A stretch of 64,000 nucleotides of DNA from Sphingomonadales bacterium Ga0077559 (GTDB taxonomy: Bacteria > Pseudomonadota > Alphaproteobacteria > Sphingomonadales > Sphingomonadaceae): positions 1 through 64,000 of the forward strand of contig LNFK01000044.1 in assembly GCA_001464315.1 (NCBI GenBank). The letters run 5' to 3'. Made by a program: the position numbers and the translations under genes. Positions 1 through 64,000 of the stretch are shown here, piece by piece; the first letter of the stretch is position 1; the number at the start of each line of letters is the position of its first letter. Below the pieces are notes generated by a model. That model was given only the letters and a program-made list of their open reading frames with translations, searched no databases and was not told the DNA's origin.

Positions 1-46
1 TACCCATTGGGTAATACGGATGATGACGTGTTAATACCTACCGACA

Positions 47-451
47 TCATTCGGCCTCCAACTTCATCGCGGCGTAATCATTGGCAACCCACGAACTTAC
101 AACGTCGCTGACCTCTTCGATTGTCTGATCAGAGAAGCTATCGATAAGGTCCATCGGGTCGCATGCTTCTGCCGTGTCAACTAGATCCCAATCATCCTCA
201 TTTTTACAATCGTGCAACAACTCCTCCAGCCGCCATATAAATGTGTGGTATACTTGATTTAGAAGGGGATTAAATGTTTCTCCAAGATTTCGATCCTCTC
301 TGATTTCCCATACTTCCATCAAAAGTGATTCTTTGTAGTTATCATCGCTTATCCACTGATAAATTAATATTTCATCTCGTGCTTTTTCTTCATCATAACA
401 ATAGTTACTGATGTCACTTAATACTTTACCAATATTATTCGTCTTCGTCAT
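47..451 (-). CDS. Hypothetical acidic protein of unknown function
   Basis: About 134 residues, acidic and soluble, with no signal peptide or membrane segment. I do not recognise a family. The codons are AT-rich compared with the genes from 2.3 kb onward, which fits foreign origin. I prefer the ATG at 451 (protein begins MTKTNN) because AGGA lies about 9 bases upstream; an in-frame ATG at 496 would add 15 residues but has a weaker context. It is the only convincing gene in the first 1.4 kb. Function not assignable. Confidence 0.5.
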   Translation of the reverse strand: MTKTNNIGKVLSDISNYCYDEEKARDEILIYQWISDDNYKESLLMEVWEIREDRNLGETFNPLLNQVYHTFIWRLEELLHDCKNEDDWDLVDTAEACDPMDLIDSFSDQTIEEVSDVVSSWVANDYAAMKLEAE

Positions 452-1482
452 GTTTATAATCCTAAATCGCCAAAATTGACTGTCCCCTTTTCTCATTTGT
501 TATTTGGTTCTCGCAATATTTAAATTCGTGTTTTTTGATTTTTATCAAATTATTTGAATATTCGAAAACAAGTAGCGCAAGTTATGCAGTATCTCTGACA
601 AATAACATAGAATTTTAGCACGAGTCCGAACTATAGAATTGTGTTTATTCAAGAGGTGTGTTGCGTTTAGCTATTGATGGAATGCTGTGAGATCGAGCTA
701 ACGCTCGAACTGCCTTTCGCCATTGGCGCAACAGAGTTTCGCCCATGACTCAGGCGGCCTATGTAATTTTGGATTCTTTATTTTTCTCGCATCAACCTTG
801 AGAGAAGAAACAGCTTTATACCCCCCGCACCTAAACAGACTTACACAGGCACGCATGCGTGCCACGCTATCGCTAGCGCTGCTGCCCAGATGCGGGGAAT
901 AGGAAACAATTCATCAACCTTTGAGCCGAAGTATTCTGTTGCGTCGCGGCTTGAGGCTATTACGCCTTCGCAGGTGGTCGCCCGGACCCTGCATTGCCAG
1001 CGCCTATCAGAACGACTTGTCGCAGTTGTGCGAAAAATCGTTCTCGACGGTTATATCCGAAGATAAGCGATCGCTCGGCGCACGCAGTTTTACACAGCAC
1101 TGAACGACCCGGTGAGTTGTCAGTTTTCGACATGGCCCACCGTCTTTTGATGGGCTATTTTTGACTTCGCACCCGCCGACGACCGTTGCTCGTTCAACCA
1201 ACTCTCAGGCTCTAACCCCTTGAGTTCTTCTTCCCTAAATACGCCCCAGTTCGTGTCCTTGCCGCAGCTATCAAATTCAGTTCCGTGTGTGGGCGGGTCA
1301 CCCAATAATTCACCCTAGTTCAGTTGAATACCCTACGAGTATCATATCCTTATTTATACCAGACCTGATTCACCGCCCGCAATATTATTCACGATTCATT
1401 GCCGCTTTGCCGAATAAAAATGGCCCTATAAAACTATTATTGACCGGTTTCATCTAACTCTTAAAATCGCTAAAGGTGCGGA
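452..1482. other. AT-rich stretch with no convincing gene
   Basis: About 1 kb of low-GC DNA between the hypothetical gene and arfB. Short open frames exist (for example 890-1066 on + with 58 codons, and 1120-1305 on - with 61 codons), but none has a good ribosome site or a recognisable motif. Composition unlike the downstream core genes, together with the duplicated arfB at its right edge, suggests an island border or decayed mobile DNA. I found no tRNA, long repeat or recombinase fragment in it. Confidence 0.5.
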
Positions 1483-1905
1483 ATGGTCGCTATTCCTATT
1501 ACCCGATACATTTCCATCGATAGCGATGAATTCGTCGAGTCATTCGCAAGGGCGTCCGGCCCCGGCGGACAACATGTGAATACAACCGACAGTGCTGTAA
1601 TGTTGCGTTTTGATGTAGCCAACTCAATCAGCCTGCCCGACGCAGTGAAGCAGCGCCTTTTTAAGATCGCCGGGTCTCGGTTAACAAAAGATGGTATCCT
1701 TGTCCTTCGTTCCGAAGGTGCACGATCACAACTGATAAACCGACAGGAGGTGCGCCTTCGTTTAATTGGGCTAATTCGCGAAGCAACCATTGTTCAGAAA
1801 AAACGTCAACCCACAAAGCCCACCAAGGCTTCGCAAAAGCGTCGTGTCGACAGCAAGATAAAGCGCGCAGTCGTTAAAGCAGGCCGTGGCAAGGTGCGGG
1901 ATTAG
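1483..1905 (+). CDS. arfB: Alternative ribosome-rescue factor ArfB (peptidyl-tRNA hydrolase)
   Basis: A 140-residue protein of the ArfB/YaeJ/ICT1 family, which frees stalled ribosomes by hydrolysing peptidyl-tRNA without needing a stop codon. The sequence shows the catalytic GGQ at residues 28-30 in the context SGPGGQHVN. The long basic C-terminal tail (roughly residue 100 onward, ending GRGKVRD) is the part that enters the empty mRNA channel. Length is normal for the family. The ATG at 1483 has AAAGGTG just upstream. Oddities: the usual NKV-T-A block after GGQ reads NTTDSAV here, codon use is more AT-rich than downstream, and a second, decayed copy follows at once in another frame. This copy may therefore be an incoming replacement. 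Confidence 0.87.
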   Translation: MVAIPITRYISIDSDEFVESFARASGPGGQHVNTTDSAVMLRFDVANSISLPDAVKQRLFKIAGSRLTKDGILVLRSEGARSQLINRQEVRLRLIGLIREATIVQKKRQPTKPTKASQKRRVDSKIKRAVVKAGRGKVRD

Positions 1906-2266
1906 TAGTTATCTGCAAAGGGGAGGTCTTGACACCTTCAACAAGGTCGCGACTGCGTGCCAGCTGCGCGTCGATGTCTTTGCGCTTGGTTTGCAGCCTT
2001 ATGCCTTTCGCCAATTGAAGTTACTGGCAGGCAGCAAGATGACCATCGGCGGCGAACTTATCGTCACCGCGCGCAGCCACCGTACCCGCGAAGCCAACCG
2101 CGCAGACGCCCGCGCGCGCGTCATAGATCTGATCGACCGCGCACATATCCGCGCACCGCGGCGCGTTGCAACCAAGCCAAGCAAGGCGGCAAAGGCGCGA
2201 CGTGTCGACACCAAGAAAGGCCGCGCCACAATTAAGAAAAACCGTGGCAAGGTCAGCCTCGACTGA
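1886..2266 (+). pseudogene. 5'-truncated, decayed second arfB copy
   Basis: An open frame readable from a GTG at 1886, overlapping the end of the intact arfB in a different frame. From NKVATACQLRVDV onward it aligns well to ArfB, including the basic tail (AKARRVDTKKGR, ending NRGKVSLD). The N-terminal 25 or so residues are missing and the GGQ position reads GGLDTF, so the catalytic glutamine is lost. GC content and the canonical NKV block match the downstream core genes, so I infer this is the native gene, displaced when the upstream copy arrived. It is unlikely to be active as a hydrolase, though expression as a tail-only protein cannot be excluded. Confidence 0.72.
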
Positions 2267-2279
2267 TAAGGCGCATGCC

Positions 2280-2762
2280 ATGTATGAATTTGCAATCGAC
2301 ACCACCGCACCAAAACACCAACTTTACACCGAAATGCTGCGTTCTGCCGATGCGCTGACTGCAGGCGAGCCCGACGCTGTGGCCAATATGGCAAACATCG
2401 CCGCGTTGCTTTGGGAATATTTGCCCGACGTTAACTGGACTGGATTTTACCGTGCTATCGATGGCGAACTGGTACTCGGGCCATTTCAGGGCAAAGCCGC
2501 CTGTATCCGGATAAACTTCGGCGAAGGCGTGTGCGGTACCGCAGCGGCGAAAGGCGAAACACAGTTAGTCAAAGACGTGCATGCATTTCCCGGCCATATC
2601 GCTTGTGATGCCAACAGCGCCTCGGAACTCGTTGTGCCTGTAAGGCGTGACGGCAAAATCATTGCGGTAATCGATCTTGACAGCCCGTCGCTCAACCGGT
2701 TCGACGCCGACGATGCAGCCGGCATCGAAGCTTTGGCCATGATCCTTTCCGACCGCATCTAG
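2280..2762 (+). CDS. msrC: Free methionine-(R)-sulfoxide reductase (GAF-domain fRMsr)
   Basis: A 160-residue single GAF-domain enzyme that reduces free methionine-R-sulfoxide using thioredoxin, repairing oxidised cytosolic methionine. The three family cysteines are present: Cys75 (KAACIR), Cys85 (GEGVCGT) and Cys109 (GHIACD); family knowledge assigns these to catalysis and disulfide exchange. The NWTGFYR stretch at residues 52-58 and the C-terminal IDLDSP are also typical. I start at the ATG at 2280; the frame is open further upstream, but that part overlaps the arfB remnant and has no homologous content. It lies 14 bases after the remnant on the same strand. Confidence 0.9.
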   Translation: MYEFAIDTTAPKHQLYTEMLRSADALTAGEPDAVANMANIAALLWEYLPDVNWTGFYRAIDGELVLGPFQGKAACIRINFGEGVCGTAAAKGETQLVKDVHAFPGHIACDANSASELVVPVRRDGKIIAVIDLDSPSLNRFDADDAAGIEALAMILSDRI

Positions 2763-2911
2763 GCAAACTGCCTCATTTTGAAACAAGAGGTTGATGCACC
2801 AAGCAATTTACATGTCTGGCGTTGGTGTAGCGCAACAAAAAATGTTAAGAACTGCTTAACCACATACGCCCGCATTTTTCGGCGCGGACGGTGCTTAGGG
2901 AGCAGTTAACC

Positions 2912-4243
2912 ATGAAGACCGTGCTATTTTCAGGGGTTGCAGCGGCAGGGCTGTTGTTCACCGCTTCGACCGCAGGTGCCGCCGACTCGGATTTGGCGAT
3001 TGCCAAGTCCGGCGGCGCAAGCGCGATGCAGCTAGTAGCGAACGGCCGCAAGATGGGTGGCGGGATGAAACCCGGCATGGGAATGCCCAAACCGCATATA
3101 GGCGGCATGAAACCCGGCGGCCATCATATCGGCTTCAAGCCGCGCCCTGGCTTTCATGGTATCCCGAAAAATGATGTCTATCGCCGTCCGCATCGTGGGT
3201 TCATTTTGCCGCGCTACTGGGTTCAGCCGACTTTCTATCTGTCGAATTTCGGCAGCTACGGCCTCAGCGCTCCGTCGAACGGCCATTATTGGAGCCGCTA
3301 TTATGACGATGCGGTACTGACCGACAGTCGCGGCTATGTGCAGGATTATCGCAGCGACGTGAACTGGGACGGCGGCCCTGATCGCACGAGCGAGTATCGT
3401 GAGCCCGAATATGGCCCTTCGATGCGTCCCGACGCCACTGCCTATAACTGGAACGACGATGTGGCATTCGCCGCTCCCGATGGTTCAAGCTATAGCTATG
3501 ACGGCAAATGGGATGGCGAATATGTCGATCCACAAGGCCGCGTGTTCGAAGGCGATTGGAGCGGCACCGTTACCCGCCATGACGGTACCGAAGGCCCCGG
3601 TTATCCGGCTGGTCCGGCGCGTAATGACGACCGTTATACCGGCCCGCCCGAGCGTGTCTATTCGCAAGGTTACACCGGACCGCCCGAACGTGGTTATTCG
3701 GGAGCTGATACGGGACCACCCGATCGCGTCTATTCGCAAGGCTATACCGGCCCGCCCGACCGCGCATATTCCGGCGGCTACGCCGTGCCCCGTGGCTATG
3801 AAAATTATGAGCGTTGCCTGAAAAGCAACGGACTAAAAGGCGCGGCAATCGGGGCGCTGATTGGCGGAATCGCGGGCAATCGCATTGCGGGACGCGGCAA
3901 TCGTACTGGCGGTTCCTTGATCGGCGCAGGCATTGGCGGCCTACTTGGCATTGCTGCCGAGAAAGCCCATAATAAATGCGGGCATCACTATCCGCGTTAC
4001 GACGAACGTCCGCGTTCGCCCTATCCGCCACAGGGTTATTATCCACTGCCGCAAGGATGGCAGGGCGGATATTATTATTACCCGCAGGCACCGATGGTGA
4101 CGGTAACCGTCGTTCCAGGCAGCAGCCACACCACGACAACGGTGACCGAGGAGGTCTATTACGAAACCGTTAAGACCTATCCGCGCAAGAAAGTCATGCG
4201 CAAGTGGAAGCCAAAGCCCAAACCACGCTGCATCTGCCCATGA
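2912..4243 (+). CDS. Secreted RcnB-like protein with PG-repeat linker and glycine-zipper domain
   Basis: A 443-residue exported protein. Signal peptide at residues 1-23 (cut after ASTAGA). Residues 40-85 are rich in Gly, Met and His (KPGMGMPKPHIGG), possibly metal-binding. Residues about 105-150 (HYWSRYYDDAVLTDSRG) match the RcnB-type periplasmic Ni/Co-homeostasis domain. Residues about 240-287 contain four imperfect repeats of YTGPPERVYSQG. Residues about 305-350 form a glycine-zipper (AIGALIGGIAGNRIAGRG) of the 17-kDa-antigen type, usually membrane-associated. The tail is Tyr/Thr/Lys-rich and ends CICP. The ATG at 2912 has AGGGAG upstream. The domains are recognisable; the function of the combination is unknown. 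An envelope-stress or metal role is inference. Confidence 0.75.
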   Translation: MKTVLFSGVAAAGLLFTASTAGAADSDLAIAKSGGASAMQLVANGRKMGGGMKPGMGMPKPHIGGMKPGGHHIGFKPRPGFHGIPKNDVYRRPHRGFILPRYWVQPTFYLSNFGSYGLSAPSNGHYWSRYYDDAVLTDSRGYVQDYRSDVNWDGGPDRTSEYREPEYGPSMRPDATAYNWNDDVAFAAPDGSSYSYDGKWDGEYVDPQGRVFEGDWSGTVTRHDGTEGPGYPAGPARNDDRYTGPPERVYSQGYTGPPERGYSGADTGPPDRVYSQGYTGPPDRAYSGGYAVPRGYENYERCLKSNGLKGAAIGALIGGIAGNRIAGRGNRTGGSLIGAGIGGLLGIAAEKAHNKCGHHYPRYDERPRSPYPPQGYYPLPQGWQGGYYYYPQAPMVTVTVVPGSSHTTTTVTEEVYYETVKTYPRKKVMRKWKPKPKPRCICP

Positions 4244-4250
4244 TAAAAGA

Positions 4251-4275
4251 AACCCCGCCGATGGCGGGGTTTTTT
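4251..4275 (+). terminator. Rho-independent terminator after the RcnB-like gene
   Basis: Stem CCCCGCC / GGCGGGG (4253-4259 with 4263-4269), a three-base loop and a run of six T. It lies 7 bases after the stop codon, between two convergent genes. Confidence 0.9.
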
Positions 4276-4279
4276 ATGA

Positions 4280-5035
4280 CTAGATTATAACCTGTTCGAG
4301 CGCAGGCTCGAACCGCTCCCACCCGTCAGGGCCAAGCCGTTCCATCGGACGATAGCGGATCTTATATTGCATCCGCGCTGCGCCCTCGACCCAATAGCCG
4401 AGATAAACATAAGGCAGACCGGCCGCCTTTGCCCGCATGATGTGGTCCATGATAATGTAGTTGCCAAGGCCCGGACGTCCCTCGGCCTCTGAATCATAAA
4501 AGCTGTAGATCATCGACAAGCCGTCACTTTGCTGGTCGGTGAGGCACGCTCCTACGAGTTCGCCGAGCCTACCGAAGCGTCCCGGCGTACGATATTCGAC
4601 GACATGGCTGCGCACAGGGGATTGCTCGACCATGTCGGCATAATCCATATCGTCCATGCCTGCCATGCCGCCGCTCGGGTGGCGTTGCGAAAGATAACGC
4701 CGCAGCAGGTCATATTGCTCCGACGTCGACCAAGGGCGGCAGGCACTGACCGCGAGGTCGGAATTGCGTTTGATGATCCGCCGCTGTGTCGCATTGGGTT
4801 GAAATTCGTCGGTCAACACGCGCACCGAGACGCAGGATTTGCAGTCGATGCAGCTAGGGCGGTATGCAACGTTCTGGCTGCGGCGAAAGCCGATGCGGCC
4901 AAGTGCCTCGTTCAGCTCATCGGCATGAGCACCACTTAATTCGGTAAAAACTTTGCGTTCGGTCTTGCCGGACAGATAGGGGCACGGGCCCGGGTTGGTG
5001 ACAAAAAAGCGTGGAAAGCGAACTGGTGCGCTCAT
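4280..5035 (-). CDS. bpt: Aspartate/glutamate leucyltransferase Bpt (N-end rule)
   Basis: A 251-residue Bpt/ATE-family aminoacyl-tRNA-protein transferase. Bacterial Bpt adds leucine to N-terminal Asp or Glu, marking proteins for ClpS-ClpAP degradation. The N-terminal ATE domain shows [17 protein letters not shown] and the CIDCKSC cysteine pair; the C-terminal ATE domain begins near residue 105 and carries [20 protein letters not shown], the conserved GNAT-like core. I choose the ATG at 5035 ([11 protein letters not shown]) over the one at 5059. The gene is convergent with the RcnB-like gene and shares the short terminator region. It lies upstream-to-downstream behind ilvA on the same strand, 107 bases away, and may be cotranscribed. 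Confidence 0.93.
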
Positions 5036-5142
5036 CGAATATCCGTCCCCGAAGCCCAAAAGTTATGGAATTATTGACTCTGTTATGCACCGCAATTCGG
5101 CGAGTGCAAAGGGCATTTACCATGAAAATTGGGGACAGAGAT

Positions 5143-6363
5143 TCACTTATTCAATTCGACCTGCTCGACCTTATAACCCGCCGCATCAAGGCCCGCCACC
5201 AGACCCTGCAATTGATCCGCATCGCGCGCTTCGCATTCGATATCGGTAATCAGGCCCTTGGCCGGAAGCGTCGTGAAAATCCGCTGGTGATAGATTTCGA
5301 TGATGTTGACGTTGTGATCGTTAAACAGACGCATGACCTTGAACAGCGCGCCCGGGCGGTCCTGTAAGGTAATACGTAGCCGCGCCAGTCGGCCTGAACG
5401 GGCAAGGTCGCGAAGCAATACATTGGCGAGCAGCCGCGTGTCGATATTGCCGCCGCAAAGAACAATGCCGACATTCTTGCCCGCGAACAATTCAGGATGC
5501 GCCATGACCGCCGCCAGACCCGCAGCGCCCGCGCCTTCGACCACAGTCTTTTCGATTTGCAGCAACAGGCTGACCGCGCTTTCAAGCTGCGCCTCGCTGA
5601 CCAGTACAATTTCATCGGCCAACTCACGTATAACTTCGCTGGTCAGCGCGCCGGGTACTTTGACAGCAATGCCTTCGGCCAATGTGTCGCCTTCGCATGG
5701 CAGCTGTTCGTTTTTGAGCAGCGCAAACATCGACGGGTAAAGCTCCGCCTGCACACCGATAAGTCCGATATCGGGTTTGATGCCGCGAGCTGCGGTACCC
5801 ATGCCTGACAACAATCCCCCGCCGCCGATTGGCACGACGAGCATATCGAGCGAGGGGATATCCTCTAGCATTTCCAGCGCGATTGTTCCCTGCCCCGCCG
5901 CGACGTCCGGATCGTCGAACGGATGGACAAAGGTCAGTCCTTGTTCGGCTTCCAATAGCCGAGCGTGCTTGTAGGCGTCGTCGAAACTTTCGCCATGCAG
6001 CACTACTTTGCCCCCGACGCTCTCGGTCTGCATTACCTTCACGGTAGGGGTTGGGACCGGCATGACAATCGTCACTGGCGTTCCGAGGCGCGTGCCATGA
6101 TAGCTCAACCCCTGCGCGTGGTTTCCAGCCGACGCCGCAATCACACCCTTTGCGCGCTGTTCATCGGTCAACAGCAGCAATGCATTTAACGCCCCGCGTT
6201 CCTTAAAAGCCGCTGTAAATTGCAGATTTTCGAACTTCAGATAAATGTTCGCTCCGGTCAACTTCGACAGCGTCTGACTGTGCAGCGTTGGCGTGGCCAC
6301 TATAGAATCGCGAATACGCGCATGTGCGGCGTGAATGTGGTCTAGGGTCAGAAGGTCGCTCAT
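5143..6363 (-). CDS. ilvA: Threonine ammonia-lyase (threonine deaminase) with ACT domain
   Basis: A 406-residue fold-type II PLP enzyme that converts threonine to 2-oxobutyrate, the first step to isoleucine. The PLP lysine is Lys54 in FTAAFKERGA, and the phosphate-binding loop PIGGGGLLSGM is present. The C-terminal part (about residues 325-402, starting RLRITLQDRPGALFKV) is one ACT domain, as in the short threonine deaminases; the long E. coli IlvA has two ACT-like subdomains. Feedback control through this domain is inferred from the family. Divergent from the hydroxyisobutyrate-dehydrogenase operon, with a 57-base shared promoter region. Confidence 0.93.
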   Translation of the reverse strand: MSDLLTLDHIHAAHARIRDSIVATPTLHSQTLSKLTGANIYLKFENLQFTAAFKERGALNALLLLTDEQRAKGVIAASAGNHAQGLSYHGTRLGTPVTIVMPVPTPTVKVMQTESVGGKVVLHGESFDDAYKHARLLEAEQGLTFVHPFDDPDVAAGQGTIALEMLEDIPSLDMLVVPIGGGGLLSGMGTAARGIKPDIGLIGVQAELYPSMFALLKNEQLPCEGDTLAEGIAVKVPGALTSEVIRELADEIVLVSEAQLESAVSLLLQIEKTVVEGAGAAGLAAVMAHPELFAGKNVGIVLCGGNIDTRLLANVLLRDLARSGRLARLRITLQDRPGALFKVMRLFNDHNVNIIEIYHQRIFTTLPAKGLITDIECEARDADQLQGLVAGLDAAGYKVEQVELNK

Positions 6364-6420
6364 AGTCGCGCGGCCCTATCCTATCTGGCGCGAAGTGAAA
6401 ACACCCATTAAGGCAGAGCC

Positions 6421-7290
6421 ATGACTAGAATTGCTTTCATCGGATTGGGCGTAATGGGCGGCCCGATTGCGCGGCATCTTTCGACCGCTGGTCACCAAAT
6501 GACCGTCTACAACCGTTCGCGTGCCAAGGCCGAGACCTGGGTTTCGGCGCATGGCGGCAGGGTCGCGATGTCGCCCGCAGACGCGGCGCAGGACGCAGAG
6601 GTGGTGGTCAGCTGCGTTGGCACCGATGATGATCTGGCCGGTGTCACGCTCGGACGCGATGGCGCGTTTGCCGCGATGGCCAAGGGCTCGCTCTATATCG
6701 ACCATACAACCGTATCAGCCCGTATCGCCCGGCAGTTGGGCGTCGAAGCAAAATCCCGCGGACTGCTGGTTGTCGATGCGCCGCTGACAGGCGGACAGAT
6801 TGGCGCTGAAAACGGCACGCTGGCAATCATGTGCGGCGGCAGCGAGGCGTCGATGGATGCTGCGCGCCCGATCATGGAGCCCTACTCTAAACGCATCGTC
6901 CATGTCGGCGGTCCAGGCACCGGGCAAACAACCAAGATGTGCAACCAGATCGCTTTTGCCGGAGTCATCCAATCGCTATCCGAAGCCTTGCGGTTCGCGC
7001 AATCGGCAGAACTGGATGTTGAAAAGGTCTATGAGGCCATCTCCGGCGGCGCGGCACAGAGCTGGCAGATGGATAATCGCTGGGCGACGATGGCTGAAGA
7101 CAAATTCGACTTCGGATTTGCCGTTGACTGGATGCGCAAGGATCTTGGGCTGGCGTTCGACGAAGCGCGGGCGCTCGGCGCGACGCTGCCGATCACCGCG
7201 CTGATCGATCAATTTTATTCCGACATTCAGCAAATGGGCGGCGGACGCCTCGACACCAGTGCGATCGTAAAAAGGTTACCCAAAGGATGA
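6421..7290 (+). CDS. NAD(P)-dependent beta-hydroxyacid dehydrogenase (3-hydroxyisobutyrate dehydrogenase family)
   Basis: A 289-residue member of the 3-hydroxyisobutyrate/6-phosphogluconate dehydrogenase family. The Rossmann motif GLGVMGGPIARHL at residues 7-19 is followed by the substrate-site stretch DAPLTGGQIGAENGTLAIM (about residues 120-138) and the catalytic lysine in GTGQTTKMCNQI (near residue 171). It should oxidise a short 3-hydroxy acid; whether the substrate is 3-hydroxyisobutyrate, tartronate semialdehyde or glyoxylate cannot be told from sequence. It is the first gene of a three-gene operon: its TGA overlaps the next ATG by four bases. Confidence 0.88.
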   Translation: MTRIAFIGLGVMGGPIARHLSTAGHQMTVYNRSRAKAETWVSAHGGRVAMSPADAAQDAEVVVSCVGTDDDLAGVTLGRDGAFAAMAKGSLYIDHTTVSARIARQLGVEAKSRGLLVVDAPLTGGQIGAENGTLAIMCGGSEASMDAARPIMEPYSKRIVHVGGPGTGQTTKMCNQIAFAGVIQSLSEALRFAQSAELDVEKVYEAISGGAAQSWQMDNRWATMAEDKFDFGFAVDWMRKDLGLAFDEARALGATLPITALIDQFYSDIQQMGGGRLDTSAIVKRLPKG

Positions 7291-8972
7291 AGAAGCTTTT
7301 TGCGCTGGCGATGCTAGCGATGTGTGCTCCTGCTTTCGCCGACGGCTTGGTGGAAAATGTCAATGGCATCACACTCGATAAAGACGGCAAGGTTCTCCGC
7401 TTCAACGCGATACTTGTCGGCAAGGACGGCAAAGTCACTGAATTGCTGACGAAGAAAGACAAGTTGCCCAAACAACTCGATTTCCGCCACGATGGACGGG
7501 GCGCGACGATGCTGCCTGGGCTAATAGACGCACATGGTCATGTGATGGGCCTCGGATTCCAGCAACTGACGCTTGATCTGTCGGCCACCAACAGTTTGGT
7601 CGAGGCGCAAGCAGCTATCCGCGACTATGCAGCGAAAAACCCAGAGCGACGCTGGATAATTGGGCGTGGCTGGAATCAGGAAAAATGGGGTTTGGGACGA
7701 TTCCCGACCGCAGCAGATCTTGACGTTGCCGTTAGCGACCGACCTGTATGGCTTGAACGCGTCGATGGCCATGCAGGATGGGCAAACAACCGCGCGATGC
7801 AGATTGCGGGCGTAACCGCCGCAAGTAAATCGCCTCCCGGAGGGCGGATTGAGCTCGTGGGCGGAAACCCAAGCGGCATCTTTGTCGACGCCGCATCCGA
7901 ATTGGTCGGCAAATTTGTACCCGCACCCAAGCCTGCCGAACGCGACCTTGCCTTGGGCGAGGCTCAGAAGAAACTGCTTGCACAAGGCATAACCGCAATT
8001 GCCGATATGGGCACGTCGATGGACGACTGGCAAAGCTATCGCCGAGCGGGCGATGGCGGCTGGCTGTCGATCCGAATATTCGGCTACGCTGGCGGAATTG
8101 ATAATATGATCGCCATAGCAGGGCCGCGGCCGACACCTTGGCTTTATGATGACAAACTCCGCCTCGGCGGGGTGAAGCTTTATCTTGATGGCGCGCTCGG
8201 CAGCCGCGGGGCGTGGCTCAAGAAGCCCTATGCCGATGCCCCTGGACAAACGGGTTTGCAATTTCTTGCAACCGCCGAAATCCGCAACTTGATGGTGCGT
8301 GCATCGATGGACGGGTTCCAGACCGCAATTCACGCCATTGGCGATGCGGCCAATGCCGAAGTTATCAGCGCGGTCGAGGAATTGGCCGCATCGTATAATG
8401 GCGATCAACGCTGGCGGATCGAGCATGTTCAGATTGTCGACCCTGTCGACCTGCAAAAGCTCGGCAAGCATGGGATTATTTCATCGATGCAGCCCGTCCA
8501 CCAAACATCGGACCGAACAATGGCCGAAGCACGGCTCGGACAGGAGCGACTGAAGGGTGCTTACGCTTGGCAGTCGATTGCGAAGGCAGGTGGCAAGCTC
8601 GCTTTCGGTTCGGATGTGCCGGTAGAGTCCGCCGACCCGTTCGCTGGTCTTGCCACCGCGATGACGCGCGAAGATGCGGCGGGCCAGCCATTCGGCGGCT
8701 GGCGGCCCGAAGAGCGAGTTACACGCGAGCAGGCGCTTGCCGGCTTCACCATAGGCGCAGCTTATGCGGCATTTGCCGAAACCAAAGTAGGTTCGCTCAC
8801 GCCCGGGCATCATGCCGATTTCATCCTGATTGATGTCGACCCGCTGCTTGCAAGTCCGTCCGAACTGCGTAAGGCAGTGGTCAAGGAAACTTGGGTGGGT
8901 GGCCGCCCGGTTTACAAAAATGCTGCAGTTATTGCTGCAGGTGAAAACAGAAAAGATGGAGAGACACGATAA
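7287..8972 (+). CDS. Exported YtcJ-like amidohydrolase
   Basis: A 561-residue metal-dependent amidohydrolase of the YtcJ type. A short signal peptide (MKKLFALAMLAMCAPAFA) precedes the mature protein, placing it in the periplasm. The first metal ligands are in LIDAHGHVMG (near residue 80); later ligands are probably in AIHAIGDAAN, RIEHVQIVD and FGSDVPVESADPF. The C-terminal GHHADFILIDVDPL returns to the beta-sandwich domain, as expected. Substrate unknown; the family hydrolyses amides and cyclic imides. Overlaps the preceding gene by ATGA and the following one by one base (TAATG), so the three are surely cotranscribed. Confidence 0.87.
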   Translation: MKKLFALAMLAMCAPAFADGLVENVNGITLDKDGKVLRFNAILVGKDGKVTELLTKKDKLPKQLDFRHDGRGATMLPGLIDAHGHVMGLGFQQLTLDLSATNSLVEAQAAIRDYAAKNPERRWIIGRGWNQEKWGLGRFPTAADLDVAVSDRPVWLERVDGHAGWANNRAMQIAGVTAASKSPPGGRIELVGGNPSGIFVDAASELVGKFVPAPKPAERDLALGEAQKKLLAQGITAIADMGTSMDDWQSYRRAGDGGWLSIRIFGYAGGIDNMIAIAGPRPTPWLYDDKLRLGGVKLYLDGALGSRGAWLKKPYADAPGQTGLQFLATAEIRNLMVRASMDGFQTAIHAIGDAANAEVISAVEELAASYNGDQRWRIEHVQIVDPVDLQKLGKHGIISSMQPVHQTSDRTMAEARLGQERLKGAYAWQSIAKAGGKLAFGSDVPVESADPFAGLATAMTREDAAGQPFGGWRPEERVTREQALAGFTIGAAYAAFAETKVGSLTPGHHADFILIDVDPLLASPSELRKAVVKETWVGGRPVYKNAAVIAAGENRKDGETR

Positions 8973-9991
8973 TGGCACGCGCATGGACTTTGGCTAGCCG
9001 ACCGGCAGGACTTCCCACCGACAACAACTTTGCAATGATTGAAATTCCCGATGCACCATTGGGCGACGACGAATTTCGTGTTTCGAACAGCTGGCTATCG
9101 GTCGACCCGTACATGCGCGGGCGAATGAACGATGCTAAAAGCTATGCCGATCCGTTTGCGCTGGGCGAACCTATGGCGGGCGGTGCGGTCGGGACGGTCA
9201 CGACAAGCAATAATGCCGATTACCCGGTCGGCACAAAAGTGCTGCACATGGGCGGCTGGCGCGACAGCGTCGTATTTGGCGGCGGCAAGACTCCTCCTGC
9301 CGGGATGCCACCTGCGAAACTTCCTGACCTCGGCGTTCCCGACCAGCATTGGCTGAGCATCATCGGCATGCCGGGCGGCACCGCTTGGTTCGGCTTGCTC
9401 AAGGTTGCCGAAGCGAAACCCGGCGAAGTGATTTTCGTTTCCGCAGCGGCAGGCGCGGTTGGCTCGACCGTCACGCAAATCGCCAAGGCGAAGGGCATGA
9501 AAGTCATTGGCTCAGCCGGCGGCGCGGAGAAGTGCGCGTGGGTGAAAGAACTCGGTGCCGACGCAGTGATCGACTACAAATCAGGAAAGGTCCTGCCGCA
9601 ATTGATCTCCGCGCTGAAGGACATAGGCGAGACGGGCGTTGATGTGTATTTCGACAATGTCGGTGGTGAACATTTAGACGCAGCAATGGCGACATCGAAA
9701 GAATGGGCGCGCTTTGCCATTTGCGGGATGATCGACGTCTACAACGACTTCAAGGCGCAGCCGATGCAGTATCTGCCGATGATAATCGGCAAACGGATTA
9801 CCATCAAAGGCTTCCTATACCCCGATTTTTACGCGCAGGTGCCCGAGTTTAATGCCGACATGGCAGACCTCATCAAATCAGGTGCTGTCACCGGACGTGA
9901 GACGGTAAAGGAAGGTCTCGAGAAAACGCCTGAAGCTTTTCTCGGCTTGTTCAGCGGCGAGAATACCGGAAAGATGCTGGTCAAACTTTGA
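8972..9991 (+). CDS. NADP-dependent medium-chain reductase (zinc-free, CurA/PTGR-like)
   Basis: A 339-residue zinc-independent MDR reductase similar to leukotriene B4 dehydrogenase/prostaglandin reductase and CurA, which reduce the double bond of enones with NADPH. N-terminal SVDPYMRGRM (residues about 46-55) is the family hallmark. The nucleotide site is VSAAAGAVGSTVTQIAK (about residues 151-167), followed by GSAGGAEKC. The structural and catalytic zinc ligands of alcohol dehydrogenases are absent. Third gene of the operon. A perfect 18-base palindrome (AAATGCTGCGCAGCATTT, 9999-10016) just after the stop could form a hairpin. Confidence 0.88.
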   Translation: MARAWTLASRPAGLPTDNNFAMIEIPDAPLGDDEFRVSNSWLSVDPYMRGRMNDAKSYADPFALGEPMAGGAVGTVTTSNNADYPVGTKVLHMGGWRDSVVFGGGKTPPAGMPPAKLPDLGVPDQHWLSIIGMPGGTAWFGLLKVAEAKPGEVIFVSAAAGAVGSTVTQIAKAKGMKVIGSAGGAEKCAWVKELGADAVIDYKSGKVLPQLISALKDIGETGVDVYFDNVGGEHLDAAMATSKEWARFAICGMIDVYNDFKAQPMQYLPMIIGKRITIKGFLYPDFYAQVPEFNADMADLIKSGAVTGRETVKEGLEKTPEAFLGLFSGENTGKMLVKL

Positions 9992-10196
9992 TAGCAGAAA
10001 ATGCTGCGCAGCATTTCGGTGAAAAATCATCGAAATTCTGCGTTGTCAGCTACGTGTGCCGTAACGTCAACCTGCCAATTGTTGCAGAAAAGCATCACTA
10101 TGCAAATTTCACGGAAATCTGCGCTATGGCGCAATGACATTCGTATGCGTTTTCGCTACGTTGTTACAAAATAATGTCAATACAGGAGAGATGACG

Positions 10197-13013
10197 ATGT
10201 CGGGACGTGACAAGACCTTTAGCCACGCATTAAAGTTTTCTGCAGCGTGTATAGCGTTAGCGATGCCAAGTCTGACTTATGCTCAGGAAGCGCCTCAAGC
10301 CGAAGAAACCAATCAGGACGACGAAATCGTCGTTACCGCCCAAGGCCGGACGCAGCTTCTTTCCGACGTGCCTGTCGCAATCTCCGCCGTGAATGCCGAA
10401 ACACTGCAAAACAGTGGCGCGAACGACATCCGGCAGTTGAATCAGGTTGCACCTTCGCTGCTCGTGTCATCAACCGGTACGGAAGCCAACGGTTCGGCGC
10501 GTATCCGCGGCATCGGTACCGTGGGTGATAACCCCGGCCTCGAAAGCTCGGTTCCTGTGTTCATCGACGGCGTCTATCGCTCGCGTTCGGGCATCGGCCT
10601 GAACGAGCTGGGCGAAATCGACCGTGTCGAAGTACAGCGCGGACCGCAAGGCACGCTCGGTGGACGCAACTCTTCGGCTGGTCTCATCAGCATTTATTCG
10701 AAAAAGCCCTCGTTCACGTTCGGTGGCAGCGGTGAGCTGACCTACGGCAATTATGAATTCATGCGGGCCGCAACCAGCTTTACCGGCCCGATCACCGAGC
10801 AGCTCGCTTTCCGTGTTGACGGCGTTTATGTAAAGCGCGACGGTTTCTACAACGACCCACAAAACGGCAAGGACATCAATGACCGCGACCGTTATTTCCT
10901 GCGCGGCCAACTTTTGTTTGAACCCACAGACGCGCTGTCGATCCGCCTGATCGCGGATTACACCAAGCGTGCAGAAAATTGCTGTGCCGCGACATATGTC
11001 GATGGCACCGTAAACCAGTTTGTCGGCGATCTGAACAATCCATCGACACCACTTGCGCCGCTGCAAACCAATGGCAACAACATCATCAACGTGCTACGTG
11101 ACCTCGGCCAGCCGCTGGCATCGTTCAACCAGGGCTATAGCCGCGACGTTTCAGTCAGCCCTAATCGCAGCTTTTTCGGCAAAACCAAAGATTACGGCAT
11201 TTCCGGCCAGATCGACTATGATCTTGGCGGCGCGAACCTGACGTCGATTACCGCGTATCGGCAGTATCGTTCAGGCCAGGCATCGGACACCGATTATGGC
11301 GAAGTCGACATCCTGTATCGCGGCATCGACGACAATGCCTATCGTCAGTTTCACACGTTCACGCAGGAATTGCGCTTGCAGGGTGAAGCTTTTAGCGGCT
11401 CGCTCGACTGGTTGGTTGGCGGGTTCTACGCCAATGAAAAGCTGACCGTTCGTGACAATCTTCGCTTCGGCAACCAATATGGCCGTTTTGCCACCTGCCG
11501 GATCATCTCGGGCGGCGGACTGGCCGGACTATATTCGCCGGGCAGCCCTGGATGTTTGGTACCCGGAGTTGGCCCTGCAACGGTAGCCGGAGCGAGCGGT
11601 GGCGGTGCAACCGGCGCTGCTATTGCTGCCGGTTTTGCAACACTGAATACGCTCAATGATCTGGGCACCACCAATGATCGATATTTCCAGAATGGCACGA
11701 ACTGGGCGCTGTTCACGCATAACATCGTGCATATTACCGATACGCTCGATCTGACACTGGGTGCCCGCTACACCAAGGATAAGAAGCGCTTCAACGCCAC
11801 GTTTGGCAACGACAACGGCGTTTGTACTTCGCTTCAATCCTCGCTGACAAGCGCCCTTACAAACCCTAACGCAACTGCACGTGCTTTGGCGGGAGCATTG
11901 ATCGGACTTGGCTGCCAAGGTAACTCGACTGCAGAGCTTAACGGCGTTTCAATCAACGACCGTCGAAGCGAAGATGAAGTAACTGGCACCGCAATCCTGT
12001 CTTGGAAGCCGGTTGACGATCTGCTGGTATATGCAAGCTTTGCTCGCGGTTACAAGGCCGGGGGCTTCAACCTCGACCGGTCTGCATTGAAAGCACCTAT
12101 TGAAGTTATCGGCGGCGTTCCAACGACAACTTTTGCCGCTGCGGGCGGCGCGCAAGCGCTGGTCGGTAGATTGCAGTTCGATCCCGAACTGGTCGACAGC
12201 TATGAATTGGGTGCAAAATATTCGACTGGGCCGTTCAGCCTCAGCGTATCGGCGTTCCGTTCAGATTTTTCGAATTTCCAGCTCAATACCTTCAACGGCA
12301 CGGTATTCCTCGTGCAAAGTATCAACGGCTGTAACAATCTGATTGGTGGGCCGAACGCCGATACGGATCAGAATGCTTCGGCGGCTGGCAGCAATTTCAA
12401 TGCTTCGCCGAACACAACTGGAACCTGCGCCGCTGGCGATGTAACTTATGGCGTGCGGACACAAGGTGTCGAACTTGAGGCATCACTGTCTCCCGCTCGA
12501 AATTTCCGGGTGGCAGCGGGTCTGACCTATGCCAAGACGAAATACCAAAGTGATCTAATCGGAACTAAAAACGGTACCGCGCTCGATCAGGCGCTTCGCA
12601 AACTCCCAGGCGACAATCTGTCGAATGCGCCTGAACTGGTGGCAACCTCAAGCGTCACCTGGACCCCCGAAATCGGCAGCAGCGGCCTTTCGGGCCTGTT
12701 CTACGTCGATACCCGCCTGACCAGCGACTACAACACCGGTTCCGACCTGTTCCCGCAAAAGGAGCAAGATAGCTTCGCCATATTCAATGCGCGCATCGGT
12801 CTTCGCGGGCCGGACGAGTCATGGGGTATCGAGCTTTGGGGCCAGAATATCTTCAATCAGGATTATGCGCAGGTCGCGTTCAACTCGCCATTCCAGGCAG
12901 GGACGACTGCGGCACCGTTTGTCGATCCGCAATATCCAGGTGGCCGCCAGATCTTCTCGCAGTTTCTTGCCGAACCGCGGACCTATGGCATAACGCTGCG
13001 CGGCAAGTTCTAA
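10197..13013 (+). CDS. TonB-dependent outer-membrane receptor
   Basis: A 938-residue receptor. Signal peptide (about residues 1-29, ending SLTYA), then an acidic spacer and the TonB box DDEIVVTAQGR near residue 40, plug domain (DVPVAISAVNAETL through RVEVQRGPQGTLGGRNSSAG), and a long beta-barrel ending in the aromatic-terminal strand TYGITLRGKF. The extended Gly/Ala/Asn-rich loops (about residues 440-480) are common in sphingomonad receptors. Substrate unknown: no siderophore, vitamin or sugar genes adjoin. I choose the ATG at 10197 because AGGAG at 10184-10188 is well spaced for it; ATGs at 10191 and 10134 fit less well. Confidence 0.93.
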   Translation: MSGRDKTFSHALKFSAACIALAMPSLTYAQEAPQAEETNQDDEIVVTAQGRTQLLSDVPVAISAVNAETLQNSGANDIRQLNQVAPSLLVSSTGTEANGSARIRGIGTVGDNPGLESSVPVFIDGVYRSRSGIGLNELGEIDRVEVQRGPQGTLGGRNSSAGLISIYSKKPSFTFGGSGELTYGNYEFMRAATSFTGPITEQLAFRVDGVYVKRDGFYNDPQNGKDINDRDRYFLRGQLLFEPTDALSIRLIADYTKRAENCCAATYVDGTVNQFVGDLNNPSTPLAPLQTNGNNIINVLRDLGQPLASFNQGYSRDVSVSPNRSFFGKTKDYGISGQIDYDLGGANLTSITAYRQYRSGQASDTDYGEVDILYRGIDDNAYRQFHTFTQELRLQGEAFSGSLDWLVGGFYANEKLTVRDNLRFGNQYGRFATCRIISGGGLAGLYSPGSPGCLVPGVGPATVAGASGGGATGAAIAAGFATLNTLNDLGTTNDRYFQNGTNWALFTHNIVHITDTLDLTLGARYTKDKKRFNATFGNDNGVCTSLQSSLTSALTNPNATARALAGALIGLGCQGNSTAELNGVSINDRRSEDEVTGTAILSWKPVDDLLVYASFARGYKAGGFNLDRSALKAPIEVIGGVPTTTFAAAGGAQALVGRLQFDPELVDSYELGAKYSTGPFSLSVSAFRSDFSNFQLNTFNGTVFLVQSINGCNNLIGGPNADTDQNASAAGSNFNASPNTTGTCAAGDVTYGVRTQGVELEASLSPARNFRVAAGLTYAKTKYQSDLIGTKNGTALDQALRKLPGDNLSNAPELVATSSVTWTPEIGSSGLSGLFYVDTRLTSDYNTGSDLFPQKEQDSFAIFNARIGLRGPDESWGIELWGQNIFNQDYAQVAFNSPFQAGTTAAPFVDPQYPGGRQIFSQFLAEPRTYGITLRGKF

Positions 13014-13034
13014 ACGCCGAGCACAGTCATAAAG

Positions 13035-13062
13035 AAAGGGCCCGTTTCGCGGGCCCTTTTTT
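13035..13062 (+). terminator. Strong terminator between the TonB receptor and the helicase gene
   Basis: Stem AAAGGGCCCG / CGGGCCCTTT with a five-base loop, followed by more T. Flanking A and T runs make it probably usable from both strands, serving the two convergent genes. Confidence 0.92.
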
Positions 13063-13069
13063 GTTGCGT

Positions 13070-14428
13070 TTATTTTGGAATTGAAGCGCTGAGGAAACCT
13101 GGCATCGGGCCATTCCAGCCATCATCGTCCATCGCATCATCGGCTTTTGGCTTAGGCGCTGGCTTTTCCGACAAAGGTTTTTTCGCGCGCGGCACAGGTG
13201 CCGGTACAATCTTTGCTTCTTCAATTTCACGCGCTTCGGCCTTCGGTGCTTTGGCAGGAGCCTTGCGTCCGCGTTTTGCGGGTGCACGTTCTTCTTCACC
13301 CGCCGCGGGGGCCTCGATCTTGCCCAATCGCTCGATCTTGTTGCCGATCAGCTTCTCGATACTCTCGATTGCTTCTTCGTCGGCCTTGGTGACGAACGTA
13401 AACGCCTTGCCTTTTGCCCCTGCCCGGCCGGTGCGGCCGATGCGGTGGATATAGTCATCGGGGTGCCAGGGCGCGTCGAAGTTGAACACATGACTCACGC
13501 CTTTGACGTCCAATCCGCGTGCAGCGACGTCAGAGGCGACGAGCAGGTCGATATCGCCGTTCTTGAACGCTTCCAGCTGCTTCTGTCGGGTCGACTGATC
13601 GATATCGCCGTGGATTTCGCCTGCGCGGAAACCGGCGCGTTGCAGGCTCTGGTTGAGCTCGCGCACCGTCGTCTTGCGATTGCAAAAAATGATTGCGTTC
13701 GAAACCTTTTCGCTGCGGATCAGGTCGGTCAACACATCGCGCTTCTTCGCTGGCGCCACATTGACCAGAAACTGCTCGATATTGATATTCGCCGTCGCCG
13801 GACGCGCAACCTCGATATATTTCGGGTTCGACAGGAATTTGTCGGCCAGCTTTTTGATCGGCGGCGGCATCGTTGCCGAGAACAGCAAGGTCTGGCGCGT
13901 GGTTGGCAGTTTGGTGCAGATATGCTCGATATCGGGAATGAAGCCCATGTCCAGCATCCGGTCGGCCTCGTCGATCACCAGCATTTCGCAACCGGTGAGC
14001 AAAATCTTGCCGCGCTCGAAAAGGTCCATCAACCGGCCCGGCGTTGCAATCAGAACATCAACGCCCTTTTCGAGCGCCTTGACCTGATCGCCCATCTGAA
14101 CACCGCCGATCAGCAGCGCCATCGACAGTTTGTGATATTTACCATATTTCTCAAAATTCTCGGCAACCTGCGCAGCGAGTTCGCGCGTCGGTTCGAGGAT
14201 CAAGCTTCGAGGCATCCGCGCGCGCGCTCGGCCATTGGCGAGCACGTCGATCATCGGCAGAACAAAGCTTGCCGTCTTGCCTGTTCCGGTCTGCGCAATC
14301 GCGATAATGTCGCGCATCATCTGCACTTGCGGGATCGCCGCCGCCTGAATCGGGGTCGGTTCGTCATAACCGGCCTCGGTCAAAGCTCTTAACAATTCGT
14401 CAGACAGGCCGATGTCGGCAAAGCGCAT
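13070..14428 (-). CDS. rhlE: DEAD-box RNA helicase (RhlE type)
   Basis: A 452-residue ATP-dependent RNA helicase. Motifs in order: Q-motif region GYDEPTPIQAAAIPQ, Walker A AQTGTGKT, motif Ia PTRELAAQ, DEAD in VIDEADRMLDMG, SAT in LFSATMPPP, then the second RecA domain with ARGLDV and motif VI HRIGRTGRAG. After about residue 370 a low-complexity Lys/Ala/Pro tail (KRGRKAPAKAPKAEA) follows, common in RhlE proteins and probably RNA-binding. Acts in ribosome assembly or RNA decay, by family. The long frame on the opposite strand is a codon-bias shadow. Confidence 0.93.
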   Translation of the reverse strand: MRFADIGLSDELLRALTEAGYDEPTPIQAAAIPQVQMMRDIIAIAQTGTGKTASFVLPMIDVLANGRARARMPRSLILEPTRELAAQVAENFEKYGKYHKLSMALLIGGVQMGDQVKALEKGVDVLIATPGRLMDLFERGKILLTGCEMLVIDEADRMLDMGFIPDIEHICTKLPTTRQTLLFSATMPPPIKKLADKFLSNPKYIEVARPATANINIEQFLVNVAPAKKRDVLTDLIRSEKVSNAIIFCNRKTTVRELNQSLQRAGFRAGEIHGDIDQSTRQKQLEAFKNGDIDLLVASDVAARGLDVKGVSHVFNFDAPWHPDDYIHRIGRTGRAGAKGKAFTFVTKADEEAIESIEKLIGNKIERLGKIEAPAAGEEERAPAKRGRKAPAKAPKAEAREIEEAKIVPAPVPRAKKPLSEKPAPKPKADDAMDDDGWNGPMPGFLSASIPK

Positions 14429-14547
14429 ATATTATTTCCGGAAATTATAGGGTGTCGTGCTGTCAGGTAATATCCTGCGCCGACTTCCGCGGCCTTTGGT
14501 CTTTACACGGGCAAATGTCAAGGAAATTGGCCGAATGGGCACGGTGG

Positions 14548-15051
14548 TCAGCGCGGGATCAGCAACCTGAATTTATCGACTTCACACTTCGCGCCAGTCC
14601 GTGCGTGGAGCAGGTCGCGGTCGATGCACAATTTACCGTCGTAAGACCGTTCCATATAGGCACCTGCGTAAAATTCGCGCGCTAGGCAGCCATCGCCCAG
14701 ATAGGCGCGGACGAGGACGCCATCGCGGGTCATGATGTCGAGCGTTCGGTCAGGACCCGGACGCGAACCGGCCAGCTTGTCCACCCACAGGCATTTGCCA
14801 ATTTTCTGTTCTTTATATTTGATTTTCGCGGCCGCCTCGCGCTGCGCACCGACTGCGGACGGTACCATCGCCTGGCTTGGCAGGCGAATAATGACTCGCT
14901 GGTCGACACGCACTTGAAAATATGTGCCGTTGAAACGGATGATCGGGTTGAACGGACTGTCGGTCTCGATCACGTCAAATTCAGCCCAAGCCTCACGCGA
15001 CAACATTGTCAGACCAACGGCAAAAAGGACTAAGGCCAAAACTGCGCGCAA
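14548..15051 (-). CDS. Secreted hypothetical protein
   Basis: About 167 residues with an N-terminal signal peptide (hydrophobic residues 4-15, cut near REAWA). The mature part has four cysteines (GKCLWV, DGCLAREF, KLCIDRD, AKCEVD), plausibly two disulfides, and an alternation of hydrophobic and polar residues suggesting a small beta-rich periplasmic domain. I do not recognise the family. The start appears to be TTG at 15051, since the first ATG (16 codons in) would remove the signal peptide; GGAA lies about 7 bases before the TTG. Monocistronic, head-to-head with the FAD oxidase gene. Confidence 0.65.
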   Translation of the reverse strand: MRAVLALVLFAVGLTMLSREAWAEFDVIETDSPFNPIIRFNGTYFQVRVDQRVIIRLPSQAMVPSAVGAQREAAAKIKYKEQKIGKCLWVDKLAGSRPGPDRTLDIMTRDGVLVRAYLGDGCLAREFYAGAYMERSYDGKLCIDRDLLHARTGAKCEVDKFRLLIPR

Positions 15052-15158
15052 GTAAGGTTCCGGTATGATGTTGAAGTTCGAATTGCTTTACCCGGTAGGG
15101 TTGAACGTGGCATGAATTGAACATCACCCAGCCGCTGTCAACCTACTGGGTCAAGTCG

Positions 15159-16598
15159 ATGGAAAATGCTGTGCCAAATATACACGCCCTGTCTGAATTG
15201 CGCGAGTTTCTCGGTCCGAAGGGCTATTGCGAGGACCAAAATGTCATCGCGCCATGGCTGACCGATTGGCGCGGGCGTTTTACAGGTGCAGCAGCGGCGT
15301 TGCTGTCGCCAGCAAATAGCGCCGAAGTGGCGGGCATCATCCGCATTGCGGCGAAGTATCGGCTGCCAATTGTGCCACAAGGCGGGAATAGCGGGATGGT
15401 CGCAGGGGCAACGCCCGACGCTACCGGCGAAGCTTTAATCCTGTCGATGCGGCGCATGGACCAAATTGTCTCAATTGACGAAAAGAGCGGGTTGGTGGTG
15501 TGCGAGGCCGGGGTCATCCTACAAAATCTGCACGACGCAGTAGCCGGCGTTGGCAGGCGCTTCCCGTTGACTCTTGGCGGCAAAGGTTCGGCAACCGTCG
15601 GCGGCCTCGTGTCGACCAATGCTGGCGGCACACAGGTGCTGCGGCACGGGACGATGCGGCAATTGGTTGCAGGCATCGAAGCCATATTGCCCGACGGTTC
15701 GATCTATAACGCCATGGCACCACTCAAGAAGGACAATCGCGGCTATGACCTGAAGCATCTGCTGATTGGCGGCGAGGGAACGATCGGGATCATAACCAAG
15801 GCGGTGTTGTGGACAGTTCCCGCCCTAATTGATCGCTGCGTCGTGTGGGCGGGTATCGACAGCCCACAGCAAGCCTATCAGCTATTGCTTTTCATGCAGC
15901 ATCATGGCCGCGACCGCCTTGAAGGCTTCGAGATTTTGCCCGACCGTGCGCTACATGCTGTTGTCAAGCATATCGCCGGAACCCGCGCTCCGCTTGGCAC
16001 GCCGCATCGCTGGCATGCGCTGATGGAATTCGTGCAGGACGACGTCACCCAGACCAGCCCCGCGGAACTGGCGACGCAATTGCTTGAACGCGCTATCGGC
16101 GAAGATTTGCTTGAAAATGCCACCATTGCCAGCAGCGAAGCGCAGGCCGAGGCTTTCTGGAAAATCCGCGACTCGATCGCCGAAGCTGAGCGCGCTGAAG
16201 GCCCCGCCTTACAGCATGATATCAGCGTTCCAGTTGATACGATGGCGCGCTTTATCGAACAGGAATCGCCCGTGATCGAGGCCAATCATCCCGGCACCAA
16301 AACCGTAGCCTTCGGACATTTGGGCGATGGTAATATCCACTTTCACGTCAAGGCACCTGCTGGCGCCGATGTGGCTTCATGGTATGCTGGCGATGGCAAG
16401 ACTATTACGTCGCATATCTATGACCGCGTGCGCGATTATGGCGGGTCATTGTCCGCCGAACATGGGATCGGTCAGGCCAAAATTGCCGAATTCGAACGCT
16501 TGACTGACCCGGCGCGATTAACGGCGCTGCGCGGCATCAAAAATGCACTCGATCCGCTTGGCATTATGAACCCCGGAAAGCTTGTTCCGCTTGCCTAA
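15159..16598 (+). CDS. FAD-linked D-2-hydroxyacid dehydrogenase (GlcD/D-lactate/D-2-hydroxyglutarate type)
   Basis: A 479-residue flavoprotein. The PCMH-type FAD domain shows PIVPQGGNSGMVAGATP (about residues 68-84) and GGLVSTNAGGTQVLRHG. The C-terminal FAD-oxidase domain carries the metal/substrate motifs GHLGDGNIHFH and LSAEHGIGQAK, the hallmark of D-lactate and D-2-hydroxyglutarate dehydrogenases. It should oxidise a D-2-hydroxyacid and pass electrons to a carrier. Which acid is not decidable; a D-2-hydroxyglutarate role is attractive but unproven. The frame is open from a TTG at 15117; I prefer the ATG at 15159, where the family sequence begins. Confidence 0.87.
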   Translation: MENAVPNIHALSELREFLGPKGYCEDQNVIAPWLTDWRGRFTGAAAALLSPANSAEVAGIIRIAAKYRLPIVPQGGNSGMVAGATPDATGEALILSMRRMDQIVSIDEKSGLVVCEAGVILQNLHDAVAGVGRRFPLTLGGKGSATVGGLVSTNAGGTQVLRHGTMRQLVAGIEAILPDGSIYNAMAPLKKDNRGYDLKHLLIGGEGTIGIITKAVLWTVPALIDRCVVWAGIDSPQQAYQLLLFMQHHGRDRLEGFEILPDRALHAVVKHIAGTRAPLGTPHRWHALMEFVQDDVTQTSPAELATQLLERAIGEDLLENATIASSEAQAEAFWKIRDSIAEAERAEGPALQHDISVPVDTMARFIEQESPVIEANHPGTKTVAFGHLGDGNIHFHVKAPAGADVASWYAGDGKTITSHIYDRVRDYGGSLSAEHGIGQAKIAEFERLTDPARLTALRGIKNALDPLGIMNPGKLVPLA

Positions 16599-16665
16599 GC
16601 GCGCTTGTCCGCCTAAAGCGCCGCAACGTTTTTTACATCCAATCCTTATTAATACGGAGTTCCTT

Positions 16666-17445
16666 ATGGCCAGCGCGCCCCAAGCCGCCAATCTGCCGCT
16701 TCTTTACAAGGACCTTGTTCCTCTCAACAGCAACGATCACGCCACTTGGAAGACACGCATGCTGGAAAATGCGAAGTTCATGGAAGACCAACACGCAATC
16801 CCGCTGACTATTGAGGAATTCATCCCAGCGTCGCGCAACTACCCGATTATTTTCTCGGCGACTGATAACCCAGTGCCTTTAGTGCTGATGGGAATGAACG
16901 AAGGCGTCAATACATTTATGGGCGAAGATGGCCGCTTTACCAATCCTGTCTATGTCCCTGCCTATGTTCGCCGCTATCCTTTCCTGCTGGCGAAATTGCG
17001 CCCCGATACCGACGAATTGTCCTTGTGCTTCGACCCTACTGCAGGCGCGGTTGGCGAATTTGAAGACGGCATTGCGTTGTTTGATGATGCCAAGCCAAGC
17101 GAGAACACGCAGAATATCTTGAAGTTCTGCGAAGATTTCGAAAATGCCGGCGCGCAAACGCATGCTTTCGTCGAGGAATTGAAGAAGCTCGACCTGTTGA
17201 TGGACGGCGAAGTGTCGATCCAGCAAGAGGGTACGGACAAGCCGTTCATCTATCGCGGTTTCAAGATGATCGACGAAGCCAAGCTGCGCGAATTGCGCGG
17301 TGACGCACTGCGCAAGCTGAACCAGAATGGCATACTCGCGCTCATCCACGCACATCTGTTCTCGCTTCAGCTGATGCGCGAAATCTTTGCGCTTCAGGTC
17401 GCTCAAGGCAAGGTTCCACAGGTAACCGAGTTGGCCGCAAACTAA
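16666..17445 (+). CDS. SapC family protein
   Basis: A 259-residue cytosolic protein of the SapC family (PF07277), named after a Campylobacter surface-layer locus but widespread in sphingomonads and Caulobacterales, often near TonB receptors and tryptophan halogenases. Family features seen: a central GMNEGVNTFMGEDGRF and PVYVPAYVRRYPFLLA (about residues 88-108), the FDPTAGAVG block, and the C-terminal LNQNGILALIHAHLFSLQ. No catalytic residues are known. I start at the ATG at 16666; the earlier in-frame start at 16582 would overlap the preceding gene. Confidence 0.87.
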   Translation: MASAPQAANLPLLYKDLVPLNSNDHATWKTRMLENAKFMEDQHAIPLTIEEFIPASRNYPIIFSATDNPVPLVLMGMNEGVNTFMGEDGRFTNPVYVPAYVRRYPFLLAKLRPDTDELSLCFDPTAGAVGEFEDGIALFDDAKPSENTQNILKFCEDFENAGAQTHAFVEELKKLDLLMDGEVSIQQEGTDKPFIYRGFKMIDEAKLRELRGDALRKLNQNGILALIHAHLFSLQLMREIFALQVAQGKVPQVTELAAN

Positions 17446-17456
17446 ACAGCGTCATC

Positions 17457-17498
17457 GTTATGCCGCCGTGCCGCCAATTTGGAGCACGACGGCATAAC
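17457..17498 (+). other. Hairpin downstream of the SapC gene
   Basis: Arms GTTATGCCGCCGTGC (17457-17471) and GCACGACGGCATAAC (17484-17498) pair with one mismatch around a 12-base loop. No T run follows, so it may protect the 3' end of the SapC mRNA rather than terminate transcription. Confidence 0.55.
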
Positions 17499-17626
17499 GC
17501 CGAGCTCTCATCATTTTGTTGGTATTTGCCTCCGCTGTTCTCAGTCAACACTCGATTCATCACAATGGCGGGAATAATTTTGTCCATAGTCTTGATTTTG
17601 AAATAGCCAGTCCCCATCCTTGTCAC

Positions 17627-17727
17627 AGGACGGAAATCTCCCCTCCCTTTTCCGTCCTACCGGTGCCGTCAGGCGGCACCACTCCCTGAACCTAGGCCAC
17701 CCCGGAATTTTTCCGGGGTGGTTTTTT
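17627..17727 (+). ncRNA. Candidate small RNA with C-rich anti-Shine-Dalgarno loop
   Basis: In a 300-base gene-free stretch, three hairpins follow one another. Hairpin 1: perfect 10-bp stem AGGACGGAAA / TTTCCGTCCT (17627-17636, 17649-17658) closing the loop TCTCCCCTCCCT. Hairpin 2: GGTGCCG / CGGCACC (17662-17668, 17674-17680). Between hairpins 2 and 3 is a second CTCCC. Hairpin 3 is a strong terminator. Alphaproteobacterial trans-acting sRNAs commonly expose CUCC-rich loops that pair with ribosome-binding sites, so the pattern fits an sRNA. The 5' end is not defined by sequence alone; it could also be the SapC 3' UTR. Confidence 0.5.
17697..17727 (+). terminator. Intrinsic terminator of the candidate sRNA / SapC transcript
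   Basis: CCACCCCGGAA / TTCCGGGGTGG stem with a short T loop and a TTTTTT tail, oriented for the + strand, ending 19 bases before the convergent hutG-like gene. Confidence 0.92.
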
Positions 17728-17745
17728 ATGTGCGCCAAAAATCGC

Positions 17746-18615
17746 CTATTCTGCGGCGATCAGCGTCGAATACCCGAGTGCTTCCGCCGACAATGCAGCA
17801 ACCAAATCGGCAATCAGACAATCAATTCGTAGCAATCCGGGACCCGGCTCGCGCATCTCCGAATCGAGATACAGCGCGCGGTCGACTTCGAGCTGTACAG
17901 CATGAACATTCGCCCGAGGCCGGCCATGGCGAGTCAGTATATATTCGCCCGAATACGGATGGTTGAGCGCAACCGGGTAGCCGCGCGCACGGATTTGATG
18001 CATTATTGTTTCGGCATATTGCGATGCTGCACTTTTGCCAAAACGATCGCCGACCACGAATTCCGGCGCGGGCGATGAAACAGGGTGCCGGATCGGCGGC
18101 ATGCTGTGCAGGTCGAGCAATATCGCGACCCCGAATTTCTGCCGTATTCGCTCCAATATTGCAGAAATCTCGGTATGATATGGCCGATGGAAACTGGAGA
18201 TCCGCACCTCGATCTGGGTCAACTCGAACGAATGCTTCCATATATCGCCGTCGCCGGATAAACGGCGAGGGATAAGCCCCAGACCGCCACGCTGCTTTGC
18301 GCCTGGGGCCGGGTAATCATCGCGAGCAGCGCCACGTACTATTTCGACATCGAGGTCGTTTTCGTCACGGTTCAGGTCAATCCATGCACGCGCGCGATGC
18401 GCCACGATAACGGGGTAATCGAGCGCCACCGATTTTCGAACCAACAAGTCCGCATAGCGATCTTCCAGCCGAAGCAACGATGTCCGGGGCAATCGCAGTG
18501 CAGCAAAAATCTCTTCGGGATAATCTCGTCCGGCGTGCGGAACCGATAAAAGCACGGGAACTGAAAGCGAATCCACGCCAAATGTCGCAAAACCTGTGTC
18601 ACTTTCGTCCGTCAT
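17746..18615 (-). CDS. N-formylglutamate amidohydrolase family protein
   Basis: A 289-residue member of the N-formylglutamate amidohydrolase family (PF05013), zinc-type hydrolases releasing formate from N-formyl-glutamate in histidine breakdown. Conserved stretches: LSVPHAGRDYPEE (about residues 23-35), LEDRYADLLV, ARAWIDLNRDENDLD, ILLDLHSMPP (catalytic His/Asp region) and the C-terminal NHPYSGEYILTRHGRP. No other hut genes are nearby, so a role in histidine catabolism is not supported by context; in alphaproteobacteria such stand-alone genes often sit beside cpdR, as here. Divergent from cpdR. Confidence 0.87.
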   Translation of the reverse strand: MTDESDTGFATFGVDSLSVPVLLSVPHAGRDYPEEIFAALRLPRTSLLRLEDRYADLLVRKSVALDYPVIVAHRARAWIDLNRDENDLDVEIVRGAARDDYPAPGAKQRGGLGLIPRRLSGDGDIWKHSFELTQIEVRISSFHRPYHTEISAILERIRQKFGVAILLDLHSMPPIRHPVSSPAPEFVVGDRFGKSAASQYAETIMHQIRARGYPVALNHPYSGEYILTRHGRPRANVHAVQLEVDRALYLDSEMREPGPGLLRIDCLIADLVAALSAEALGYSTLIAAE

Positions 18616-18747
18616 TCCGGCATCTTGTCAATCCAGCCGAAATTTGCCACGCTTTTTGCGATTTGGTGGAAAAAAATTAAAGCTCTGCGATTATGCTTTA
18701 TGCGAACGCTGCGGATGACACCCCAATTTGGTTTTTGAGGACAAATA

Positions 18748-19125
18748 ATGACCAGAATTTTACTAGCCGAGGATGAACAGGCCATGCGGGAATATCTTGC
18801 GCGGGCATTGGAGCGCTCGGGCTATGAGGTAGTGGCGGTCGATCGCGGCACCGAAGCCGCGCCGTTGCTAGAGGCGGAGCATTTCGACCTGCTACTCACA
18901 GACATTGTAATGCCCGAAATGGACGGAATCGAGCTCGCACGCCACTGCAGCAAGGTATCACCAGCCACCGAAGTTATGTTCATCACCGGCTTTTCGGGCG
19001 TTGCCCTGCGTGCAGGCGAATCGATGCCGAGCGCAAAAATTCTCTCCAAACCGTTCCATCTTAAAGACCTCGTGCTCGAAGTCGAACGGCTGTTTGCCAA
19101 GGAAAGTTTCGGCGAACTCAAATAG
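18748..19125 (+). CDS. cpdR: CpdR-type response regulator controlling ClpXP
   Basis: A 125-residue stand-alone receiver domain. Acidic pocket from ILLAEDEQAM, phosphoacceptor Asp in LLLTDIVMPEMDG (near residue 52), Thr/Ser in MFITGFSG and Lys in ILSKPFH. There is no output domain. In Caulobacter, unphosphorylated CpdR docks on ClpX at the cell pole and delivers PdeA and other substrates; phosphorylation through CckA-ChpT turns it off. Length and the KPFHLKDL end fit that family closely. It lies just upstream of tRNA-Val. Confidence 0.88.
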   Translation: MTRILLAEDEQAMREYLARALERSGYEVVAVDRGTEAAPLLEAEHFDLLLTDIVMPEMDGIELARHCSKVSPATEVMFITGFSGVALRAGESMPSAKILSKPFHLKDLVLEVERLFAKESFGELK

Positions 19126-19168
19126 GCTTGAATGATAAGGCAAGCCCAGCTAGAGGCTGCCGCAGCGT

Positions 19169-19243
19169 GGGCGTATAGCTCAGTGGTAGAGCACTGTGTT
19201 GACATCGCAGGGGTCGCAAGTTCAATCCTTGCTACGCCCACCA
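19169..19243 (+). tRNA. tRNA-Val(GAC)
   Basis: A complete 75-base cloverleaf including an encoded CCA. Acceptor stem GGGCGTA / TACGCCC, D-arm TAGCTCAGTGGTAGAGCA, anticodon stem CTGTG / CGCAG with loop TTGACAT giving anticodon GAC (valine), and T-arm loop TTCAATC. The 3' 45 bases are repeated exactly at 23012-23056. The present 3' half is therefore element-derived after integration, with the full tRNA regenerated. Confidence 0.95.
19199..19243 (+). repeat. attL: left 45-bp direct repeat (tRNA-Val 3' end)
   Basis: Identical over 45 bases to 23012-23056. It begins TTGACATCGCAG in the anticodon loop and ends with the CCA of the tRNA. Flanks differ immediately on both sides, so the repeat limits are sharp. 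Confidence 0.93.
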
Positions 19244-19246
19244 CTC

Positions 19247-19283
19247 AAAAGCCCCGGAGAACCAAGGTTCTCCGGGGCTTTTG
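19247..19283 (+). terminator. Terminator after tRNA-Val, carried by the element
   Basis: A perfect 17-bp stem, AAAAGCCCCGGAGAACC / GGTTCTCCGGGGCTTTT, with a two-base loop, 4 bases after the tRNA. It lies inside the element, so the element supplies the terminator of the tRNA it reconstitutes. Confidence 0.9.
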
Positions 19284-19750
19284 TGTATCAGCAAAACTAA
19301 CATTGTGACGCGCAACTTACGCGTGGTTTAGGTGTTGGCCCGCAGATGGCCCGCAAGTTAGAAAGGGCGAATTTAAGCCTAGCGTGATTGACGCATCTAT
19401 CGCGCCGTTGCCCATCGCGATGATTAAAAAAATGGAATTTGGTTCGAACCACAACGGGCCAATTACGACTCGCCAAGCGAGATAATCCACAACTCAGCAG
19501 TTGCTTGACAACGTACCTACCGCCTACTAAGGCCGGAGCGGGCCCCTACATCCAACCCTTGATTCAGTCAAGGAAGTTATACGCGCTTAGTCGTTTTTTA
19601 TCATCAATTCGTCGCAAAACTGTTTGCATTCATCGCGCGGACAGCACATACGCGGTATGATAATCCTTAAATGAAGAGATTCATAAAGGATAATTAGAAC
19701 GTACAAGGAACGTAAACCGTTCTTTAACAGTTCTAAAAGAAGAGATTAAA
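19284..19750. other. Gene-free left arm of the integrated element
   Basis: About 470 bases without a convincing coding frame. It contains the first pair of TGGCCCGCA repeats and AT-rich DNA that probably holds the promoter for the genes from 19751 onward. No other repeat or RNA gene was recognised. Confidence 0.5.
19336..19355 (+). repeat. Left pair of TGGCCCGCA repeats (putative integrase arm sites)
   Basis: TGGCCCGCA at 19336-19344 and again at 19347-19355, 11 bases apart start to start, about one helical turn. The same paired arrangement recurs twice at the other end of the element. The position and spacing fit arm-type binding sites of a tyrosine recombinase; binding itself is inferred. 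Confidence 0.65.
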
Positions 19751-19828
19751 ATGCCCAAGGTTTATTACGACGAAACCAATCTAACGATGCCACTCAATCG
19801 GTATGGTAGAGAAAATCGTCATGGGTGA
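19751..19828 (+). CDS. Possible 25-residue leader or upstream peptide
   Basis: A 25-codon frame beginning MPKVYYDETNL, preceded by a good ribosome site (AGAAGAG, about 7 bases away). Its TGA falls within ATGGGTGA, where the second possible start (19821) of the next gene begins, an arrangement typical of translational coupling. Alternatively the two frames were once one gene and a frameshift separated them. No homologue is recognised. Confidence 0.35.
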   Translation: MPKVYYDETNLTMPLNRYGRENRHG

Positions 19829-20204
19829 AGTTAAAGAGAGCAGGCCTACTGCCTCTAGTCGCAAGCGTAGTGGTGAGGCTGGGGTCACCCCTCGCATTAA
19901 AACTGTGCCCTCAGAAGCGCGAGGCGTAGCCACGAAATCGGTTGCCCAAGCCAGATTGAAGAAGGAACGAGAAATGACTGCTCTAGCCGACCCGCTCGCT
20001 GACCTTCTCTTTGGTCAAGAGCGAACATTAGTGAATTTTAAATTGTTGCGAGGCGACGATCCGCAGGTAAGTGAGAGCGAACTAAGAGCGGAAGCTCACT
20101 CAGCGTTAGTCCAAGTGTTTTTAGAAAATTGCGATACTTTTCCGGATTTTCCAGAAGACAGGTCCGCGAAGCGGATTAATGTGGATAACCTTGTAAACAT
20201 TTGA
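19803..20204 (+). CDS. Element-encoded hypothetical protein
   Basis: 133 residues from the ATG at 19803, or 127 from 19821. The N-terminal half (residues 8-55) is Lys/Arg/Ser/Thr-rich and probably disordered; the C-terminal half (ADPLADLLFGQERTLVNFKL onward) is acidic and likely helical, with DTFPDFPEDRSAKRINVDNL. No known domain is recognised. The local ribosome site is poor, so expression may depend on coupling to the short frame at 19751. A strong terminator follows, so it is transcribed separately from the next gene. Confidence 0.55.
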   Translation: MVEKIVMGEVKESRPTASSRKRSGEAGVTPRIKTVPSEARGVATKSVAQARLKKEREMTALADPLADLLFGQERTLVNFKLLRGDDPQVSESELRAEAHSALVQVFLENCDTFPDFPEDRSAKRINVDNLVNI

Positions 20205-20230
20205 TTATCATCACTTCGATAGATATAGAA

Positions 20231-20261
20231 AACGCCCCAGCCTTGGCCGGGGCGCTTTTTT
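20231..20261 (+). terminator. Intrinsic terminator inside the element
   Basis: AACGCCCC...GGGGCGCTT stem with an internal GCC/GGC extension and six T, 27 bases after the 133-residue gene and 13 bases before the next gene. Confidence 0.88.
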
Positions 20262-20273
20262 AAATGGGGCAGT

Positions 20274-20903
20274 ATGCTTGTAAGCCGACTTTTAGATCAT
20301 TTTGACACGTACACGCTTCTTCACGTTGATGTGAATGCTGTGCGCGATCAGTTGGTCGAAATGGGTATTCAAGATGAAATTAGATTCCATTTTGTAAGGA
20401 TGGATGCCCAAAAAATACGTGGAATCATTTATCGCTACACAAGGCACGCTGCCCCCTACTCCGATCCTATCTACTGTTCCGAAATCATCATTGCCAATGA
20501 TATGGGAGATGAGGACGAATACTGGAAGCGCCTCGTTGCTGTGAAAGAGATGCTACATGTAGCGGACTGCGTAAAGATCAGCGCAGAGACGCAAGATGCA
20601 GTCGGTATATTGTTTAAAAATTTCTCATTGCCACCAGAACTCAGAAACGATCTACATAATGGGGCCAAAAACACTAAGTCTTACTTAAACGATCGTATCA
20701 GAATATTCTTGGCGCTCGCAATATTAATACCCGCAGGATGTCGCGCACCAATAAGAATTTTATTTCAGAACAAAACTTTAAGTGAAAAAGAAATCGCGGA
20801 CATCGCAAAAATACCAGAACGCTATGTCTCTGTAGTAATGGATGAAAACTTCGACGAGAGCATTACCACATTTTTAGAATGGGAACGCGACAATCAAACT
20901 TAA
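20274..20903 (+). CDS. Element-encoded hypothetical protein, possibly a degenerate ImmA/IrrE-like fold
   Basis: 209 residues, AT-rich codons, no signal or membrane segment. I do not recognise a family with confidence. The central IIIANDMGDED...RLVAVKEMLHVAD (about residues 72-98) resembles the active helix of ImmA/IrrE metallopeptidases, but HExxH is replaced by KEMLH. It is followed by a helical block (RIFLALAILIPAGCR, about 143-157) and a segment shaped like a helix-turn-helix (LSEKEIADIAKIPERYVSVV). That layout resembles ImmA-type proteins, which cleave phage or ICE repressors. This is a structural guess from motif order only. It begins just after a terminator, so it must have its own promoter or use read-through. 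Confidence 0.6.
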   Translation: MLVSRLLDHFDTYTLLHVDVNAVRDQLVEMGIQDEIRFHFVRMDAQKIRGIIYRYTRHAAPYSDPIYCSEIIIANDMGDEDEYWKRLVAVKEMLHVADCVKISAETQDAVGILFKNFSLPPELRNDLHNGAKNTKSYLNDRIRIFLALAILIPAGCRAPIRILFQNKTLSEKEIADIAKIPERYVSVVMDENFDESITTFLEWERDNQT

Positions 20904-20981
20904 CACTTGAAAATGAAATTTAGATATTTGTCTTTATTTTGTGGCACCCTAAACGAAACCAAAAAATATTTTCTTCATTTA

Positions 20982-21164
20982 TTACATATTTAACCGGCTT
21001 TCGATTTCTGAAACTCTGCTTTCTAATTCGTTGACTTGGTAAAGTGCATTACGAGCATTTACATCTGCTACGTCTAGCCTGTCTTCCCGTTCAGGTGTGC
21101 AGCTTCCCAGTAATAGCCCTGAAATAATCGTCAGTTCAATTTTAGCATGATTCGTAAAGCACAT
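20982..21164 (-). CDS. Tiny coiled-coil lipoprotein
   Basis: 60 residues. The N-terminus holds a hydrophobic stretch and lipobox (IISGLLLGSC, Cys22), followed by an acidic linker and a coiled-coil end (NELESRVSEIESRLNM). A near-perfect ribosome site, AGGAGG, lies 7 bases before the ATG, supporting real translation despite the small size. By architecture it could be a minor envelope lipoprotein. A role in element immunity or superinfection exclusion is only a guess. Confidence 0.55.
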   Translation of the reverse strand: MCFTNHAKIELTIISGLLLGSCTPEREDRLDVADVNARNALYQVNELESRVSEIESRLNM

Positions 21165-21258
21165 TGTATTGCCTCCTATGACTTGAAACTTACCGCATTA
21201 TTATTGACGCACGCTTACGCACACGGTGGCAGTTAGTGATTATAAAAATCAAGAACAA

Positions 21259-22524
21259 TTAGTCTGACAATTCAGCTATTTTACTTATTTTGCTCCAATA
21301 ATCATGTAGATCAAGCCTTGCAAAATACTCTTCGCAGAGCGGCGTCACGGGTTCACTGTTTTCACGTGACAAGACACCGCAACTGCTGTTCGTCTTCATG
21401 TCCCGATAATGCGTTGCCCGCCAAATATCGGCATGTTCTATGGCCTTATTCCAAATCACCGAAAGAAGCTTCGTCCGATTTGACTCTCGATGGCCTAACA
21501 ACGAGGCAATGCCATCAATCGAGGCACCCTGCGATCTTAGTCGTGTGGCAACCGTATGACGAATAGTCTTGCTCACGACGTCTGGACCAAAATTTAGCTC
21601 GCGACGCATCGTGCGCCATCTTCTCTTCATGGAAGCGAGCGACATGCTTTTTTGTGTGACGAAGTTTCCGTTCGAGCGAATTAGCCATGGTTGAAATTCA
21701 GGAATTATCGGAACAACCGGATTTCGCTTTTTCGTGCGCGGCGCACCGACTGGATGCAAGTCAAGCAAGTGGCGCTCTGGGCGATACTGTAAAGTTGCAT
21801 CCAGCTTTAACGCAGCTTCGGGCCTCATGCCGGTAGCGAGCATTAGCAAAATCCATCTCAATAGCGGGGGATCGAATGCCGCATATCCGATTATCGCCCC
21901 AATTTCCTCCCACTCTAAGACGCGGTCACGAGGGGGAGAACGATATTGTAATTTCAATCTTGGCACTCGCGGAGCAACCTTTATTCGCCCCATGGTAACT
22001 GCGTGGTTCAGCGCCGCTCTTAGGTCATCGAGGTTTTTGCTTACCGTTTCTCCCACCACGCCCTTCGATGATTGTTTGTATACCTTGCCTTGCCAATGAA
22101 CCTCGTAGCTGTGCGGACCCATTCGCCATTCAAGGAAGCGCTGAAACACTCGCGGATTAAGGTCGGATAGTAGAGCATCAACACCAATTTCGTCTTGTTG
22201 AAGAAATCCAATCGAAACCCTCATATTGGCACACAGGCTGCTTGCGCTAATAGCTTTACTCGCGTGTTCATCGGCATATTGTTTCAATACGGGTGCGACC
22301 TGTAAATCTTCGCTTACCGGACCTTGCTCGATTGATTGCTCTGCGTGATACCGGTTTAGTTCTCTTTTGGCGTCTTCGAGGTCCCCGCAAGCAGTGCTAA
22401 TATAGTATCCCGATCTAGTCTGTTTGTTATAGCATCGGATTTGCCAGATGTCCGGCGATGCGCCGTCCTTACGTTTTTCGAGCCAGTGATCGCCGACGAT
22501 GTAGGGGGAAGATTTTCGGGACAT
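21259..22524 (-). CDS. Tyrosine-recombinase family integrase, catalytic Tyr apparently missing
   Basis: 421 residues. The core-binding helical domain spans about residues 75-185 and the catalytic domain about 200-360. Recognisable: Arg234 in TGMRPEAALKL, the beta-hairpin lysines in APRTKKRNP, box II IRHTVATRLR (Arg322, His323) and GH at 344-345 (SLLGHRESNR). In XerD and lambda Int the nucleophilic tyrosine is nine residues after this His; here that position is Leu354, and the nearest Tyr is 373. The protein should recombine the tRNA-Val att sites, but may be inactive or use a displaced tyrosine. Position beside attR and the flanking arm repeats support integrase identity. Confidence 0.85.
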   Translation of the reverse strand: MSRKSSPYIVGDHWLEKRKDGASPDIWQIRCYNKQTRSGYYISTACGDLEDAKRELNRYHAEQSIEQGPVSEDLQVAPVLKQYADEHASKAISASSLCANMRVSIGFLQQDEIGVDALLSDLNPRVFQRFLEWRMGPHSYEVHWQGKVYKQSSKGVVGETVSKNLDDLRAALNHAVTMGRIKVAPRVPRLKLQYRSPPRDRVLEWEEIGAIIGYAAFDPPLLRWILLMLATGMRPEAALKLDATLQYRPERHLLDLHPVGAPRTKKRNPVVPIIPEFQPWLIRSNGNFVTQKSMSLASMKRRWRTMRRELNFGPDVVSKTIRHTVATRLRSQGASIDGIASLLGHRESNRTKLLSVIWNKAIEHADIWRATHYRDMKTNSSCGVLSRENSEPVTPLCEEYFARLDLHDYWSKISKIAELSD

Positions 22525-22679
22525 TGTATTCCAAGCTCCTCATTTTCTGCATTTTGTAGAAGTCGGTATGTGCCGAGGTCCGCAAGCGTTCGAACGTCAT
22601 CTGGCAGCAGGCTCAAAGAGCCGCCTGATTTAAGAGCTTCGCGGAAACGTTCATAAAGGGACTGGATGGGACTCGACAT
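22356..22679 (-). CDS. Small gene overlapping the integrase start
   Basis: 107 residues, beginning MSSPIQSLYERFREALKSGG and ending in a charged tail. It precedes the integrase and overlaps it by 169 bases in another frame. The first 45 residues look helical (DDVRTLADLGTYRLLQ) and the rest polar. GGAGGG lies upstream of the ATG, somewhat far away (about 14 bases). No family recognised; in similar integrative elements a small gene here may encode a directionality factor or regulator, but that is inference from position. Confidence 0.5.
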   Translation of the reverse strand: MSSPIQSLYERFREALKSGGSLSLLPDDVRTLADLGTYRLLQNAENEELGIQCPENLPPTSSAITGSKNVRTAHRRTSGKSDAITNRLDRDTILALLAGTSKTPKEN

Positions 22680-22788
22680 TTGTCGAAGATAGCCCTCCCC
22701 GATTCAGAAATCGCCTGTAATTTTTACTTAACTTATTGATTTGGAATCGTTATTTTAAATAGACTCCATTTTTGTGCATTTACGGCTA

Positions 22789-22897
22789 TGGCCCGCAGAT
22801 GGCCCAAGATCGTTGAAAATCGCTGGTATTTTTGGCATAGTTATTGAAACAAACGGCTCAAAAGCGTTTATTTCGGTTGGCCCGCAACTGGCCCGCA
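22789..22897 (+). repeat. Two right-end pairs of TGGCCCGCA repeats (putative arm sites)
   Basis: Pair 1: TGGCCCGCA at 22789-22797 with a degenerate TGGCCCAAG at 22800-22808. Pair 2: TGGCCCGCA at 22878-22886 and 22889-22897. In both the start-to-start distance is 11 bases, exactly as in the left pair, and all are in the same orientation. Confidence 0.65.
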
Positions 22898-23011
22898 CCA
22901 TTTTATGTGTTCTTTATCTGTCTGCTAAATGTTCATGTTTTGTTGCAGAGGTCGCAACTAGAAAACAACGCTTTTCTGCGGGTCTCCGAGGGCCGCTTTG
23001 TAAATTTCACT

Positions 23012-23056
23012 TTGACATCGCAGGGGTCGCAAGTTCAATCCTTGCTACGCCCACCA
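23012..23056 (+). repeat. attR: right 45-bp direct repeat, orphan tRNA-Val 3' end
   Basis: Exact copy of 19199-19243, without the 5' half of a tRNA in front of it. It marks the right border of the integrated element. Confidence 0.93.
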
Positions 23057-23090
23057 TTTTCCCATAGCCCCAGTATGTCATGCCCCGCAT

Positions 23091-24131
23091 TCATGCCTTG
23101 CTCGGGGCGATTCCGTACCATCTTTTGTGGGCGCGGGTGAATGCGCTCAGATCGCTATAGCCGAGCAGCAGTGCGATTTCGCTTAGGCTCCTTGTGTCTT
23201 CGAGCAAGTATAGCGCGCACAAATCCTGTCGCACCCGGTCGAGCAAATCGCGAAACGCCAAACCCTCATCCGACAGTTTGCGGCGTAATGTCCTCTCGCT
23301 CATGCCGAACGCGGTGGCCATTCGGTCAAGCGTTGGCGGTGTCTTATCAAGCGCATTCGTAAGATAGATATAGCCATTGGCAAGATGCTGGCTGCCATTC
23401 TCCATCCAGTCGGACGGCTGCCTAAGTTTGACCGAAGCTGCCTCGAGCAAAGCAGGATGGGCATGCGGAGATGGTCGGAAAAGCTGACGCGCCGCAATAT
23501 CCATCCGCGTTTGCGGCATCGAAAAACGCACCGGACAACCGAATGCTTTTTCATATTTGTCGGCAGCGTATCGCGGTTGATGCTGAAAATCGAGGACACG
23601 CAGCAACGCCGGTTCCCCTAAGATCTGGCGCGATAGCCGCGCATAGGTCGCGACCGAAAACTCGATAAATGGCGCGTAAGCATCGACAAACTGCGGGTGG
23701 CATTGCCAGATCAAACGCGGCGGCTTTGCCGAAAGATCTATTGATGTAGCGAACATCGTCTGGCGCAATTTCTGGATATGGATGTTCGTGGCAATAACCG
23801 AGGCAAGATTCGCTTCGAGCCGAGTTGCATAGCCAAAATCGGAAAAATTCTGCATCTCGGCGTTGTCGCCAACGCGCAGTAATATCGCCGGATCACCAAA
23901 ATGCTGTTCAATCGATGCCAAGAACCGCAATGCGAGCTGCGCGGAAAACCGGCCCAGCGGATTTCGCAGCGCCGACTCGTCGATTCCGGTCGCCATTATA
24001 ATGGCACGCTTGTCTCCGCCGAGCGCAACCGCACCGCGCAGCAGCCGGACAAGCAGGTTCGCCGACACCGTATTGTCGGCGACTGCGTTGTCGCCGTTCC
24101 ATAATCTCTCGACCCAATCGCTAATCTGCAT
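23091..24131 (-). CDS. AraC-family transcriptional regulator
   Basis: A 346-residue regulator. The N-terminal two-thirds is an Arabinose_bd-type sensor domain (PF12625-like; LANASVIATNIHIQK and EPALLRVLDFQHQPRYA-type stretches), and the C-terminal 95 residues are the double HTH: TLDRMATAFGMSERTLRRKL then SLSEIALLLGYSDLSAFTRA, ending RWYGIAPSKA. Members usually bind a fatty-acid-like or aromatic ligand. It is divergent from an acyl-CoA thioesterase-like gene 100 bases away, which it may control. I use the ATG at 24131; a TTG at 24179 would add 16 residues. Confidence 0.87.
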   Translation of the reverse strand: MQISDWVERLWNGDNAVADNTVSANLLVRLLRGAVALGGDKRAIIMATGIDESALRNPLGRFSAQLALRFLASIEQHFGDPAILLRVGDNAEMQNFSDFGYATRLEANLASVIATNIHIQKLRQTMFATSIDLSAKPPRLIWQCHPQFVDAYAPFIEFSVATYARLSRQILGEPALLRVLDFQHQPRYAADKYEKAFGCPVRFSMPQTRMDIAARQLFRPSPHAHPALLEAASVKLRQPSDWMENGSQHLANGYIYLTNALDKTPPTLDRMATAFGMSERTLRRKLSDEGLAFRDLLDRVRQDLCALYLLEDTRSLSEIALLLGYSDLSAFTRAHKRWYGIAPSKA

Positions 24132-24231
24132 TCTCCCAAGCTGCCGCCTCTGTTCATCATGGCGGCGGACAATGCGCAAGCGGGATTTTGTGCGGGTTGC
24201 CGCCGCAAATAAGTGACGCTAAGCGATTGAG

Positions 24232-25005
24232 ATGAACCTTGCAGACATACTTTCCGGTTTTGATCCCGGTGCCGCCAGCCACCATATTTCAATTCCGCCG
24301 TGCTGGCATCAGGGCCGCACCAGCTATGGCGGTCTGAGCTCTGTACTTGCCTATCAGGCTGCGAAACTGGCGGATGCCGACCTGCCGCCTTTGCAATCGG
24401 CTCAGATTGCGTTTGTCGGCCCATTGGCAGGCGACGTCGAAGTTACCGCCAGCGTTCTCCGCCGCGGCAAGAACACCGCATTCGTCAAATCGGAAATCAC
24501 CGGCGCGGACGGTGTCGGGTTGTCGTGCACATTCATTTTCATGAACCGGCGACATAGTCATCTCGATTATGAAGGACTGCAACGACCCGAGTTCCCGGCG
24601 ATCCCGACAGCCGACAATGCGCGCAGTGGGCCACCTGAATTTTTTACCGGGCATATGCAATATCCGGACAAAAGGCTCGAACTAGGTCTTGCCACCAACC
24701 GCCTTGCCAGCTGGCACCGCTTTACCGAACATCAGGGGCTCGATCACATCGCAGAGCTGCTCTGTATCGGCGACGCGCTGCCTCCGTCTGCAATGGGGCT
24801 TATGACGAAAAAGGGCATGGTCAGCTCAATGAACTGGCAGGTCAATATGCTGACCGAGAGTCCCTCGACCAAAGACGGCTGGTGGTTCTTGGAAAGCGAA
24901 ACGCACCACGCAGCCAATGGTGCAAGCAGCCAATATATGACTGCATGGAACAGCCAAGGGCTGCCGATGCTCACCGGAATGCAGTCGGTTGCAATCTTCG
25001 TTTAG
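24232..25005 (+). CDS. Acyl-CoA thioesterase family protein (tandem hot-dog)
   Basis: A 257-residue double hot-dog thioesterase-like protein (TesB/4HBT_3 type). N-terminal hot-dog: HQGRTSYGGLSSVLAYQAAK (residues about 27-46), then SAQIAFVGPLAGDVEV and ASVLRRGKNTAFVKSEI; C-terminal hot-dog from about residue 140 with SMNWQVNMLTESP and WWFLESETHHAANGASSQYM. It should hydrolyse acyl-CoA thioesters; chain length is unknown. Divergent from the AraC regulator. Its stop codon overlaps, on the other strand, the stop of a decayed cfa-like gene. Confidence 0.85.
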   Translation: MNLADILSGFDPGAASHHISIPPCWHQGRTSYGGLSSVLAYQAAKLADADLPPLQSAQIAFVGPLAGDVEVTASVLRRGKNTAFVKSEITGADGVGLSCTFIFMNRRHSHLDYEGLQRPEFPAIPTADNARSGPPEFFTGHMQYPDKRLELGLATNRLASWHRFTEHQGLDHIAELLCIGDALPPSAMGLMTKKGMVSSMNWQVNMLTESPSTKDGWWFLESETHHAANGASSQYMTAWNSQGLPMLTGMQSVAIFV

Positions 25006-25270
25006 CGCGCCAGCAAATCGCGCTCTGCCTCAGGGATATAATCCCGCGTGATTGGCAAGCTGCGGCGATTACGCACATATTGAACCTGGTGAATACACAC
25101 GCCGCCCGATGGTAAGGAGCAGCATAACGCCGCCATCCATATTGGTCTCGCCCATGCCGAAGCACGGGTTGAGCAGGATGCGGCGGACCGAAGCGGGCGA
25201 TAACATGCGCACTGTGACATCGGGCCAGCCGAACCGTGGTCGTCCCATAACGGTGCGTGAGCCTGGTCAT
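25002..25270 (-). pseudogene. Internally deleted remnant of a second cyclopropane-fatty-acid synthase gene
   Basis: Two pieces of a Cfa-like methyltransferase lie in different frames within 270 bases. The 5' piece reads PDVTVRMLSPASVRRILLNP then GMGETNMDGG, matching the N-terminal region of the intact cfa next door (there: AKNPRLGAGEAYMDGR). The 3' piece reads HQVQYVRNRRSLPITRDYI then PEAERDLLAR, matching its C-terminus (PMTRDYIQQE). The intervening 300 or so residues, including the SAM site, are gone. It is clearly non-functional and probably reflects a former tandem pair of cfa genes. Confidence 0.72.
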
Positions 25271-25283
25271 CGCCGGGCGGCCC

Positions 25284-26543
25284 TCAGGTTTTAGGTTCGA
25301 GATGCCAACGCGGTGCCTCATCAAGCGCGGCCAACCGCGCGGTTTCCTGCTGGATGTAGTCGCGCGTCATAGGCAGGACGCCGTGCTTTTTGACGGTTTG
25401 GACATGAAAATTGACCAGATTGCCGCGGCGAAACCCTTGTTCTGCACCGACCAGATAAAACTGCCACATGCGGAACATGCGCGCGTCGAACATGGCGGTG
25501 ATCTCTGCCTGATGCAGCGTCGTGCGGCGATACCATTCGGCGAGCGTATAGGCATAATGCATGCGCAGGATTTCGAAGTCCGCAACCTTCCAGCCTGTCC
25601 GTTCGGTCGCGGTGACCACTTCACTCATGGCCGGCAAGTAGTGGCCGGGGAAGATGTAGGTACGCGCCCACTTGTCGGTCGGTTTTGGTTCGCCCGCGCG
25701 GCCGATGGTATGCGTGAGCATCACTCCGTCGTCGGCCAGCAAACTGTGGGTTTTGGAGAAGTATTCGTTGTAGTGCGGCGCGCCGAGATGTTCGATCATG
25801 CCAACGCTGGAAATGCGGTCGAAGGTGCCGGTTACGTCGCGATAATCGATTAGCTGGAACTTGACCTTGTCGGACACGCCCGCCGCAGCAGCCCGCTCGT
25901 TGGCAAAGGCCACCTGATCGGGAGCAAGACTGACGCCGAGAACCTCGCAGCCGAAATGGTGGTGAAAGTAGAGCCCGAGGCTGCCCCAACCGCAGCCGAT
26001 ATCGAGCACGCGCATGCCTGGGCCAAGCTGTAACTTGGCCGCGATCAGCGCCTTCTTGTCGATCTGCGCGCGTTCCAGACTGTTTGCCGGGTCGCGGAAA
26101 TAAGCCATCGAATAGACCCGGTCGACATCCAAGAAAAGCTCATAAAATTGCCGGTTCAGGCCATAATGGTGGAGGACATTCTTGCTGGCCCTGGAAATAA
26201 AATTGATCTGATCAAACCGGGATTCGGCCTTGTTGAACAACTGGCGCAGCAGCCCGCGCGGTTTGAACGCGCCGCCCTGACGATTGCCCTGACCCATGAT
26301 GTACAGCACGAAATCGCGCACGTCGTGCGGCGGTTCGACCACCAGCCGCCCATCCATATAGGCTTCTCCGGCTCCGAGACGCGGGTTTTTGGCGATATGA
26401 AGCGCGGTGCCCTTGTCGGTAAGGCGAATCCGCATTGGTTCGCCGGAACCATCGCCATATTCGTAGTGCATGCCGTCATGGTCAGTCACGATAAACCGGC
26501 CAGTGCGCACCACCTGCCGCAGCATTTTATCCAATAACCACAT
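25284..26543 (-). CDS. cfa: Cyclopropane-fatty-acyl-phospholipid synthase
   Basis: A 419-residue SAM-dependent enzyme that methylenates cis-unsaturated phospholipid acyl chains. The N-terminal domain (LGAGEAYMDGRLVVE, about residues 65-80) is followed by the SAM motif VLDIGCGWGSLGLYFHHHF (about residues 169-187), GVSLAPDQVAFANER, and FDRISSVGMIEHLG. The C-terminus has LPMTRDYIQQET. I start at the ATG at 26543, which has AAGGAG 6 bases upstream; 30 codons of open frame before it carry no family sequence. Product is located at the inner membrane face. Confidence 0.92.
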   Translation of the reverse strand: MWLLDKMLRQVVRTGRFIVTDHDGMHYEYGDGSGEPMRIRLTDKGTALHIAKNPRLGAGEAYMDGRLVVEPPHDVRDFVLYIMGQGNRQGGAFKPRGLLRQLFNKAESRFDQINFISRASKNVLHHYGLNRQFYELFLDVDRVYSMAYFRDPANSLERAQIDKKALIAAKLQLGPGMRVLDIGCGWGSLGLYFHHHFGCEVLGVSLAPDQVAFANERAAAAGVSDKVKFQLIDYRDVTGTFDRISSVGMIEHLGAPHYNEYFSKTHSLLADDGVMLTHTIGRAGEPKPTDKWARTYIFPGHYLPAMSEVVTATERTGWKVADFEILRMHYAYTLAEWYRRTTLHQAEITAMFDARMFRMWQFYLVGAEQGFRRGNLVNFHVQTVKKHGVLPMTRDYIQQETARLAALDEAPRWHLEPKT

Positions 26544-26752
26544 CGTCTTCTCCTTATGCGAAGGATTGCCCGGCCAACCCAGAGTGGTGGTTCGAACCCA
26601 TGCGCGCTCGGCAGCGCAGCACAGCGCCATCATGCGAAATGACAGTCAGGCGGCCAAGCTGAATTTTCCTGTGCAGCAGCCCGTACAGCAACGACATTCA
26701 GCAACTCCCCTTGTTCTGGTTGCTCCTTGTTTCGTTAATACCGTGATTATTG

Positions 26753-27733
26753 TTACGGGCGCAAGTTTTCCGCCGAAGCGGTGCTCGTTCCTCGGCGTGC
26801 AAAGCGTAAAACAAAGAAAACAAGCCCGATCACAATGAATGTGTCGACAAAGGTTGTGTAGAATAACCAGCTATCGGTCGTCAGCAATTTTGCCGCCGCA
26901 TAATTCAGCGCCGCCATCACCAGACCCACACTGCCCATGCCGATCGCGAAACGGCCCGTGTCGATGTCCGAATAGGGCATATAGCGCGCCAGCCCTTTGC
27001 CGATATACGGTCCGCCGCGCAGGCCATCCAACAAGAAGAAACTAGCAGCGATTATACCAGTAATCGTGCCGCGCAACTTGATCCATTCATCATCAGCGAG
27101 CCACAGCGCTAGTCCCGCCGAAATACAAAGCATGACGATGCCGAATAGCGCCAGACCGCCGGTCACGTCGATTTTGGTGATGCGCTGAAACGCGACAAGC
27201 CCGAAACCGACCACGATGCCGACCAGCGCGGCGGTTTGCAGGTCGGTCAGTTTGGCGATGGCGTAGAATAGCAGGCCGGTAATCACATCAACAGCAAATG
27301 GCAGGCGGTTTTCCTTTGCCATAATGCCCGATTCCATCGGATTGGGGCCATCGACGCGCGCCGCTGTGGCGCCCTCGCCAAAGCTGCTGTGCTTGATAGC
27401 CTGTTCTCGATAGTCTTCGGGATAGGCTGGATTGCGGCCCTTATGGCTCTCATAAACAACGACGCCGTCAAGATACGCAACCAAGCCGGTCGTCCACATG
27501 CCCATATAGCCAAAATCAACTTCGACGGCTCGCCCATCAGGTAGCTTAGCGACAAGCCGATGGTTGCGGACCGATTCTGTTCCCAGCAGCGGCGTCTGGT
27601 CACTCGCCCGCTCCACCCCCTGCATTGTCAGCATCGAATGAAGTCCGTCGGTGCGCGCGCGGCTCGACACCGCAAAGGAAAGGCCGTCGACGATGAACCG
27701 CCGTGTCGGATATCGCCACCAGGTAAAGCTCAT
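26753..27733 (-). CDS. Membrane protein: soluble N-domain plus YciB/IspZ-like multispanning domain
   Basis: About 326 residues. Residues 1-150 are polar (FTWWRYPTRRFIVDGLSFAV, VDFGYMGMWTTGLVAYLDGV) and belong to no family I know. From about residue 150 six or so hydrophobic segments follow; LPFAVDVITGLLFYAIAKLT and LADDEWIKLRGTITGIIAAS resemble the septation-protein A / YciB family, in which the short acidic-HDERFIKWKPT-like motif is typical. YciB proteins are inner-membrane proteins affecting cell-envelope synthesis. The extra N-domain is unusual for the family. Overlaps the next gene upstream by 4 bases. Confidence 0.7.
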   Translation of the reverse strand: MSFTWWRYPTRRFIVDGLSFAVSSRARTDGLHSMLTMQGVERASDQTPLLGTESVRNHRLVAKLPDGRAVEVDFGYMGMWTTGLVAYLDGVVVYESHKGRNPAYPEDYREQAIKHSSFGEGATAARVDGPNPMESGIMAKENRLPFAVDVITGLLFYAIAKLTDLQTAALVGIVVGFGLVAFQRITKIDVTGGLALFGIVMLCISAGLALWLADDEWIKLRGTITGIIAASFFLLDGLRGGPYIGKGLARYMPYSDIDTGRFAIGMGSVGLVMAALNYAAAKLLTTDSWLFYTTFVDTFIVIGLVFFVLRFARRGTSTASAENLRP

Positions 27734-28575
27734 TGCTTCGCCTCGGCGGCAAAAGCCCAGCGCAAGGTGCTTGCCATGCCAAATGTCGCCGCATCGACCA
27801 TTGGCCGTGCGAACATCGAGCTGTTTCGCCCGTGCATTTTTCTTGCCCATCGCGGCAGAAGATCGGTGGCGGCCTGCGCCATAACGGCCTGAACCGGCAC
27901 TGCCCGAAAACCGGCGGATTGTGGATTGAGGATGATAGCAGCCACTTCACGCGAACGATTCGTTGCGCGCAGTTCACCTCGGAACTGGGCAATCAGCGCA
28001 TTGGCTTCGCTGCGTGTCTCGGGAACTGGATCGGCGCCGAGCCTACGGGCAACATCTGCGACTTCGGTAAAATAGGCGTCCTGATCGCCGCGCGACATCT
28101 TTGGTTCGCCGAAACGGATCCAAGCGTTCAGAAACGACACCGCCCCTGCGACATGAATCCATGCAAGCAGGCGCGGATCGTTCGCACGGTAGATTGTCCC
28201 GTCGGGCATCGTGCCGGTAACTTTGGCATGGATGCGATTGACCCGTGTGATCGCCGTCTCCGCTTCGCTCCGCTCGGCATAGGTAGTAAGCGCGATAAAC
28301 CGCGCGGTTCGCCGCAACCGGCCAAGCATATCGTTGCGAAAATTGCTGTGGTCCCACACGCCGGCGAGCGCCGCCGGGTGCAACATTTCGAGCAGCAACC
28401 CGGAAACGCCGCCAACCATCATCGTGGTAACATCGCCGTGAACCCGCCAGGCCACCGAGCCGCGCGGAAGGAGCGCATTGTCGGAAGGCTGCACCGATGT
28501 TTCGCGCTGCTCGCGATCATTGAATACATTGCGAACCTGGCCGACCAAGCCGCGCCTGAATGTTTCGATGATCAT
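27730..28575 (-). CDS. DUF2236 (oxygenase MpaB/Lcp-like) protein
   Basis: 281 residues from the ATG at 28575. It matches the DUF2236 family, which includes fungal MpaB and the heme-dependent rubber oxygenase Lcp. Seen: RGSVAWRVHGDVTTMMVGG (about residues 35-53), LLLEMLHPAALAGVWDHS (His likely a heme ligand region), VNRIHAKVTG and ANDPRLLAWIHVAG. The function in sphingomonads is unknown; an oxidative reaction on a hydrophobic substrate is inferred. It sits directly downstream of rlmN (13-base gap) and overlaps the YciB-like gene, so it probably belongs to one transcript. Confidence 0.82.
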   Translation of the reverse strand: MIIETFRRGLVGQVRNVFNDREQRETSVQPSDNALLPRGSVAWRVHGDVTTMMVGGVSGLLLEMLHPAALAGVWDHSNFRNDMLGRLRRTARFIALTTYAERSEAETAITRVNRIHAKVTGTMPDGTIYRANDPRLLAWIHVAGAVSFLNAWIRFGEPKMSRGDQDAYFTEVADVARRLGADPVPETRSEANALIAQFRGELRATNRSREVAAIILNPQSAGFRAVPVQAVMAQAATDLLPRWARKMHGRNSSMFARPMVDAATFGMASTLRWAFAAEAKQ

Positions 28576-28588
28576 ATCGCCTATCCGA

Positions 28589-29830
28589 TCATCCCAACGC
28601 GGCCTGCTTTTCATCGGCCAGCCGGTCGAGTTCGGCACGGCTCTTCTTTTCGCTCGACGATTTTAGCTGCCCGCAGGCCGCCATGATGTCGCGGCCGCGC
28701 GGGGTGCGGATCGGCGCGCTGATACCCGCTTCAAATATGATGCTCGAAAAGCGTTTAATACGTTCCGGGTCCGAACATTCATATGGCGCGCCGGGCCAAG
28801 GATTAAACGGGATCAGGTTGACCTTGGCGGGCAGCTTATATTGCCGGATCAGGCTGACCAGTTCGCGCGCATCTTCGTCGCTATCATTCTTGTCCTTCAG
28901 CATCACATATTCGAACGTGATCCGCCGCGCGTTGCTGATGCCGGGATATTCGGCGCAGGCGCGCAGCAACTCGTCGATGCCATATTTGCGGTTGATCGGT
29001 ACGATCTCGTCGCGAACCTCTTTGGTCACCGCATGCAGCGAAACTGCGAGGTTGACGTTAATCTCCTCGCCCGCGCGTGCCATCATCGGCACGACGCCGC
29101 TGGTCGACAGCGTAATCCGGCGGCGCGACAAGCCGAGCCCGTCGCCGTGCATCACGATCTTCATCGCATCGCGGACATTGTCGAAATTATACAGCGGCTC
29201 ACCCATGCCCATCAGTACGATGTTGGTGAGCATCCGGCCATCGGCGGTGTAATGGCCCAGATCATCGTCTTCCTCATCAACGTCATTGGCGACAGCCATA
29301 TTGCCCTTGGGCCATTCACCGAGCGCATCGCGTGCCAGCATGACCTGCCCGACAATCTCGCCAGGCGTCAGGTTACGAACGAGCCGCATCGTGCCAGTGT
29401 GGCAAAACCGGCAGTTGAGCGTGCAACCGACCTGCGAAGAAATGCACAATGTCCCGCGATCTGCATCGGGGATGAATACCATCTCGTAATCCTGCGCATC
29501 GTCGGTCCGCAGCAGCCATTTGCGCGTACCGTCATTAGACACCTGGGCCTCGACAACCTCAGGCCGCCCGATGACGAACCGGTCAGCGAGCCAGGGCCGC
29601 ATTATTTTTGAAATATCGGTCATCTCCGCAAAATCGGTGACGCCGCGATGATAGATCCAGTGAAACACCTGCTTCGAACGCAGCTTCGCAGCCTTTTCAT
29701 CGAGCTGAGACTCTTCAAACAGCTGACGGATTTGCAGATGGCTGAGACCCATTAGGTCGATACGGCCATCAATACGCGGAGTGATAGCGCGCGGGGTTAC
29801 TACAGGGTCGATATGGCCGGGAATTTGCAT
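28589..29830 (-). CDS. rlmN: 23S rRNA/tRNA adenine C2-methyltransferase RlmN
   Basis: A 413-residue radical-SAM enzyme that methylates A2503 of 23S rRNA and A37 of some tRNAs. The [4Fe-4S] cluster motif is CTLNCRFC (about residues 137-144), preceded by the methyl-carrying TLCISSQVG region. [12 protein letters not shown] binds SAM. The C-terminal conserved cysteine is in [12 protein letters not shown] (about residue 390). The N-terminus ([15 protein letters not shown]) is the usual tRNA/rRNA-binding helix. Some insertion between the domains ([17 protein letters not shown]) is common in alphaproteobacteria. Confidence 0.96.
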
Positions 29831-29882
29831 GATGGCTGGGCATATAGGGTGGCCCGCGGCGAAATGCCAGCAAAGCCGCCGG

Positions 29883-30905
29883 TCAAATATGTGCTACGCT
29901 GACCTTAGTCCCCGGTGCCTGATCGGCGACGCTGACAACCGCATCCATTTGTCCAGCCAGCGCCTCCACAATGCCGGTGCCGAGCCCAGGCTTACGGTCA
30001 GCGGCGTCTTTGGGCATTCCGACGCCGTCGTCGGTTACGGTGAGCGCCCATCCATTGCCGTCAGACCTGTAATCGACCTTGATTGACCCGTGCTGGGTTC
30101 GCCCGGGAAACGCGTGTTTGAGCGAATTGATAACCAGTTCGGTCACTATGAGCCCAAGGCTGACCGAAACATCAGGATCGACGACGCTGTCATCGCAATG
30201 CGTGATGAGCTTGATCCGCTCCGGATCGCCAATCATCGACGCTCCGATGCTCGCGCATAAATCGCTGAAATAGCTGCGCAGACCGACATTTTCGACCGAT
30301 GTCGAGGACAGATGCTTTTGCAGCATCGCAATCGACATCACGCGATTATGCGCGTCATGCAAATGTTCGCGCGTCTCGCTCGATTGCACCTTTCGTGCAC
30401 TTTGCAACAACACGCTGGCGATGATTTGCAAGCTGTTGGCTACGCGGTGCTGGACTTCCTGAAGCAACAGCTGCTTTTCGCGGACCAGGTCGTCCTTGTG
30501 CTTTTCCGCCAGCCGTTGCGAGGTCACATCGGTGATGGCGAGCACCACCCGGATACTCTCGGCTTCGAAATAATCGAGCGTGTGCGCATTGATCAGCAGG
30601 CGAAGTGTTTTTTCGCCCGTACGGATCAAATCCATCTCATATACATCGATTGCCGCCTTGCCCGCAATTGTGGCTTGCAGCAGCGAGTTGAGCTGGCGCA
30701 CATTCCATTCGCCTCTGCCCAATTGGGTAAATTTCTTACCGGTAACTCCGGTGTAATCTAGCCCGAACGCCAAGCAAAAGGATTTGCTCGCAGCGATCAC
30801 CGTCAAGTCTTCTTTCAGGAGAACCAAGGGTGCGAACGACGAAGATATCAGCGCAATCGACATATTGTCGGCGTGTTCGGGTAACCGGGTCAGTAGTTTT
30901 TCCAT
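29883..30905 (-). CDS. PAS-domain sensor histidine kinase (HisKA_2 type)
   Basis: A 340-residue cytosolic kinase without membrane segments. The N-terminal PAS domain (about residues 25-130, [17 protein letters not shown], then [18 protein letters not shown]) is followed by a HisKA_2 dimerisation domain with the phosphoacceptor His in [17 protein letters not shown] (about residue 153), and an HATPase with N-box [13 protein letters not shown] and G-box [10 protein letters not shown]. HisKA_2 kinases in alphaproteobacteria commonly act in light or general-stress signalling (EcfG/PhyR). No cognate response regulator adjoins. Confidence 0.88.
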
Positions 30906-31047
30906 GGCACATAGCCGTTATAAACCGGAGAATTCGCATGGCGCGAATCGTATCCCGATGAGTATTGCCCCTCCGCCCATGGACAGTGAGTAAAGCAATA
31001 GCACATGTTGCCCCAAAACCAGACTTTTATACGCTGAAGACTGCACC

Positions 31048-31536
31048 CTACTTCGGGCCGATGCACCCCAATGCCGCCGCATCAATCGCGCTTGGGGCGC
31101 CGCGCAGCGAGTAGGCATCGACTATCGAGCGCCCGTTGCGGCCGATGCTTTCGACGCTGAGCGAAGTTGCAGAGCGGATTGCGGCGATAATGGCGAGGTC
31201 CATACGGCGGTCGGTAGCCCAGCCGCTGCTCCCGTCTACCTTCAGGCGAAACCTGCGGCCACCTGCGCTCAATGTGATGCCGCTGTTTGACGAGCGTTCG
31301 CGCGAAAGCCGCACATAAATCTGATGGGTGACGCCGCGCTTTGGCCAGAAGCCGACCGACAAATAGCCATTGCGGGTGGGCGTGCCGACGGTTTCTTCCG
31401 GCGCGGAAATGGCGTAGCAGCGCGGTGTAGCGGGGTCACGGAAAGCGGCCCACCCTTGGTAGACGCCGAGACGGTCCTTGGCGGCCAGCGGCGCAGCAAG
31501 CGCGACGGCGCACAGCAACCACGCGGCGAATTTCAC
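31048..31536 (-). CDS. Secreted IalB-like protein
   Basis: 162 residues with a clear signal peptide (LLCAVALAAPLAA). The mature part, starting KDRLGVYQGWAAFRDPATPRC, resembles the invasion-associated locus B family: a small beta-rich periplasmic protein with a Cys pair (RCYAIS and the C-terminal GCIGPK). The name comes from Bartonella; no invasive role is implied here. Its stop is 15 bases inside no other gene, while its start overlaps the phosphatase gene by 4 bases, so the two are cotranscribed. Confidence 0.72.
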   Translation of the reverse strand: MKFAAWLLCAVALAAPLAAKDRLGVYQGWAAFRDPATPRCYAISAPEETVGTPTRNGYLSVGFWPKRGVTHQIYVRLSRERSSNSGITLSAGGRRFRLKVDGSSGWATDRRMDLAIIAAIRSATSLSVESIGRNGRSIVDAYSLRGAPSAIDAAALGCIGPK

Positions 31537-32180
31537 GCGCGCTCTCCCGCGCCTTCGCCGTCGATCACCAGTTCCTCGACGCCGTCGCGGATCATTACCA
31601 TGCTACCTTGCGCGAGGCTCGGTGCTATCGGCGCATCGAACCCTTCCATCGCCGCGCGGCCCAGCAGCAATCCGCGCAAAACCCGTGCGGTCATGCCATG
31701 GCAAATAACCAGCATATCCTGCGTGAACGCCTGCTCGCCTATCCAGTGCGACAACCGCGCGGAAACGTCGGTATACCATTCGCCGCCTTCAGGCCTCACC
31801 GAAAACAGCTTGTGTTCCATATCGACAATCGGGCCGATTTCAGCCGAAATATCGGCATATGTCCGGCTGGACCAGCTCCCGACATCGATCTCAAGCAGAC
31901 GGTCGTCGCGACGGGTCTGGTGCCAATCGGCATCGATCTCTTCGGCAACAATAGCCAGCGTCTGAAGCGCACGACCAGCGGTCGAAGACCAAAGCTGCGG
32001 CCGTGCATCACTCCCGAGATAATCTGCCAGCGAACGGCCCATCATCTTAGCCTGCACACAACCTTCCCAAGTCAGCGGCGTATGCACCTCCGCCTGCCCT
32101 TGCATCCGGGCGATCTTATTGAATACCGTCTCCCCGTGCCGCGCGATGAAAAGGCGTTTACCATTTGTCGAAAGTCCCAT
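31533..32180 (-). CDS. Histidine phosphatase superfamily protein
   Basis: A 215-residue phosphoglycerate-mutase-like phosphatase. The catalytic RHG is in LFIARHGETVFN (residues about 9-20, His15); the second His is in LVICHGMTARVLRG (about residues 158-171), and an acidic residue lies in LLEIDVGSWSSRTY. Substrate unknown: the superfamily includes alpha-ribazole phosphatases and sugar-phosphatases. I use the ATG at 32180 (MGLSTNGK). Head-to-head with dnaN, 143 bases apart. Confidence 0.85.
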   Translation of the reverse strand: MGLSTNGKRLFIARHGETVFNKIARMQGQAEVHTPLTWEGCVQAKMMGRSLADYLGSDARPQLWSSTAGRALQTLAIVAEEIDADWHQTRRDDRLLEIDVGSWSSRTYADISAEIGPIVDMEHKLFSVRPEGGEWYTDVSARLSHWIGEQAFTQDMLVICHGMTARVLRGLLLGRAAMEGFDAPIAPSLAQGSMVMIRDGVEELVIDGEGAGERA

Positions 32181-32323
32181 AATTTGTCTTATTCCACAGG
32201 ATATTGCCCGAAGCAAAAGCTATCGGCTTGCCCTGATGGTCAAAGCCTTTAAGGAAGAATCGGCATAGAAGTAGGGATTTTTGGCGCGATTTTCGATTGC
32301 CATGCCCGATTAGGGGATAAGAC

Positions 32324-33439
32324 ATGAGAGCCACGATAGAACGCGCGACCCTGCTGAAAAGCCTGAGCCACGTCCAGTCGGTGGTCGAACGCCGCAACAC
32401 CATTCCGATCCTGTCAAATGTCCTGATCGAAGCCAGCGACGGCGGGAAAATCAAACTGACCGCGACCGATCTCGACCTGCAAATCGTCGAAACCTTCGCG
32501 GCCGATGTCGAAACCCCCGGCGCGACCACCGTATCGGCGCACACCTTATTCGAAATCGCCCGCAAATTGCCTGAGGGCAGCCAGGTCCAGCTCCACGCTG
32601 CCGATGGCCGCATGGCGGTTAACGCGGGCCGTGCCAGGTTCAGCCTGTCGACATTGCCGCGCGATGATTTTCCGATGATTGCTGAGGGCGATTTGCCAAC
32701 ATCGTTCGAAATTCCTGCGTCGTCGCTGATCCAGATAATCGACAAGACGCGTTTCGCGATTTCGACCGAAGAAACACGATATTATCTCAACGGCATCTTC
32801 CTGCATGTGACCGAAGATGCCGAGCCGGTGCTGAAAGCTGCTGCCACCGATGGACATCGCCTTGCACGCGTGACCTTACCGCGGCCTGCCGGTGCCGAAG
32901 GGATGCCCGACATCATCGTGCCGCGCAAATGTGTTGCCGAAATTCGCAAACTGCTCGACGAAAGCGGTGATAATTCAATTCAGGTCGACCTGTCAGCGAG
33001 CAAGATCCGCTTCACCTTCGACCATGTCATCCTGACCTCGAAGTTGATCGACGGCACCTTCCCCGATTACAGCCGAGTAATCCCGACCGCGAACGACAAG
33101 CTGCTTCGAATCGACCCCAAAGCCTTCAGCCAAGGCGTGGATCGCGTCGCCACCATCGCTACCGAAAAGACCCGTGCGGTCAAAATGGCGCTCGATAAGG
33201 ACAAGATTACTCTATCGGTAACGAGCCCCGAAAACGGCACGGCGGCTGAAGAAGTGTCGGGCGAATATGCCAGTGACGGATTCGAAATCGGCTTCAACGC
33301 GCGCTATTTGATGGACATATTGAGCGAGATTGAAGGTGATGTAGTCGAACTCCACCTCGCCGACGCCAGCGCCCCGACGTTGATCCGCGAGAATGACAAA
33401 AGCGCGGCGCTGTATGTCTTGATGCCGATGCGGGTTTAA
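32324..33439 (+). CDS. dnaN: DNA polymerase III beta subunit (sliding clamp)
   Basis: 371 residues, full length for a beta clamp, with its three repeated clamp domains (about 1-125, 126-245, 246-371). Recognisable: LSHVQSVVERRNTIPILSNV at the start, the central LPRDDFPMI, and the C-terminal peptide-pocket residues in LYVLMPMRV. It forms the ring that tethers Pol III. It is not beside dnaA or recF here, as is usual in many alphaproteobacteria. Confidence 0.97.
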   Translation: MRATIERATLLKSLSHVQSVVERRNTIPILSNVLIEASDGGKIKLTATDLDLQIVETFAADVETPGATTVSAHTLFEIARKLPEGSQVQLHAADGRMAVNAGRARFSLSTLPRDDFPMIAEGDLPTSFEIPASSLIQIIDKTRFAISTEETRYYLNGIFLHVTEDAEPVLKAAATDGHRLARVTLPRPAGAEGMPDIIVPRKCVAEIRKLLDESGDNSIQVDLSASKIRFTFDHVILTSKLIDGTFPDYSRVIPTANDKLLRIDPKAFSQGVDRVATIATEKTRAVKMALDKDKITLSVTSPENGTAAEEVSGEYASDGFEIGFNARYLMDILSEIEGDVVELHLADASAPTLIRENDKSAALYVLMPMRV

Positions 33440-33475
33440 CAAGTTTCGATCAAAGTATTATTCTGGTCGAGTATT

Positions 33476-35218
33476 CTACTCCGCCGCCTCGGCCATCATT
33501 ACGCTTTGCGGACCCCGAACGACAATCCCTGGAAGCGCGCCGGTCATCACACCATCACGGAATGTCACAACTCCCGACTTGATTGTTGCAACATAACCGG
33601 TTGCCTTTTGCAGCAATCTTTTGCCGCCCGCTGGCAAATCGAACGCCAACCAAGGCTTATGTAATTTCAGTTCGGCAAAATCGATTACGTTGATGTCGGC
33701 CAGATAGCCCGGTTTTAAAACGCCGCGATCATTCAGCCCGTATAACCGCGCGGTGTCGTGGCATTGGCGTTTCACCGCCAGTTCAAGTGGAATTGTCCCC
33801 GTCTTGCGGTCGCGGGCCCAATAGCTCAGCAGGAACGTCGGTGACGCCGCATCGCAAATCGTGCCGCAATGCGCGCCGCCGTCGGACAACGATGCAACGA
33901 TATCTTCCCGCTGGAGCAGCTCTTTGGTGAAGTCGAGATTGCCGTCCATATAGTTCAGGATGGGAAGGTAAATCATGCCATTGCCATCATCGGCCATCAA
34001 CTGGTCATAGGCGTACTCGGCGCTGTCTTTGCCCGCGGCTTGAGCAAAGCTGAAAACGCTTTCCTCACGTGTCGGTTCGTAACTGAACGAATCCCCCAGC
34101 GGAAATTGCATTGCCCACGCGGCAGTTACGAGCATGAAGAACGGCGCCATATCGACCGACGGCGGCGGCATATTTTCTTCCGCCAGCATTGCCCCCTTGA
34201 ATGCCGGATCGGACAGCTTGGCCTTCTGTTCATCCCATGACAGCCCGGCAATTTTTTGCCAGCTTGGCTTGCGCATGAACGGATGAACGGTGCCGCGCCA
34301 GTTCATAATCACGCCGATGCCGCGCAGACCAATTGCAGCAACCAGATTGGCGCCATTGTCATTCGCCGCCTGCATCGCCGCCATCTGCTCGGTCCAAGGC
34401 ATTTGCTTGATCGGCGATTGCAACATGGTGAAGGCGATTGGCAGACCGGTCTCACGGCTCAACCGGCTCATCCAGCCGAACTCGTCCCATTCCTCCATGA
34501 AATCCGTGGTCAGTTCGAACACCCCGTGCCCGACCTTGCCCATGGCGCGGCCGATGCCGACCAGTTCAGGCTCGGTTGCAGTTGTTCCGGGGACCAGTTC
34601 ACCTTCGATGGATTTGTGCAATATCGTACGAGATGTGGAAAAGCCCAAAGCGCCTGCGCGCAGGCCTTCCTCGACCAGCCGCGCCATTTCGATGATATCG
34701 GCCTCGGTAGGCTCTTCATTATCCGCGCCGCGTTGCCCCATCACATAGGCGCGCAGTGCGCCGTGCGGGACATGCGTTCCGATGTCGATGGTCCGTGGTA
34801 GCCGTTCGAGCGCATCGAGATAATCGGGGAAACTCTCCCAATCCCACTTCATGCCCTCGGCCAAAGCGGTGCCGGGGATGTCTTCGACGCCTTCCATCAG
34901 GCCGATCAGCCAGTCGTGCTTGTCCTTTTTTGCGGGCGCAAAGCCGACGCCGCAATTGCCCATGACAACCGAGGTGACGCCGTGCCAGCTCGACGGCCCC
35001 ATCTCGCTGTCCCATGTGGCCTGACCATCATAATGGGTGTGGATATCAACAAAGCCTGGTGCGACGATCTTGCCAGTCGCATCGATTTCCTCCCGGCCTT
35101 TTGTCGAGATATGCCCGATGGCGGTTATCAGCCCGCCGTCGACTGCCAGGTCAGCGGTAAAGCGCGGCGCCCCAGTTCCGTCGACCACAGTTCCACCGCG
35201 AATAACCAGATCATGCAT
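33476..35218 (-). CDS. D-aminoacylase / N-acyl-D-amino-acid deacylase family amidohydrolase
   Basis: A 580-residue amidohydrolase. The N-terminal beta-sandwich starts [17 protein letters not shown]; the HxH metal motif is [13 protein letters not shown] (about residues 57-69); [10 protein letters not shown] carries the conserved Cys ligand of D-aminoacylases (about residue 95). Later [16 protein letters not shown] is typical of the larger N-acyl-D-amino-acid deacylase branch. Cytosolic: no signal peptide. Substrate not decidable. I choose the ATG at 35218; 65 codons of open frame upstream have no family sequence. Convergent with dnaN. Confidence 0.87.
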
Positions 35219-35294
35219 ATCGACTCTCCTCCATCCTCGCGAAGAACCTAACAGACTTAATCGGGTGATTAAAGTAGGCGCTGAGGACGCAGGC

Positions 35295-36659
35295 TTATTC
35301 GGCTGGTTGGACTTCGGAAGTCTTGCGTAAGCGGTTGCCAGCAATCCCGCGCAGTGTCGCAAAGAAGCGAGGGACGGCCGCATTACGCTGCATCCACTCG
35401 GCATAGTCGACATAGGCAGGGTCGGCCATCAGATGCTTTTCCTCTGTCCTGGCTCGCCAGTAATAGATGCCGCTGACGAGCGCCAGGATCGCAGTATTAC
35501 GAATCATATCCGCCGTGCTGCCGCTGGTGACAAGGAACGGCATCGTTGCCAGCCACCAATAGGCGTTCTTGCTTAGATAGGCGGGATGCTTGCTGAACGC
35601 GTATGGACCATGAGTTAAAATGCCTCGATGGGTAAGGTTGGAGAAGCGAAGGCCGAAGGCGACCGTTGCCCAGGCATAGATGCCGGTCAGCACGACCAAC
35701 AGTGTGCCCCATATCCAGAGCAATGCGGTCTGGCCTTCGAACCAATAGGCCCAGTCGCTGGTCCCGATATGGTAATCGAGCGGTCCGCCATTATTCATCA
35801 GAATGAAGGGTGGGTAACACATCAAAGCCGCTACCCATCCGGCGAGATAGGGGTTCGCGGTTCGAATATGTGCATCGAGCGGTTTCATCGTCAGTATGTA
35901 ACCGACCGTGGCAAACTGAACATCGACGAGAAACATCGCGGTAATTAAAGCATTGGCGAGCCATATCGGATTGGTCACCACCTCGGCGAGGTTTATGTTG
36001 ACGATATCGCGCCAACCTCCGGGTACGATGGAGATCATGAAAGCGAGGAAAAATCCCTTTACGGCCCATGCGCGAAGGTGGTGGAAAATCTCCTGCTTAT
36101 CCCAATCCGCACGACCAGCGAGCCAGGCCCCGAGATGCCAGGCACCATCGCGCTGGTTCAGCAGATTTCGGTCAAGCCAGACCACATAAGGCACCGACAA
36201 TATGATCAGTGGAATGGCGGCGGCCTGAAACATATTCATCGAGAACAGATAATTGCCGTCCCAATAAAACCGGCAAAGCCCGTAAATGGCGGCGATTGTG
36301 GCCCAGGTCGTCCACAGCCCGGCAATCTTGACGATGCTGTTGTCTAGAACATCGGCAATCGGACGCTTCAGCGACCAGTCAATTCCTGTGGACGCGCGCA
36401 AATGCACCTTATCCACCAACACCGACCAGAGCACCATCGGCAGACCACAAAAAACGAGCGCAACCAAAGCGGAATAAGGCCCATCGGCCAATGCAGGCCA
36501 GCCATCAAAGCCGAATGTGGCACTGATGTTTCCTAAATTACGCGCGATCATGACAGCAAGCGCCAGTCCAAACAGCCCCCACAAACCAACAGCAGTGCTG
36601 ACGGCGGACACGGGCCGGGGATCGGCGGCTTTGACGGCGCTGGTTTTCACGATGCTCAT
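35295..36659 (-). CDS. Polytopic membrane protein with C-terminal ICMT/PEMT-type methyltransferase domain
   Basis: 454 residues with about ten hydrophobic segments. The C-terminal third holds the isoprenylcysteine-carboxyl-methyltransferase/PEMT signature: RGILTHGPYAFSKHPAYLSK (about residues 352-371) followed by RARTEEKHLMADPAYVDYAE (about 413-432), the SAM-binding helices of this membrane methyltransferase fold. The N-terminal 330 residues are an extra set of membrane helices of unknown function. It may methylate a lipid or small molecule. Some relatives of the same architecture are annotated only as hypothetical. Confidence 0.78.
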   Translation of the reverse strand: MSIVKTSAVKAADPRPVSAVSTAVGLWGLFGLALAVMIARNLGNISATFGFDGWPALADGPYSALVALVFCGLPMVLWSVLVDKVHLRASTGIDWSLKRPIADVLDNSIVKIAGLWTTWATIAAIYGLCRFYWDGNYLFSMNMFQAAAIPLIILSVPYVVWLDRNLLNQRDGAWHLGAWLAGRADWDKQEIFHHLRAWAVKGFFLAFMISIVPGGWRDIVNINLAEVVTNPIWLANALITAMFLVDVQFATVGYILTMKPLDAHIRTANPYLAGWVAALMCYPPFILMNNGGPLDYHIGTSDWAYWFEGQTALLWIWGTLLVVLTGIYAWATVAFGLRFSNLTHRGILTHGPYAFSKHPAYLSKNAYWWLATMPFLVTSGSTADMIRNTAILALVSGIYYWRARTEEKHLMADPAYVDYAEWMQRNAAVPRFFATLRGIAGNRLRKTSEVQPAE

Positions 36660-36726
36660 CTAGCGGGAATTGGTTAAAAAAGCGGTGAGATTTGGAGATG
36701 CCCGATCAACAGTCACCGTTTTGAAA

Positions 36727-37947
36727 TTAAACTTTCCGTTGTCCCAACAACCGCAGACGAAGCGCGTTAAGCTTGATGAAGCCTGCCGCATCTTTCTGGT
36801 CATAAGCACCGGCGTCATCTTCGAAAGTTACGACCTTTTCGCTATACAGGCTGTTTGAAGATTTGCGCCCGACAACGCTTGCAAGCCCCTTATAAAGCTT
36901 CAAGCGGACGGTGCCCGCGACATGCTCCTGGCTCAGGTCAATCGCCGCCTGCAACATCTCGCGCTCGGGGCTGAACCAGAAACCGTTGTAGATGAGTTCG
37001 GCATATTTCGGCATCAGCTCGTCCTTGAGATGTGCCGCGCCGCGATCGAGCGTGATGCTCTCGATGCCGCGGTGTGCTCGAGCGTAAATTTCTCCGCCGG
37101 GTGTTTCGTACATCCCGCGCGATTTCATGCCGACGAAACGGTTCTCGACCAGATCAAGCCGGCCAATGCCGTGCTTGCGGCCAAGTTCGTTCAGCGCCGC
37201 TAGCAACGTTGCGGGCGACATCGCCTCACCATTCAGCGCAACGCCATCGCCCTTTTCAAAATCGAGTGTGATATATTCTGGCGTGTCGGGCGCGTCCTCG
37301 GGATTGACGGTGCGCGAATAGACATAATCAGGCGTCTCATCCCATGGGTCCTCAAGTACCTTGCCTTCAGACGATGTGTGCAACAGGTTCGCATCAGTCG
37401 AGAAGGGGCTTTCGCCGCGCTTGTCCTTGGGCACGGGAATCTGGTGCTGTTCAGCCCATTCGATCAGCCGCGTGCGGCTCACCAGATCCCATTCGCGCCA
37501 CGGCGCAATGACCTTGATTTCGGGGTTGAGCGCATAAGCCGATAACTCGAACCGTACTTGATCATTGCCCTTGCCGGTCGCACCATGCGCAATCGCATCC
37601 GCGCCGGTTTCTGCGGCAATCTCGATCAGTCGTTTCGAAATCAAAGGCCGCGCAATCGATGTGCCGAGCAGATAGTCGCCCTCGTACCGGGCATTGGCAC
37701 GCATCATCGGGAAGACAAAATCGCGCACAAATTCTTCGCGCAGATCGTCGATGTAGATGTGGTGGTCGGGCACACCCATCAGCACTGCCTTTTCGCGCGC
37801 TGGCCCGAGCTCCTCGCCCTGCCCCAGATCAGCGGTGAAGGTCACGACTTCGCAGCCATATTCAACCTGCAACCACTTCAGGATGACGCTGGTATCGAGA
37901 CCCCCCGAATAAGCGAGGACGACTTTCTTGATATTGTCTTTTGACAT
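36727..37947 (-). CDS. argG: Argininosuccinate synthase
   Basis: 406 residues, full length for the type I enzyme of arginine biosynthesis, joining citrulline and aspartate with ATP. The PP-loop is [18 protein letters not shown] (about residues 8-25). Substrate-site stretches [31 protein letters not shown] and [16 protein letters not shown] are intact. No other arg genes adjoin. Transcribed in the same direction as the Mn exporter upstream, 41 bases apart; cotranscription from the riboswitch promoter is possible but not shown. Confidence 0.97.
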
Positions 37948-37988
37948 GGCATTTTCCGATGCTGAAATTCAGCCGGGCGCCTATCAGC

Positions 37989-38558
37989 TTAGCCTCGATT
38001 CCACAACTCCCACAGCTGCCAAAGCCCTAGAAACAGGAACAACGACGCCGCCAAACGATGCACAATTTTCAGCGAAACCTTTTCGACCAGCTTGTCGCCG
38101 AAAAAGACCGCAGGGATATTCGCCACCATCATTCCGAATGTCGTGCCTGCAGCAACAGCTATGATCGAATGATATTGCGCCCCGAGCGCAATCGTCGTCA
38201 CCTGGGTCTTGTCCCCCATTTCAACCAGAAAAAAGGCGATGGCCGTTGCCACAAACGCGCCGCGCTGGGACGGCATTTTCATATCGTCATCGACCTTGTC
38301 GGGAATTAAGGTCCACCCCGCCATCACTATGAAACCGAAAGCAATCGCATAGCGAAAGGCGTCGCTTGCAAAAAACCCGGCGAGCGCGCTCCCTGCCCAT
38401 GCAGCCAGGGCGTGGTTCGCAATAGTAGCCGTGAAAATGCCCGCAATGACCGGCAGCGGTTTTTTGAACCGTGTCGCCAGCAAAATGCCCAGCAGCATCG
38501 TTTTGTCGCCAATCTCTGCAACCGCGACGAGCAGCGCCGACGCAAAAAAGATTTCCAT
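37989..38558 (-). CDS. GDT1/UPF0016 family manganese exporter (MneA-like)
   Basis: A 189-residue, six-helix inner-membrane protein with the two family signature motifs: VAEIGDKTMLL (about residues 13-23) and VEMGDKTQVTT (about residues 113-123). GDT1/MneA/TMEM165 proteins move Mn2+ (and Ca2+ in eukaryotes) and in bacteria protect against Mn excess. The upstream leader contains a yybP-ykoY Mn2+ riboswitch, strongly supporting Mn export. The ATG at 38558 lies about 80 bases after the riboswitch. Confidence 0.92.
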   Translation of the reverse strand: MEIFFASALLVAVAEIGDKTMLLGILLATRFKKPLPVIAGIFTATIANHALAAWAGSALAGFFASDAFRYAIAFGFIVMAGWTLIPDKVDDDMKMPSQRGAFVATAIAFFLVEMGDKTQVTTIALGAQYHSIIAVAAGTTFGMMVANIPAVFFGDKLVEKVSLKIVHRLAASLFLFLGLWQLWELWNRG

Positions 38559-38636
38559 CCGAAATTCCAGGGGTCAGGCAGAATTTAGACGCAATGCCAC
38601 CCGCAACCCCGCCCGACCGGAACGGATTGCCGATGT

Positions 38637-38747
38637 CATTGGTCTCGCCTTGAGCCGCCTCAGCGGCCCCACATGCACCACGACCTCTCGGCCAAATATG
38701 TTGATGCATGTCCCATTTCTGTCAGGAAATGGCTGGCTACTCCCCAG
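38637..38747 (-). promoter_or_regulatory. yybP-ykoY manganese riboswitch
   Basis: Read on the minus strand from 38747: GGGGAGTAGC (38745-38736), a variable stem, the conserved CAACATA loop (38703-38697), a hairpin GCCGCTGAGGCGGC (38667-38654), and GGCGAGACC (38649-38641). Order and spacing match the yybP-ykoY class, whose two loops dock around Mn2+. It precedes a GDT1/MneA gene, the commonest target of this riboswitch. High Mn2+ should turn expression on. Confidence 0.9.
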
Positions 38748-38789
38748 ATGAGTTGATATTCTCTAGGCCGCTATCGAGGGAGAAGCAAG

Positions 38790-39215
38790 ATGGCCAATGC
38801 TGAATCTAAAACCCAACCAACCATGGTCAGCGTCGACGAATTTATCGGCGCCGTTGCCGATGCGCGCCAGCGCGCTGACGCGTTTAAAATAGCTGAAATG
38901 ATGGAGCGTCTTTCCGGCCACAAAGCGAAAATGTGGGGACCGAGCATCATCGGCATTGGGAGCTACCATTATAAATATGACAGCGGCCGCGAGGGAGACA
39001 TGTGCCGGATCGGTTTCAGTCCGCGCAAGGGCCAGACCGTGCTATATCTGGTGGATGGCTTCGAGGGCCACGCCGAATTGATGACGAAGCTTGGCAAGCA
39101 CAAGACCGGCAAGTCTTGCCTCTACATCAAGCGTCTGAGCGATGTCGATGAAGGGGTGCTGGAGGAGCTGTGCGCCGAATCTCTCAAGTGGATGGCGGAG
39201 AAATATCCAGAATAG
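38790..39215 (+). CDS. DUF1801 (YdhG-like) protein
   Basis: 141 residues of the DUF1801 family. Typical are the early MMERLSGHKAKMWGPSIIGIG (about residues 42-62, split here for brevity) and the YKYDSGREGDM region, KGQTVLYLVDG, and a C-terminal LYIKRLSDVDEGVLEELC. The family has an iron-chaperone-like (frataxin-related YdhG) fold, but its role is unclear. Divergent from the riboswitch-controlled exporter with a very short intergenic region. Confidence 0.87.
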   Translation: MANAESKTQPTMVSVDEFIGAVADARQRADAFKIAEMMERLSGHKAKMWGPSIIGIGSYHYKYDSGREGDMCRIGFSPRKGQTVLYLVDGFEGHAELMTKLGKHKTGKSCLYIKRLSDVDEGVLEELCAESLKWMAEKYPE

Positions 39216-39312
39216 TTCACGTAACTTTCAGAAGCGCAGACACGAACTGGGGAGTGCGCAGAGGGTTTAGACTCCCTTTCGCCCTGTCCGTACCAATTTC
39301 AGGATACCGCTG

Positions 39313-40047
39313 ATGAAACCCTATTCTGCCTCCATATTTATCCCATTCAGCATCGCGGCGTCGGCGTGTCAGCAGCAAGCCGATGCCGCTCCACCGACCC
39401 GGGCCAAAACCGCGGCCACAATTTCGGTCGTTGCAAACCCCGTTGTTGTCGAACTGTACCAGAGCCAGGGTTGCTCATCCTGCCCGCCCGCCAATGCTGC
39501 GGTGAATGCAGTCGCCGACCAGCCCGGGATTATCGCATTAAGCTTTGCCGTGACCTATTGGGACCGGCTTGGCTGGAAGGATATATTTGCCGACAAGGCT
39601 TATACTCAGCGGCAAAATGATTATGCCCACGCATTCGGCAATCCCAATGTTTATACGCCGCAAATCGTTATCAATGGCAAAACCGCGCTGACCGGCATCA
39701 AACGTGGAGAGCTAGAAAAAAGTATAGCCGCCAACCCGCCGATATCGGGCGGCCCGTCGATAAGCGTCGACCAGGGTTCATTGACCATCGGCAAAGGCTA
39801 CGGCGCGGCGAACATCTGGCTGGTGCAATATGATCCGCAAACACATAATATTGCGATCCGTTCGGGCGAAAACGATGGGCGGAGATTGCCGCACAAAAAC
39901 ATCGTGCGGAAACTGACAAAACATGGTGAATGGCGGGGTGTTTCGGCGAGCTTCAAATTACCATCCATGCTGACTGACCAGCTCGAAAGGGTAATATTGG
40001 TGCAGCGCCCGGGTGCCGGGCCCATCATTTCAGCCAGAAAGATTTAG
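39313..40047 (+). CDS. DUF1223 thioredoxin-like lipoprotein
   Basis: A 244-residue secreted protein of the DUF1223 family. Lipobox-like IAASAC (Cys20) follows the signal peptide. The thioredoxin-fold core contains the CxxC-type SQGCSSCPPANAAV (about residues 53-66), FAVTYWDRLGWKDIF and NVYTPQIVINGKTALTG, the cis-Pro region. It may act as a periplasmic oxidoreductase or metallochaperone; function is not established for the family. AGGA is 8 bases before the ATG. Confidence 0.87.
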   Translation: MKPYSASIFIPFSIAASACQQQADAAPPTRAKTAATISVVANPVVVELYQSQGCSSCPPANAAVNAVADQPGIIALSFAVTYWDRLGWKDIFADKAYTQRQNDYAHAFGNPNVYTPQIVINGKTALTGIKRGELEKSIAANPPISGGPSISVDQGSLTIGKGYGAANIWLVQYDPQTHNIAIRSGENDGRRLPHKNIVRKLTKHGEWRGVSASFKLPSMLTDQLERVILVQRPGAGPIISARKI

Positions 40048-40054
40048 TGGAATA

Positions 40055-40207
40055 TCATTCCACCGGAATTTGCTCTATCGACTTGCCACGACCCTGCTGG
40101 CGCAGCCGGAATTTCCGGCGTTCCTGCGCTTTGCGTGTTAGAAACCAAACTGCGACCATCACTATTGCTGCAATAAGTAACGCAGCCAAAATATATCGTT
40201 GTTCCAT
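40055..40207 (-). CDS. Small single-span membrane protein
   Basis: 50 codons: a short N-terminus, one membrane helix (ILAALLIAAIVMVAVWFL) and a strongly basic cytoplasmic tail (TRKAQERRKFRLRQQGRGK). The ribosome site is weak. The helix plus positive-inside tail make it plausible as a real small protein, but no family is known. It is convergent with the DUF1223 gene, 7 bases away. Confidence 0.45.
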   Translation of the reverse strand: MEQRYILAALLIAAIVMVAVWFLTRKAQERRKFRLRQQGRGKSIEQIPVE

Positions 40208-40278
40208 CAGTAACCATAGTCCCGAATTATCTATACTTTATTTATCACTGCTCGGCTATGGTCTGTGTCGTAAATAAC

Positions 40279-40301
40279 TTGCAACAATGTTGCAACAATG
40301 T
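40279..40301 (+). repeat. Tandem 11-mer / inverted repeat TTGCAAC-N3-GTTGCAA
   Basis: TGCAACAATGT occurs twice in tandem (40280-40290 and 40291-40301), creating an inverted repeat TTGCAAC-AAT-GTTGCAA at 40279-40295. It lies between the small membrane protein gene and manA. It could be an operator, but no regulator is linked. Confidence 0.45.
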
Positions 40302-40351
40302 TTGCGGTCAACCGAGTATTTACCATCAATTTTTCGCAAGTTTATGTGTAC

Positions 40352-41155
40352 CTAAAGTGCAGCAACCAGCGCCCGCGAGCCCGGCGATGGAGGCGGCCTC
40401 TCCCCGTGCTGAACATATACACAGTCTCCAACTGTCGCGGTTGCGCCATCAACCATTATTGATCCATCGATCGGGATTACCCAATAAGGCATGGCGTCGG
40501 GCAGGTTAGTCGGAAGCTCGCCATCCGACACCAGCCAGAGACGGAAATGCGGTCCATCGACGAGTTGCATATTACCGGTCGCAATACCTGAGCGCCGGTC
40601 GATATATGGCGCAGCAGTTGAGACTGCGACGCCGTCATCCAGATGCAGTTCGCGCGTGACGCCTTTGTCGAGCCGTCCATAGTCGTACAGCCGGTAGGTG
40701 ATATCGGCATGTTGCTGTACTTCGACAAGCGTTATGCCCGCGCCGATCGCATGCACAGTGCCCGCAGGGATGTAAAAATAGTCGCCTGCCTTGACCGGAC
40801 GCCAGTCCATCAATTGCTCAATCTCGCCCGATAGAGATGCAGCGCACAATTCGTCGGCATCCAATGGCTGATTCGTGCCCATGCCCAACACCGCACCGGG
40901 TTCGGCGTCGACGATGTACCAACATTCTTCCTTGCCGGAAGGTAGGCCTCGCGCTTGCGCTTGCGCGTCATCCGGGTGTACCTGAATCGACAGTTTTTCC
41001 GATGTAAACAGCCATTTGACTAGGATGGGCAGCGCTAGCTCATCGCCGCATTCATACCAGACTTCGCCGATCCGGCGGCCACCCATATCGCCGAATTCGG
41101 CAGGAATATCGGTTCGACCCCAAGGCTTTTCGACGAGATGTTTGGTCAGTTTCAT
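40352..41155 (-). CDS. manA: Class I mannose-6-phosphate isomerase (short form)
   Basis: A 267-residue cupin-type isomerase interconverting mannose-6-P and fructose-6-P for GDP-mannose and surface polysaccharide synthesis. Metal/substrate-site stretches: GRRIGEVWYECGDE (about residues 26-39), LSIQVHPDDAQA (about residues 60-71), and EVQQHADITYRLYDYGR (about 145-161). It is the short alphaproteobacterial type. I use the ATG at 41155 (MKLTKHLVEKPWG). Confidence 0.92.
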   Translation of the reverse strand: MKLTKHLVEKPWGRTDIPAEFGDMGGRRIGEVWYECGDELALPILVKWLFTSEKLSIQVHPDDAQAQARGLPSGKEECWYIVDAEPGAVLGMGTNQPLDADELCAASLSGEIEQLMDWRPVKAGDYFYIPAGTVHAIGAGITLVEVQQHADITYRLYDYGRLDKGVTRELHLDDGVAVSTAAPYIDRRSGIATGNMQLVDGPHFRLWLVSDGELPTNLPDAMPYWVIPIDGSIMVDGATATVGDCVYVQHGERPPPSPGSRALVAAL

Positions 41156-41245
41156 TTGTTTGCGCCTATCAGTAAAATTAAGCTTTTGCACCGCACAAAG
41201 TCCCGCTAGGGCGTTGCAAATAATAAACCTCTCCCCAGGCACTTA

Positions 41246-41510
41246 GGGTCCAGACCCATCAAATGCGCCTTCGAGGTTTGAGGCCATTTTGCTCAGTGCA
41301 AGGCGGCAAGCGCTGGGCATAGCGAGTCTATCTCCGAGCTTGCCAACGTGGCAATGGGCAAAATGGGTCAAATCCGTAGGACGCCAAAATGGCTTCGATC
41401 TCGAAGCAAAATACGCTTGCAGGCAGAACAACCGCCTGACTGCGCGCATTTTGCTCCGATATATTTGCCATTTTGACGCCTCGAAGGCGCATTTGATAGG
41501 TCTGGACCCT
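41246..41510. repeat. MITE-like element with 32-bp terminal inverted repeats
   Basis: A 265-base stretch whose two ends, 41246-41277 and 41479-41510, are inverted repeats of 32 bases with one mismatch, starting AGGGTCCAGACC and continuing ATCAAATGCGCCTTCGAGG. The middle has further partial symmetry but no coding capacity of its own; a chance open frame runs through into the next gene. No matching target-site duplication is obvious. It ends 21 bases before the glcB start and so carries or modifies that gene's promoter region. Confidence 0.75.
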
Positions 41511-41531
41511 GATTTCACTGGAGCCGAAATA

Positions 41532-43604
41532 ATGACCGAATATGTGACCCGTGCCGGCCTGCAGATTGCAGAAGAGCTGGCGTTATTTGTCGAAACCCGC
41601 GCACTGCCGGAAACAGGGGTCGGCACCGATCATCTGTGGCAGGGCCTGGCGGATATCCTCGCGCATTTCGTACCGCAGAATCGCGCCCTGCTGGCAAAAC
41701 GCGATGAAATTCAGGCCAAATTGGATAAATGGCACAAAGCCAATCCCGGCCCGATTGCTGACATGAGTGCCTATCAGGCCTTTTTGCGAGACATCGGCTA
41801 TCTCGTTCCCGAGCCCGCGCCCTTTGCCATCGGCACTCAAAATGTCGATGCAGAGATCGCAACTATGGCGGGCCCGCAACTTGTGGTGCCAAGCCTCAAC
41901 GACCGCTTCGTTCTTAATGCCGCCAATGCGCGTTGGGGCAGCCTGTATGACGCGCTCTACGGCACCGACGTTCTTGACGCAGCGCCTGCCAAACCGGGCG
42001 GCTATGATGCGGAGCGAGGCGCGGCGGTGGTGGCTTATGCTCGTCAGTTTCTAAATGACACAATCCCGGGTTGGGAAGCGGTGTTATCACACGGAACAAC
42101 GCCGCATTTCGTCTCAAAATCGGTGGAAGGCGATATTCGGCGTTATCTGTTCAAACAAAATGGTCTGCATATCGAGATATTGATCGATCCGGAAAATCCG
42201 GTTGGCGCGACTGACGCACTCAATATCGCCGACGTCATCCTCGAAGCCGCACTCACCACGATCGTCGATCTTGAAGATTCGGTCGCTGCGGTCGATGCGC
42301 AGGACAAGGTCGCGGCTTACACGAACTGGCTTGGCCTGATGCGCGGTGACCTCGTTGCATCGTTTGACAAGGGTGGGCGGACAATGATGCGCGCGCTCGA
42401 TGCCGACCGCGAATATCGCGGCCTGACGCTACCCGGACGCAGCCTGATGTTCGTGCGCAATGTCGGACACCTGATGACCAATCCGGCAATCATATTGCCC
42501 GAGGGCGGCGAGGCGCCCGAAGGCATATTGGACGCGATGTTCACCTCTTTATGCGCTCTGCATGATTTGATGGGACTAGGCACGCACCGTAACAGCCGCA
42601 CGGGCAGCATCTACATCGTCAAACCCAAGATGCACGGGCCGGAAGAAGCCGCGTTCACCAACTCTCTGTTCGACGCAGTCGAAGACGCGCTCGGTCTGCC
42701 GCGCCACACAATCAAGGTCGGGGTGATGGACGAGGAGCGCCGCACCAGCGCTAATCTTGCCGCATGCATCCATGCAGTGAAAGACCGGATCGTCTTCATC
42801 AACACCGGCTTCCTTGACCGCACCGGCGACGAGATGCACACCGCGATGCAGGCTGGCCCAATGATCCGCAAGGCTGACATGAAGACCTCATCATGGATTC
42901 AAGCCTATGAAACGCGCAATGTGCAAATCGGATTGGCTTGCGGGCTATCGGGTAAGGCGCAAATCGGCAAGGGCATGTGGGCCGCCCCTGACATGATGCG
43001 CGACATGATTACGCAAAAGATTGGTCACCCAAAAGCGGGCGCAAATACCGCATGGGTGCCATCGCCCACCGCGGCGACATTGCACGCGATGCACTATCAT
43101 CAATATGATGTGTTCGCCCGCCAAACGGAGCTAGCCAAGGAGCCGACGCCGGATCTCGACCCGTTGCTGACGATCCCTGTTGCACCGGTTGGCCATAACT
43201 GGTCCGACGAAGAGGTCACGCAAGAACTCGAAAACAATGCGCAGGGTATCCTTGGCTATGTTGTTCGGTGGATCGACCAAGGGGTTGGTTGCTCGAAAGT
43301 ACCCGACATTCACGACATCGGCCTGATGGAAGACCGCGCCACCTTGCGAATTTCATCGCAGCATATTGCCAACTGGCTACTCCACGGGATTGCGACCGAG
43401 GCGCAAGTCGACGCCGCGCTCGCCAAGATGGCGGCAAAGGTCGACGTGCAAAATGCGGGCGATCCGCTTTATGAAAAACTCACGCCCGACGGCATCGCCT
43501 TCAAAGCCGCCCGCGCGCTGATATTTGAAGGCCGTGCGCAGCCCAATGGCTATACCGAGCCGCTGCTACATAAATTCCGGCTGGAGAAGAAAGCGGCGGC
43601 CTAG
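41532..43604 (+). CDS. glcB: Malate synthase G
   Basis: 690 residues, slightly shorter than the usual 720. It condenses glyoxylate with acetyl-CoA to malate. Catalytic-region stretches are intact: [70 protein letters not shown] (about residues 397-413) and [11 protein letters not shown]. Isocitrate lyase is not in the window. I start at the ATG at 41532; the open frame before it is the MITE-like repeat. The stop overlaps the stop of the convergent M48 gene (CTAG). Confidence 0.95.
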
Positions 43605-44773
43605 TGCGGCTCCGCTTTCTTCATCTGCGCCGCCTTCCATTCCATCGCGCGCCAGACGCGGCGTTCGACCGAGGGGTGCGAGTAAAAGGCGATCTCTTCA
43701 AACGCAGATGGGCGCGGATAACGGTATTCTGCAGTCTTCACCAAGGCGCCCGCCAGCGCATCGGGCAAGTTCACGGTGCGCAGCGAATAGGCATCGGCTT
43801 CGCTTTCGCCGAGCCGTGTGATGCCGTTAAGCGCTGGTTGCGCCAATACGGCAATCACCGAAACGACGAACAGCAGGATCGGCAAGCCTTCGGGATCGCC
43901 GACCTGCGCCTTGCTCCCAAATAACGCTGCGGCCCGTTCAAACAGCCGGTCGGCGAGGAAAAAACCGATCATGGCAAGTGCTGCGATCACGAAAACGATT
44001 CGCCAGACATGGCCCAGAACATAATGGCCGATTTCGTGGCCTGTGACCGCTTTGACTTCGTCGAGCGACGCCTGCTTCATTGCGACGTCAGATATCGCGA
44101 TCCGCGCCGAGCCGAATACGCCTGAGACATTGGCGGTAAAATTATTCGATTGCCGCGAGCCGTCGAACATGAGGACGCGGTCATGCGGAATTTTCGCTTC
44201 ATCCGCCATTTTGAGCAACGCGGTCCTGACCGGACCCTCGGGCACAGGCTTATACTCGTTGAAGATCGGCTCGATCAAAATCGGCGCCAGCAAAATCGTT
44301 GCAGCCGCGGCAAAGGCTGCGAGCCCGCCCGACCATAGCCACCATTTCCTGCCAGTCCGCCGGATCAGCGCATACACACCGAGAAAGAACAGCCCGCCGA
44401 GGATGCTCGACATTGCAATGCCAATGGCATCCTGCGCCAGAAAGTCGGACAAGGGCTGGCCCGTGCGGCCATAGGATTTCTCGAACCCCCATTCCTGATA
44501 AATTCCCCAAGGCAGGCTTATCAGCGCTGAAATCAGGAAGAAGGCAACGCAGACAAGGAATGTCCGAAGTGCCCAGCCGCGCTTATCCAGTTTCGCTGAA
44601 ATACGTTCGAGCAGGCCCAGCCGCACAACAATCAGGGTAACGGCCGCCGATACGATCAGCCCCCACAACAACATCCAGTGCGTGGCGGATGTATAGGCCG
44701 CCGCCTTCGCCAAAGCCTCAGGTCCAAGACTGTCGATGTAACGTGCAGTTTCAACCGCTGGATCAAACACCAT
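43601..44773 (-). CDS. M48 family zinc metallopeptidase (Ste24-like)
   Basis: A 390-residue integral membrane protease related to CAAX protease Ste24 and HtpX. The N-terminal half has several membrane helices; the zinc site is [13 protein letters not shown] (about residues 265-277) with the third ligand Glu in [12 protein letters not shown] (about 330). GGAGG lies 7 bases before the ATG at 44773. In bacteria such proteases are thought to help membrane protein quality control. Convergent with glcB. Confidence 0.9.
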
Positions 44774-44869
44774 ATAGATTCCTCCCAATCGGCTGTATTA
44801 GCTAGTTGATACAGTAGCAGGATGCAACAGCATCTTGCTTGAATGGCGGTCACATGATTTAGTGCGCCG

Positions 44870-45280
44870 ATGTGGAGGTTGATTTTCGCGTATGGACTAA
44901 CGCTTGCTGCGCTTGCGTTCCTTCTGGAATGGCTAGACTATAAACATGCGGTCCACGCATGGACCACCGAATTCTACATTGCCTGCATCGCGATTATATT
45001 TGTTGCGTTGGGTATCTGGGTCGGCAACCGCCTAACCGCGCGGCCGCGAGAGGCCTACGCCCGCAATGACGCGGCGATTACATCGCTCGGCATAAGTGGC
45101 CGCGAAATCGAAGTGCTGGAAATGCTCGCCGCTGGCCATGCCAACAAGGTCATTGCGCGCCGCCTCGATATCTCGCCGAACACTGTCAAAACGCATGTTG
45201 CGCGGTTGTTTGAAAAGCTTGAGGTCGCGAGCCGGACGCAGGCAATCAACAAAGCGCGCGAGCTCGAAATACTTCCATAA
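44870..45280 (+). CDS. Membrane-anchored LuxR-type transcriptional regulator
   Basis: A 136-residue protein. Two membrane helices at the N-terminus (FAYGLTLAALAFLLEW and FYIACIAIIFVALGIWVG), then a GerE/LuxR HTH domain (about residues 75-133): LGISGREIEVLEMLAAGHAN, ISPNTVKTHVARLFEKLEV. There is no receiver or autoinducer domain. Membrane-tethered LuxR proteins are unusual but occur in sphingomonads, often followed by DUF4199 genes as here, 100 bases downstream. Control of that gene is inferred from context. Confidence 0.82.
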   Translation: MWRLIFAYGLTLAALAFLLEWLDYKHAVHAWTTEFYIACIAIIFVALGIWVGNRLTARPREAYARNDAAITSLGISGREIEVLEMLAAGHANKVIARRLDISPNTVKTHVARLFEKLEVASRTQAINKARELEILP

Positions 45281-45380
45281 ATTTGGGCGGTGCGTGGCAA
45301 ATCACCCGTTTGGGCGATGGATTATCGCGATTGCCTCGCTGTAATCTGCATGGCATCCACTATGCAGAGGGAGAAGGAAT

Positions 45381-45917
45381 ATGGGCAGAACAATCTTGGT
45401 GTACGGCGTCATCGCTGGCGTCACCGTTGCACTGCTAATGCGCGTCGCAATGGCGTTGTTCCCAGAGGGCGGCACCGGCGGCATGGTCGCTGGATTTTCG
45501 TCGATGATTATCGCGCTGACCTTCGTGTTCATTGGCATGAAGCGCTACCGCGATGTCGAGCTCGGTGGTGTCATTCATTTTAGCAAAGCGCTCGCGGTGG
45601 GTTTCGGGATTGCTGCGATTGCGACGGTACTTTATGTCGCCGCGTGGGAGCTTTATCTCTATTTCACAAACTATACTTTCATGGATGAGTATACGCGTAT
45701 CGCTTTGAAGCAGGCCAAGGAGGCTGGTAAAACGGTGGGCGAAATTGCAGCGTTGGCTAAAGAAATGGATGGCTTCAAGGCACTGTATGCCGACCCAATC
45801 AGCCGGATGGCGGTCACCGCTACGGAAATTTCGCCAGTCGCCATTCTGATGCCACTCTTATCGGCGACGTTACTCCGCAATAGCCAGTTCATGCCGGCAA
45901 AGGCAGCAATCGTTTGA
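45381..45917 (+). CDS. DUF4199 membrane protein
   Basis: 178 residues with four hydrophobic segments: residues about 4-25, 34-52 (AGFSSMIIALTFVFIG), 70-95 (ALAVGFGIAAIATVLYVAAW), and one near 150. It shows the family pattern GMKRYRDVELGGVIHFSKA. Function unknown. It follows the membrane LuxR gene on the same strand. AGGGAGAAGG lies just before its ATG. Confidence 0.8.
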   Translation: MGRTILVYGVIAGVTVALLMRVAMALFPEGGTGGMVAGFSSMIIALTFVFIGMKRYRDVELGGVIHFSKALAVGFGIAAIATVLYVAAWELYLYFTNYTFMDEYTRIALKQAKEAGKTVGEIAALAKEMDGFKALYADPISRMAVTATEISPVAILMPLLSATLLRNSQFMPAKAAIV

Positions 45918-45947
45918 AAATGACTGCCACCTTATGCACAAAGCGAC

Positions 45948-47350
<1,403 letters not shown>

Positions 47351-47409
47351 TCACAACGCGCGTGCGGCCACTTATCAGGCGCTTAAATAAAGGCTTCAGG
47401 GATATTTTC

Positions 47410-47727
47410 ATGACAAAAATCACGGTTATTTCACGCGACGGCGAAGGCCGCGAAGTCGAAGCAGAAGCTGGCCTTTCGTTGATGGAAGTCATCCGCGACA
47501 ATGGTTTCGATGAACTGCTCGCTCTGTGCGGTGGTTGCTGCTCATGCGCGACCTGCCATGTGCATATTGACCCTGCGTTCGCCGACCGTTTGCCAAAAAT
47601 GGGCGAGGACGAAAACGACCTGCTCGACAGCACCGACCACCGCAACGAAACGTCGCGCCTGTCGTGCCAGATTCCGGTCAGCGACGCGCTCGACGGGCTG
47701 ATAGTGACGATCGCACCCGAAGACTAA
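47410..47727 (+). CDS. [2Fe-2S] ferredoxin
   Basis: A 105-residue adrenodoxin-type ferredoxin. Cluster ligands: [16 protein letters not shown] (about residues 38-53) with the fourth Cys in [15 protein letters not shown] (about residue 86). Acts as a soluble electron carrier, for example for cytochrome P450 or in Fe-S assembly; the partner is unknown. Starts at the ATG at 47410 ([11 protein letters not shown]). Divergent from trxB, convergent with the nucleoside transporter (4-base overlap). Confidence 0.92.
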
Positions 47728-48989
47728 ACGGCGGTCACCAACCCGATCATCGCCCCTGTCATCGCGGAGGCGAGATTGCCCGCGACCCAGCTTTTCATGC
47801 CTAGTGATGCCGCTTCGGCGCGGCGCGCGGGACATAAGGTGCCGATGGTTGATACCAGCAACCCGACGCTGGCAAGGTTAGCAAAGCCGCACAAGGCATA
47901 GGTAACAATTAGCTTGCTGCGCGGACCCAGCGTTCCGTCGGCGAGCGCCGCCATGTCGAGATAGGCGACATATTCGTTCAATATCGCCTTGGTCCCCATC
48001 AATCCGCCAGCCGCCCCAGCCTCGTTCCACGGCACGCCGACGGCCCACATCAACGGCGCGAATAGCCAGCCGAACGTCCGGCGCAGGGTCAGCGGATCGC
48101 CGTCGATTAATGGCAACACGGTGAGTATCTGGTCAACCAGCGCCACCAGCGCAAACACCACGATGATGATGCCGATGACCGCAAGGAACAATTGAACCCC
48201 GTCCATCGTCCCGGTGATCACCGCGTCGATGCTGCTTTCATATTTCAGGCTTGTGTCATAGGGGTCCATCTGCGTGTCGCCGTCACCTGGCACCATCAAC
48301 CGCGCGATCAGGATCGATGCGGGCAGCACGATCAACGAAGCTGAAATCATATGGCCAACAGCGTCGGGAACGGTTTTGGACAGAGTTTGGGCGTACAAAA
48401 TCAAGATCGCGCCCGAGATTGTCGACATCGCCAGCACCATGACCATGAACAATTCACTTCGGCTCATTTTTTCAAAATAGGCGCGCACGACCAGAGGCGC
48501 TTCGACGACGCCCAGGAAGATATTGGCTCCCGCGCTCAAACCCACGACGCCGCTCACACCCATGGTCTTCTGCATTGCCCAGCTCAGCCCGCGCACGACG
48601 AAGGACAATATTTTCCAGTGCCATAGCAACGCGGCCAGCGCGGAAAACACAATCACCAACGGCAAGATCTGGAACGCAATGACGAGAGGCGCTTGCGCTC
48701 CTTCCTTCAAAACAAACGGCAACTCGCCGCCGCCGGTATAGCCGAACATGTAGCTGGAGCCGACTAAAGTCGCTTTTTCAATCGCAGTCACGGCGTAGTT
48801 GGCGAGCATGATCACGTCCCAGACAAAGGGCACGCGCACGATCACCAATGCGATCAGGATTTGCAAAAGCAACGCCCCGCCGACCCAGCCCCAGCCGGGG
48901 AACGCCTTGCGCTGCTCGGACAATCCCCACGCCATCAGCAGGATCGCCGAGATCCCAATCAGCCCCTGCAATTGCTGGAGCAAAGCCAT
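47724..48989 (-). CDS. Concentrative nucleoside transporter (NupC/CNT family)
   Basis: 421 residues with about ten membrane segments. The three CNT domains are visible: the N-terminal helices, the gate region, and the nucleoside-transporter C-domain. Signature stretches [20 protein letters not shown] (about residues 153-172) and the C-terminal [20 protein letters not shown] belong to the Na+- or H+-coupled uptake family. Overlaps the Nudix gene by 1 base, so the two are cotranscribed; nucleotide salvage is the plausible theme. Confidence 0.92.
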
Positions 48990-49774
48990 TAACCGCGCAT
49001 GGCCTTGTCGAACGATTCCTCAAGCACCGGATAGCCATGGCCATCGGGAATGCACAGCCAGTTGCCGTCCTCGCGTTTGTCGACATAGGTCAGCACGGTG
49101 GACACCGGATGTTCCGCAGCATGCGCTGCCGCTGCATCGAAGCTGCCAAACATTGCCAGCCGCTCCAAATTGCGCCGCGTTGGGAAGATTAGCTTTATCT
49201 TTCCTTCATCGGCACAATCGAGCGCCTCCGCCGCGCTAGCCCAGAACAGCGCGCGGTTTTCGGTGTGGTCGACAGTCGCCAACGGCGTCGTATTGCCTGC
49301 ATCGACCAGATAGAAACGCGTATCAAAAACGCGGCTAGCGCCCTCAAAAGCCGGAGGCCGCCAGCGCGACCAAGGCACGAGCTGTTCGAAATCAGGCGTC
49401 CAGTTGTGGCGGGTGCAAATCACCTGCAGGCTATCGCCATTATGCAGTTCGGCGCGCGCATCGCCGCAATCGGCTGGATCGGTCACACCCTTCAGCCCCA
49501 ACGCCAGCCCCGCTTCTTCAATCGTCTCGCGGATCGCCGCCAGCCGCGCCGCCGCTTCATCAAGCGGCAATGGCCCGCCCAGCATTTCGGCATAATCGAA
49601 ATCGGCTGGATCGACCTTCCCACCCGGAAATACCGCAGCGCCGCCAGCAAAAGCCATCGCTTTGATCCGCTCGACCATCAGCAGCAACGGCGCGCCGCCA
49701 TCGGGGTTCTCGCGGAATATCACCATCGTGGCGGCGGGGGTAGCGACGGGTTGGGGAATGGTTTCTGAAGGCAT
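48989..49774 (-). CDS. NUDIX hydrolase with expanded Nudix box
   Basis: 261 residues. The Nudix box is split: VFPGGKVDPADFDYAEM then a spacer and ETIEEAGLALGL (REtxEExG core in IRETIEEAG). The spacing between the glycine and the REx2EE motif is longer than the classical seven residues, as in NUDT7/NUDT19-like CoA-diphosphatases. Substrate not known. Upstream partner of a nucleoside transporter. Start at the ATG at 49774. Confidence 0.87.
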   Translation of the reverse strand: MPSETIPQPVATPAATMVIFRENPDGGAPLLLMVERIKAMAFAGGAAVFPGGKVDPADFDYAEMLGGPLPLDEAAARLAAIRETIEEAGLALGLKGVTDPADCGDARAELHNGDSLQVICTRHNWTPDFEQLVPWSRWRPPAFEGASRVFDTRFYLVDAGNTTPLATVDHTENRALFWASAAEALDCADEGKIKLIFPTRRNLERLAMFGSFDAAAAHAAEHPVSTVLTYVDKREDGNWLCIPDGHGYPVLEESFDKAMRG

Positions 49775-49849
49775 GCCGCCTAACAAGCATGATTAGGCGG
49801 CGTAAAGAAGCGGAAACTTAATCCGGTGGTTAAACTGGCTGCGAAATTT

Positions 49850-49880
49850 TTTCGAAGGGTTTTTGTGCTACATACGTATT
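49850..49880 (+). promoter_or_regulatory. Putative ECF-type promoter in front of the sigma gene
   Basis: TTTCGAAGGGTTTT (49850-49863), then 11 bases, then CGTATT. The identical 14-mer with the same 11-base distance to CGT is found before the secreted-protein gene at 51.3 kb. Two such sites flanking the same sigma/anti-sigma pair strongly suggest that this sigma factor recognises its own promoter; CGT is a usual ECF -10 core. Sigma assignment is inference. Confidence 0.65.
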
Positions 49881-49912
49881 ATCAGTGAACTTCGGTTTTT
49901 CAGGTGTTCCGA

Positions 49913-50488
49913 ATGCAGCAGGCGGTCAAACCGGCCATAGAGAATGACGATGATCTGGTTGATCGCATAGCCGCGCGCGACCACGCCGCGATGCGTCTCG
50001 CCGCCGACCGTCATGCTGCATTGGTGTGGCGTATCGCCTACCGGATGCTCGGCGATGCGACCGAGGCTGAAGATATCGCGCAAGAGTCGCTGCTAAAGCT
50101 CTGGAATCATGCTGATCGATGGCAAGAAGGCGGGGGGGGAATTGCCCCCTGGCTGAAAAAGGTTACGGTCAACCAGTGCCTCGACCGCTTACGCCGCAAA
50201 CGCTTTGCCAGCGACGAGGAAGTGCCCGAGCGCGAAGACGACAGCCCACTCGCTGACCGCCAGATCGAAGCGGTCGAAACCGGACAGGCGGTGAAGGATT
50301 GCATCGAGTCGTTGCCGGACCGGCAGCGTGCTGCGGTGATCCTGACATATTATGAAGAGCAGCCAAACCAAGGAGCTGCGGAAAGTTTGGAAATGCAATT
50401 GAAGGCCTTTGAATCTCTGCTGTTCCGTGCGCGCGCTTCGCTGAAGGGCTGCGTCGAGCGCAAGGGCGTTTTGGGGGCCGGGCGGTGA
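49913..50488 (+). CDS. ECF-family RNA polymerase sigma factor
   Basis: A 191-residue sigma-70 factor with regions 2 and 4 only. Region 2: VDRIAARDHAAM and MLGDATEAEDIAQESLLKLWNHA (about residues 45-67). Region 4: DCIESLPDRQRAAVILTYY then EEQPNQGAAESLEMQLKAFES, a proper sigma4 HTH. Predicted to direct RNA polymerase to a stress or envelope regulon. Overlaps the next gene through GTGA, the usual sigma/anti-sigma coupling. ATG at 49913 is preferred over GTG at 49904. Confidence 0.88.
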   Translation: MQQAVKPAIENDDDLVDRIAARDHAAMRLAADRHAALVWRIAYRMLGDATEAEDIAQESLLKLWNHADRWQEGGGGIAPWLKKVTVNQCLDRLRRKRFASDEEVPEREDDSPLADRQIEAVETGQAVKDCIESLPDRQRAAVILTYYEEQPNQGAAESLEMQLKAFESLLFRARASLKGCVERKGVLGAGR

Positions 50489-51231
50489 CCGAGCCTGCAT
50501 TCTCCCCCGAAATGGAAAAGGCGCTGGACGCCTATGTTGTGCCACCAGTTCCCGCCGGATTATCCGACCGCCTGATGGCGCGCATTGCCAGTGGCGACAC
50601 CGGACCTGTCGATACAGCCACACCGCGGCCAATGCCAAGTCGATGGACAGCCAGCCCATGGCGGCGGACGAGCCGGATTGTCGGCTCGGTCGCGTTGTTC
50701 TCGCTGGCCACGGCGACGGCGGCGGCATCAGGGGTCTTCGGCCGTCCAGTCTATGTCCCCGGCGTCAGCGAAGCTTTGATCGAAGCGAAAATCGTTGAAG
50801 CACCTGCACCAAAGATCAAACCCAAAGTCGAGATGGTTGCCAAACCGAAAGCCGTCACTCCCGCCACCGCGCCGCTACCGGCCACTGGCAGCGCCGCGAT
50901 TGTCAGCCGCGTCACCGAACTGCGGAGTGACCCTGAATATGCCAAGCTGCCCCCGCGCGAACGACTGAGGGTGGCGGGCAAAGAGGTCCGCAAAATGGTC
51001 CGCTCAGGCGAAGCGAGCCGCGAAGACGTCCGCGCCGCCGTTCGCGAACTCGCCGAGGATGCGGATCCAGCGACTAAAGAAGCGTGGCGCAAAGCCGCCG
51101 CCGACCGCCGCGAAAAACGGCTGGAACGGCGCGAAGCCGTACGCAAGGCCACGCCCGAAGAACGTGCAGAGATGCTGCAATCCTTGCGCGAACGGCGGCA
51201 AGTGCGGTTGAACGAAACACCGCCCGAATAA
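50485..51231 (+). CDS. Probable anti-sigma factor (single-span membrane protein)
   Basis: 248 residues. A cytoplasmic N-terminus (residues 1-65, MEKALDAYVVPPVPAGLSDR) and one membrane helix (about residues 67-88, IVGSVALFSLATATAAASG). The periplasmic part is Lys/Glu/Arg-rich and probably coiled-coil (KEVRKMVRSGE and REKRLERREAVRKATPEERA). No known sensor domain. Starts with GTG overlapping the sigma stop (GTGA), a normal arrangement for a cognate anti-sigma factor. Function inferred from position and topology. Confidence 0.68.
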   Translation: MTEPAFSPEMEKALDAYVVPPVPAGLSDRLMARIASGDTGPVDTATPRPMPSRWTASPWRRTSRIVGSVALFSLATATAAASGVFGRPVYVPGVSEALIEAKIVEAPAPKIKPKVEMVAKPKAVTPATAPLPATGSAAIVSRVTELRSDPEYAKLPPRERLRVAGKEVRKMVRSGEASREDVRAAVRELAEDADPATKEAWRKAAADRREKRLERREAVRKATPEERAEMLQSLRERRQVRLNETPPE

Positions 51232-51262
51232 TTTCGAAGGGTTTTGCACTGTCGTCCGTTTC
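51232..51262 (+). promoter_or_regulatory. Second copy of the putative ECF promoter
   Basis: TTTCGAAGGGTTTT (51232-51245), 11 bases, then CGTTTC. It begins in the base right after the anti-sigma stop codon and lies 56 bases before the start of the secreted repeat-protein gene, a sensible promoter distance. Confidence 0.65.
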
Positions 51263-51317
51263 GGTTTCAGGCGCAGGGAAAATTTCCCTCCCTCACAAAA
51301 TCGCAAGGAGAATGGAC

Positions 51318-51848
51318 ATGAAAACTCTGATCATTTTACCGCTGGCGGCGTTAGCAATGACTGCATCGGCAAACGCCGAGACTAGCCGGACAACGACCAT
51401 CGAAAAGCCCAAGGGTACCGCGACGAAGGCGGTAACCCGCGACAATGGCAACCTGACCGTTGATGCGTCCGCCACGCGCAAAAGCGACGGCGCGACCGCC
51501 GCCCGCAACCGCGAACGGACGCGGACCGAAGACGGTATCAGCGGCAGCGGCTCGCAAACCGGCTTTGGCGGCAAGACGCGCAGCTACGACTATGACCGGA
51601 CGCGAACCGAGGACGGCTGGACCACCACCGGCAGCGCCACCGACAAGCAAGGCCGCGCATATCAATATGACGCCTATGGCCGCAAAACCGACACCGGTCG
51701 CGAGAACAGCCGCAACATCACCCGCGACGGCGCGCAGGTCTACAACCGCACCGGCAACATCAGCCGCACCAACGGCCAAATTCAGCGCAACGTCAATGTC
51801 ACCCGCGATCCCAGCTTCAAGCCGCGTAAGGCACCGCGACGCCGCTAA
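51318..51848 (+). CDS. Secreted Thr/Arg/Gly repeat-rich protein, probable target of the ECF sigma
   Basis: 177 residues. Signal peptide (LIILPLAALAMTASANA, cut before ETSRTT), then a polar, low-complexity mature part with recurring RTRTEDG (twice), DRTRTEDG and NITRDGAQVYNRTGNISRTN-like elements of about 20-30 residues. The repeats suggest a beta-stranded or disordered envelope protein. No family recognised. The ATG at 51318 has AAGGAG 7 bases upstream. The shared motif with the sigma gene makes it a likely member of the sigma regulon. Confidence 0.62.
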   Translation: MKTLIILPLAALAMTASANAETSRTTTIEKPKGTATKAVTRDNGNLTVDASATRKSDGATAARNRERTRTEDGISGSGSQTGFGGKTRSYDYDRTRTEDGWTTTGSATDKQGRAYQYDAYGRKTDTGRENSRNITRDGAQVYNRTGNISRTNGQIQRNVNVTRDPSFKPRKAPRRR

Positions 51849-51971
51849 CCCGAGTTGCTGCGCGCCGCCCCCGCACTCACCGGCGCGCAGCATACCCGAT
51901 GTAAAGTCTGGCCCACCAATATTGCGCCAAGGCGCATAACGTGGCAGCCTCTTGCCTCGGAGGCGCAATAT

Positions 51972-52577
51972 ATGGGCATTATCGAAATACTGGGCCTCGC
52001 TGGAAGCCTCAGTCTCTTATCAGGCTGGCGGTTCTACTTGACGATTTTCGCTACTGGCCTCGCGATGCATTTCGATATCGTGCCATTGCCGGAAAATCTC
52101 GCGATGCTCGATGTCCTTGCAAGTCCTTGGGTGCTCGGCATCAGCGCAATTGGCGCAGTCGCCGAATTCTTCGCCGACAAAATCGCCTGGCTCGATTCGA
52201 TATGGGATGGGCTTCACACGCTCGTCCGCCCAGTTGGCGGCGCTTTACTGGCGCTTGCTGTGGTCGATAGTTCCGACCCGACATGGCAGGTCATCGCCTT
52301 TCTGCTCGGCGGCGGCGCGGCGCTGGCCAGCCATGCGACCAAATCGACTGCTCGTGCAGCGGTCAATACCAGCCCCGAACCATTCAGCAATGTCGTGGTC
52401 TCGACAATCGAGGATGTTGCCACCGGCGGTCTGCTCGTGCTCGCCTTTGCCAACCCCGTCGCGGCGCTGGTTATTGCGGTGAGCCTGCTGGCGCTGGCGA
52501 TATGGGGGCTGTGGGCGGGTTACCGGGCGTTTCGGCGTGTGTTTCCAAAGCCAGTTGCAGGGCAGACGCGGCAGTAG
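51972..52577 (+). CDS. DUF4126 membrane protein
   Basis: 201 residues with five or six hydrophobic segments. Typical of DUF4126: MGIIEILGLAGSLSLLSGWR at the start, then VAEFFADKIAWLDSIWDGLH (about residues 64-83) and a long C-terminal membrane part (ALVIAVSLLALAIWGLWAGY). Function unknown. Its last 107 bases overlap, antisense, the 3' end of the L,D-transpeptidase-like gene. Confidence 0.83.
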   Translation: MGIIEILGLAGSLSLLSGWRFYLTIFATGLAMHFDIVPLPENLAMLDVLASPWVLGISAIGAVAEFFADKIAWLDSIWDGLHTLVRPVGGALLALAVVDSSDPTWQVIAFLLGGGAALASHATKSTARAAVNTSPEPFSNVVVSTIEDVATGGLLVLAFANPVAALVIAVSLLALAIWGLWAGYRAFRRVFPKPVAGQTRQ

Positions 52578-53439
52578 TGCCGGTTCCTTGTGCAAACGTC
52601 ACATTCGCATTTGGAACCGGGATGATCGGCTTGGGCAATTCACCGCTATATCCCGCATAAATAAACCCGCCATTTTCCAGCGTTTCCAAGATCATTTCGC
52701 GCTTGTCGGGTTCCACCACAAAGCAGCCTTCGCTCGAGCCCGGCCGGCCCTTATTCGCGATATATTCGGCGTTGAAATAGCGTCGCCGCTCGGGCTGATA
52801 ACTGTGCACCACGATATCGCGGTACCGCATCTGATTGTTCGAGGGCTCCAACCCGTCGAGCCGAAGTGACAGGCCGTTGATGCCGATATAGCGCTCGGCC
52901 CCGATTGCCGCGCCGAGCGAGGATGACAGGCTGTTATAGACATTGCTGAATATCGTCGCATAGCCGTCATCATCAGGGTCCGAACCGATGCCATGCGCGA
53001 CCACTATCGGGCTGTCGATGCCATCCCCATCCCTCAAATCGACGCGATACAAGCGCGGCTCGCGGCTATGCTTGGCAAAATCGACGACGACGATAACGGC
53101 GGGACCCTTTGATCGGCCATAAGAACAATAATAGTTGCGATATTTTTCGACTGCGGTGTCGAACAATTTGCCATCTAGTCGCCGCGATGGCGACCCTATT
53201 GCGCCATAATAGCCATAGGAAATCGCCTGGGCCGATAGCCCGAGAGAGGCGCAGTCAATCTGCGGCCGGGGCGGCTTGACATAAACAGGGAGCGCGGACG
53301 CACCATCACCAGTGCCCGATGTAAAGACAGGCTGAGCAGCAGGCACAGGCGGCGCGACCACCTCCTGCGCGAAAAGCGGCGCGGCGGCGAAAAGCAGTGA
53401 TAGTAATGCAAAAACCTTGGTCAAAATCTCGTCCATCAA
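52471..53439 (-). CDS. Murein L,D-transpeptidase catalytic-domain protein
   Basis: 322 residues, with a signal peptide (VFALLSLLFAAAPLFAQ). It belongs to the L,D-transpeptidase-like family (YkuD-related, PF13645 type): HGIGSDPDDDGYATIFSN (about residues 145-162), DIVVHSYQPERRRYFNAEY and the catalytic cysteine in GRPGSSEGCFVVEP (about residues 235-248). The C-terminal 40 residues are Pro/Ala/Thr-rich and correspond to the antisense overlap with the DUF4126 gene. Should modify peptidoglycan cross-links in the periplasm. Confidence 0.83.
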   Translation of the reverse strand: MMDEILTKVFALLSLLFAAAPLFAQEVVAPPVPAAQPVFTSGTGDGASALPVYVKPPRPQIDCASLGLSAQAISYGYYGAIGSPSRRLDGKLFDTAVEKYRNYYCSYGRSKGPAVIVVVDFAKHSREPRLYRVDLRDGDGIDSPIVVAHGIGSDPDDDGYATIFSNVYNSLSSSLGAAIGAERYIGINGLSLRLDGLEPSNNQMRYRDIVVHSYQPERRRYFNAEYIANKGRPGSSEGCFVVEPDKREMILETLENGGFIYAGYSGELPKPIIPVPNANVTFAQGTGTTAASALQLALETHAETPGNPPTAPISPAPAGSPQ

Positions 53440-53586
53440 TCCGTTCAGATGTATAACGATGCGACCCTGTCTTTTGGTCCATTATGCTGCATTTGCGAGA
53501 TTCGGCAAGATCAGGCGAAACCCTGCCTTGTAAATCTTTGCCGTAAGCGCCATTTTCCTCCCACTTGCGCGCTCTTGCGTTTATAG

Positions 53587-53601
53587 AACAAATCTGGAAC
53601 A
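53587..53601 (+). promoter_or_regulatory. SOS (LexA) box of uvrA
   Basis: GAAC-AAATCTG-GAAC, a perfect match to the alphaproteobacterial LexA operator GAAC-N7-GAAC, ending 9 bases before the uvrA start codon. LexA binding here would block transcription until DNA damage. Confidence 0.87.
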
Positions 53602-53610
53602 ACGCCGAAC

Positions 53611-56556
53611 ATGTCCCTCACCCACATCAAGGTGCGCGGTGCGCGCGAGCATAATCTCAAAGGCGTCGATATCGACCTGCCGCGCGACAAGCTGATCGTG
53701 ATTACCGGGCTGTCAGGGTCGGGCAAATCCAGCCTCGCGTTCGATACCATTTATGCCGAGGGGCAACGGCGCTATGTCGAATCGCTGTCGGCCTATGCGC
53801 GGCAGTTCCTCGAGATGATGCAGAAGCCCGATGTCGAGCATATCGAGGGCCTCAGCCCCGCCATCTCCATCGAGCAGAAAACCACATCACGCAACCCGCG
53901 TTCGACCGTGGCGACCGTCACCGAAATATACGACTATATGCGGCTGTTGTGGGCGCGCGTAGGCGTCCCCTATTCGCCTGCGACCGGCCTGCCGATTACC
54001 GCGCAGACCGTCAGCCAGATGGTCGACCGCGTCATGGCTTTGCCCGAGGGCACGCGCGCCTTCCTGCTCGCGCCGGTGGTGCAGGGCCGCAAGGGCGAAT
54101 ATCGCAAGGAACTCGCCGAGTGGCAGCGCTCGGGCTATACCCGCGTGCGCATCGACGGCGAGCTTTACGCCATCGAAGAAGCTCCTGCGCTCGACAAGAA
54201 GTACAAGCATGATATCGAGGTTGTGGTCGACCGCATCGTCGTCAAGGACGGCATCCAGCAGCGGCTCGCCGAGAGTTTCGAGGCGGCGTTGAAACTGGCC
54301 GACGGGCTGGCGTTTGTCGACCTCGCCGACACCACAGTCGCCGAACTTGTGCCAAGCGCATTCGGCGAGGCGCGCGCGACGTTCACGCCCGCCCCAACAA
54401 ACGTCACCGGCGGCACGATGAAAGGCACCGGGCTCCCCGCCAACCGAATCGTCTTCTCCGAGAAATTCGCCTGCCCGGTCAGCGGCTTCACCATCGCCGA
54501 AATCGCGCCGCGGTTGTTCTCCTTCAATGCCCCGCAAGGCGCGTGCCCTGATTGCGATGGCCTCGGCGAGCGGCAGGAGTTTGACCCGCAACTCGTCGTC
54601 CCCAACGAGCATCTTAGTCTTAAAAAAGGCGCCGTCGTGCCGTGGGCGAAATCGAACCCGCCGTCCCCTTATTATATGCAGGTGCTGTCCAGCCTCGCCA
54701 AGGCCTATGACTTTAACCTCGACACACCGTGGGAGGACCTGCTTCCCGACCAGAAGCTCATTATCCTCCACGGCACCGGCGGGCTTCCGGTTGCGCTGAC
54801 CTTCAAGGACGGACGCAAGGAATATACGGTCAACAAGGCGTTCGAGGGCGTCATTGGCAATCTCAACCGCCGTCTGCTGCAAACCGACAGCGCGTGGATG
54901 CGCGAGGAGCTCTCGAAATACCAGACCTCGCAGCCCTGCGAAACCTGCCACGGCGCGCGGCTCAAACCCGAAGCGCTCAGCGTCAAGATCGCTGGCGTCG
55001 ACATCGCCACCCCTACCAAGATGAGCGTCGGTGATGCGCTCGTGTGGTTCGGCAATGTCGACCAGACGCTGACCAATCAGCAGCAGCAGATTGCCAAGGC
55101 GATCCTCAAGGAAATCAACGAACGGCTCGGCTTCCTCAACAATGTCGGGCTCGATTATCTCAACCTCGACCGCACCAGCGGCACCCTGTCCGGCGGGGAG
55201 AGCCAGCGTATCCGCCTCGCTAGCCAAATCGGCAGCGGCCTGTCGGGCGTGCTCTACGTCCTCGACGAACCAAGCATCGGCCTTCACCAGAAAGACAATG
55301 ACCGCCTGCTCGCGACGCTCCGCCGTCTGCGCGACCTTGGCAACACTGTCATTGTTGTCGAGCATGACGAAGACGCGATCCGCACCGCCGACTGGGTGGT
55401 CGATCTCGGCCCCGGCGCGGGCGTCCACGGCGGCACCGTCATGGCCGAAGGCACGCTCAAGCAGATCCTGAAAGCCAAGGGCAGCCTGACCGCCGATTAC
55501 CTCAACGGCACGCGCGAAATCGCGGTCCCGAAAACACGGCGCAAGGGCAACAAGAAGAAGCTGACCGTTCACAATGCGCGGGCCAACAACCTCAAAAACG
55601 TCACAGCGTCCATCCCGCTCGGCACCTTCTGCTGCATCACCGGCGTATCGGGGTCGGGCAAGTCGAGCTTCACCATCGACACGCTCTACGCATCGGCGGC
55701 GCGTAGCCTGAACGGCGCGCGTGTCATCGCAGGCGCGCATGACAAGATCACTGGCCTTGAGCATTGCGACAAGGTGATCGACATCGACCAGTCGCCCATC
55801 GGCCGCACGCCAAGGTCCAACCCCGCGACCTATACCGGCGCGTTCACCAACATCCGCGACTGGTTCGCTCAGCTGCCTGAAAGCGCGGCGCGCGGATACA
55901 AGCCGGGGCGTTTTTCGTTCAACGTCAAGGGCGGCCGCTGCGAAACCTGTAGCGGCGATGGGCTTATCAAGATAGAGATGCACTTCCTGCCCGACGTCTA
56001 TGTGACATGCGAGGAATGCAACGGCAAACGGTACAACCGCGAAACACTGGAGGTCAAATGGAAGGGCCTGAGCATCGCCGACGTGCTCGACATGACGGTC
56101 GAGGACGCGGTCGAGGTCTTCAAGGCCGTCCCCCCGATCCGCGACAAAATGGCAATGCTGGCCGAGGTCGGGCTTGGCTATGTCAAGGTGGGGCAGCAGG
56201 CAACGACATTATCGGGCGGCGAAGCGCAACGCGTCAAACTCGCCAAGGAACTGAGCCGGCGTAGCACCGGCCAGACGCTCTACATATTGGACGAGCCCAC
56301 CACCGGCCTGCATTTCGAGGATGTGCGTAAATTGCTGGAAGTCCTCCACCGCCTGGTCGAACAGGGCAACAGTGTGGTGGTGATCGAACATAATCTCGAC
56401 GTCATCAAGACCGCGGACTGGGTGATTGATTTGGGGCCGGAAGGCGGCGTCAAGGGTGGAGAGATTGTTGCGGAGGGGACGCCTGAGCAGGTGGCTAAGG
56501 AGCCGAAGTCGTATACCGGGCATTATCTGGCGCCTATGCTGGCGAAGGCGAAGTAG
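53611..56556 (+). CDS. uvrA: Excinuclease ABC subunit A
   Basis: 981 residues, full length. UvrA is the damage-scanning ATPase of nucleotide excision repair. First [23 protein letters not shown] (about residues 31-50), with the zinc module [13 protein letters not shown]; signature [16 protein letters not shown]; Walker [14 protein letters not shown]. Second [19 protein letters not shown], zinc motif [20 protein letters not shown] and [10 protein letters not shown], signature [15 protein letters not shown], Walker [16 protein letters not shown]. It has its own SOS box. Long open frames on the opposite strand are codon-bias shadows. Confidence 0.97.
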
Positions 56557-56557
56557 C

Positions 56558-56965
56558 TTATTTGAGATCTATCGAATCCCAAATTTCGTCCACTGTCGAG
56601 CCGTGGAACGATATTTTCTCCATTGTGAATATTTCGCGCAAAAGTTCAGGTCCATAGCTCTTCGACAATCAAGCTAGGTAAGTGGGTTCTGCAGGTACCA
56701 GAAATGCTAAAAGGCCTTTTGTGCGCATCAAATTTGCTGGATCGCGTTCCCCCTGTGATATTCAATGAACGAGTGAGCGAATTTCGCGTTTACGATCCCG
56801 TCCAACAGAAATCTCACCGTTAGGCGTAATTATGAGCCCCGTGACGATGCGACGATCGCCGCGTCCGTAAATGCCATTGCTCCGCCGCAAAAAAAACAAA
56901 TTTCCTCGGGATTTTTACACGGAGTTTCGACCGATTGATGTCTTGGAGCAAAGTGTCAAAATCGA
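56558..56965 (-). pseudogene. C-terminal remnant of a retron/group-II-type reverse transcriptase gene
   Basis: Immediately after uvrA on the other strand, a frame reads GDRRIVTGLIITPNGEISVG then RDRKREIRSLVH, stop, ISQGERDPANLMRTKGLLAF and LVPAEPTYLA, stop, LSKSYGPELL. This is the conserved end of retron-type RTs (VTGLVLTNDG...GRxRKRxIR...LRGLLAF...EPxFL...KYG). Two in-frame stop codons and, further 5', a likely frameshift at a poly-T run (INRSKLRVKIP lies in another frame) show decay. The catalytic YADD region and any msr/msd RNA are gone or unrecognisable. Confidence 0.75.
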
Positions 56966-57320
56966 TGCTCAATGCCTTTTACCTGTAAGGCTGCATGCAG
57001 CTAATAGCCCCACAATAACATAGGGTCTGGCGAAACGCCCGACACATTGGCTTAGTCACCAAACGCGTAAAAAGCATCGGTAGTTAATGAGGATTGAGCG
57101 GCCTATTTAACTGAAATATGAGAATGCTGAATTGCGGCGACACTTTACTTGACGCTCAGACTTCTCCTCATCTCCGCGCCTGTGCGCGAACCAAAAGCCC
57201 TTTCGAACCCGCCGAGAATTCGAAGCCGTGCTGCGCGCCTACCCCACCCTCCATCCATCTCCCGTTCATCCGGACTATGCTCTCCTCACCCCGGTCGCAG
57301 GAAAAGGGAGGAGTTTCCTT
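56966..57320. other. Non-coding DNA between the RT remnant and the Hcp-like gene
   Basis: About 350 bases with no plausible gene. The last part, just before 57321, holds AGGAG for the next gene. A promoter probably lies here, but I cannot name one confidently. Confidence 0.45.
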
Positions 57321-57905
57321 ATGACTATCCACGCATATAAAGATGCCGCTTTGTCGGCGCTGGCCCTGACCATATCGACTGGGGCCGCGTTGGGTTGGGC
57401 CGTACCGGCGCAGGCGGCGAGTGACTATCTGCTGCAACTCAACGGCGTGCCCGGTGAGAGCAAGGCGACCGCCGCGCGGCACAAGGGCTGGATCGAGCTT
57501 GAATCGGTCCAGCTTGGCGCCGAACGTACCGCTGGCGGTGCCAATGTCGCCTCGGGCGATATCAACGGCGGCGGCGCGACGGCGGCCAGCGGGCAGGCCA
57601 CCGGCAAACGCCAGCACGCGCCGGTCAGGACCAATAGAGAGGCGAGTGCGCCTTCGATCAGCGAGCGGAAGCTATCGGCCGGCGATACGGAAACCGCCGC
57701 CTTGTTGCTTCCCGCGGTACAGAAAGTCCGCGAAGCCGCCGCGCGCATGACGCCGTGGACTGGCTGCGCCGCCGGACAGCGCATCGGTTCGGTCACGATC
57801 AAACAGAAATCCACCGGCAAGGAAGGCAATATCCTCGATCCCGTGGTGGTCAGCTGCGCCACCGAGTCGGTCAGCTTCAACTTCACCAAGATTGAGTGGA
57901 AATAG
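57321..57905 (+). CDS. Secreted Hcp-like (T6SS tube / phage-tail-tube fold) protein
   Basis: 194 residues with a signal peptide (ALTISTGAALGWAVPAQA). The mature start SDYLLQLNGVPGESKATAAR followed by HKGWIELESVQLGAER resembles Hcp family proteins (IDGIxGES...HKGxIEVxSxxxG). A Gly/Ala/Ser-rich middle (SGDINGGGATAASGQATGK) precedes a C-terminal part with a Cys pair (GCAAGQ, SCATES). True T6SS Hcp lacks a signal peptide, and no tss genes are near, so it is a Sec-exported relative of unknown role. GGAGG is 8 bases before the ATG. Confidence 0.72.
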   Translation: MTIHAYKDAALSALALTISTGAALGWAVPAQAASDYLLQLNGVPGESKATAARHKGWIELESVQLGAERTAGGANVASGDINGGGATAASGQATGKRQHAPVRTNREASAPSISERKLSAGDTETAALLLPAVQKVREAAARMTPWTGCAAGQRIGSVTIKQKSTGKEGNILDPVVVSCATESVSFNFTKIEWK

Positions 57906-57918
57906 GACTCGAAATAAC

Positions 57919-57959
57919 AAAAGCGGTCCCCACATAAGGCAAATGTACAGACCGCTTTT
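57919..57959 (+). promoter_or_regulatory. Hairpin enclosing the start site of the next gene
   Basis: Perfect arms AAAAGCGGTC (57919-57928) and GACCGCTTTT (57950-57959). The 21-base loop holds AAGG and the ATG (57943) of the lipoprotein gene. It could be the terminator of the Hcp-like gene, a translational switch for the lipoprotein, or both. Confidence 0.6.
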
Positions 57960-58266
57960 GCCCCTGCTCGCGCTCCCCCTCGCCCTTGCCGCCTGCGGCG
58001 AAGGCGGGGTGGTCGACGCCAACCTCAAATCCACGCTGCGCCAATCGCTCGTCGCCAGCTGCACCGCGACCGCGCAGGGGCAAATTCCCGAGGGCGTTTC
58101 GGTCGATGTCAGCAAGATCTGCGAGTGCGCCGCAGACAAGGTGATCGCCGACCACAGCGTCCAAGACCTGATCGCAAACCCGCCGACACCGTCCGAAGCG
58201 CTCGACAAGGTGAAGGCCTGTGTCAGCGAGATCGGCCCCGTCAGCATCGCCCCGCCCGCCGAATAG
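57943..58266 (+). CDS. Small lipoprotein
   Basis: 107 residues. Lipobox LALAAC (Cys19) after a hydrophobic stretch (LLPLLALPLALAA), then a mostly helical soluble part with Cys in VASCTAT, KICECAADKV and KACVSEI. No family is recognised. It follows the Hcp-like gene by 37 bases, and its start lies within a hairpin, so its expression probably depends on that gene's transcript. Confidence 0.65.
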   Translation: MYRPLLPLLALPLALAACGEGGVVDANLKSTLRQSLVASCTATAQGQIPEGVSVDVSKICECAADKVIADHSVQDLIANPPTPSEALDKVKACVSEIGPVSIAPPAE

Positions 58267-58439
58267 CGACGCGGCAAGGTCCTGCCTGCGATGTAGGATT
58301 TGGTCTGTCAGCGTCGTAAGGCTGCATCGCTAGCCGCCCCAATGGCTGTAGGGCGCATGCAATCAGCCAGCGATAGGCACCGACTATCCGGGCGCCTCCG
58401 GAACGTGTTTAAGGTGAGACCTTAGTGTGAATTTCCGCG

Positions 58440-58799
58440 TTAGCGCCAAACCGCCGGTGTCCCGGTCAGCGTCTCGGTCTCATGCTCGCTTGCATGTTCG
58501 GCTATCCAGCGGATGCGTTCAACCTGTTCCAGGCCAAGCGGCTGCGCGAACTTTACGCCGCATCGCTCTCCCCTCGCCCAGCTAATCGTGCCCAGCGCCT
58601 CGACCTCGGCAAAGCGCGCCAGCGTGGTTGCGCCGACACGCGGTGGTTCGGCCAGTTGCAGGCGGCAGCCCAACCGCGACACATTCTCGACTTTGCAACT
58701 TGTCGTGCGGTCGGGCATCACCAGGCTCGCGGCAAGGCCCGCCTGAAGCCGGTTCATGCTTCGGTTGCCGAGCTTGCCGAATGTGCGCTGAATGCCCAT
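58440..58799 (-). CDS. PilZ domain protein
   Basis: 119 residues, a single PilZ domain. The region LQAGLAASLVMPDRTTSCKV then ENVSRLGCRLQLAEP matches the PilZ core (the NxSxxG motif reads NVSRLGC), with the later SWARGERCGVKFAQPL. The Arg-rich c-di-GMP motif (RxxxR) before it is weak here, so c-di-GMP binding is uncertain. The first start gives 14 extra residues over the alternative ATG at 58757. Confidence 0.75.
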   Translation of the reverse strand: MGIQRTFGKLGNRSMNRLQAGLAASLVMPDRTTSCKVENVSRLGCRLQLAEPPRVGATTLARFAEVEALGTISWARGERCGVKFAQPLGLEQVERIRWIAEHASEHETETLTGTPAVWR

Positions 58800-58865
58800 G
58801 TCCAGCGCGTAACAGATCTAGGTGAAGGATTGGTTGATAAGCGTTTCCGCCCCATGGAGAAACGA

Positions 58866-58903
58866 AAAACAAAAACCCCGCCCGGGGGAGGAACCGGACG
58901 GGG
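58866..58903 (-). terminator. Terminator of the fasciclin gene
   Basis: On the minus strand a 10-bp stem CCCCGTCCGG / CCGGGCGGGG (one G-U pair, 58903-58894 with 58885-58876), an 8-base loop, and then a T-rich tail. Confidence 0.85.
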
Positions 58904-58978
58904 CTCTGATAGTCCTCTATCGCCTGCTAGGGGGATTTTCGAGGACTCGATTTCAGGCCCTGAAAGGACCCGAAAATC

Positions 58979-59578
58979 TTATGGCATGACCACGGCGTCG
59001 ATTGCGTGGATGGTGCCATTCGAACCGATCATGTCGGCTGCAGTCACGGTCGACTTGCCACCCTTGGCATCGGTCAGGACGATCTTGTCACCGTCCATGC
59101 TGGCCTTCAGGCTGCCGCCGTTTAGCGTCTTGACGGTCGCGGTGCCGTTACCGGCGGTGATCAGCTGGGCAAGGTCGCCCGACTTGATGTTGCCGTCGAC
59201 GACATGATATTTGAGAAGGCTGGCGAGCTTGTCCTTGCTTTCAGGCTTCAGCAAGCCGTCGAGAGTCGCCTTGTCTACCTTCGCAAAAGCGTCATTGGTC
59301 GGCGCGAACACTGTGAATGGGCCAGTGCCCGACAATGTTTCAGCAAGGCCAGCTGCGGTGACGGCGGTCACGAGCGTCGATGCTTGCGGGTTGCTTTGGG
59401 CCAAAGCGACGATTGTTTTATCGCCCGATGCTTCGGCGGCCACCATAGTATCGCCAGCGGTTGTTTCATCCGCGACAACTTCGGTTTCAGCGGTTGTATC
59501 TGCCGGTTCAGTGCCCGAGCAAGCGGCGAGCGCGAGCGCCGAAAAAGATGCTAACAAAGTGAATTTGACTGTTTTCAT
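58979..59578 (-). CDS. Fasciclin-domain lipoprotein
   Basis: 199 residues from the ATG at 59578. Lipobox ALAACSG (Cys20), then a Thr/Ala/Glu linker and one fasciclin (FAS1) domain from about residue 55: the H1 box TGPFTVFAPTNDAFAKV and the C-terminal H2 stretch NGTIHAIDAVVMP. FAS1 domains mediate cell adhesion. GAGGA lies upstream of the ATG. Divergent from prmC. Confidence 0.9.
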   Translation of the reverse strand: MKTVKFTLLASFSALALAACSGTEPADTTAETEVVADETTAGDTMVAAEASGDKTIVALAQSNPQASTLVTAVTAAGLAETLSGTGPFTVFAPTNDAFAKVDKATLDGLLKPESKDKLASLLKYHVVDGNIKSGDLAQLITAGNGTATVKTLNGGSLKASMDGDKIVLTDAKGGKSTVTAADMIGSNGTIHAIDAVVMP

Positions 59579-59726
59579 AAAATAGTCCTCTTGGATTTTG
59601 GTGTCCCTCAGCAGGCAGTAACGTTGGTTCGGGCAAAAAGGTTGCATCGCTCGAATAATAAACTGCAGGCGCAGTGGACAGGCGCTCAATGGACGCGGGC
59701 CCGGCGCGCGGCTATGGACAGCGGCG

Positions 59727-60584
59727 ATGATCGGACTTGCCCCTGCCCTGCGCCAAGCCGCCGCGCGCCTTAATGCGGTGAGCGACACTCCGCGGCTCGA
59801 TGCCGAATTGCTGATGGCGCATGCGTTGGGGATGGAGCGGTCCGCGATGCTGTTGCGGCAGGCCGATCTTGTGTTGCCGGAGAGCTTTCCCGCGATTATC
59901 GAACGTCGGGCCCGGCATGAGCCGGTGGCCTATATTACCGGGCGGCAGGCATTCTGGGACATCGATTTGGAAATCAGTCCTGACGTGCTGATCCCGCGAG
60001 CCGATAGCGAGACTTTGATCGACTCAGCCGTAGAGGCATTTATGCAAGTGGCCGCTCCGTCACGGGTGCTTGACCTTGGCACGGGATCCGGGGCGTTATT
60101 GCTGGCGGCGCTGTCGGCATTCCCCGGTGCGATCGGTGTCGGAATCGACGCAAGCGCAGCCGCGGTCGCTGTGGCGGCAGGAAATGCCGAACGGCTGGGG
60201 TTTAGCGAGCGAACCCAATGGCTGCACCGAAGCTGGTACGATGGTCGCTGGCGTGATGCGCTGGACCGCTTCGACCTCATCCTTTGCAACCCGCCATATG
60301 TCGAAGATGACGCGACACTCGCGCCGATGGTCTTGGCCTATGAGCCGCATAGCGCGCTGTTCGCCGGGCCAGACGGCCTCGACGATTACCGTATCCTTTT
60401 ACCACAAATCCCTGCCCTGCTCGCCCCGCAAGGCATAGCCATATTCGAGATCGGCCATACACAAGCTGCGGCCGTTAGCGATTTGGCAAGCCACTCTGGG
60501 TTATCCACCGAATTGCGCCACGATCTGGCCGGAAAACCACGCGCGTTGCGCTTTTCGCTTGGAATCGGGTTATCGAACGGCTAG
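59727..60584 (+). CDS. prmC: Release-factor glutamine methyltransferase PrmC
   Basis: 285 residues. N-terminal helical domain (RLDAELLMAHALGMERSAML), the SAM motif VLDLGTGSGALLLAALSAFPG (about residues 113-132, trimmed) and the substrate motif LILCNPPYVEDD (NPPY near residue 189). It methylates the GGQ glutamine of RF1 and RF2; ArfB at the start of the window has a GGQ of the same type. Start at the ATG at 59727. Confidence 0.95.
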   Translation: MIGLAPALRQAAARLNAVSDTPRLDAELLMAHALGMERSAMLLRQADLVLPESFPAIIERRARHEPVAYITGRQAFWDIDLEISPDVLIPRADSETLIDSAVEAFMQVAAPSRVLDLGTGSGALLLAALSAFPGAIGVGIDASAAAVAVAAGNAERLGFSERTQWLHRSWYDGRWRDALDRFDLILCNPPYVEDDATLAPMVLAYEPHSALFAGPDGLDDYRILLPQIPALLAPQGIAIFEIGHTQAAAVSDLASHSGLSTELRHDLAGKPRALRFSLGIGLSNG

Positions 60585-60756
60585 ACGCGTAGGGCATCGC
60601 AGCAAAAACGCTCAAAACCGGGCCTTTCGCGCGAAGCCGCCCCCAGCGCAGATGGTATGAATTCAAGGTCAAGCGGGCCTTGGCGCAACCCGGCAGACTG
60701 GGTTCAGGGGGACCAAGCAACATTTAGTGCTATTGCAGAGGACAGGGCAAATCCTG

Positions 60757-61488
60757 ATGAACACCAACAACCGGCCACAGAATAACAATAACCGCCGTCG
60801 CGGTCGCAACAATAACAACAATAATCGGCAGCAGAACAACAACCGCAGCGGGTTTGACTATAACAACAGCATCGACAATCGTGCGCGCGGCAACGCGGCG
60901 CAGATGTTGGAAAAGTACAAGAAGCTGGCACAGGATGCACAGTTCATCGGCGACCGAGTGAACGCCGAGTATCATCTGCAGTTCGCCGACCATTATTTCC
61001 GCGTGCTCGCCGATTTCCGCAGCCGCCAGGAAGCACGCAGCGAACAGCAGGGCGAACGCCGCCCCCGCGAAGAAATTCGCGAAGACCGTGACGAATGGCA
61101 GAATGAAGACCGGTCGAATGCTTATTATGAGCAAGGCTCGAACGAGAATGCAAATACCGAGACCGAAGCTTCGGACGAAAACTCCGATAGCAACGGAGGT
61201 GACCGCGAAGAGCGCCGTCCGCAACGTGACAGCCGTCCGCGCCGGCCAGAGCGTTCCGCTAACGAACGCGGCAGTAACGACCGGAATGCGCCCCGCGCCC
61301 CGCGCCGCCATCATAGCGAAGAAGTCGAAGACGAACCGGCAGGTCTTGACCTTGCGGTGTTACCGCCCTCGATTGCGCTGGCCAATGACGACGATGTCGA
61401 AGCTGAACCAGCGAAACCGGCGCGCAAACCCCGCGCACGTCGCCCGAAATCGGCTAATGACGAGGACGTCGTAACTGCGGCGGAATAA
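60757..61488 (+). CDS. DUF4167 protein with Asn/Arg-rich N-terminus
   Basis: 243 residues. Residues 1-30 are a run of Asn, Arg and Gln (MNTNNRPQNNNNRRRGRN). The conserved DUF4167 core follows at about residues 31-85 (IDNRARGNAAQMLEKYKKLA, AEYHLQFADHYFRVLADFR). The rest is acidic, Glu/Arg/Asn-rich and disordered. This alphaproteobacterial family is usually next to prmC, as here. Function unknown; RNA binding is often suggested from the composition. Start at the ATG at 60757. Confidence 0.88.
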   Translation: MNTNNRPQNNNNRRRGRNNNNNNRQQNNNRSGFDYNNSIDNRARGNAAQMLEKYKKLAQDAQFIGDRVNAEYHLQFADHYFRVLADFRSRQEARSEQQGERRPREEIREDRDEWQNEDRSNAYYEQGSNENANTETEASDENSDSNGGDREERRPQRDSRPRRPERSANERGSNDRNAPRAPRRHHSEEVEDEPAGLDLAVLPPSIALANDDDVEAEPAKPARKPRARRPKSANDEDVVTAAE

Positions 61489-61567
61489 TCGCTTCGCCAC
61501 CGTTAATATTCTGGTCACCTGCGAAAACTTAGCTATCTTCCCGTAATTCATTACAGGGGAGAGTGAG

Positions 61568-62980
61568 ATGCGCCGTTTCCTTCTTGTCGGATTGGGAGGC
61601 GTATTCGCCGTCCCATTGCTTGCCCAGACCGCACCGACGAGCGTCGCCATCCCCGGCGAGGCCACTGCGCAAGGCGACATCGCCGTCACCATCTACCAGA
61701 ACGGGCAGAGCCTTGTGCAGGACACGCGCCGGATGAATCTGCCCGGCGGGCGCTCGAAACAGGAATTTCCCGACGTCTCCGCGCAGATCCGTGCGGAGAC
61801 CGTGACGCTGACTGGCCCGGGCATCGGCATTGTCGAACAAAATTTCGATTATGACCTGCTGACGCCTGCCAAGTTGATGGAAAAGGCGGTGGGGCAGACG
61901 ATCACTTTGCTGCGTACCAACGTGGCAACCGGCGCCGAAACACGTGTCCGCGCCAAGGTGCTTGCGGCGAATGGCGGTGTGGTGCTGCAGATCGGCGAGA
62001 CTATCGAGGTACTGCGCGACGACGGCCTGCCCGTCCGAGTCATTTTCGATAAAGTACCGCCCAACCTCCGCGCGCGGCCTACGCTGTCGGTTACGCTCGA
62101 GTCGAAGGGCGGTGTCACGCCGACGACGCTCACCTACCTCACTCCCGGGCTTGGCTGGACCTCGGATTATGTCACGCTGTTCGACGATGCCAAGCAAACC
62201 ATCGACGTGCAGGGCTGGGTCACGCTGACCAACAACACTGGCACCGATTATACCAACGCCAATGTGCTGCTGGTTGCGGGTAACCCAAATCAGGGTGGCG
62301 GACGGCGCAACTTCCAGACGCCGTACAATCCCTCGACCGGGACGATTGACGAGGCCGGAACCGAAAGCAATGACCGCGAACGGTTGGGCGATTATTATCT
62401 CTACCCGCTAGCGGAACGCACGACTATTTCGAACGCGCAGCAGAAACAGGTCAGTTTCCTCGACGTGAAGGCCGCGTCTGCCCGCAGCATCTATGAATAT
62501 AACAATGGCTGGCTCGCCACCAACGAAGCAGCGAGCGCGGCGTCGGTGCTGAAATTCTCGACCTCGCGCGGCGGCGGGCTTGGCGATCAGCTGCCGTCGG
62601 GCACAATGCGCGTGTATATGCGCGACAAGCGCGGCGACCCGCAATTCATCGGCGAGAGCCGCATCGAAGCCACCCCGATGGGCAGCGCGATGTCGATCCG
62701 CACTGGCGAGGCTTTCGACGTGAAGGTTAAAACCGTCGTTGAAGAGCGCACGCGCTTGTCGTCGAGTCGTTGGAAAACGCGGATGCGCTATGAGATAACC
62801 AACGCGCGGAACAACGCGATTACCGTCGATCTCGGCCAAAACGGGCTTTGGGGCGATGTCCGCATCACCGAGCAAAGCCAGGAGGGCAAGCGTATCTCCG
62901 CCGACCGGGTCGAGTGGAGTGTGCCGGTGCCAGCCAATGGCAAGGCAACGCTAACCGCGACATTTGATAGCCGGTATTGA
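61568..62980 (+). CDS. DUF4139 protein (first copy)
   Basis: 470 residues. Signal peptide (FLLVGLGGVFAVPLLAQ), then a beta-rich periplasmic protein. Family blocks: VTIYQNGQSLVQDTRRMNLP near the start, GLGWTSDYVTLFDDAKQTID in the middle, and the C-terminal WSVPVPANGKATLTATFDSR. DUF4139 proteins resemble parts of mucoidy-inhibitor proteins; function unknown. A second family member follows on the same strand. Confidence 0.87.
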   Translation: MRRFLLVGLGGVFAVPLLAQTAPTSVAIPGEATAQGDIAVTIYQNGQSLVQDTRRMNLPGGRSKQEFPDVSAQIRAETVTLTGPGIGIVEQNFDYDLLTPAKLMEKAVGQTITLLRTNVATGAETRVRAKVLAANGGVVLQIGETIEVLRDDGLPVRVIFDKVPPNLRARPTLSVTLESKGGVTPTTLTYLTPGLGWTSDYVTLFDDAKQTIDVQGWVTLTNNTGTDYTNANVLLVAGNPNQGGGRRNFQTPYNPSTGTIDEAGTESNDRERLGDYYLYPLAERTTISNAQQKQVSFLDVKAASARSIYEYNNGWLATNEAASAASVLKFSTSRGGGLGDQLPSGTMRVYMRDKRGDPQFIGESRIEATPMGSAMSIRTGEAFDVKVKTVVEERTRLSSSRWKTRMRYEITNARNNAITVDLGQNGLWGDVRITEQSQEGKRISADRVEWSVPVPANGKATLTATFDSRY

Positions 62981-63018
62981 GGGCCTGACTTTGGGCACTG
63001 CCCTTGCCTCTGTCCGTA

Positions 63019-63087
63019 CGTGTCGAGCATCGTTAAGACACCCAACGTGGTGCTTGACCTCACGGTGTCTCGACTGGGCTCGACACG
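63019..63087. repeat. REP-like inverted repeat
   Basis: Outer arms CGTGTCGAGC (63019-63028) and GCTCGACACG (63078-63087) pair perfectly; inner arms GACACC (63037-63042) and GGTGTC (63064-63069) also pair. The 69-base palindromic unit lies between the two DUF4139 genes and abuts the start of the second one. Confidence 0.75.
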
Positions 63088-64000
63088 ACCGGGTTTGGAA
63101 GTGGGCGCTGGCATTGTCGCTTATCCCAGCCCCCACCCTCGCCCAAACCATTATCACTTCCCCAGAACCCGAAGCGGTCTCCCTCACCGTCTATCGCGGG
63201 CAGAAATATGGCAATGCGCCCATCGACCCCAACTGGCCCACCGGTTACGCACTGGTCACCGAAACGCGCACGGTTACGATCCCAGCAGGCGAAAGCGTCG
63301 TCCGCTTTGAGGGCGTCGCGGAAGGAATGTTCCCAGAAAGCGCCATTGTCACCGGCCTGCCACGCGGGGTCAAAGAAAAGAACCGCGACGCGCGCCTGCT
63401 CTCGCCGCTCGGGCTGGTTGACGCGTATCTAAAACGCGAAGTCAATATTACCCGCACCAGTAAAGCCACAGGCATAACGCGCACTTATGATGCGATCATC
63501 ACCTCGGCCCCTGGTGGCGCAGTTATCCTGCAAACTGGCGAGGGCTATGAGGCACTTCGCTGCACGGGCATTCCCGAACGCATTGGTTTTAACAAAGTAC
63601 CCGCAAACCTGTCGGCCAAGCCTACGCTGTCGGTCATTACGCAGAGCGACAAACCGACCACAGCGAAACTGACGCTGACCTATATGGCCGCCGGGTTCGA
63701 CTGGCAGGCCAACTATATCGCTCAGGTGCAGGAGCGCGGGAATGACGGCAAAAGCAAAGTCGACATGTTCGCCTGGTTAACATTAGCCAATGGCGGCAAC
63801 CAAAGTTTCTTCAACGCCAATACGATGGCGATAGCAGGCGAACCGAACCGCGTCGCGCGGGCTGCGCAGGCAAGGCCGACCGGGGGTGGCCTGCAACTGA
63901 AATGTTGGCCGATGCAGCGCACGCATCAGGTGCCTCTGCGGTTGGGCTATAACCCACCGCCTCCGCCACCGCCGCCCGTACCGATGGCAATGGCCGCCTA
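63054..64000 (+). CDS. DUF4139 protein (second copy), 5' end unclear, runs off the window
   Basis: An open frame continues to the last base. From residue WALALSLIPAPTLAQ (signal peptide, about 63102-63146) the sequence matches the first DUF4139 copy: GYALVTETRTVTIPAGES, GGAVILQTGEGYEAL, ERIGFNKVPANLSAKPTLSV, then FDWQANYIAQ. A proline run (eight Pro) near the end is common in the family. No ATG or GTG exists before the signal peptide; the only in-frame candidate is TTG at 63054 inside the REP-like repeat. The native start may have been lost or replaced when the repeat inserted. Confidence 0.75.
   Translation, partial: MTSRCLDWARHDRVWKWALALSLIPAPTLAQTIITSPEPEAVSLTVYRGQKYGNAPIDPNWPTGYALVTETRTVTIPAGESVVRFEGVAEGMFPESAIVTGLPRGVKEKNRDARLLSPLGLVDAYLKREVNITRTSKATGITRTYDAIITSAPGGAVILQTGEGYEALRCTGIPERIGFNKVPANLSAKPTLSVITQSDKPTTAKLTLTYMAAGFDWQANYIAQVQERGNDGKSKVDMFAWLTLANGGNQSFFNANTMAIAGEPNRVARAAQARPTGGGLQLKCWPMQRTHQVPLRLGYNPPPPPPPPVPMAMAA

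Follow-up and report, generated by a model that had tools for sequence, protein, structure and literature searches.

A small island inserted into a tRNA-Val gene was found to carry a conserved gene module, R::P1-P2, together with an integrase gene that lacks the segment bearing its catalytic tyrosine. The window in which it lies is the whole 64,000-nucleotide stretch of Sphingomonadales bacterium Ga0077559 DNA that was analyzed. Our best explanation, which we hold at slightly better than even chances, is that this is a tRNA-Val island with a dead integrase and a retained module that has an exclusion or addiction role. The island is ordinary in kind, and its new part is the module. The anatomy of the element is far more certain than the role of the module.

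The integration target is the tRNA-Val(GAC) gene at 19169-19243 on the forward strand (Rfam tRNA, 68.6 bits), the one tRNA that ARAGORN found in the window. Its 3' 45 bp make up the attL core (19199-19243, forward), and an exact direct repeat of them forms the attR core (23012-23056, forward), with a start-to-start spacing of 3813 bp. The GC content of the element is 45.8%, compared to 54.4% and 56.2% in its 2-kb flanks. The initial annotation, which had described a low-GC segment of 3.8 kb bounded by an exact 45-bp repeat of the tRNA 3' end, was therefore correct on these points. It had also raised the concern that the repeats might be two independent tRNA copies. Positions 18748-24179 matched only themselves in their own genome, apart from a tRNA-like place of 75 bp (83%) and the element's own hairpin, and the copy at 23012 was the only other exact match of the 45-bp core. 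Since ARAGORN also finds a single tRNA, the sequence at 23012-23056 is a partial tRNA and not an independent gene.

The second concern was that no relative might have an empty site. tRNA-Val and the same left flank are kept in 43 of 45 genus genomes (own genome counted), and in 8 of the 19 relatives fetched, the right-flank gene, which is of the AraC type, comes directly after the tRNA (L009, L010, L016, L018, L021, L022, L024, and L025; tblastn, 40-66% identity). The first bases of the right flank, TTTTCCC, are retained in L009 and L016. The other 11 relatives fall outside this count: two have fewer than 400 bases beyond the tRNA (L015 and L019), the tRNA end was missed by the script in two (L020 and L027), one holds a large island (L011), and six have no AraC gene in the roughly 1.5 kb next to the tRNA. 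Both concerns are thus excluded, and the element has the two features expected of a tRNA-targeted integrative element, namely flanking copies of the tRNA 3' end and relatives with an empty site. The sequence comparison shows that site-specific recombination placed the element in tRNA-Val(GAC), at its 3' end, in such a way that the tRNA was rebuilt and an additional core copy was left behind, in agreement with the earlier proposal of a site-specific insertion with an integrase and little else.

The integrase gene (21259-22524, reverse) encodes a tyrosine recombinase (phrog_1, 2e-32; PF00589, 2.2e-8). Compared with seven relatives, 17-21 residues are absent at a gap near 21480. The catalytic-tyrosine block is present in all seven of these closest relatives (seven further, weaker relatives were left out) and absent from the integrase of the window, so that the catalytic set of Arg, Lys, His, and Tyr is incomplete. 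All seven relatives examined adjoin tRNA-Val, and in the 15-20 kb fetched for them, no second att repeat of at least 14 bp was found. On the forward strand, the element has three candidate integrase arm sites, namely TGGCCCGCAGATGGCCC at 19336-19352 and two others at 22789-22805 and 22878-22894. Their pattern, TGGCCCGCANNTGGCCC, occurs at three places in the 2.86-Mb genome when up to one mismatch is allowed, all inside the element, while the reversed-pattern control occurs at none. Because the integrase is missing its tyrosine segment, the element is probably locked in tRNA-Val and would no longer be capable of its own excision.

Besides the integrase-family gene, the four small genes first annotated were all recovered as ORFs (19803-20204, 20274-20903, 20982-21164, and 22356-22679). 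They had been called unrecognized, which holds for Pfam, NCBIfam, and PADLOC, but relatives were found for the cargo (R, P1, P2, and P3). The suggestion that each gene could be the whole payload can also be narrowed, since the ORFs at 19803-20204 and 20274-20903 belong together as one conserved module. The former (ORF1, forward) is a fusion of R and P1, which are separate proteins elsewhere. Its R-like part extends to about 19973 and is basic (pI 11), and its P1 domain, placed by the P1 alignment, starts at the Met codon at 19974 and is acidic (pI 4.4; the median of the P1 rows is 4.6). The R profile matches ORF1 with an E value of 3.3e-6 among 8725 ORFs, and the next unrelated ORF has 0.77. 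This is better evidence than a comparison over 30 residues (0 of 10,000 shuffles), which was picked after the likeness had been seen. P2 (20274-20903, forward, 209 aa) belongs, by HMM, to a KExxH family with a weak M78 (ImmA/IrrE)-like signal, of which 38 members were found. In 36 of the 37 distinct loci tested, P2 is immediately preceded by P1 on its own strand (7 of these 36 are part of the P1 training set), and the layout of a type II toxin-antitoxin system, with two co-directional genes and a small first gene, is likewise seen in 36 of 37. When viral contigs were scanned with P2, ORF1, and P3 singly, no relative was found, and neither P2 and ORF1 (tblastn) nor the central family member L052 had a match in INPHARED or PLSDB. 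The module is a rare family, unnamed in the four family libraries searched.

All 35 aligned P2 members carry KExxH and not the HExxH zinc motif expected of M78. This invariance was partly built in, since the viral scan and one of the two genome-scan patterns used KE. It therefore rested on 10 members (the P2 of the window counted) in whose searches no DNA pattern had been used; all of these have KExxH, although the search profiles and proteins that found them themselves carried KE. When the P2 family was compared to M78 with hhalign, the score was 23.98 (best of 30 column shuffles, 18.2), with an E value of 0.0066 and a probability of just 5.75%; the M78 side consisted of 8 of 30 loci fetched, the other 22 having been dropped for want of an ORF passing the HExxH filter. 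The phrog_87 metallo-protease matches 7 of 35 P2 members, and every other listed family matches one. Pfam M78 was unmatched in the P2 members scanned, PDB gave no P2 relative and weak P2 and P1 profile hits of unrelated kinds, and PADLOC gave no defense family past single weak hits. These data weakly suggest that P2 resembles metallopeptidases of the M78 (ImmA/IrrE) type, with KExxH in place of the zinc motif HExxH. In the P2 of the window, K91, E92, H95, and D98 are kept and the family residues F97 and C152 are changed. This protein sits on a long branch (end branch, 2.53), which is also compatible with relaxed constraint.

Various vehicles of the module were found. Phage structural genes (Pfam) lie beside it in eight loci (L054, L055, L062, L063, L064, L065, L074, and L139). 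The P1-P2 pair was also seen in phage head operons. In L071 and L087, the module is a passenger of IS1-like transposons with TIRs and 8-bp TSDs; this vehicle is imperfect in L049, and one end of it is present in L081. In L029, the module is a passenger of an IS1595-like transposon with perfect 25-bp TIRs. Of nine other places, eight have R next to this same TIR, and one such place carries an intact Xre/M78-type gene (Pfam). No IS1-like TIR was found in the window at up to two mismatches. These findings show that R::P1-P2 belongs to a family of mobile gene pairs whose carriers are phages, transposons of the IS1-like and IS1595-like kinds, and the present island. Since the module also rides phages and two kinds of transposon, its distribution suggests that it takes part in conflicts among mobile elements, and a defense or exclusion role is plausible from context. 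On our analysis, exclusion, defense, or addiction would stand about level with all other roles taken together.

The remaining features of the element are minor. P3 (20982-21164, reverse, 60 aa) is 64% identical over 59 aa to an ORF of the Sphingopyxis plasmid pSM103mini (4328 bp), where this ORF and the end of repA overlap. It has a putative lipobox and may be a small lipoprotein. The fourth ORF (22356-22679, reverse) starts ahead of the integrase start and overlaps it; it was matched in four other genomes among 79 family genomes, three of the four with an internal TAG. A strong terminator-like hairpin brought by the element lies directly behind the tRNA (19246-19282, forward; MFE -33.3 kcal/mol, z -8.8, 0 of 200 shuffles). 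Another hairpin, with a T-run, lies between P1 and P2 (20226-20262, forward; -21.3 kcal/mol), and its z is only -1.8 to -2.1. Among family members with a P1-P2 gap of at least 30 nt, 13 of 19 have a z below -3 in the gap. Above the Rfam gathering score, the tRNA was the only match. The counts of promoter-like (11, compared to 5.5 in shuffles, sd 2.4) and terminator-like sequences (4, compared to 4.4) carry little information.

In the history that we propose, the element, which measures 3813 bp with one core copy included, first inserted into the tRNA-Val(GAC) 3' end. The integrase would later have lost its tyrosine segment, and the R::P1-P2 module would have stayed. In the most likely mechanism, P2 would be the effector, an M78-like protein in which lysine replaces one zinc ligand. 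P1, which is small, acidic, and made just ahead of P2, would hold or guide it, and the basic R would bind nucleic acid and regulate. By keeping rival mobile elements out or through addiction, the module would benefit its carrier, by analogy with the Xre-COG2856 pairs considered below. A wider proposal, which we offer only tentatively, is that R-P1-P2 is an unrecognized anti-mobile-element or addiction class. It would have an M78-type fold with an invariant lysine for the first zinc ligand and no ordinary zinc proteolysis, would be licensed by P1 and, in about half of the long-gap pairs, by an RNA hairpin between the genes, and would move among phages, tRNA islands, and both the IS1-like and the IS1595-like transposons, outliving a dead vehicle.

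Another possible explanation is that P2 regulates its own mobile element, acting on a repressor to bring about excision or lysis, with no role against rivals. The M78-like signal fits this, as does the presence in L056 of a repressor-like gene of the S24 type some 1.3 kb upstream, and ImmA of ICEBs1 is described in PMC2701414 as cleaving the repressor ImmR. However, the first zinc ligand of HExxH is a lysine in every aligned member, and the pair occurs in phage head operons and unrelated transposons, where a common repressor was not seen. We consider this reading unlikely. There is also a small chance that the element is a decaying relic with idle cargo, as the defective integrase, the long branch of P2, and its altered F97 and C152 could suggest. 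In that case, the open reading frames of ORF1 and P2, the retention of K91, E92, H95, and D98, and the continued identity of the 45-bp copies, one of which belongs to no working tRNA, would be harder to explain. By far the least probable is the idea of a small active element or phage satellite, which would move by its own integrase or a helper phage; phage satellites were among the possibilities named in the initial annotation. Its att sites, candidate arm sites, integrase gene, and small size agree with this, but the tyrosine block is gone, the cargo ORFs match no packaging, capsid, replication, or helper-phage interference family (Pfam, PHROGs, and NCBIfam), and tblastn of ORF1 or P2 found no similar element in INPHARED. 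The unrecognized genes may nevertheless conceal a function of the satellite kind.

If the preferred reading of an exclusion or addiction system is right, it adds a rare unnamed family with an altered active-site motif on an apparent M78 fold, and the island is a case of such a module being retained in the chromosome after its integrase lost the tyrosine block. The range of vehicles, from phage head operons and two transposon families to a tRNA island, would make it a good case for the movement of small gene pairs across kinds of mobile DNA.

Compared to tRNA-targeting integrative islands, the element shares the tRNA 3' end as attB, the direct repeat, arm-type repeats, an integrase, and low GC. 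It differs in being just 3.8 kb long and in its integrase having no tyrosine segment. Its cargo also separates the integrase 3' end from the tRNA, whereas in the seven integrase relatives this end is at the tRNA. Makarova et al. 2009 (PMC2701414) predicted that the Xre-COG2856 (M78, ImmA/IrrE) pairs are mobile modules resembling toxin-antitoxin systems. With these, as described there, the module has in common two adjacent co-directional genes on phages or other mobile DNA and, by weak profile evidence for P2, an M78-like second protein. In contrast to them, it has KExxH instead of HExxH, P1 takes the place of an Xre-type HTH protein as the first partner, no HTH family being matched by ORF1 or by the three P1 relatives scanned, and R, where present, is a different small basic protein. 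Tn3-family transposons, according to PMC7157771, carry toxin-antitoxin pairs as passengers. The module resembles these in being a small gene pair carried by transposons, with the difference that its transposons are IS1-like and IS1595-like and its proteins are other ones.

The 3.8-kb element lies in tRNA-Val(GAC) (19169-19243), the sole tRNA of the window. The initial annotation had described an exact 45-bp repeat of the tRNA 3' end bounding a low-GC segment, and this was borne out, as the tRNA end (attL, 19199-19243) recurs exactly at 23012-23056 (attR) and the enclosed DNA has a GC content of 45.8%, lower than in the flanking 2 kb on either side (54.4% and 56.2%). It had also considered that the repeats could be two independent tRNA copies or that relatives could lack an empty site. 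The copy at 23012-23056 proved to be a tRNA fragment and not a second tRNA gene, and the empty site was found. Of 45 genomes from the genus, 43, the window's own among them, have the tRNA-Val with its left flank, and the AraC-type right-flank gene directly followed the tRNA in 8 of the 19 places read for it (40-66% protein identity). In two loci of relatives, L009 and L016, the tRNA continues straight into TTTTCCC, the opening bases of the window's right flank; this arrangement is the empty site. Immediately behind the tRNA the element places a strong hairpin resembling a terminator (19246-19282); judged by eye, these two sites have none at that position. In one searched genome, G399, the 45-bp core occurs again without mismatch some 118 kb away from tRNA-Val (L031, 7530; L032, 15195), and a different integrase adjoins the tRNA, indicating that another, larger island has used the same site.

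The integrase (21259-22524, minus strand) matched phrog_1 (2e-32) and PF00589 (2.2e-8), and matches at an E value of 1e-20 or better were found in 15 of 396 genomes of the order, own counted. All seven of the closest relatives examined (40-44% identity) end at a tRNA-Val gene, with anticodon TAC in four and CAC in three. Their integrase 3' ends overlap the tRNA or lie at most 28 bp from it, whereas in the window the cargo sits between the two. After its GH motif, the window integrase jumps in frame by 17-21 residues to the next conserved block; the absent stretch is where all seven relatives carry the tyrosine, and the remaining conserved blocks are present. Because the tyrosine stretch is missing, the element should be unable to excise by itself and would in effect be locked. 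The element is a real tRNA insertion of the ordinary kind, probably since locked. The sequence TGGCCCGCANNTGGCCC (at most one mismatch) has three copies in the whole 2.86-Mb genome, all within the element, although the pattern was built from these same copies and so tests their uniqueness and not their presence. One copy is close to attL and two are close to attR, and the reversed pattern was found at no place in the genome. The three look like candidate integrase arm sites. Two Sphingopyxis plasmid records of 4328 bp carry an ORF, overlapping the end of repA, to which the 60-aa protein P3 (20982-21164, minus strand) is 64% identical over 59 residues; among 84 genomes of the family, P3 was present in its own genome only.

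The interest of this locus is the cargo module and not the island. The cargo ORFs gave nothing above chance against Pfam, NCBIfam and PADLOC, and to that extent the early description of the cargo genes as unrecognised holds, but relatives do exist. P2 (20274-20903, plus strand, 209 aa) was matched in 4 of 396 genomes of the order, in 6 of 385 of the class with a small profile and in 2 of 398 of the phylum with a larger one, own counted each time. DNA-pattern scans for the family gave 12 viral contigs and 22 genome loci, and removal of copies left 37 distinct proteins plus L139. Of the 37 distinct P2 genes, 36 are directly preceded, on the same strand, by an ORF resembling the small acidic protein P1, and seven of these P1 served to build the P1 profile; L061 has no such ORF upstream. 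The gap between the two ranges from an overlap to about 115 nt. Weak P1 profile matches were seen in L053 (2.1e-3) and L139 (0.044). The cargo is an unnamed gene module, rare and widely carried. Neither Pfam, NCBIfam nor PADLOC gave it a name, and PHROGs gave a weak link to phrog_87 alone; the paper collection consulted is not searchable by sequence, and an earlier mention under a locus name is possible.

Various vehicles carry the pair. Phage structural genes (Pfam) are near it in L054, L055, L062, L063, L064, L065, L074 and L139, and in L054 it stands between a portal and a prohead protease. L071 and L087 are IS1-like transposons with the terminal inverted repeat (TIR) GGTAGTGTCTCAGTTTGAAT at both ends and target-site duplications of GAAATTTG and GGCCTCGG; the L071 transposase matches DDE_Tnp_IS1 (1e-6). 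L049 has both IS1-like ends, one imperfect, and L081 has one. In L029, perfect 25-bp TIRs, with 6 bp repeated outside them, enclose an IS1595 transposase (8.7e-37), DUF6471, P1 and P2. L083 has the same gene order with no TIR detected, and L051 (with L069 and L070) has a similar end carrying four mismatches. In IS1595-type loci the DUF6471 gene is close to the pair, at 5161-5388 in L029, at 770-994 in L083 (by similarity) and at 5482-5634 in L069. In a tree of 35 P2 proteins, the four IS1-borne copies fail to form one group, requiring four changes, and the window P2 joins the phage locus L064 and L053 (support 98/95) on a long branch.

A small basic protein, R, is encoded just before P1 in four IS1-like transposons (L049, L071, L081, L087) and in L052/L067. 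A profile from three R sequences matched ORF1 (19803-20204, plus strand) at 3.3e-6; the best unrelated ORF reached 0.77. ORF1 is a fusion of R and P1. Seen by eye, a 25-codon ORF (19751-19828) with a purine-rich stretch ahead of its ATG has a stop that overlaps an in-frame ATG (19821) of ORF1, and it could be a leader peptide. R also occurs alone, in 8 of 147 genomes of the order (nine places), with neither P1 nor P2 nearby in any of the nine; the IS1-like terminal repeat is near it in eight and the transposase in four. In L129-L137, R is found by such a repeat with other passengers, including Xre/M78-type genes in L136 and L137. The neighbor of R in L136 matches the M78 domain of Pfam (3.1e-6) and keeps its motif intact as HELEH; a similar protein in L137 shows the motif HEIAH.

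Nineteen of the 36 P1-P2 pairs have a gap of at least 30 nt. In 13 of these 19 the gap folds with z < -3, compared to 0 of 19 control stretches within P2; in the window the hairpin is less pronounced (z -1.8 and -2.1). Strong hairpins were seen in L028, L029, L030, L053, L062, L063, L071, L081, L082, L083, L085, L086 and L087, and their arms are unrelated in sequence. In several members the start codon of P2 marks the end of the 3' arm, which suggests that the hairpins may control P2 translation.

P2 has a KExxH motif, of which K91, E92 and H95 are identical in 35 of 35 members. At position 140 all 35 have E or D; from what is known of IrrE, the glutamate there would correspond to the third zinc ligand. 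A profile comparison with eight HExxH-bearing M78 proteins aligned KELMH to HELGH and SExxxFWMALxxLCPE to ExEANxFAxxLLMP, scoring 23.98 (E 0.0066, probability 5.75%); the highest of 30 shuffles scored 18.2. The phrog_87 family, "metallo-protease", matched 7 of 35 members, and each other listed family matched one. No match in Pfam or PDB supported the resemblance. We class P2 as M78-like and not as an M78 member.

Our best guess, at about even chances, is a role of the module in exclusion or addiction. Toxin-antitoxin pairs are known as passengers of Tn3 transposons (PMC7157771). Makarova et al. (2009, PMC2701414) describe Xre-COG2856 pairs as abundant among phages and plasmids and suggest that they act like toxin-antitoxin systems or as regulators. 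The present module differs from these pairs, being without HExxH and without an Xre partner, but is alike in organization.
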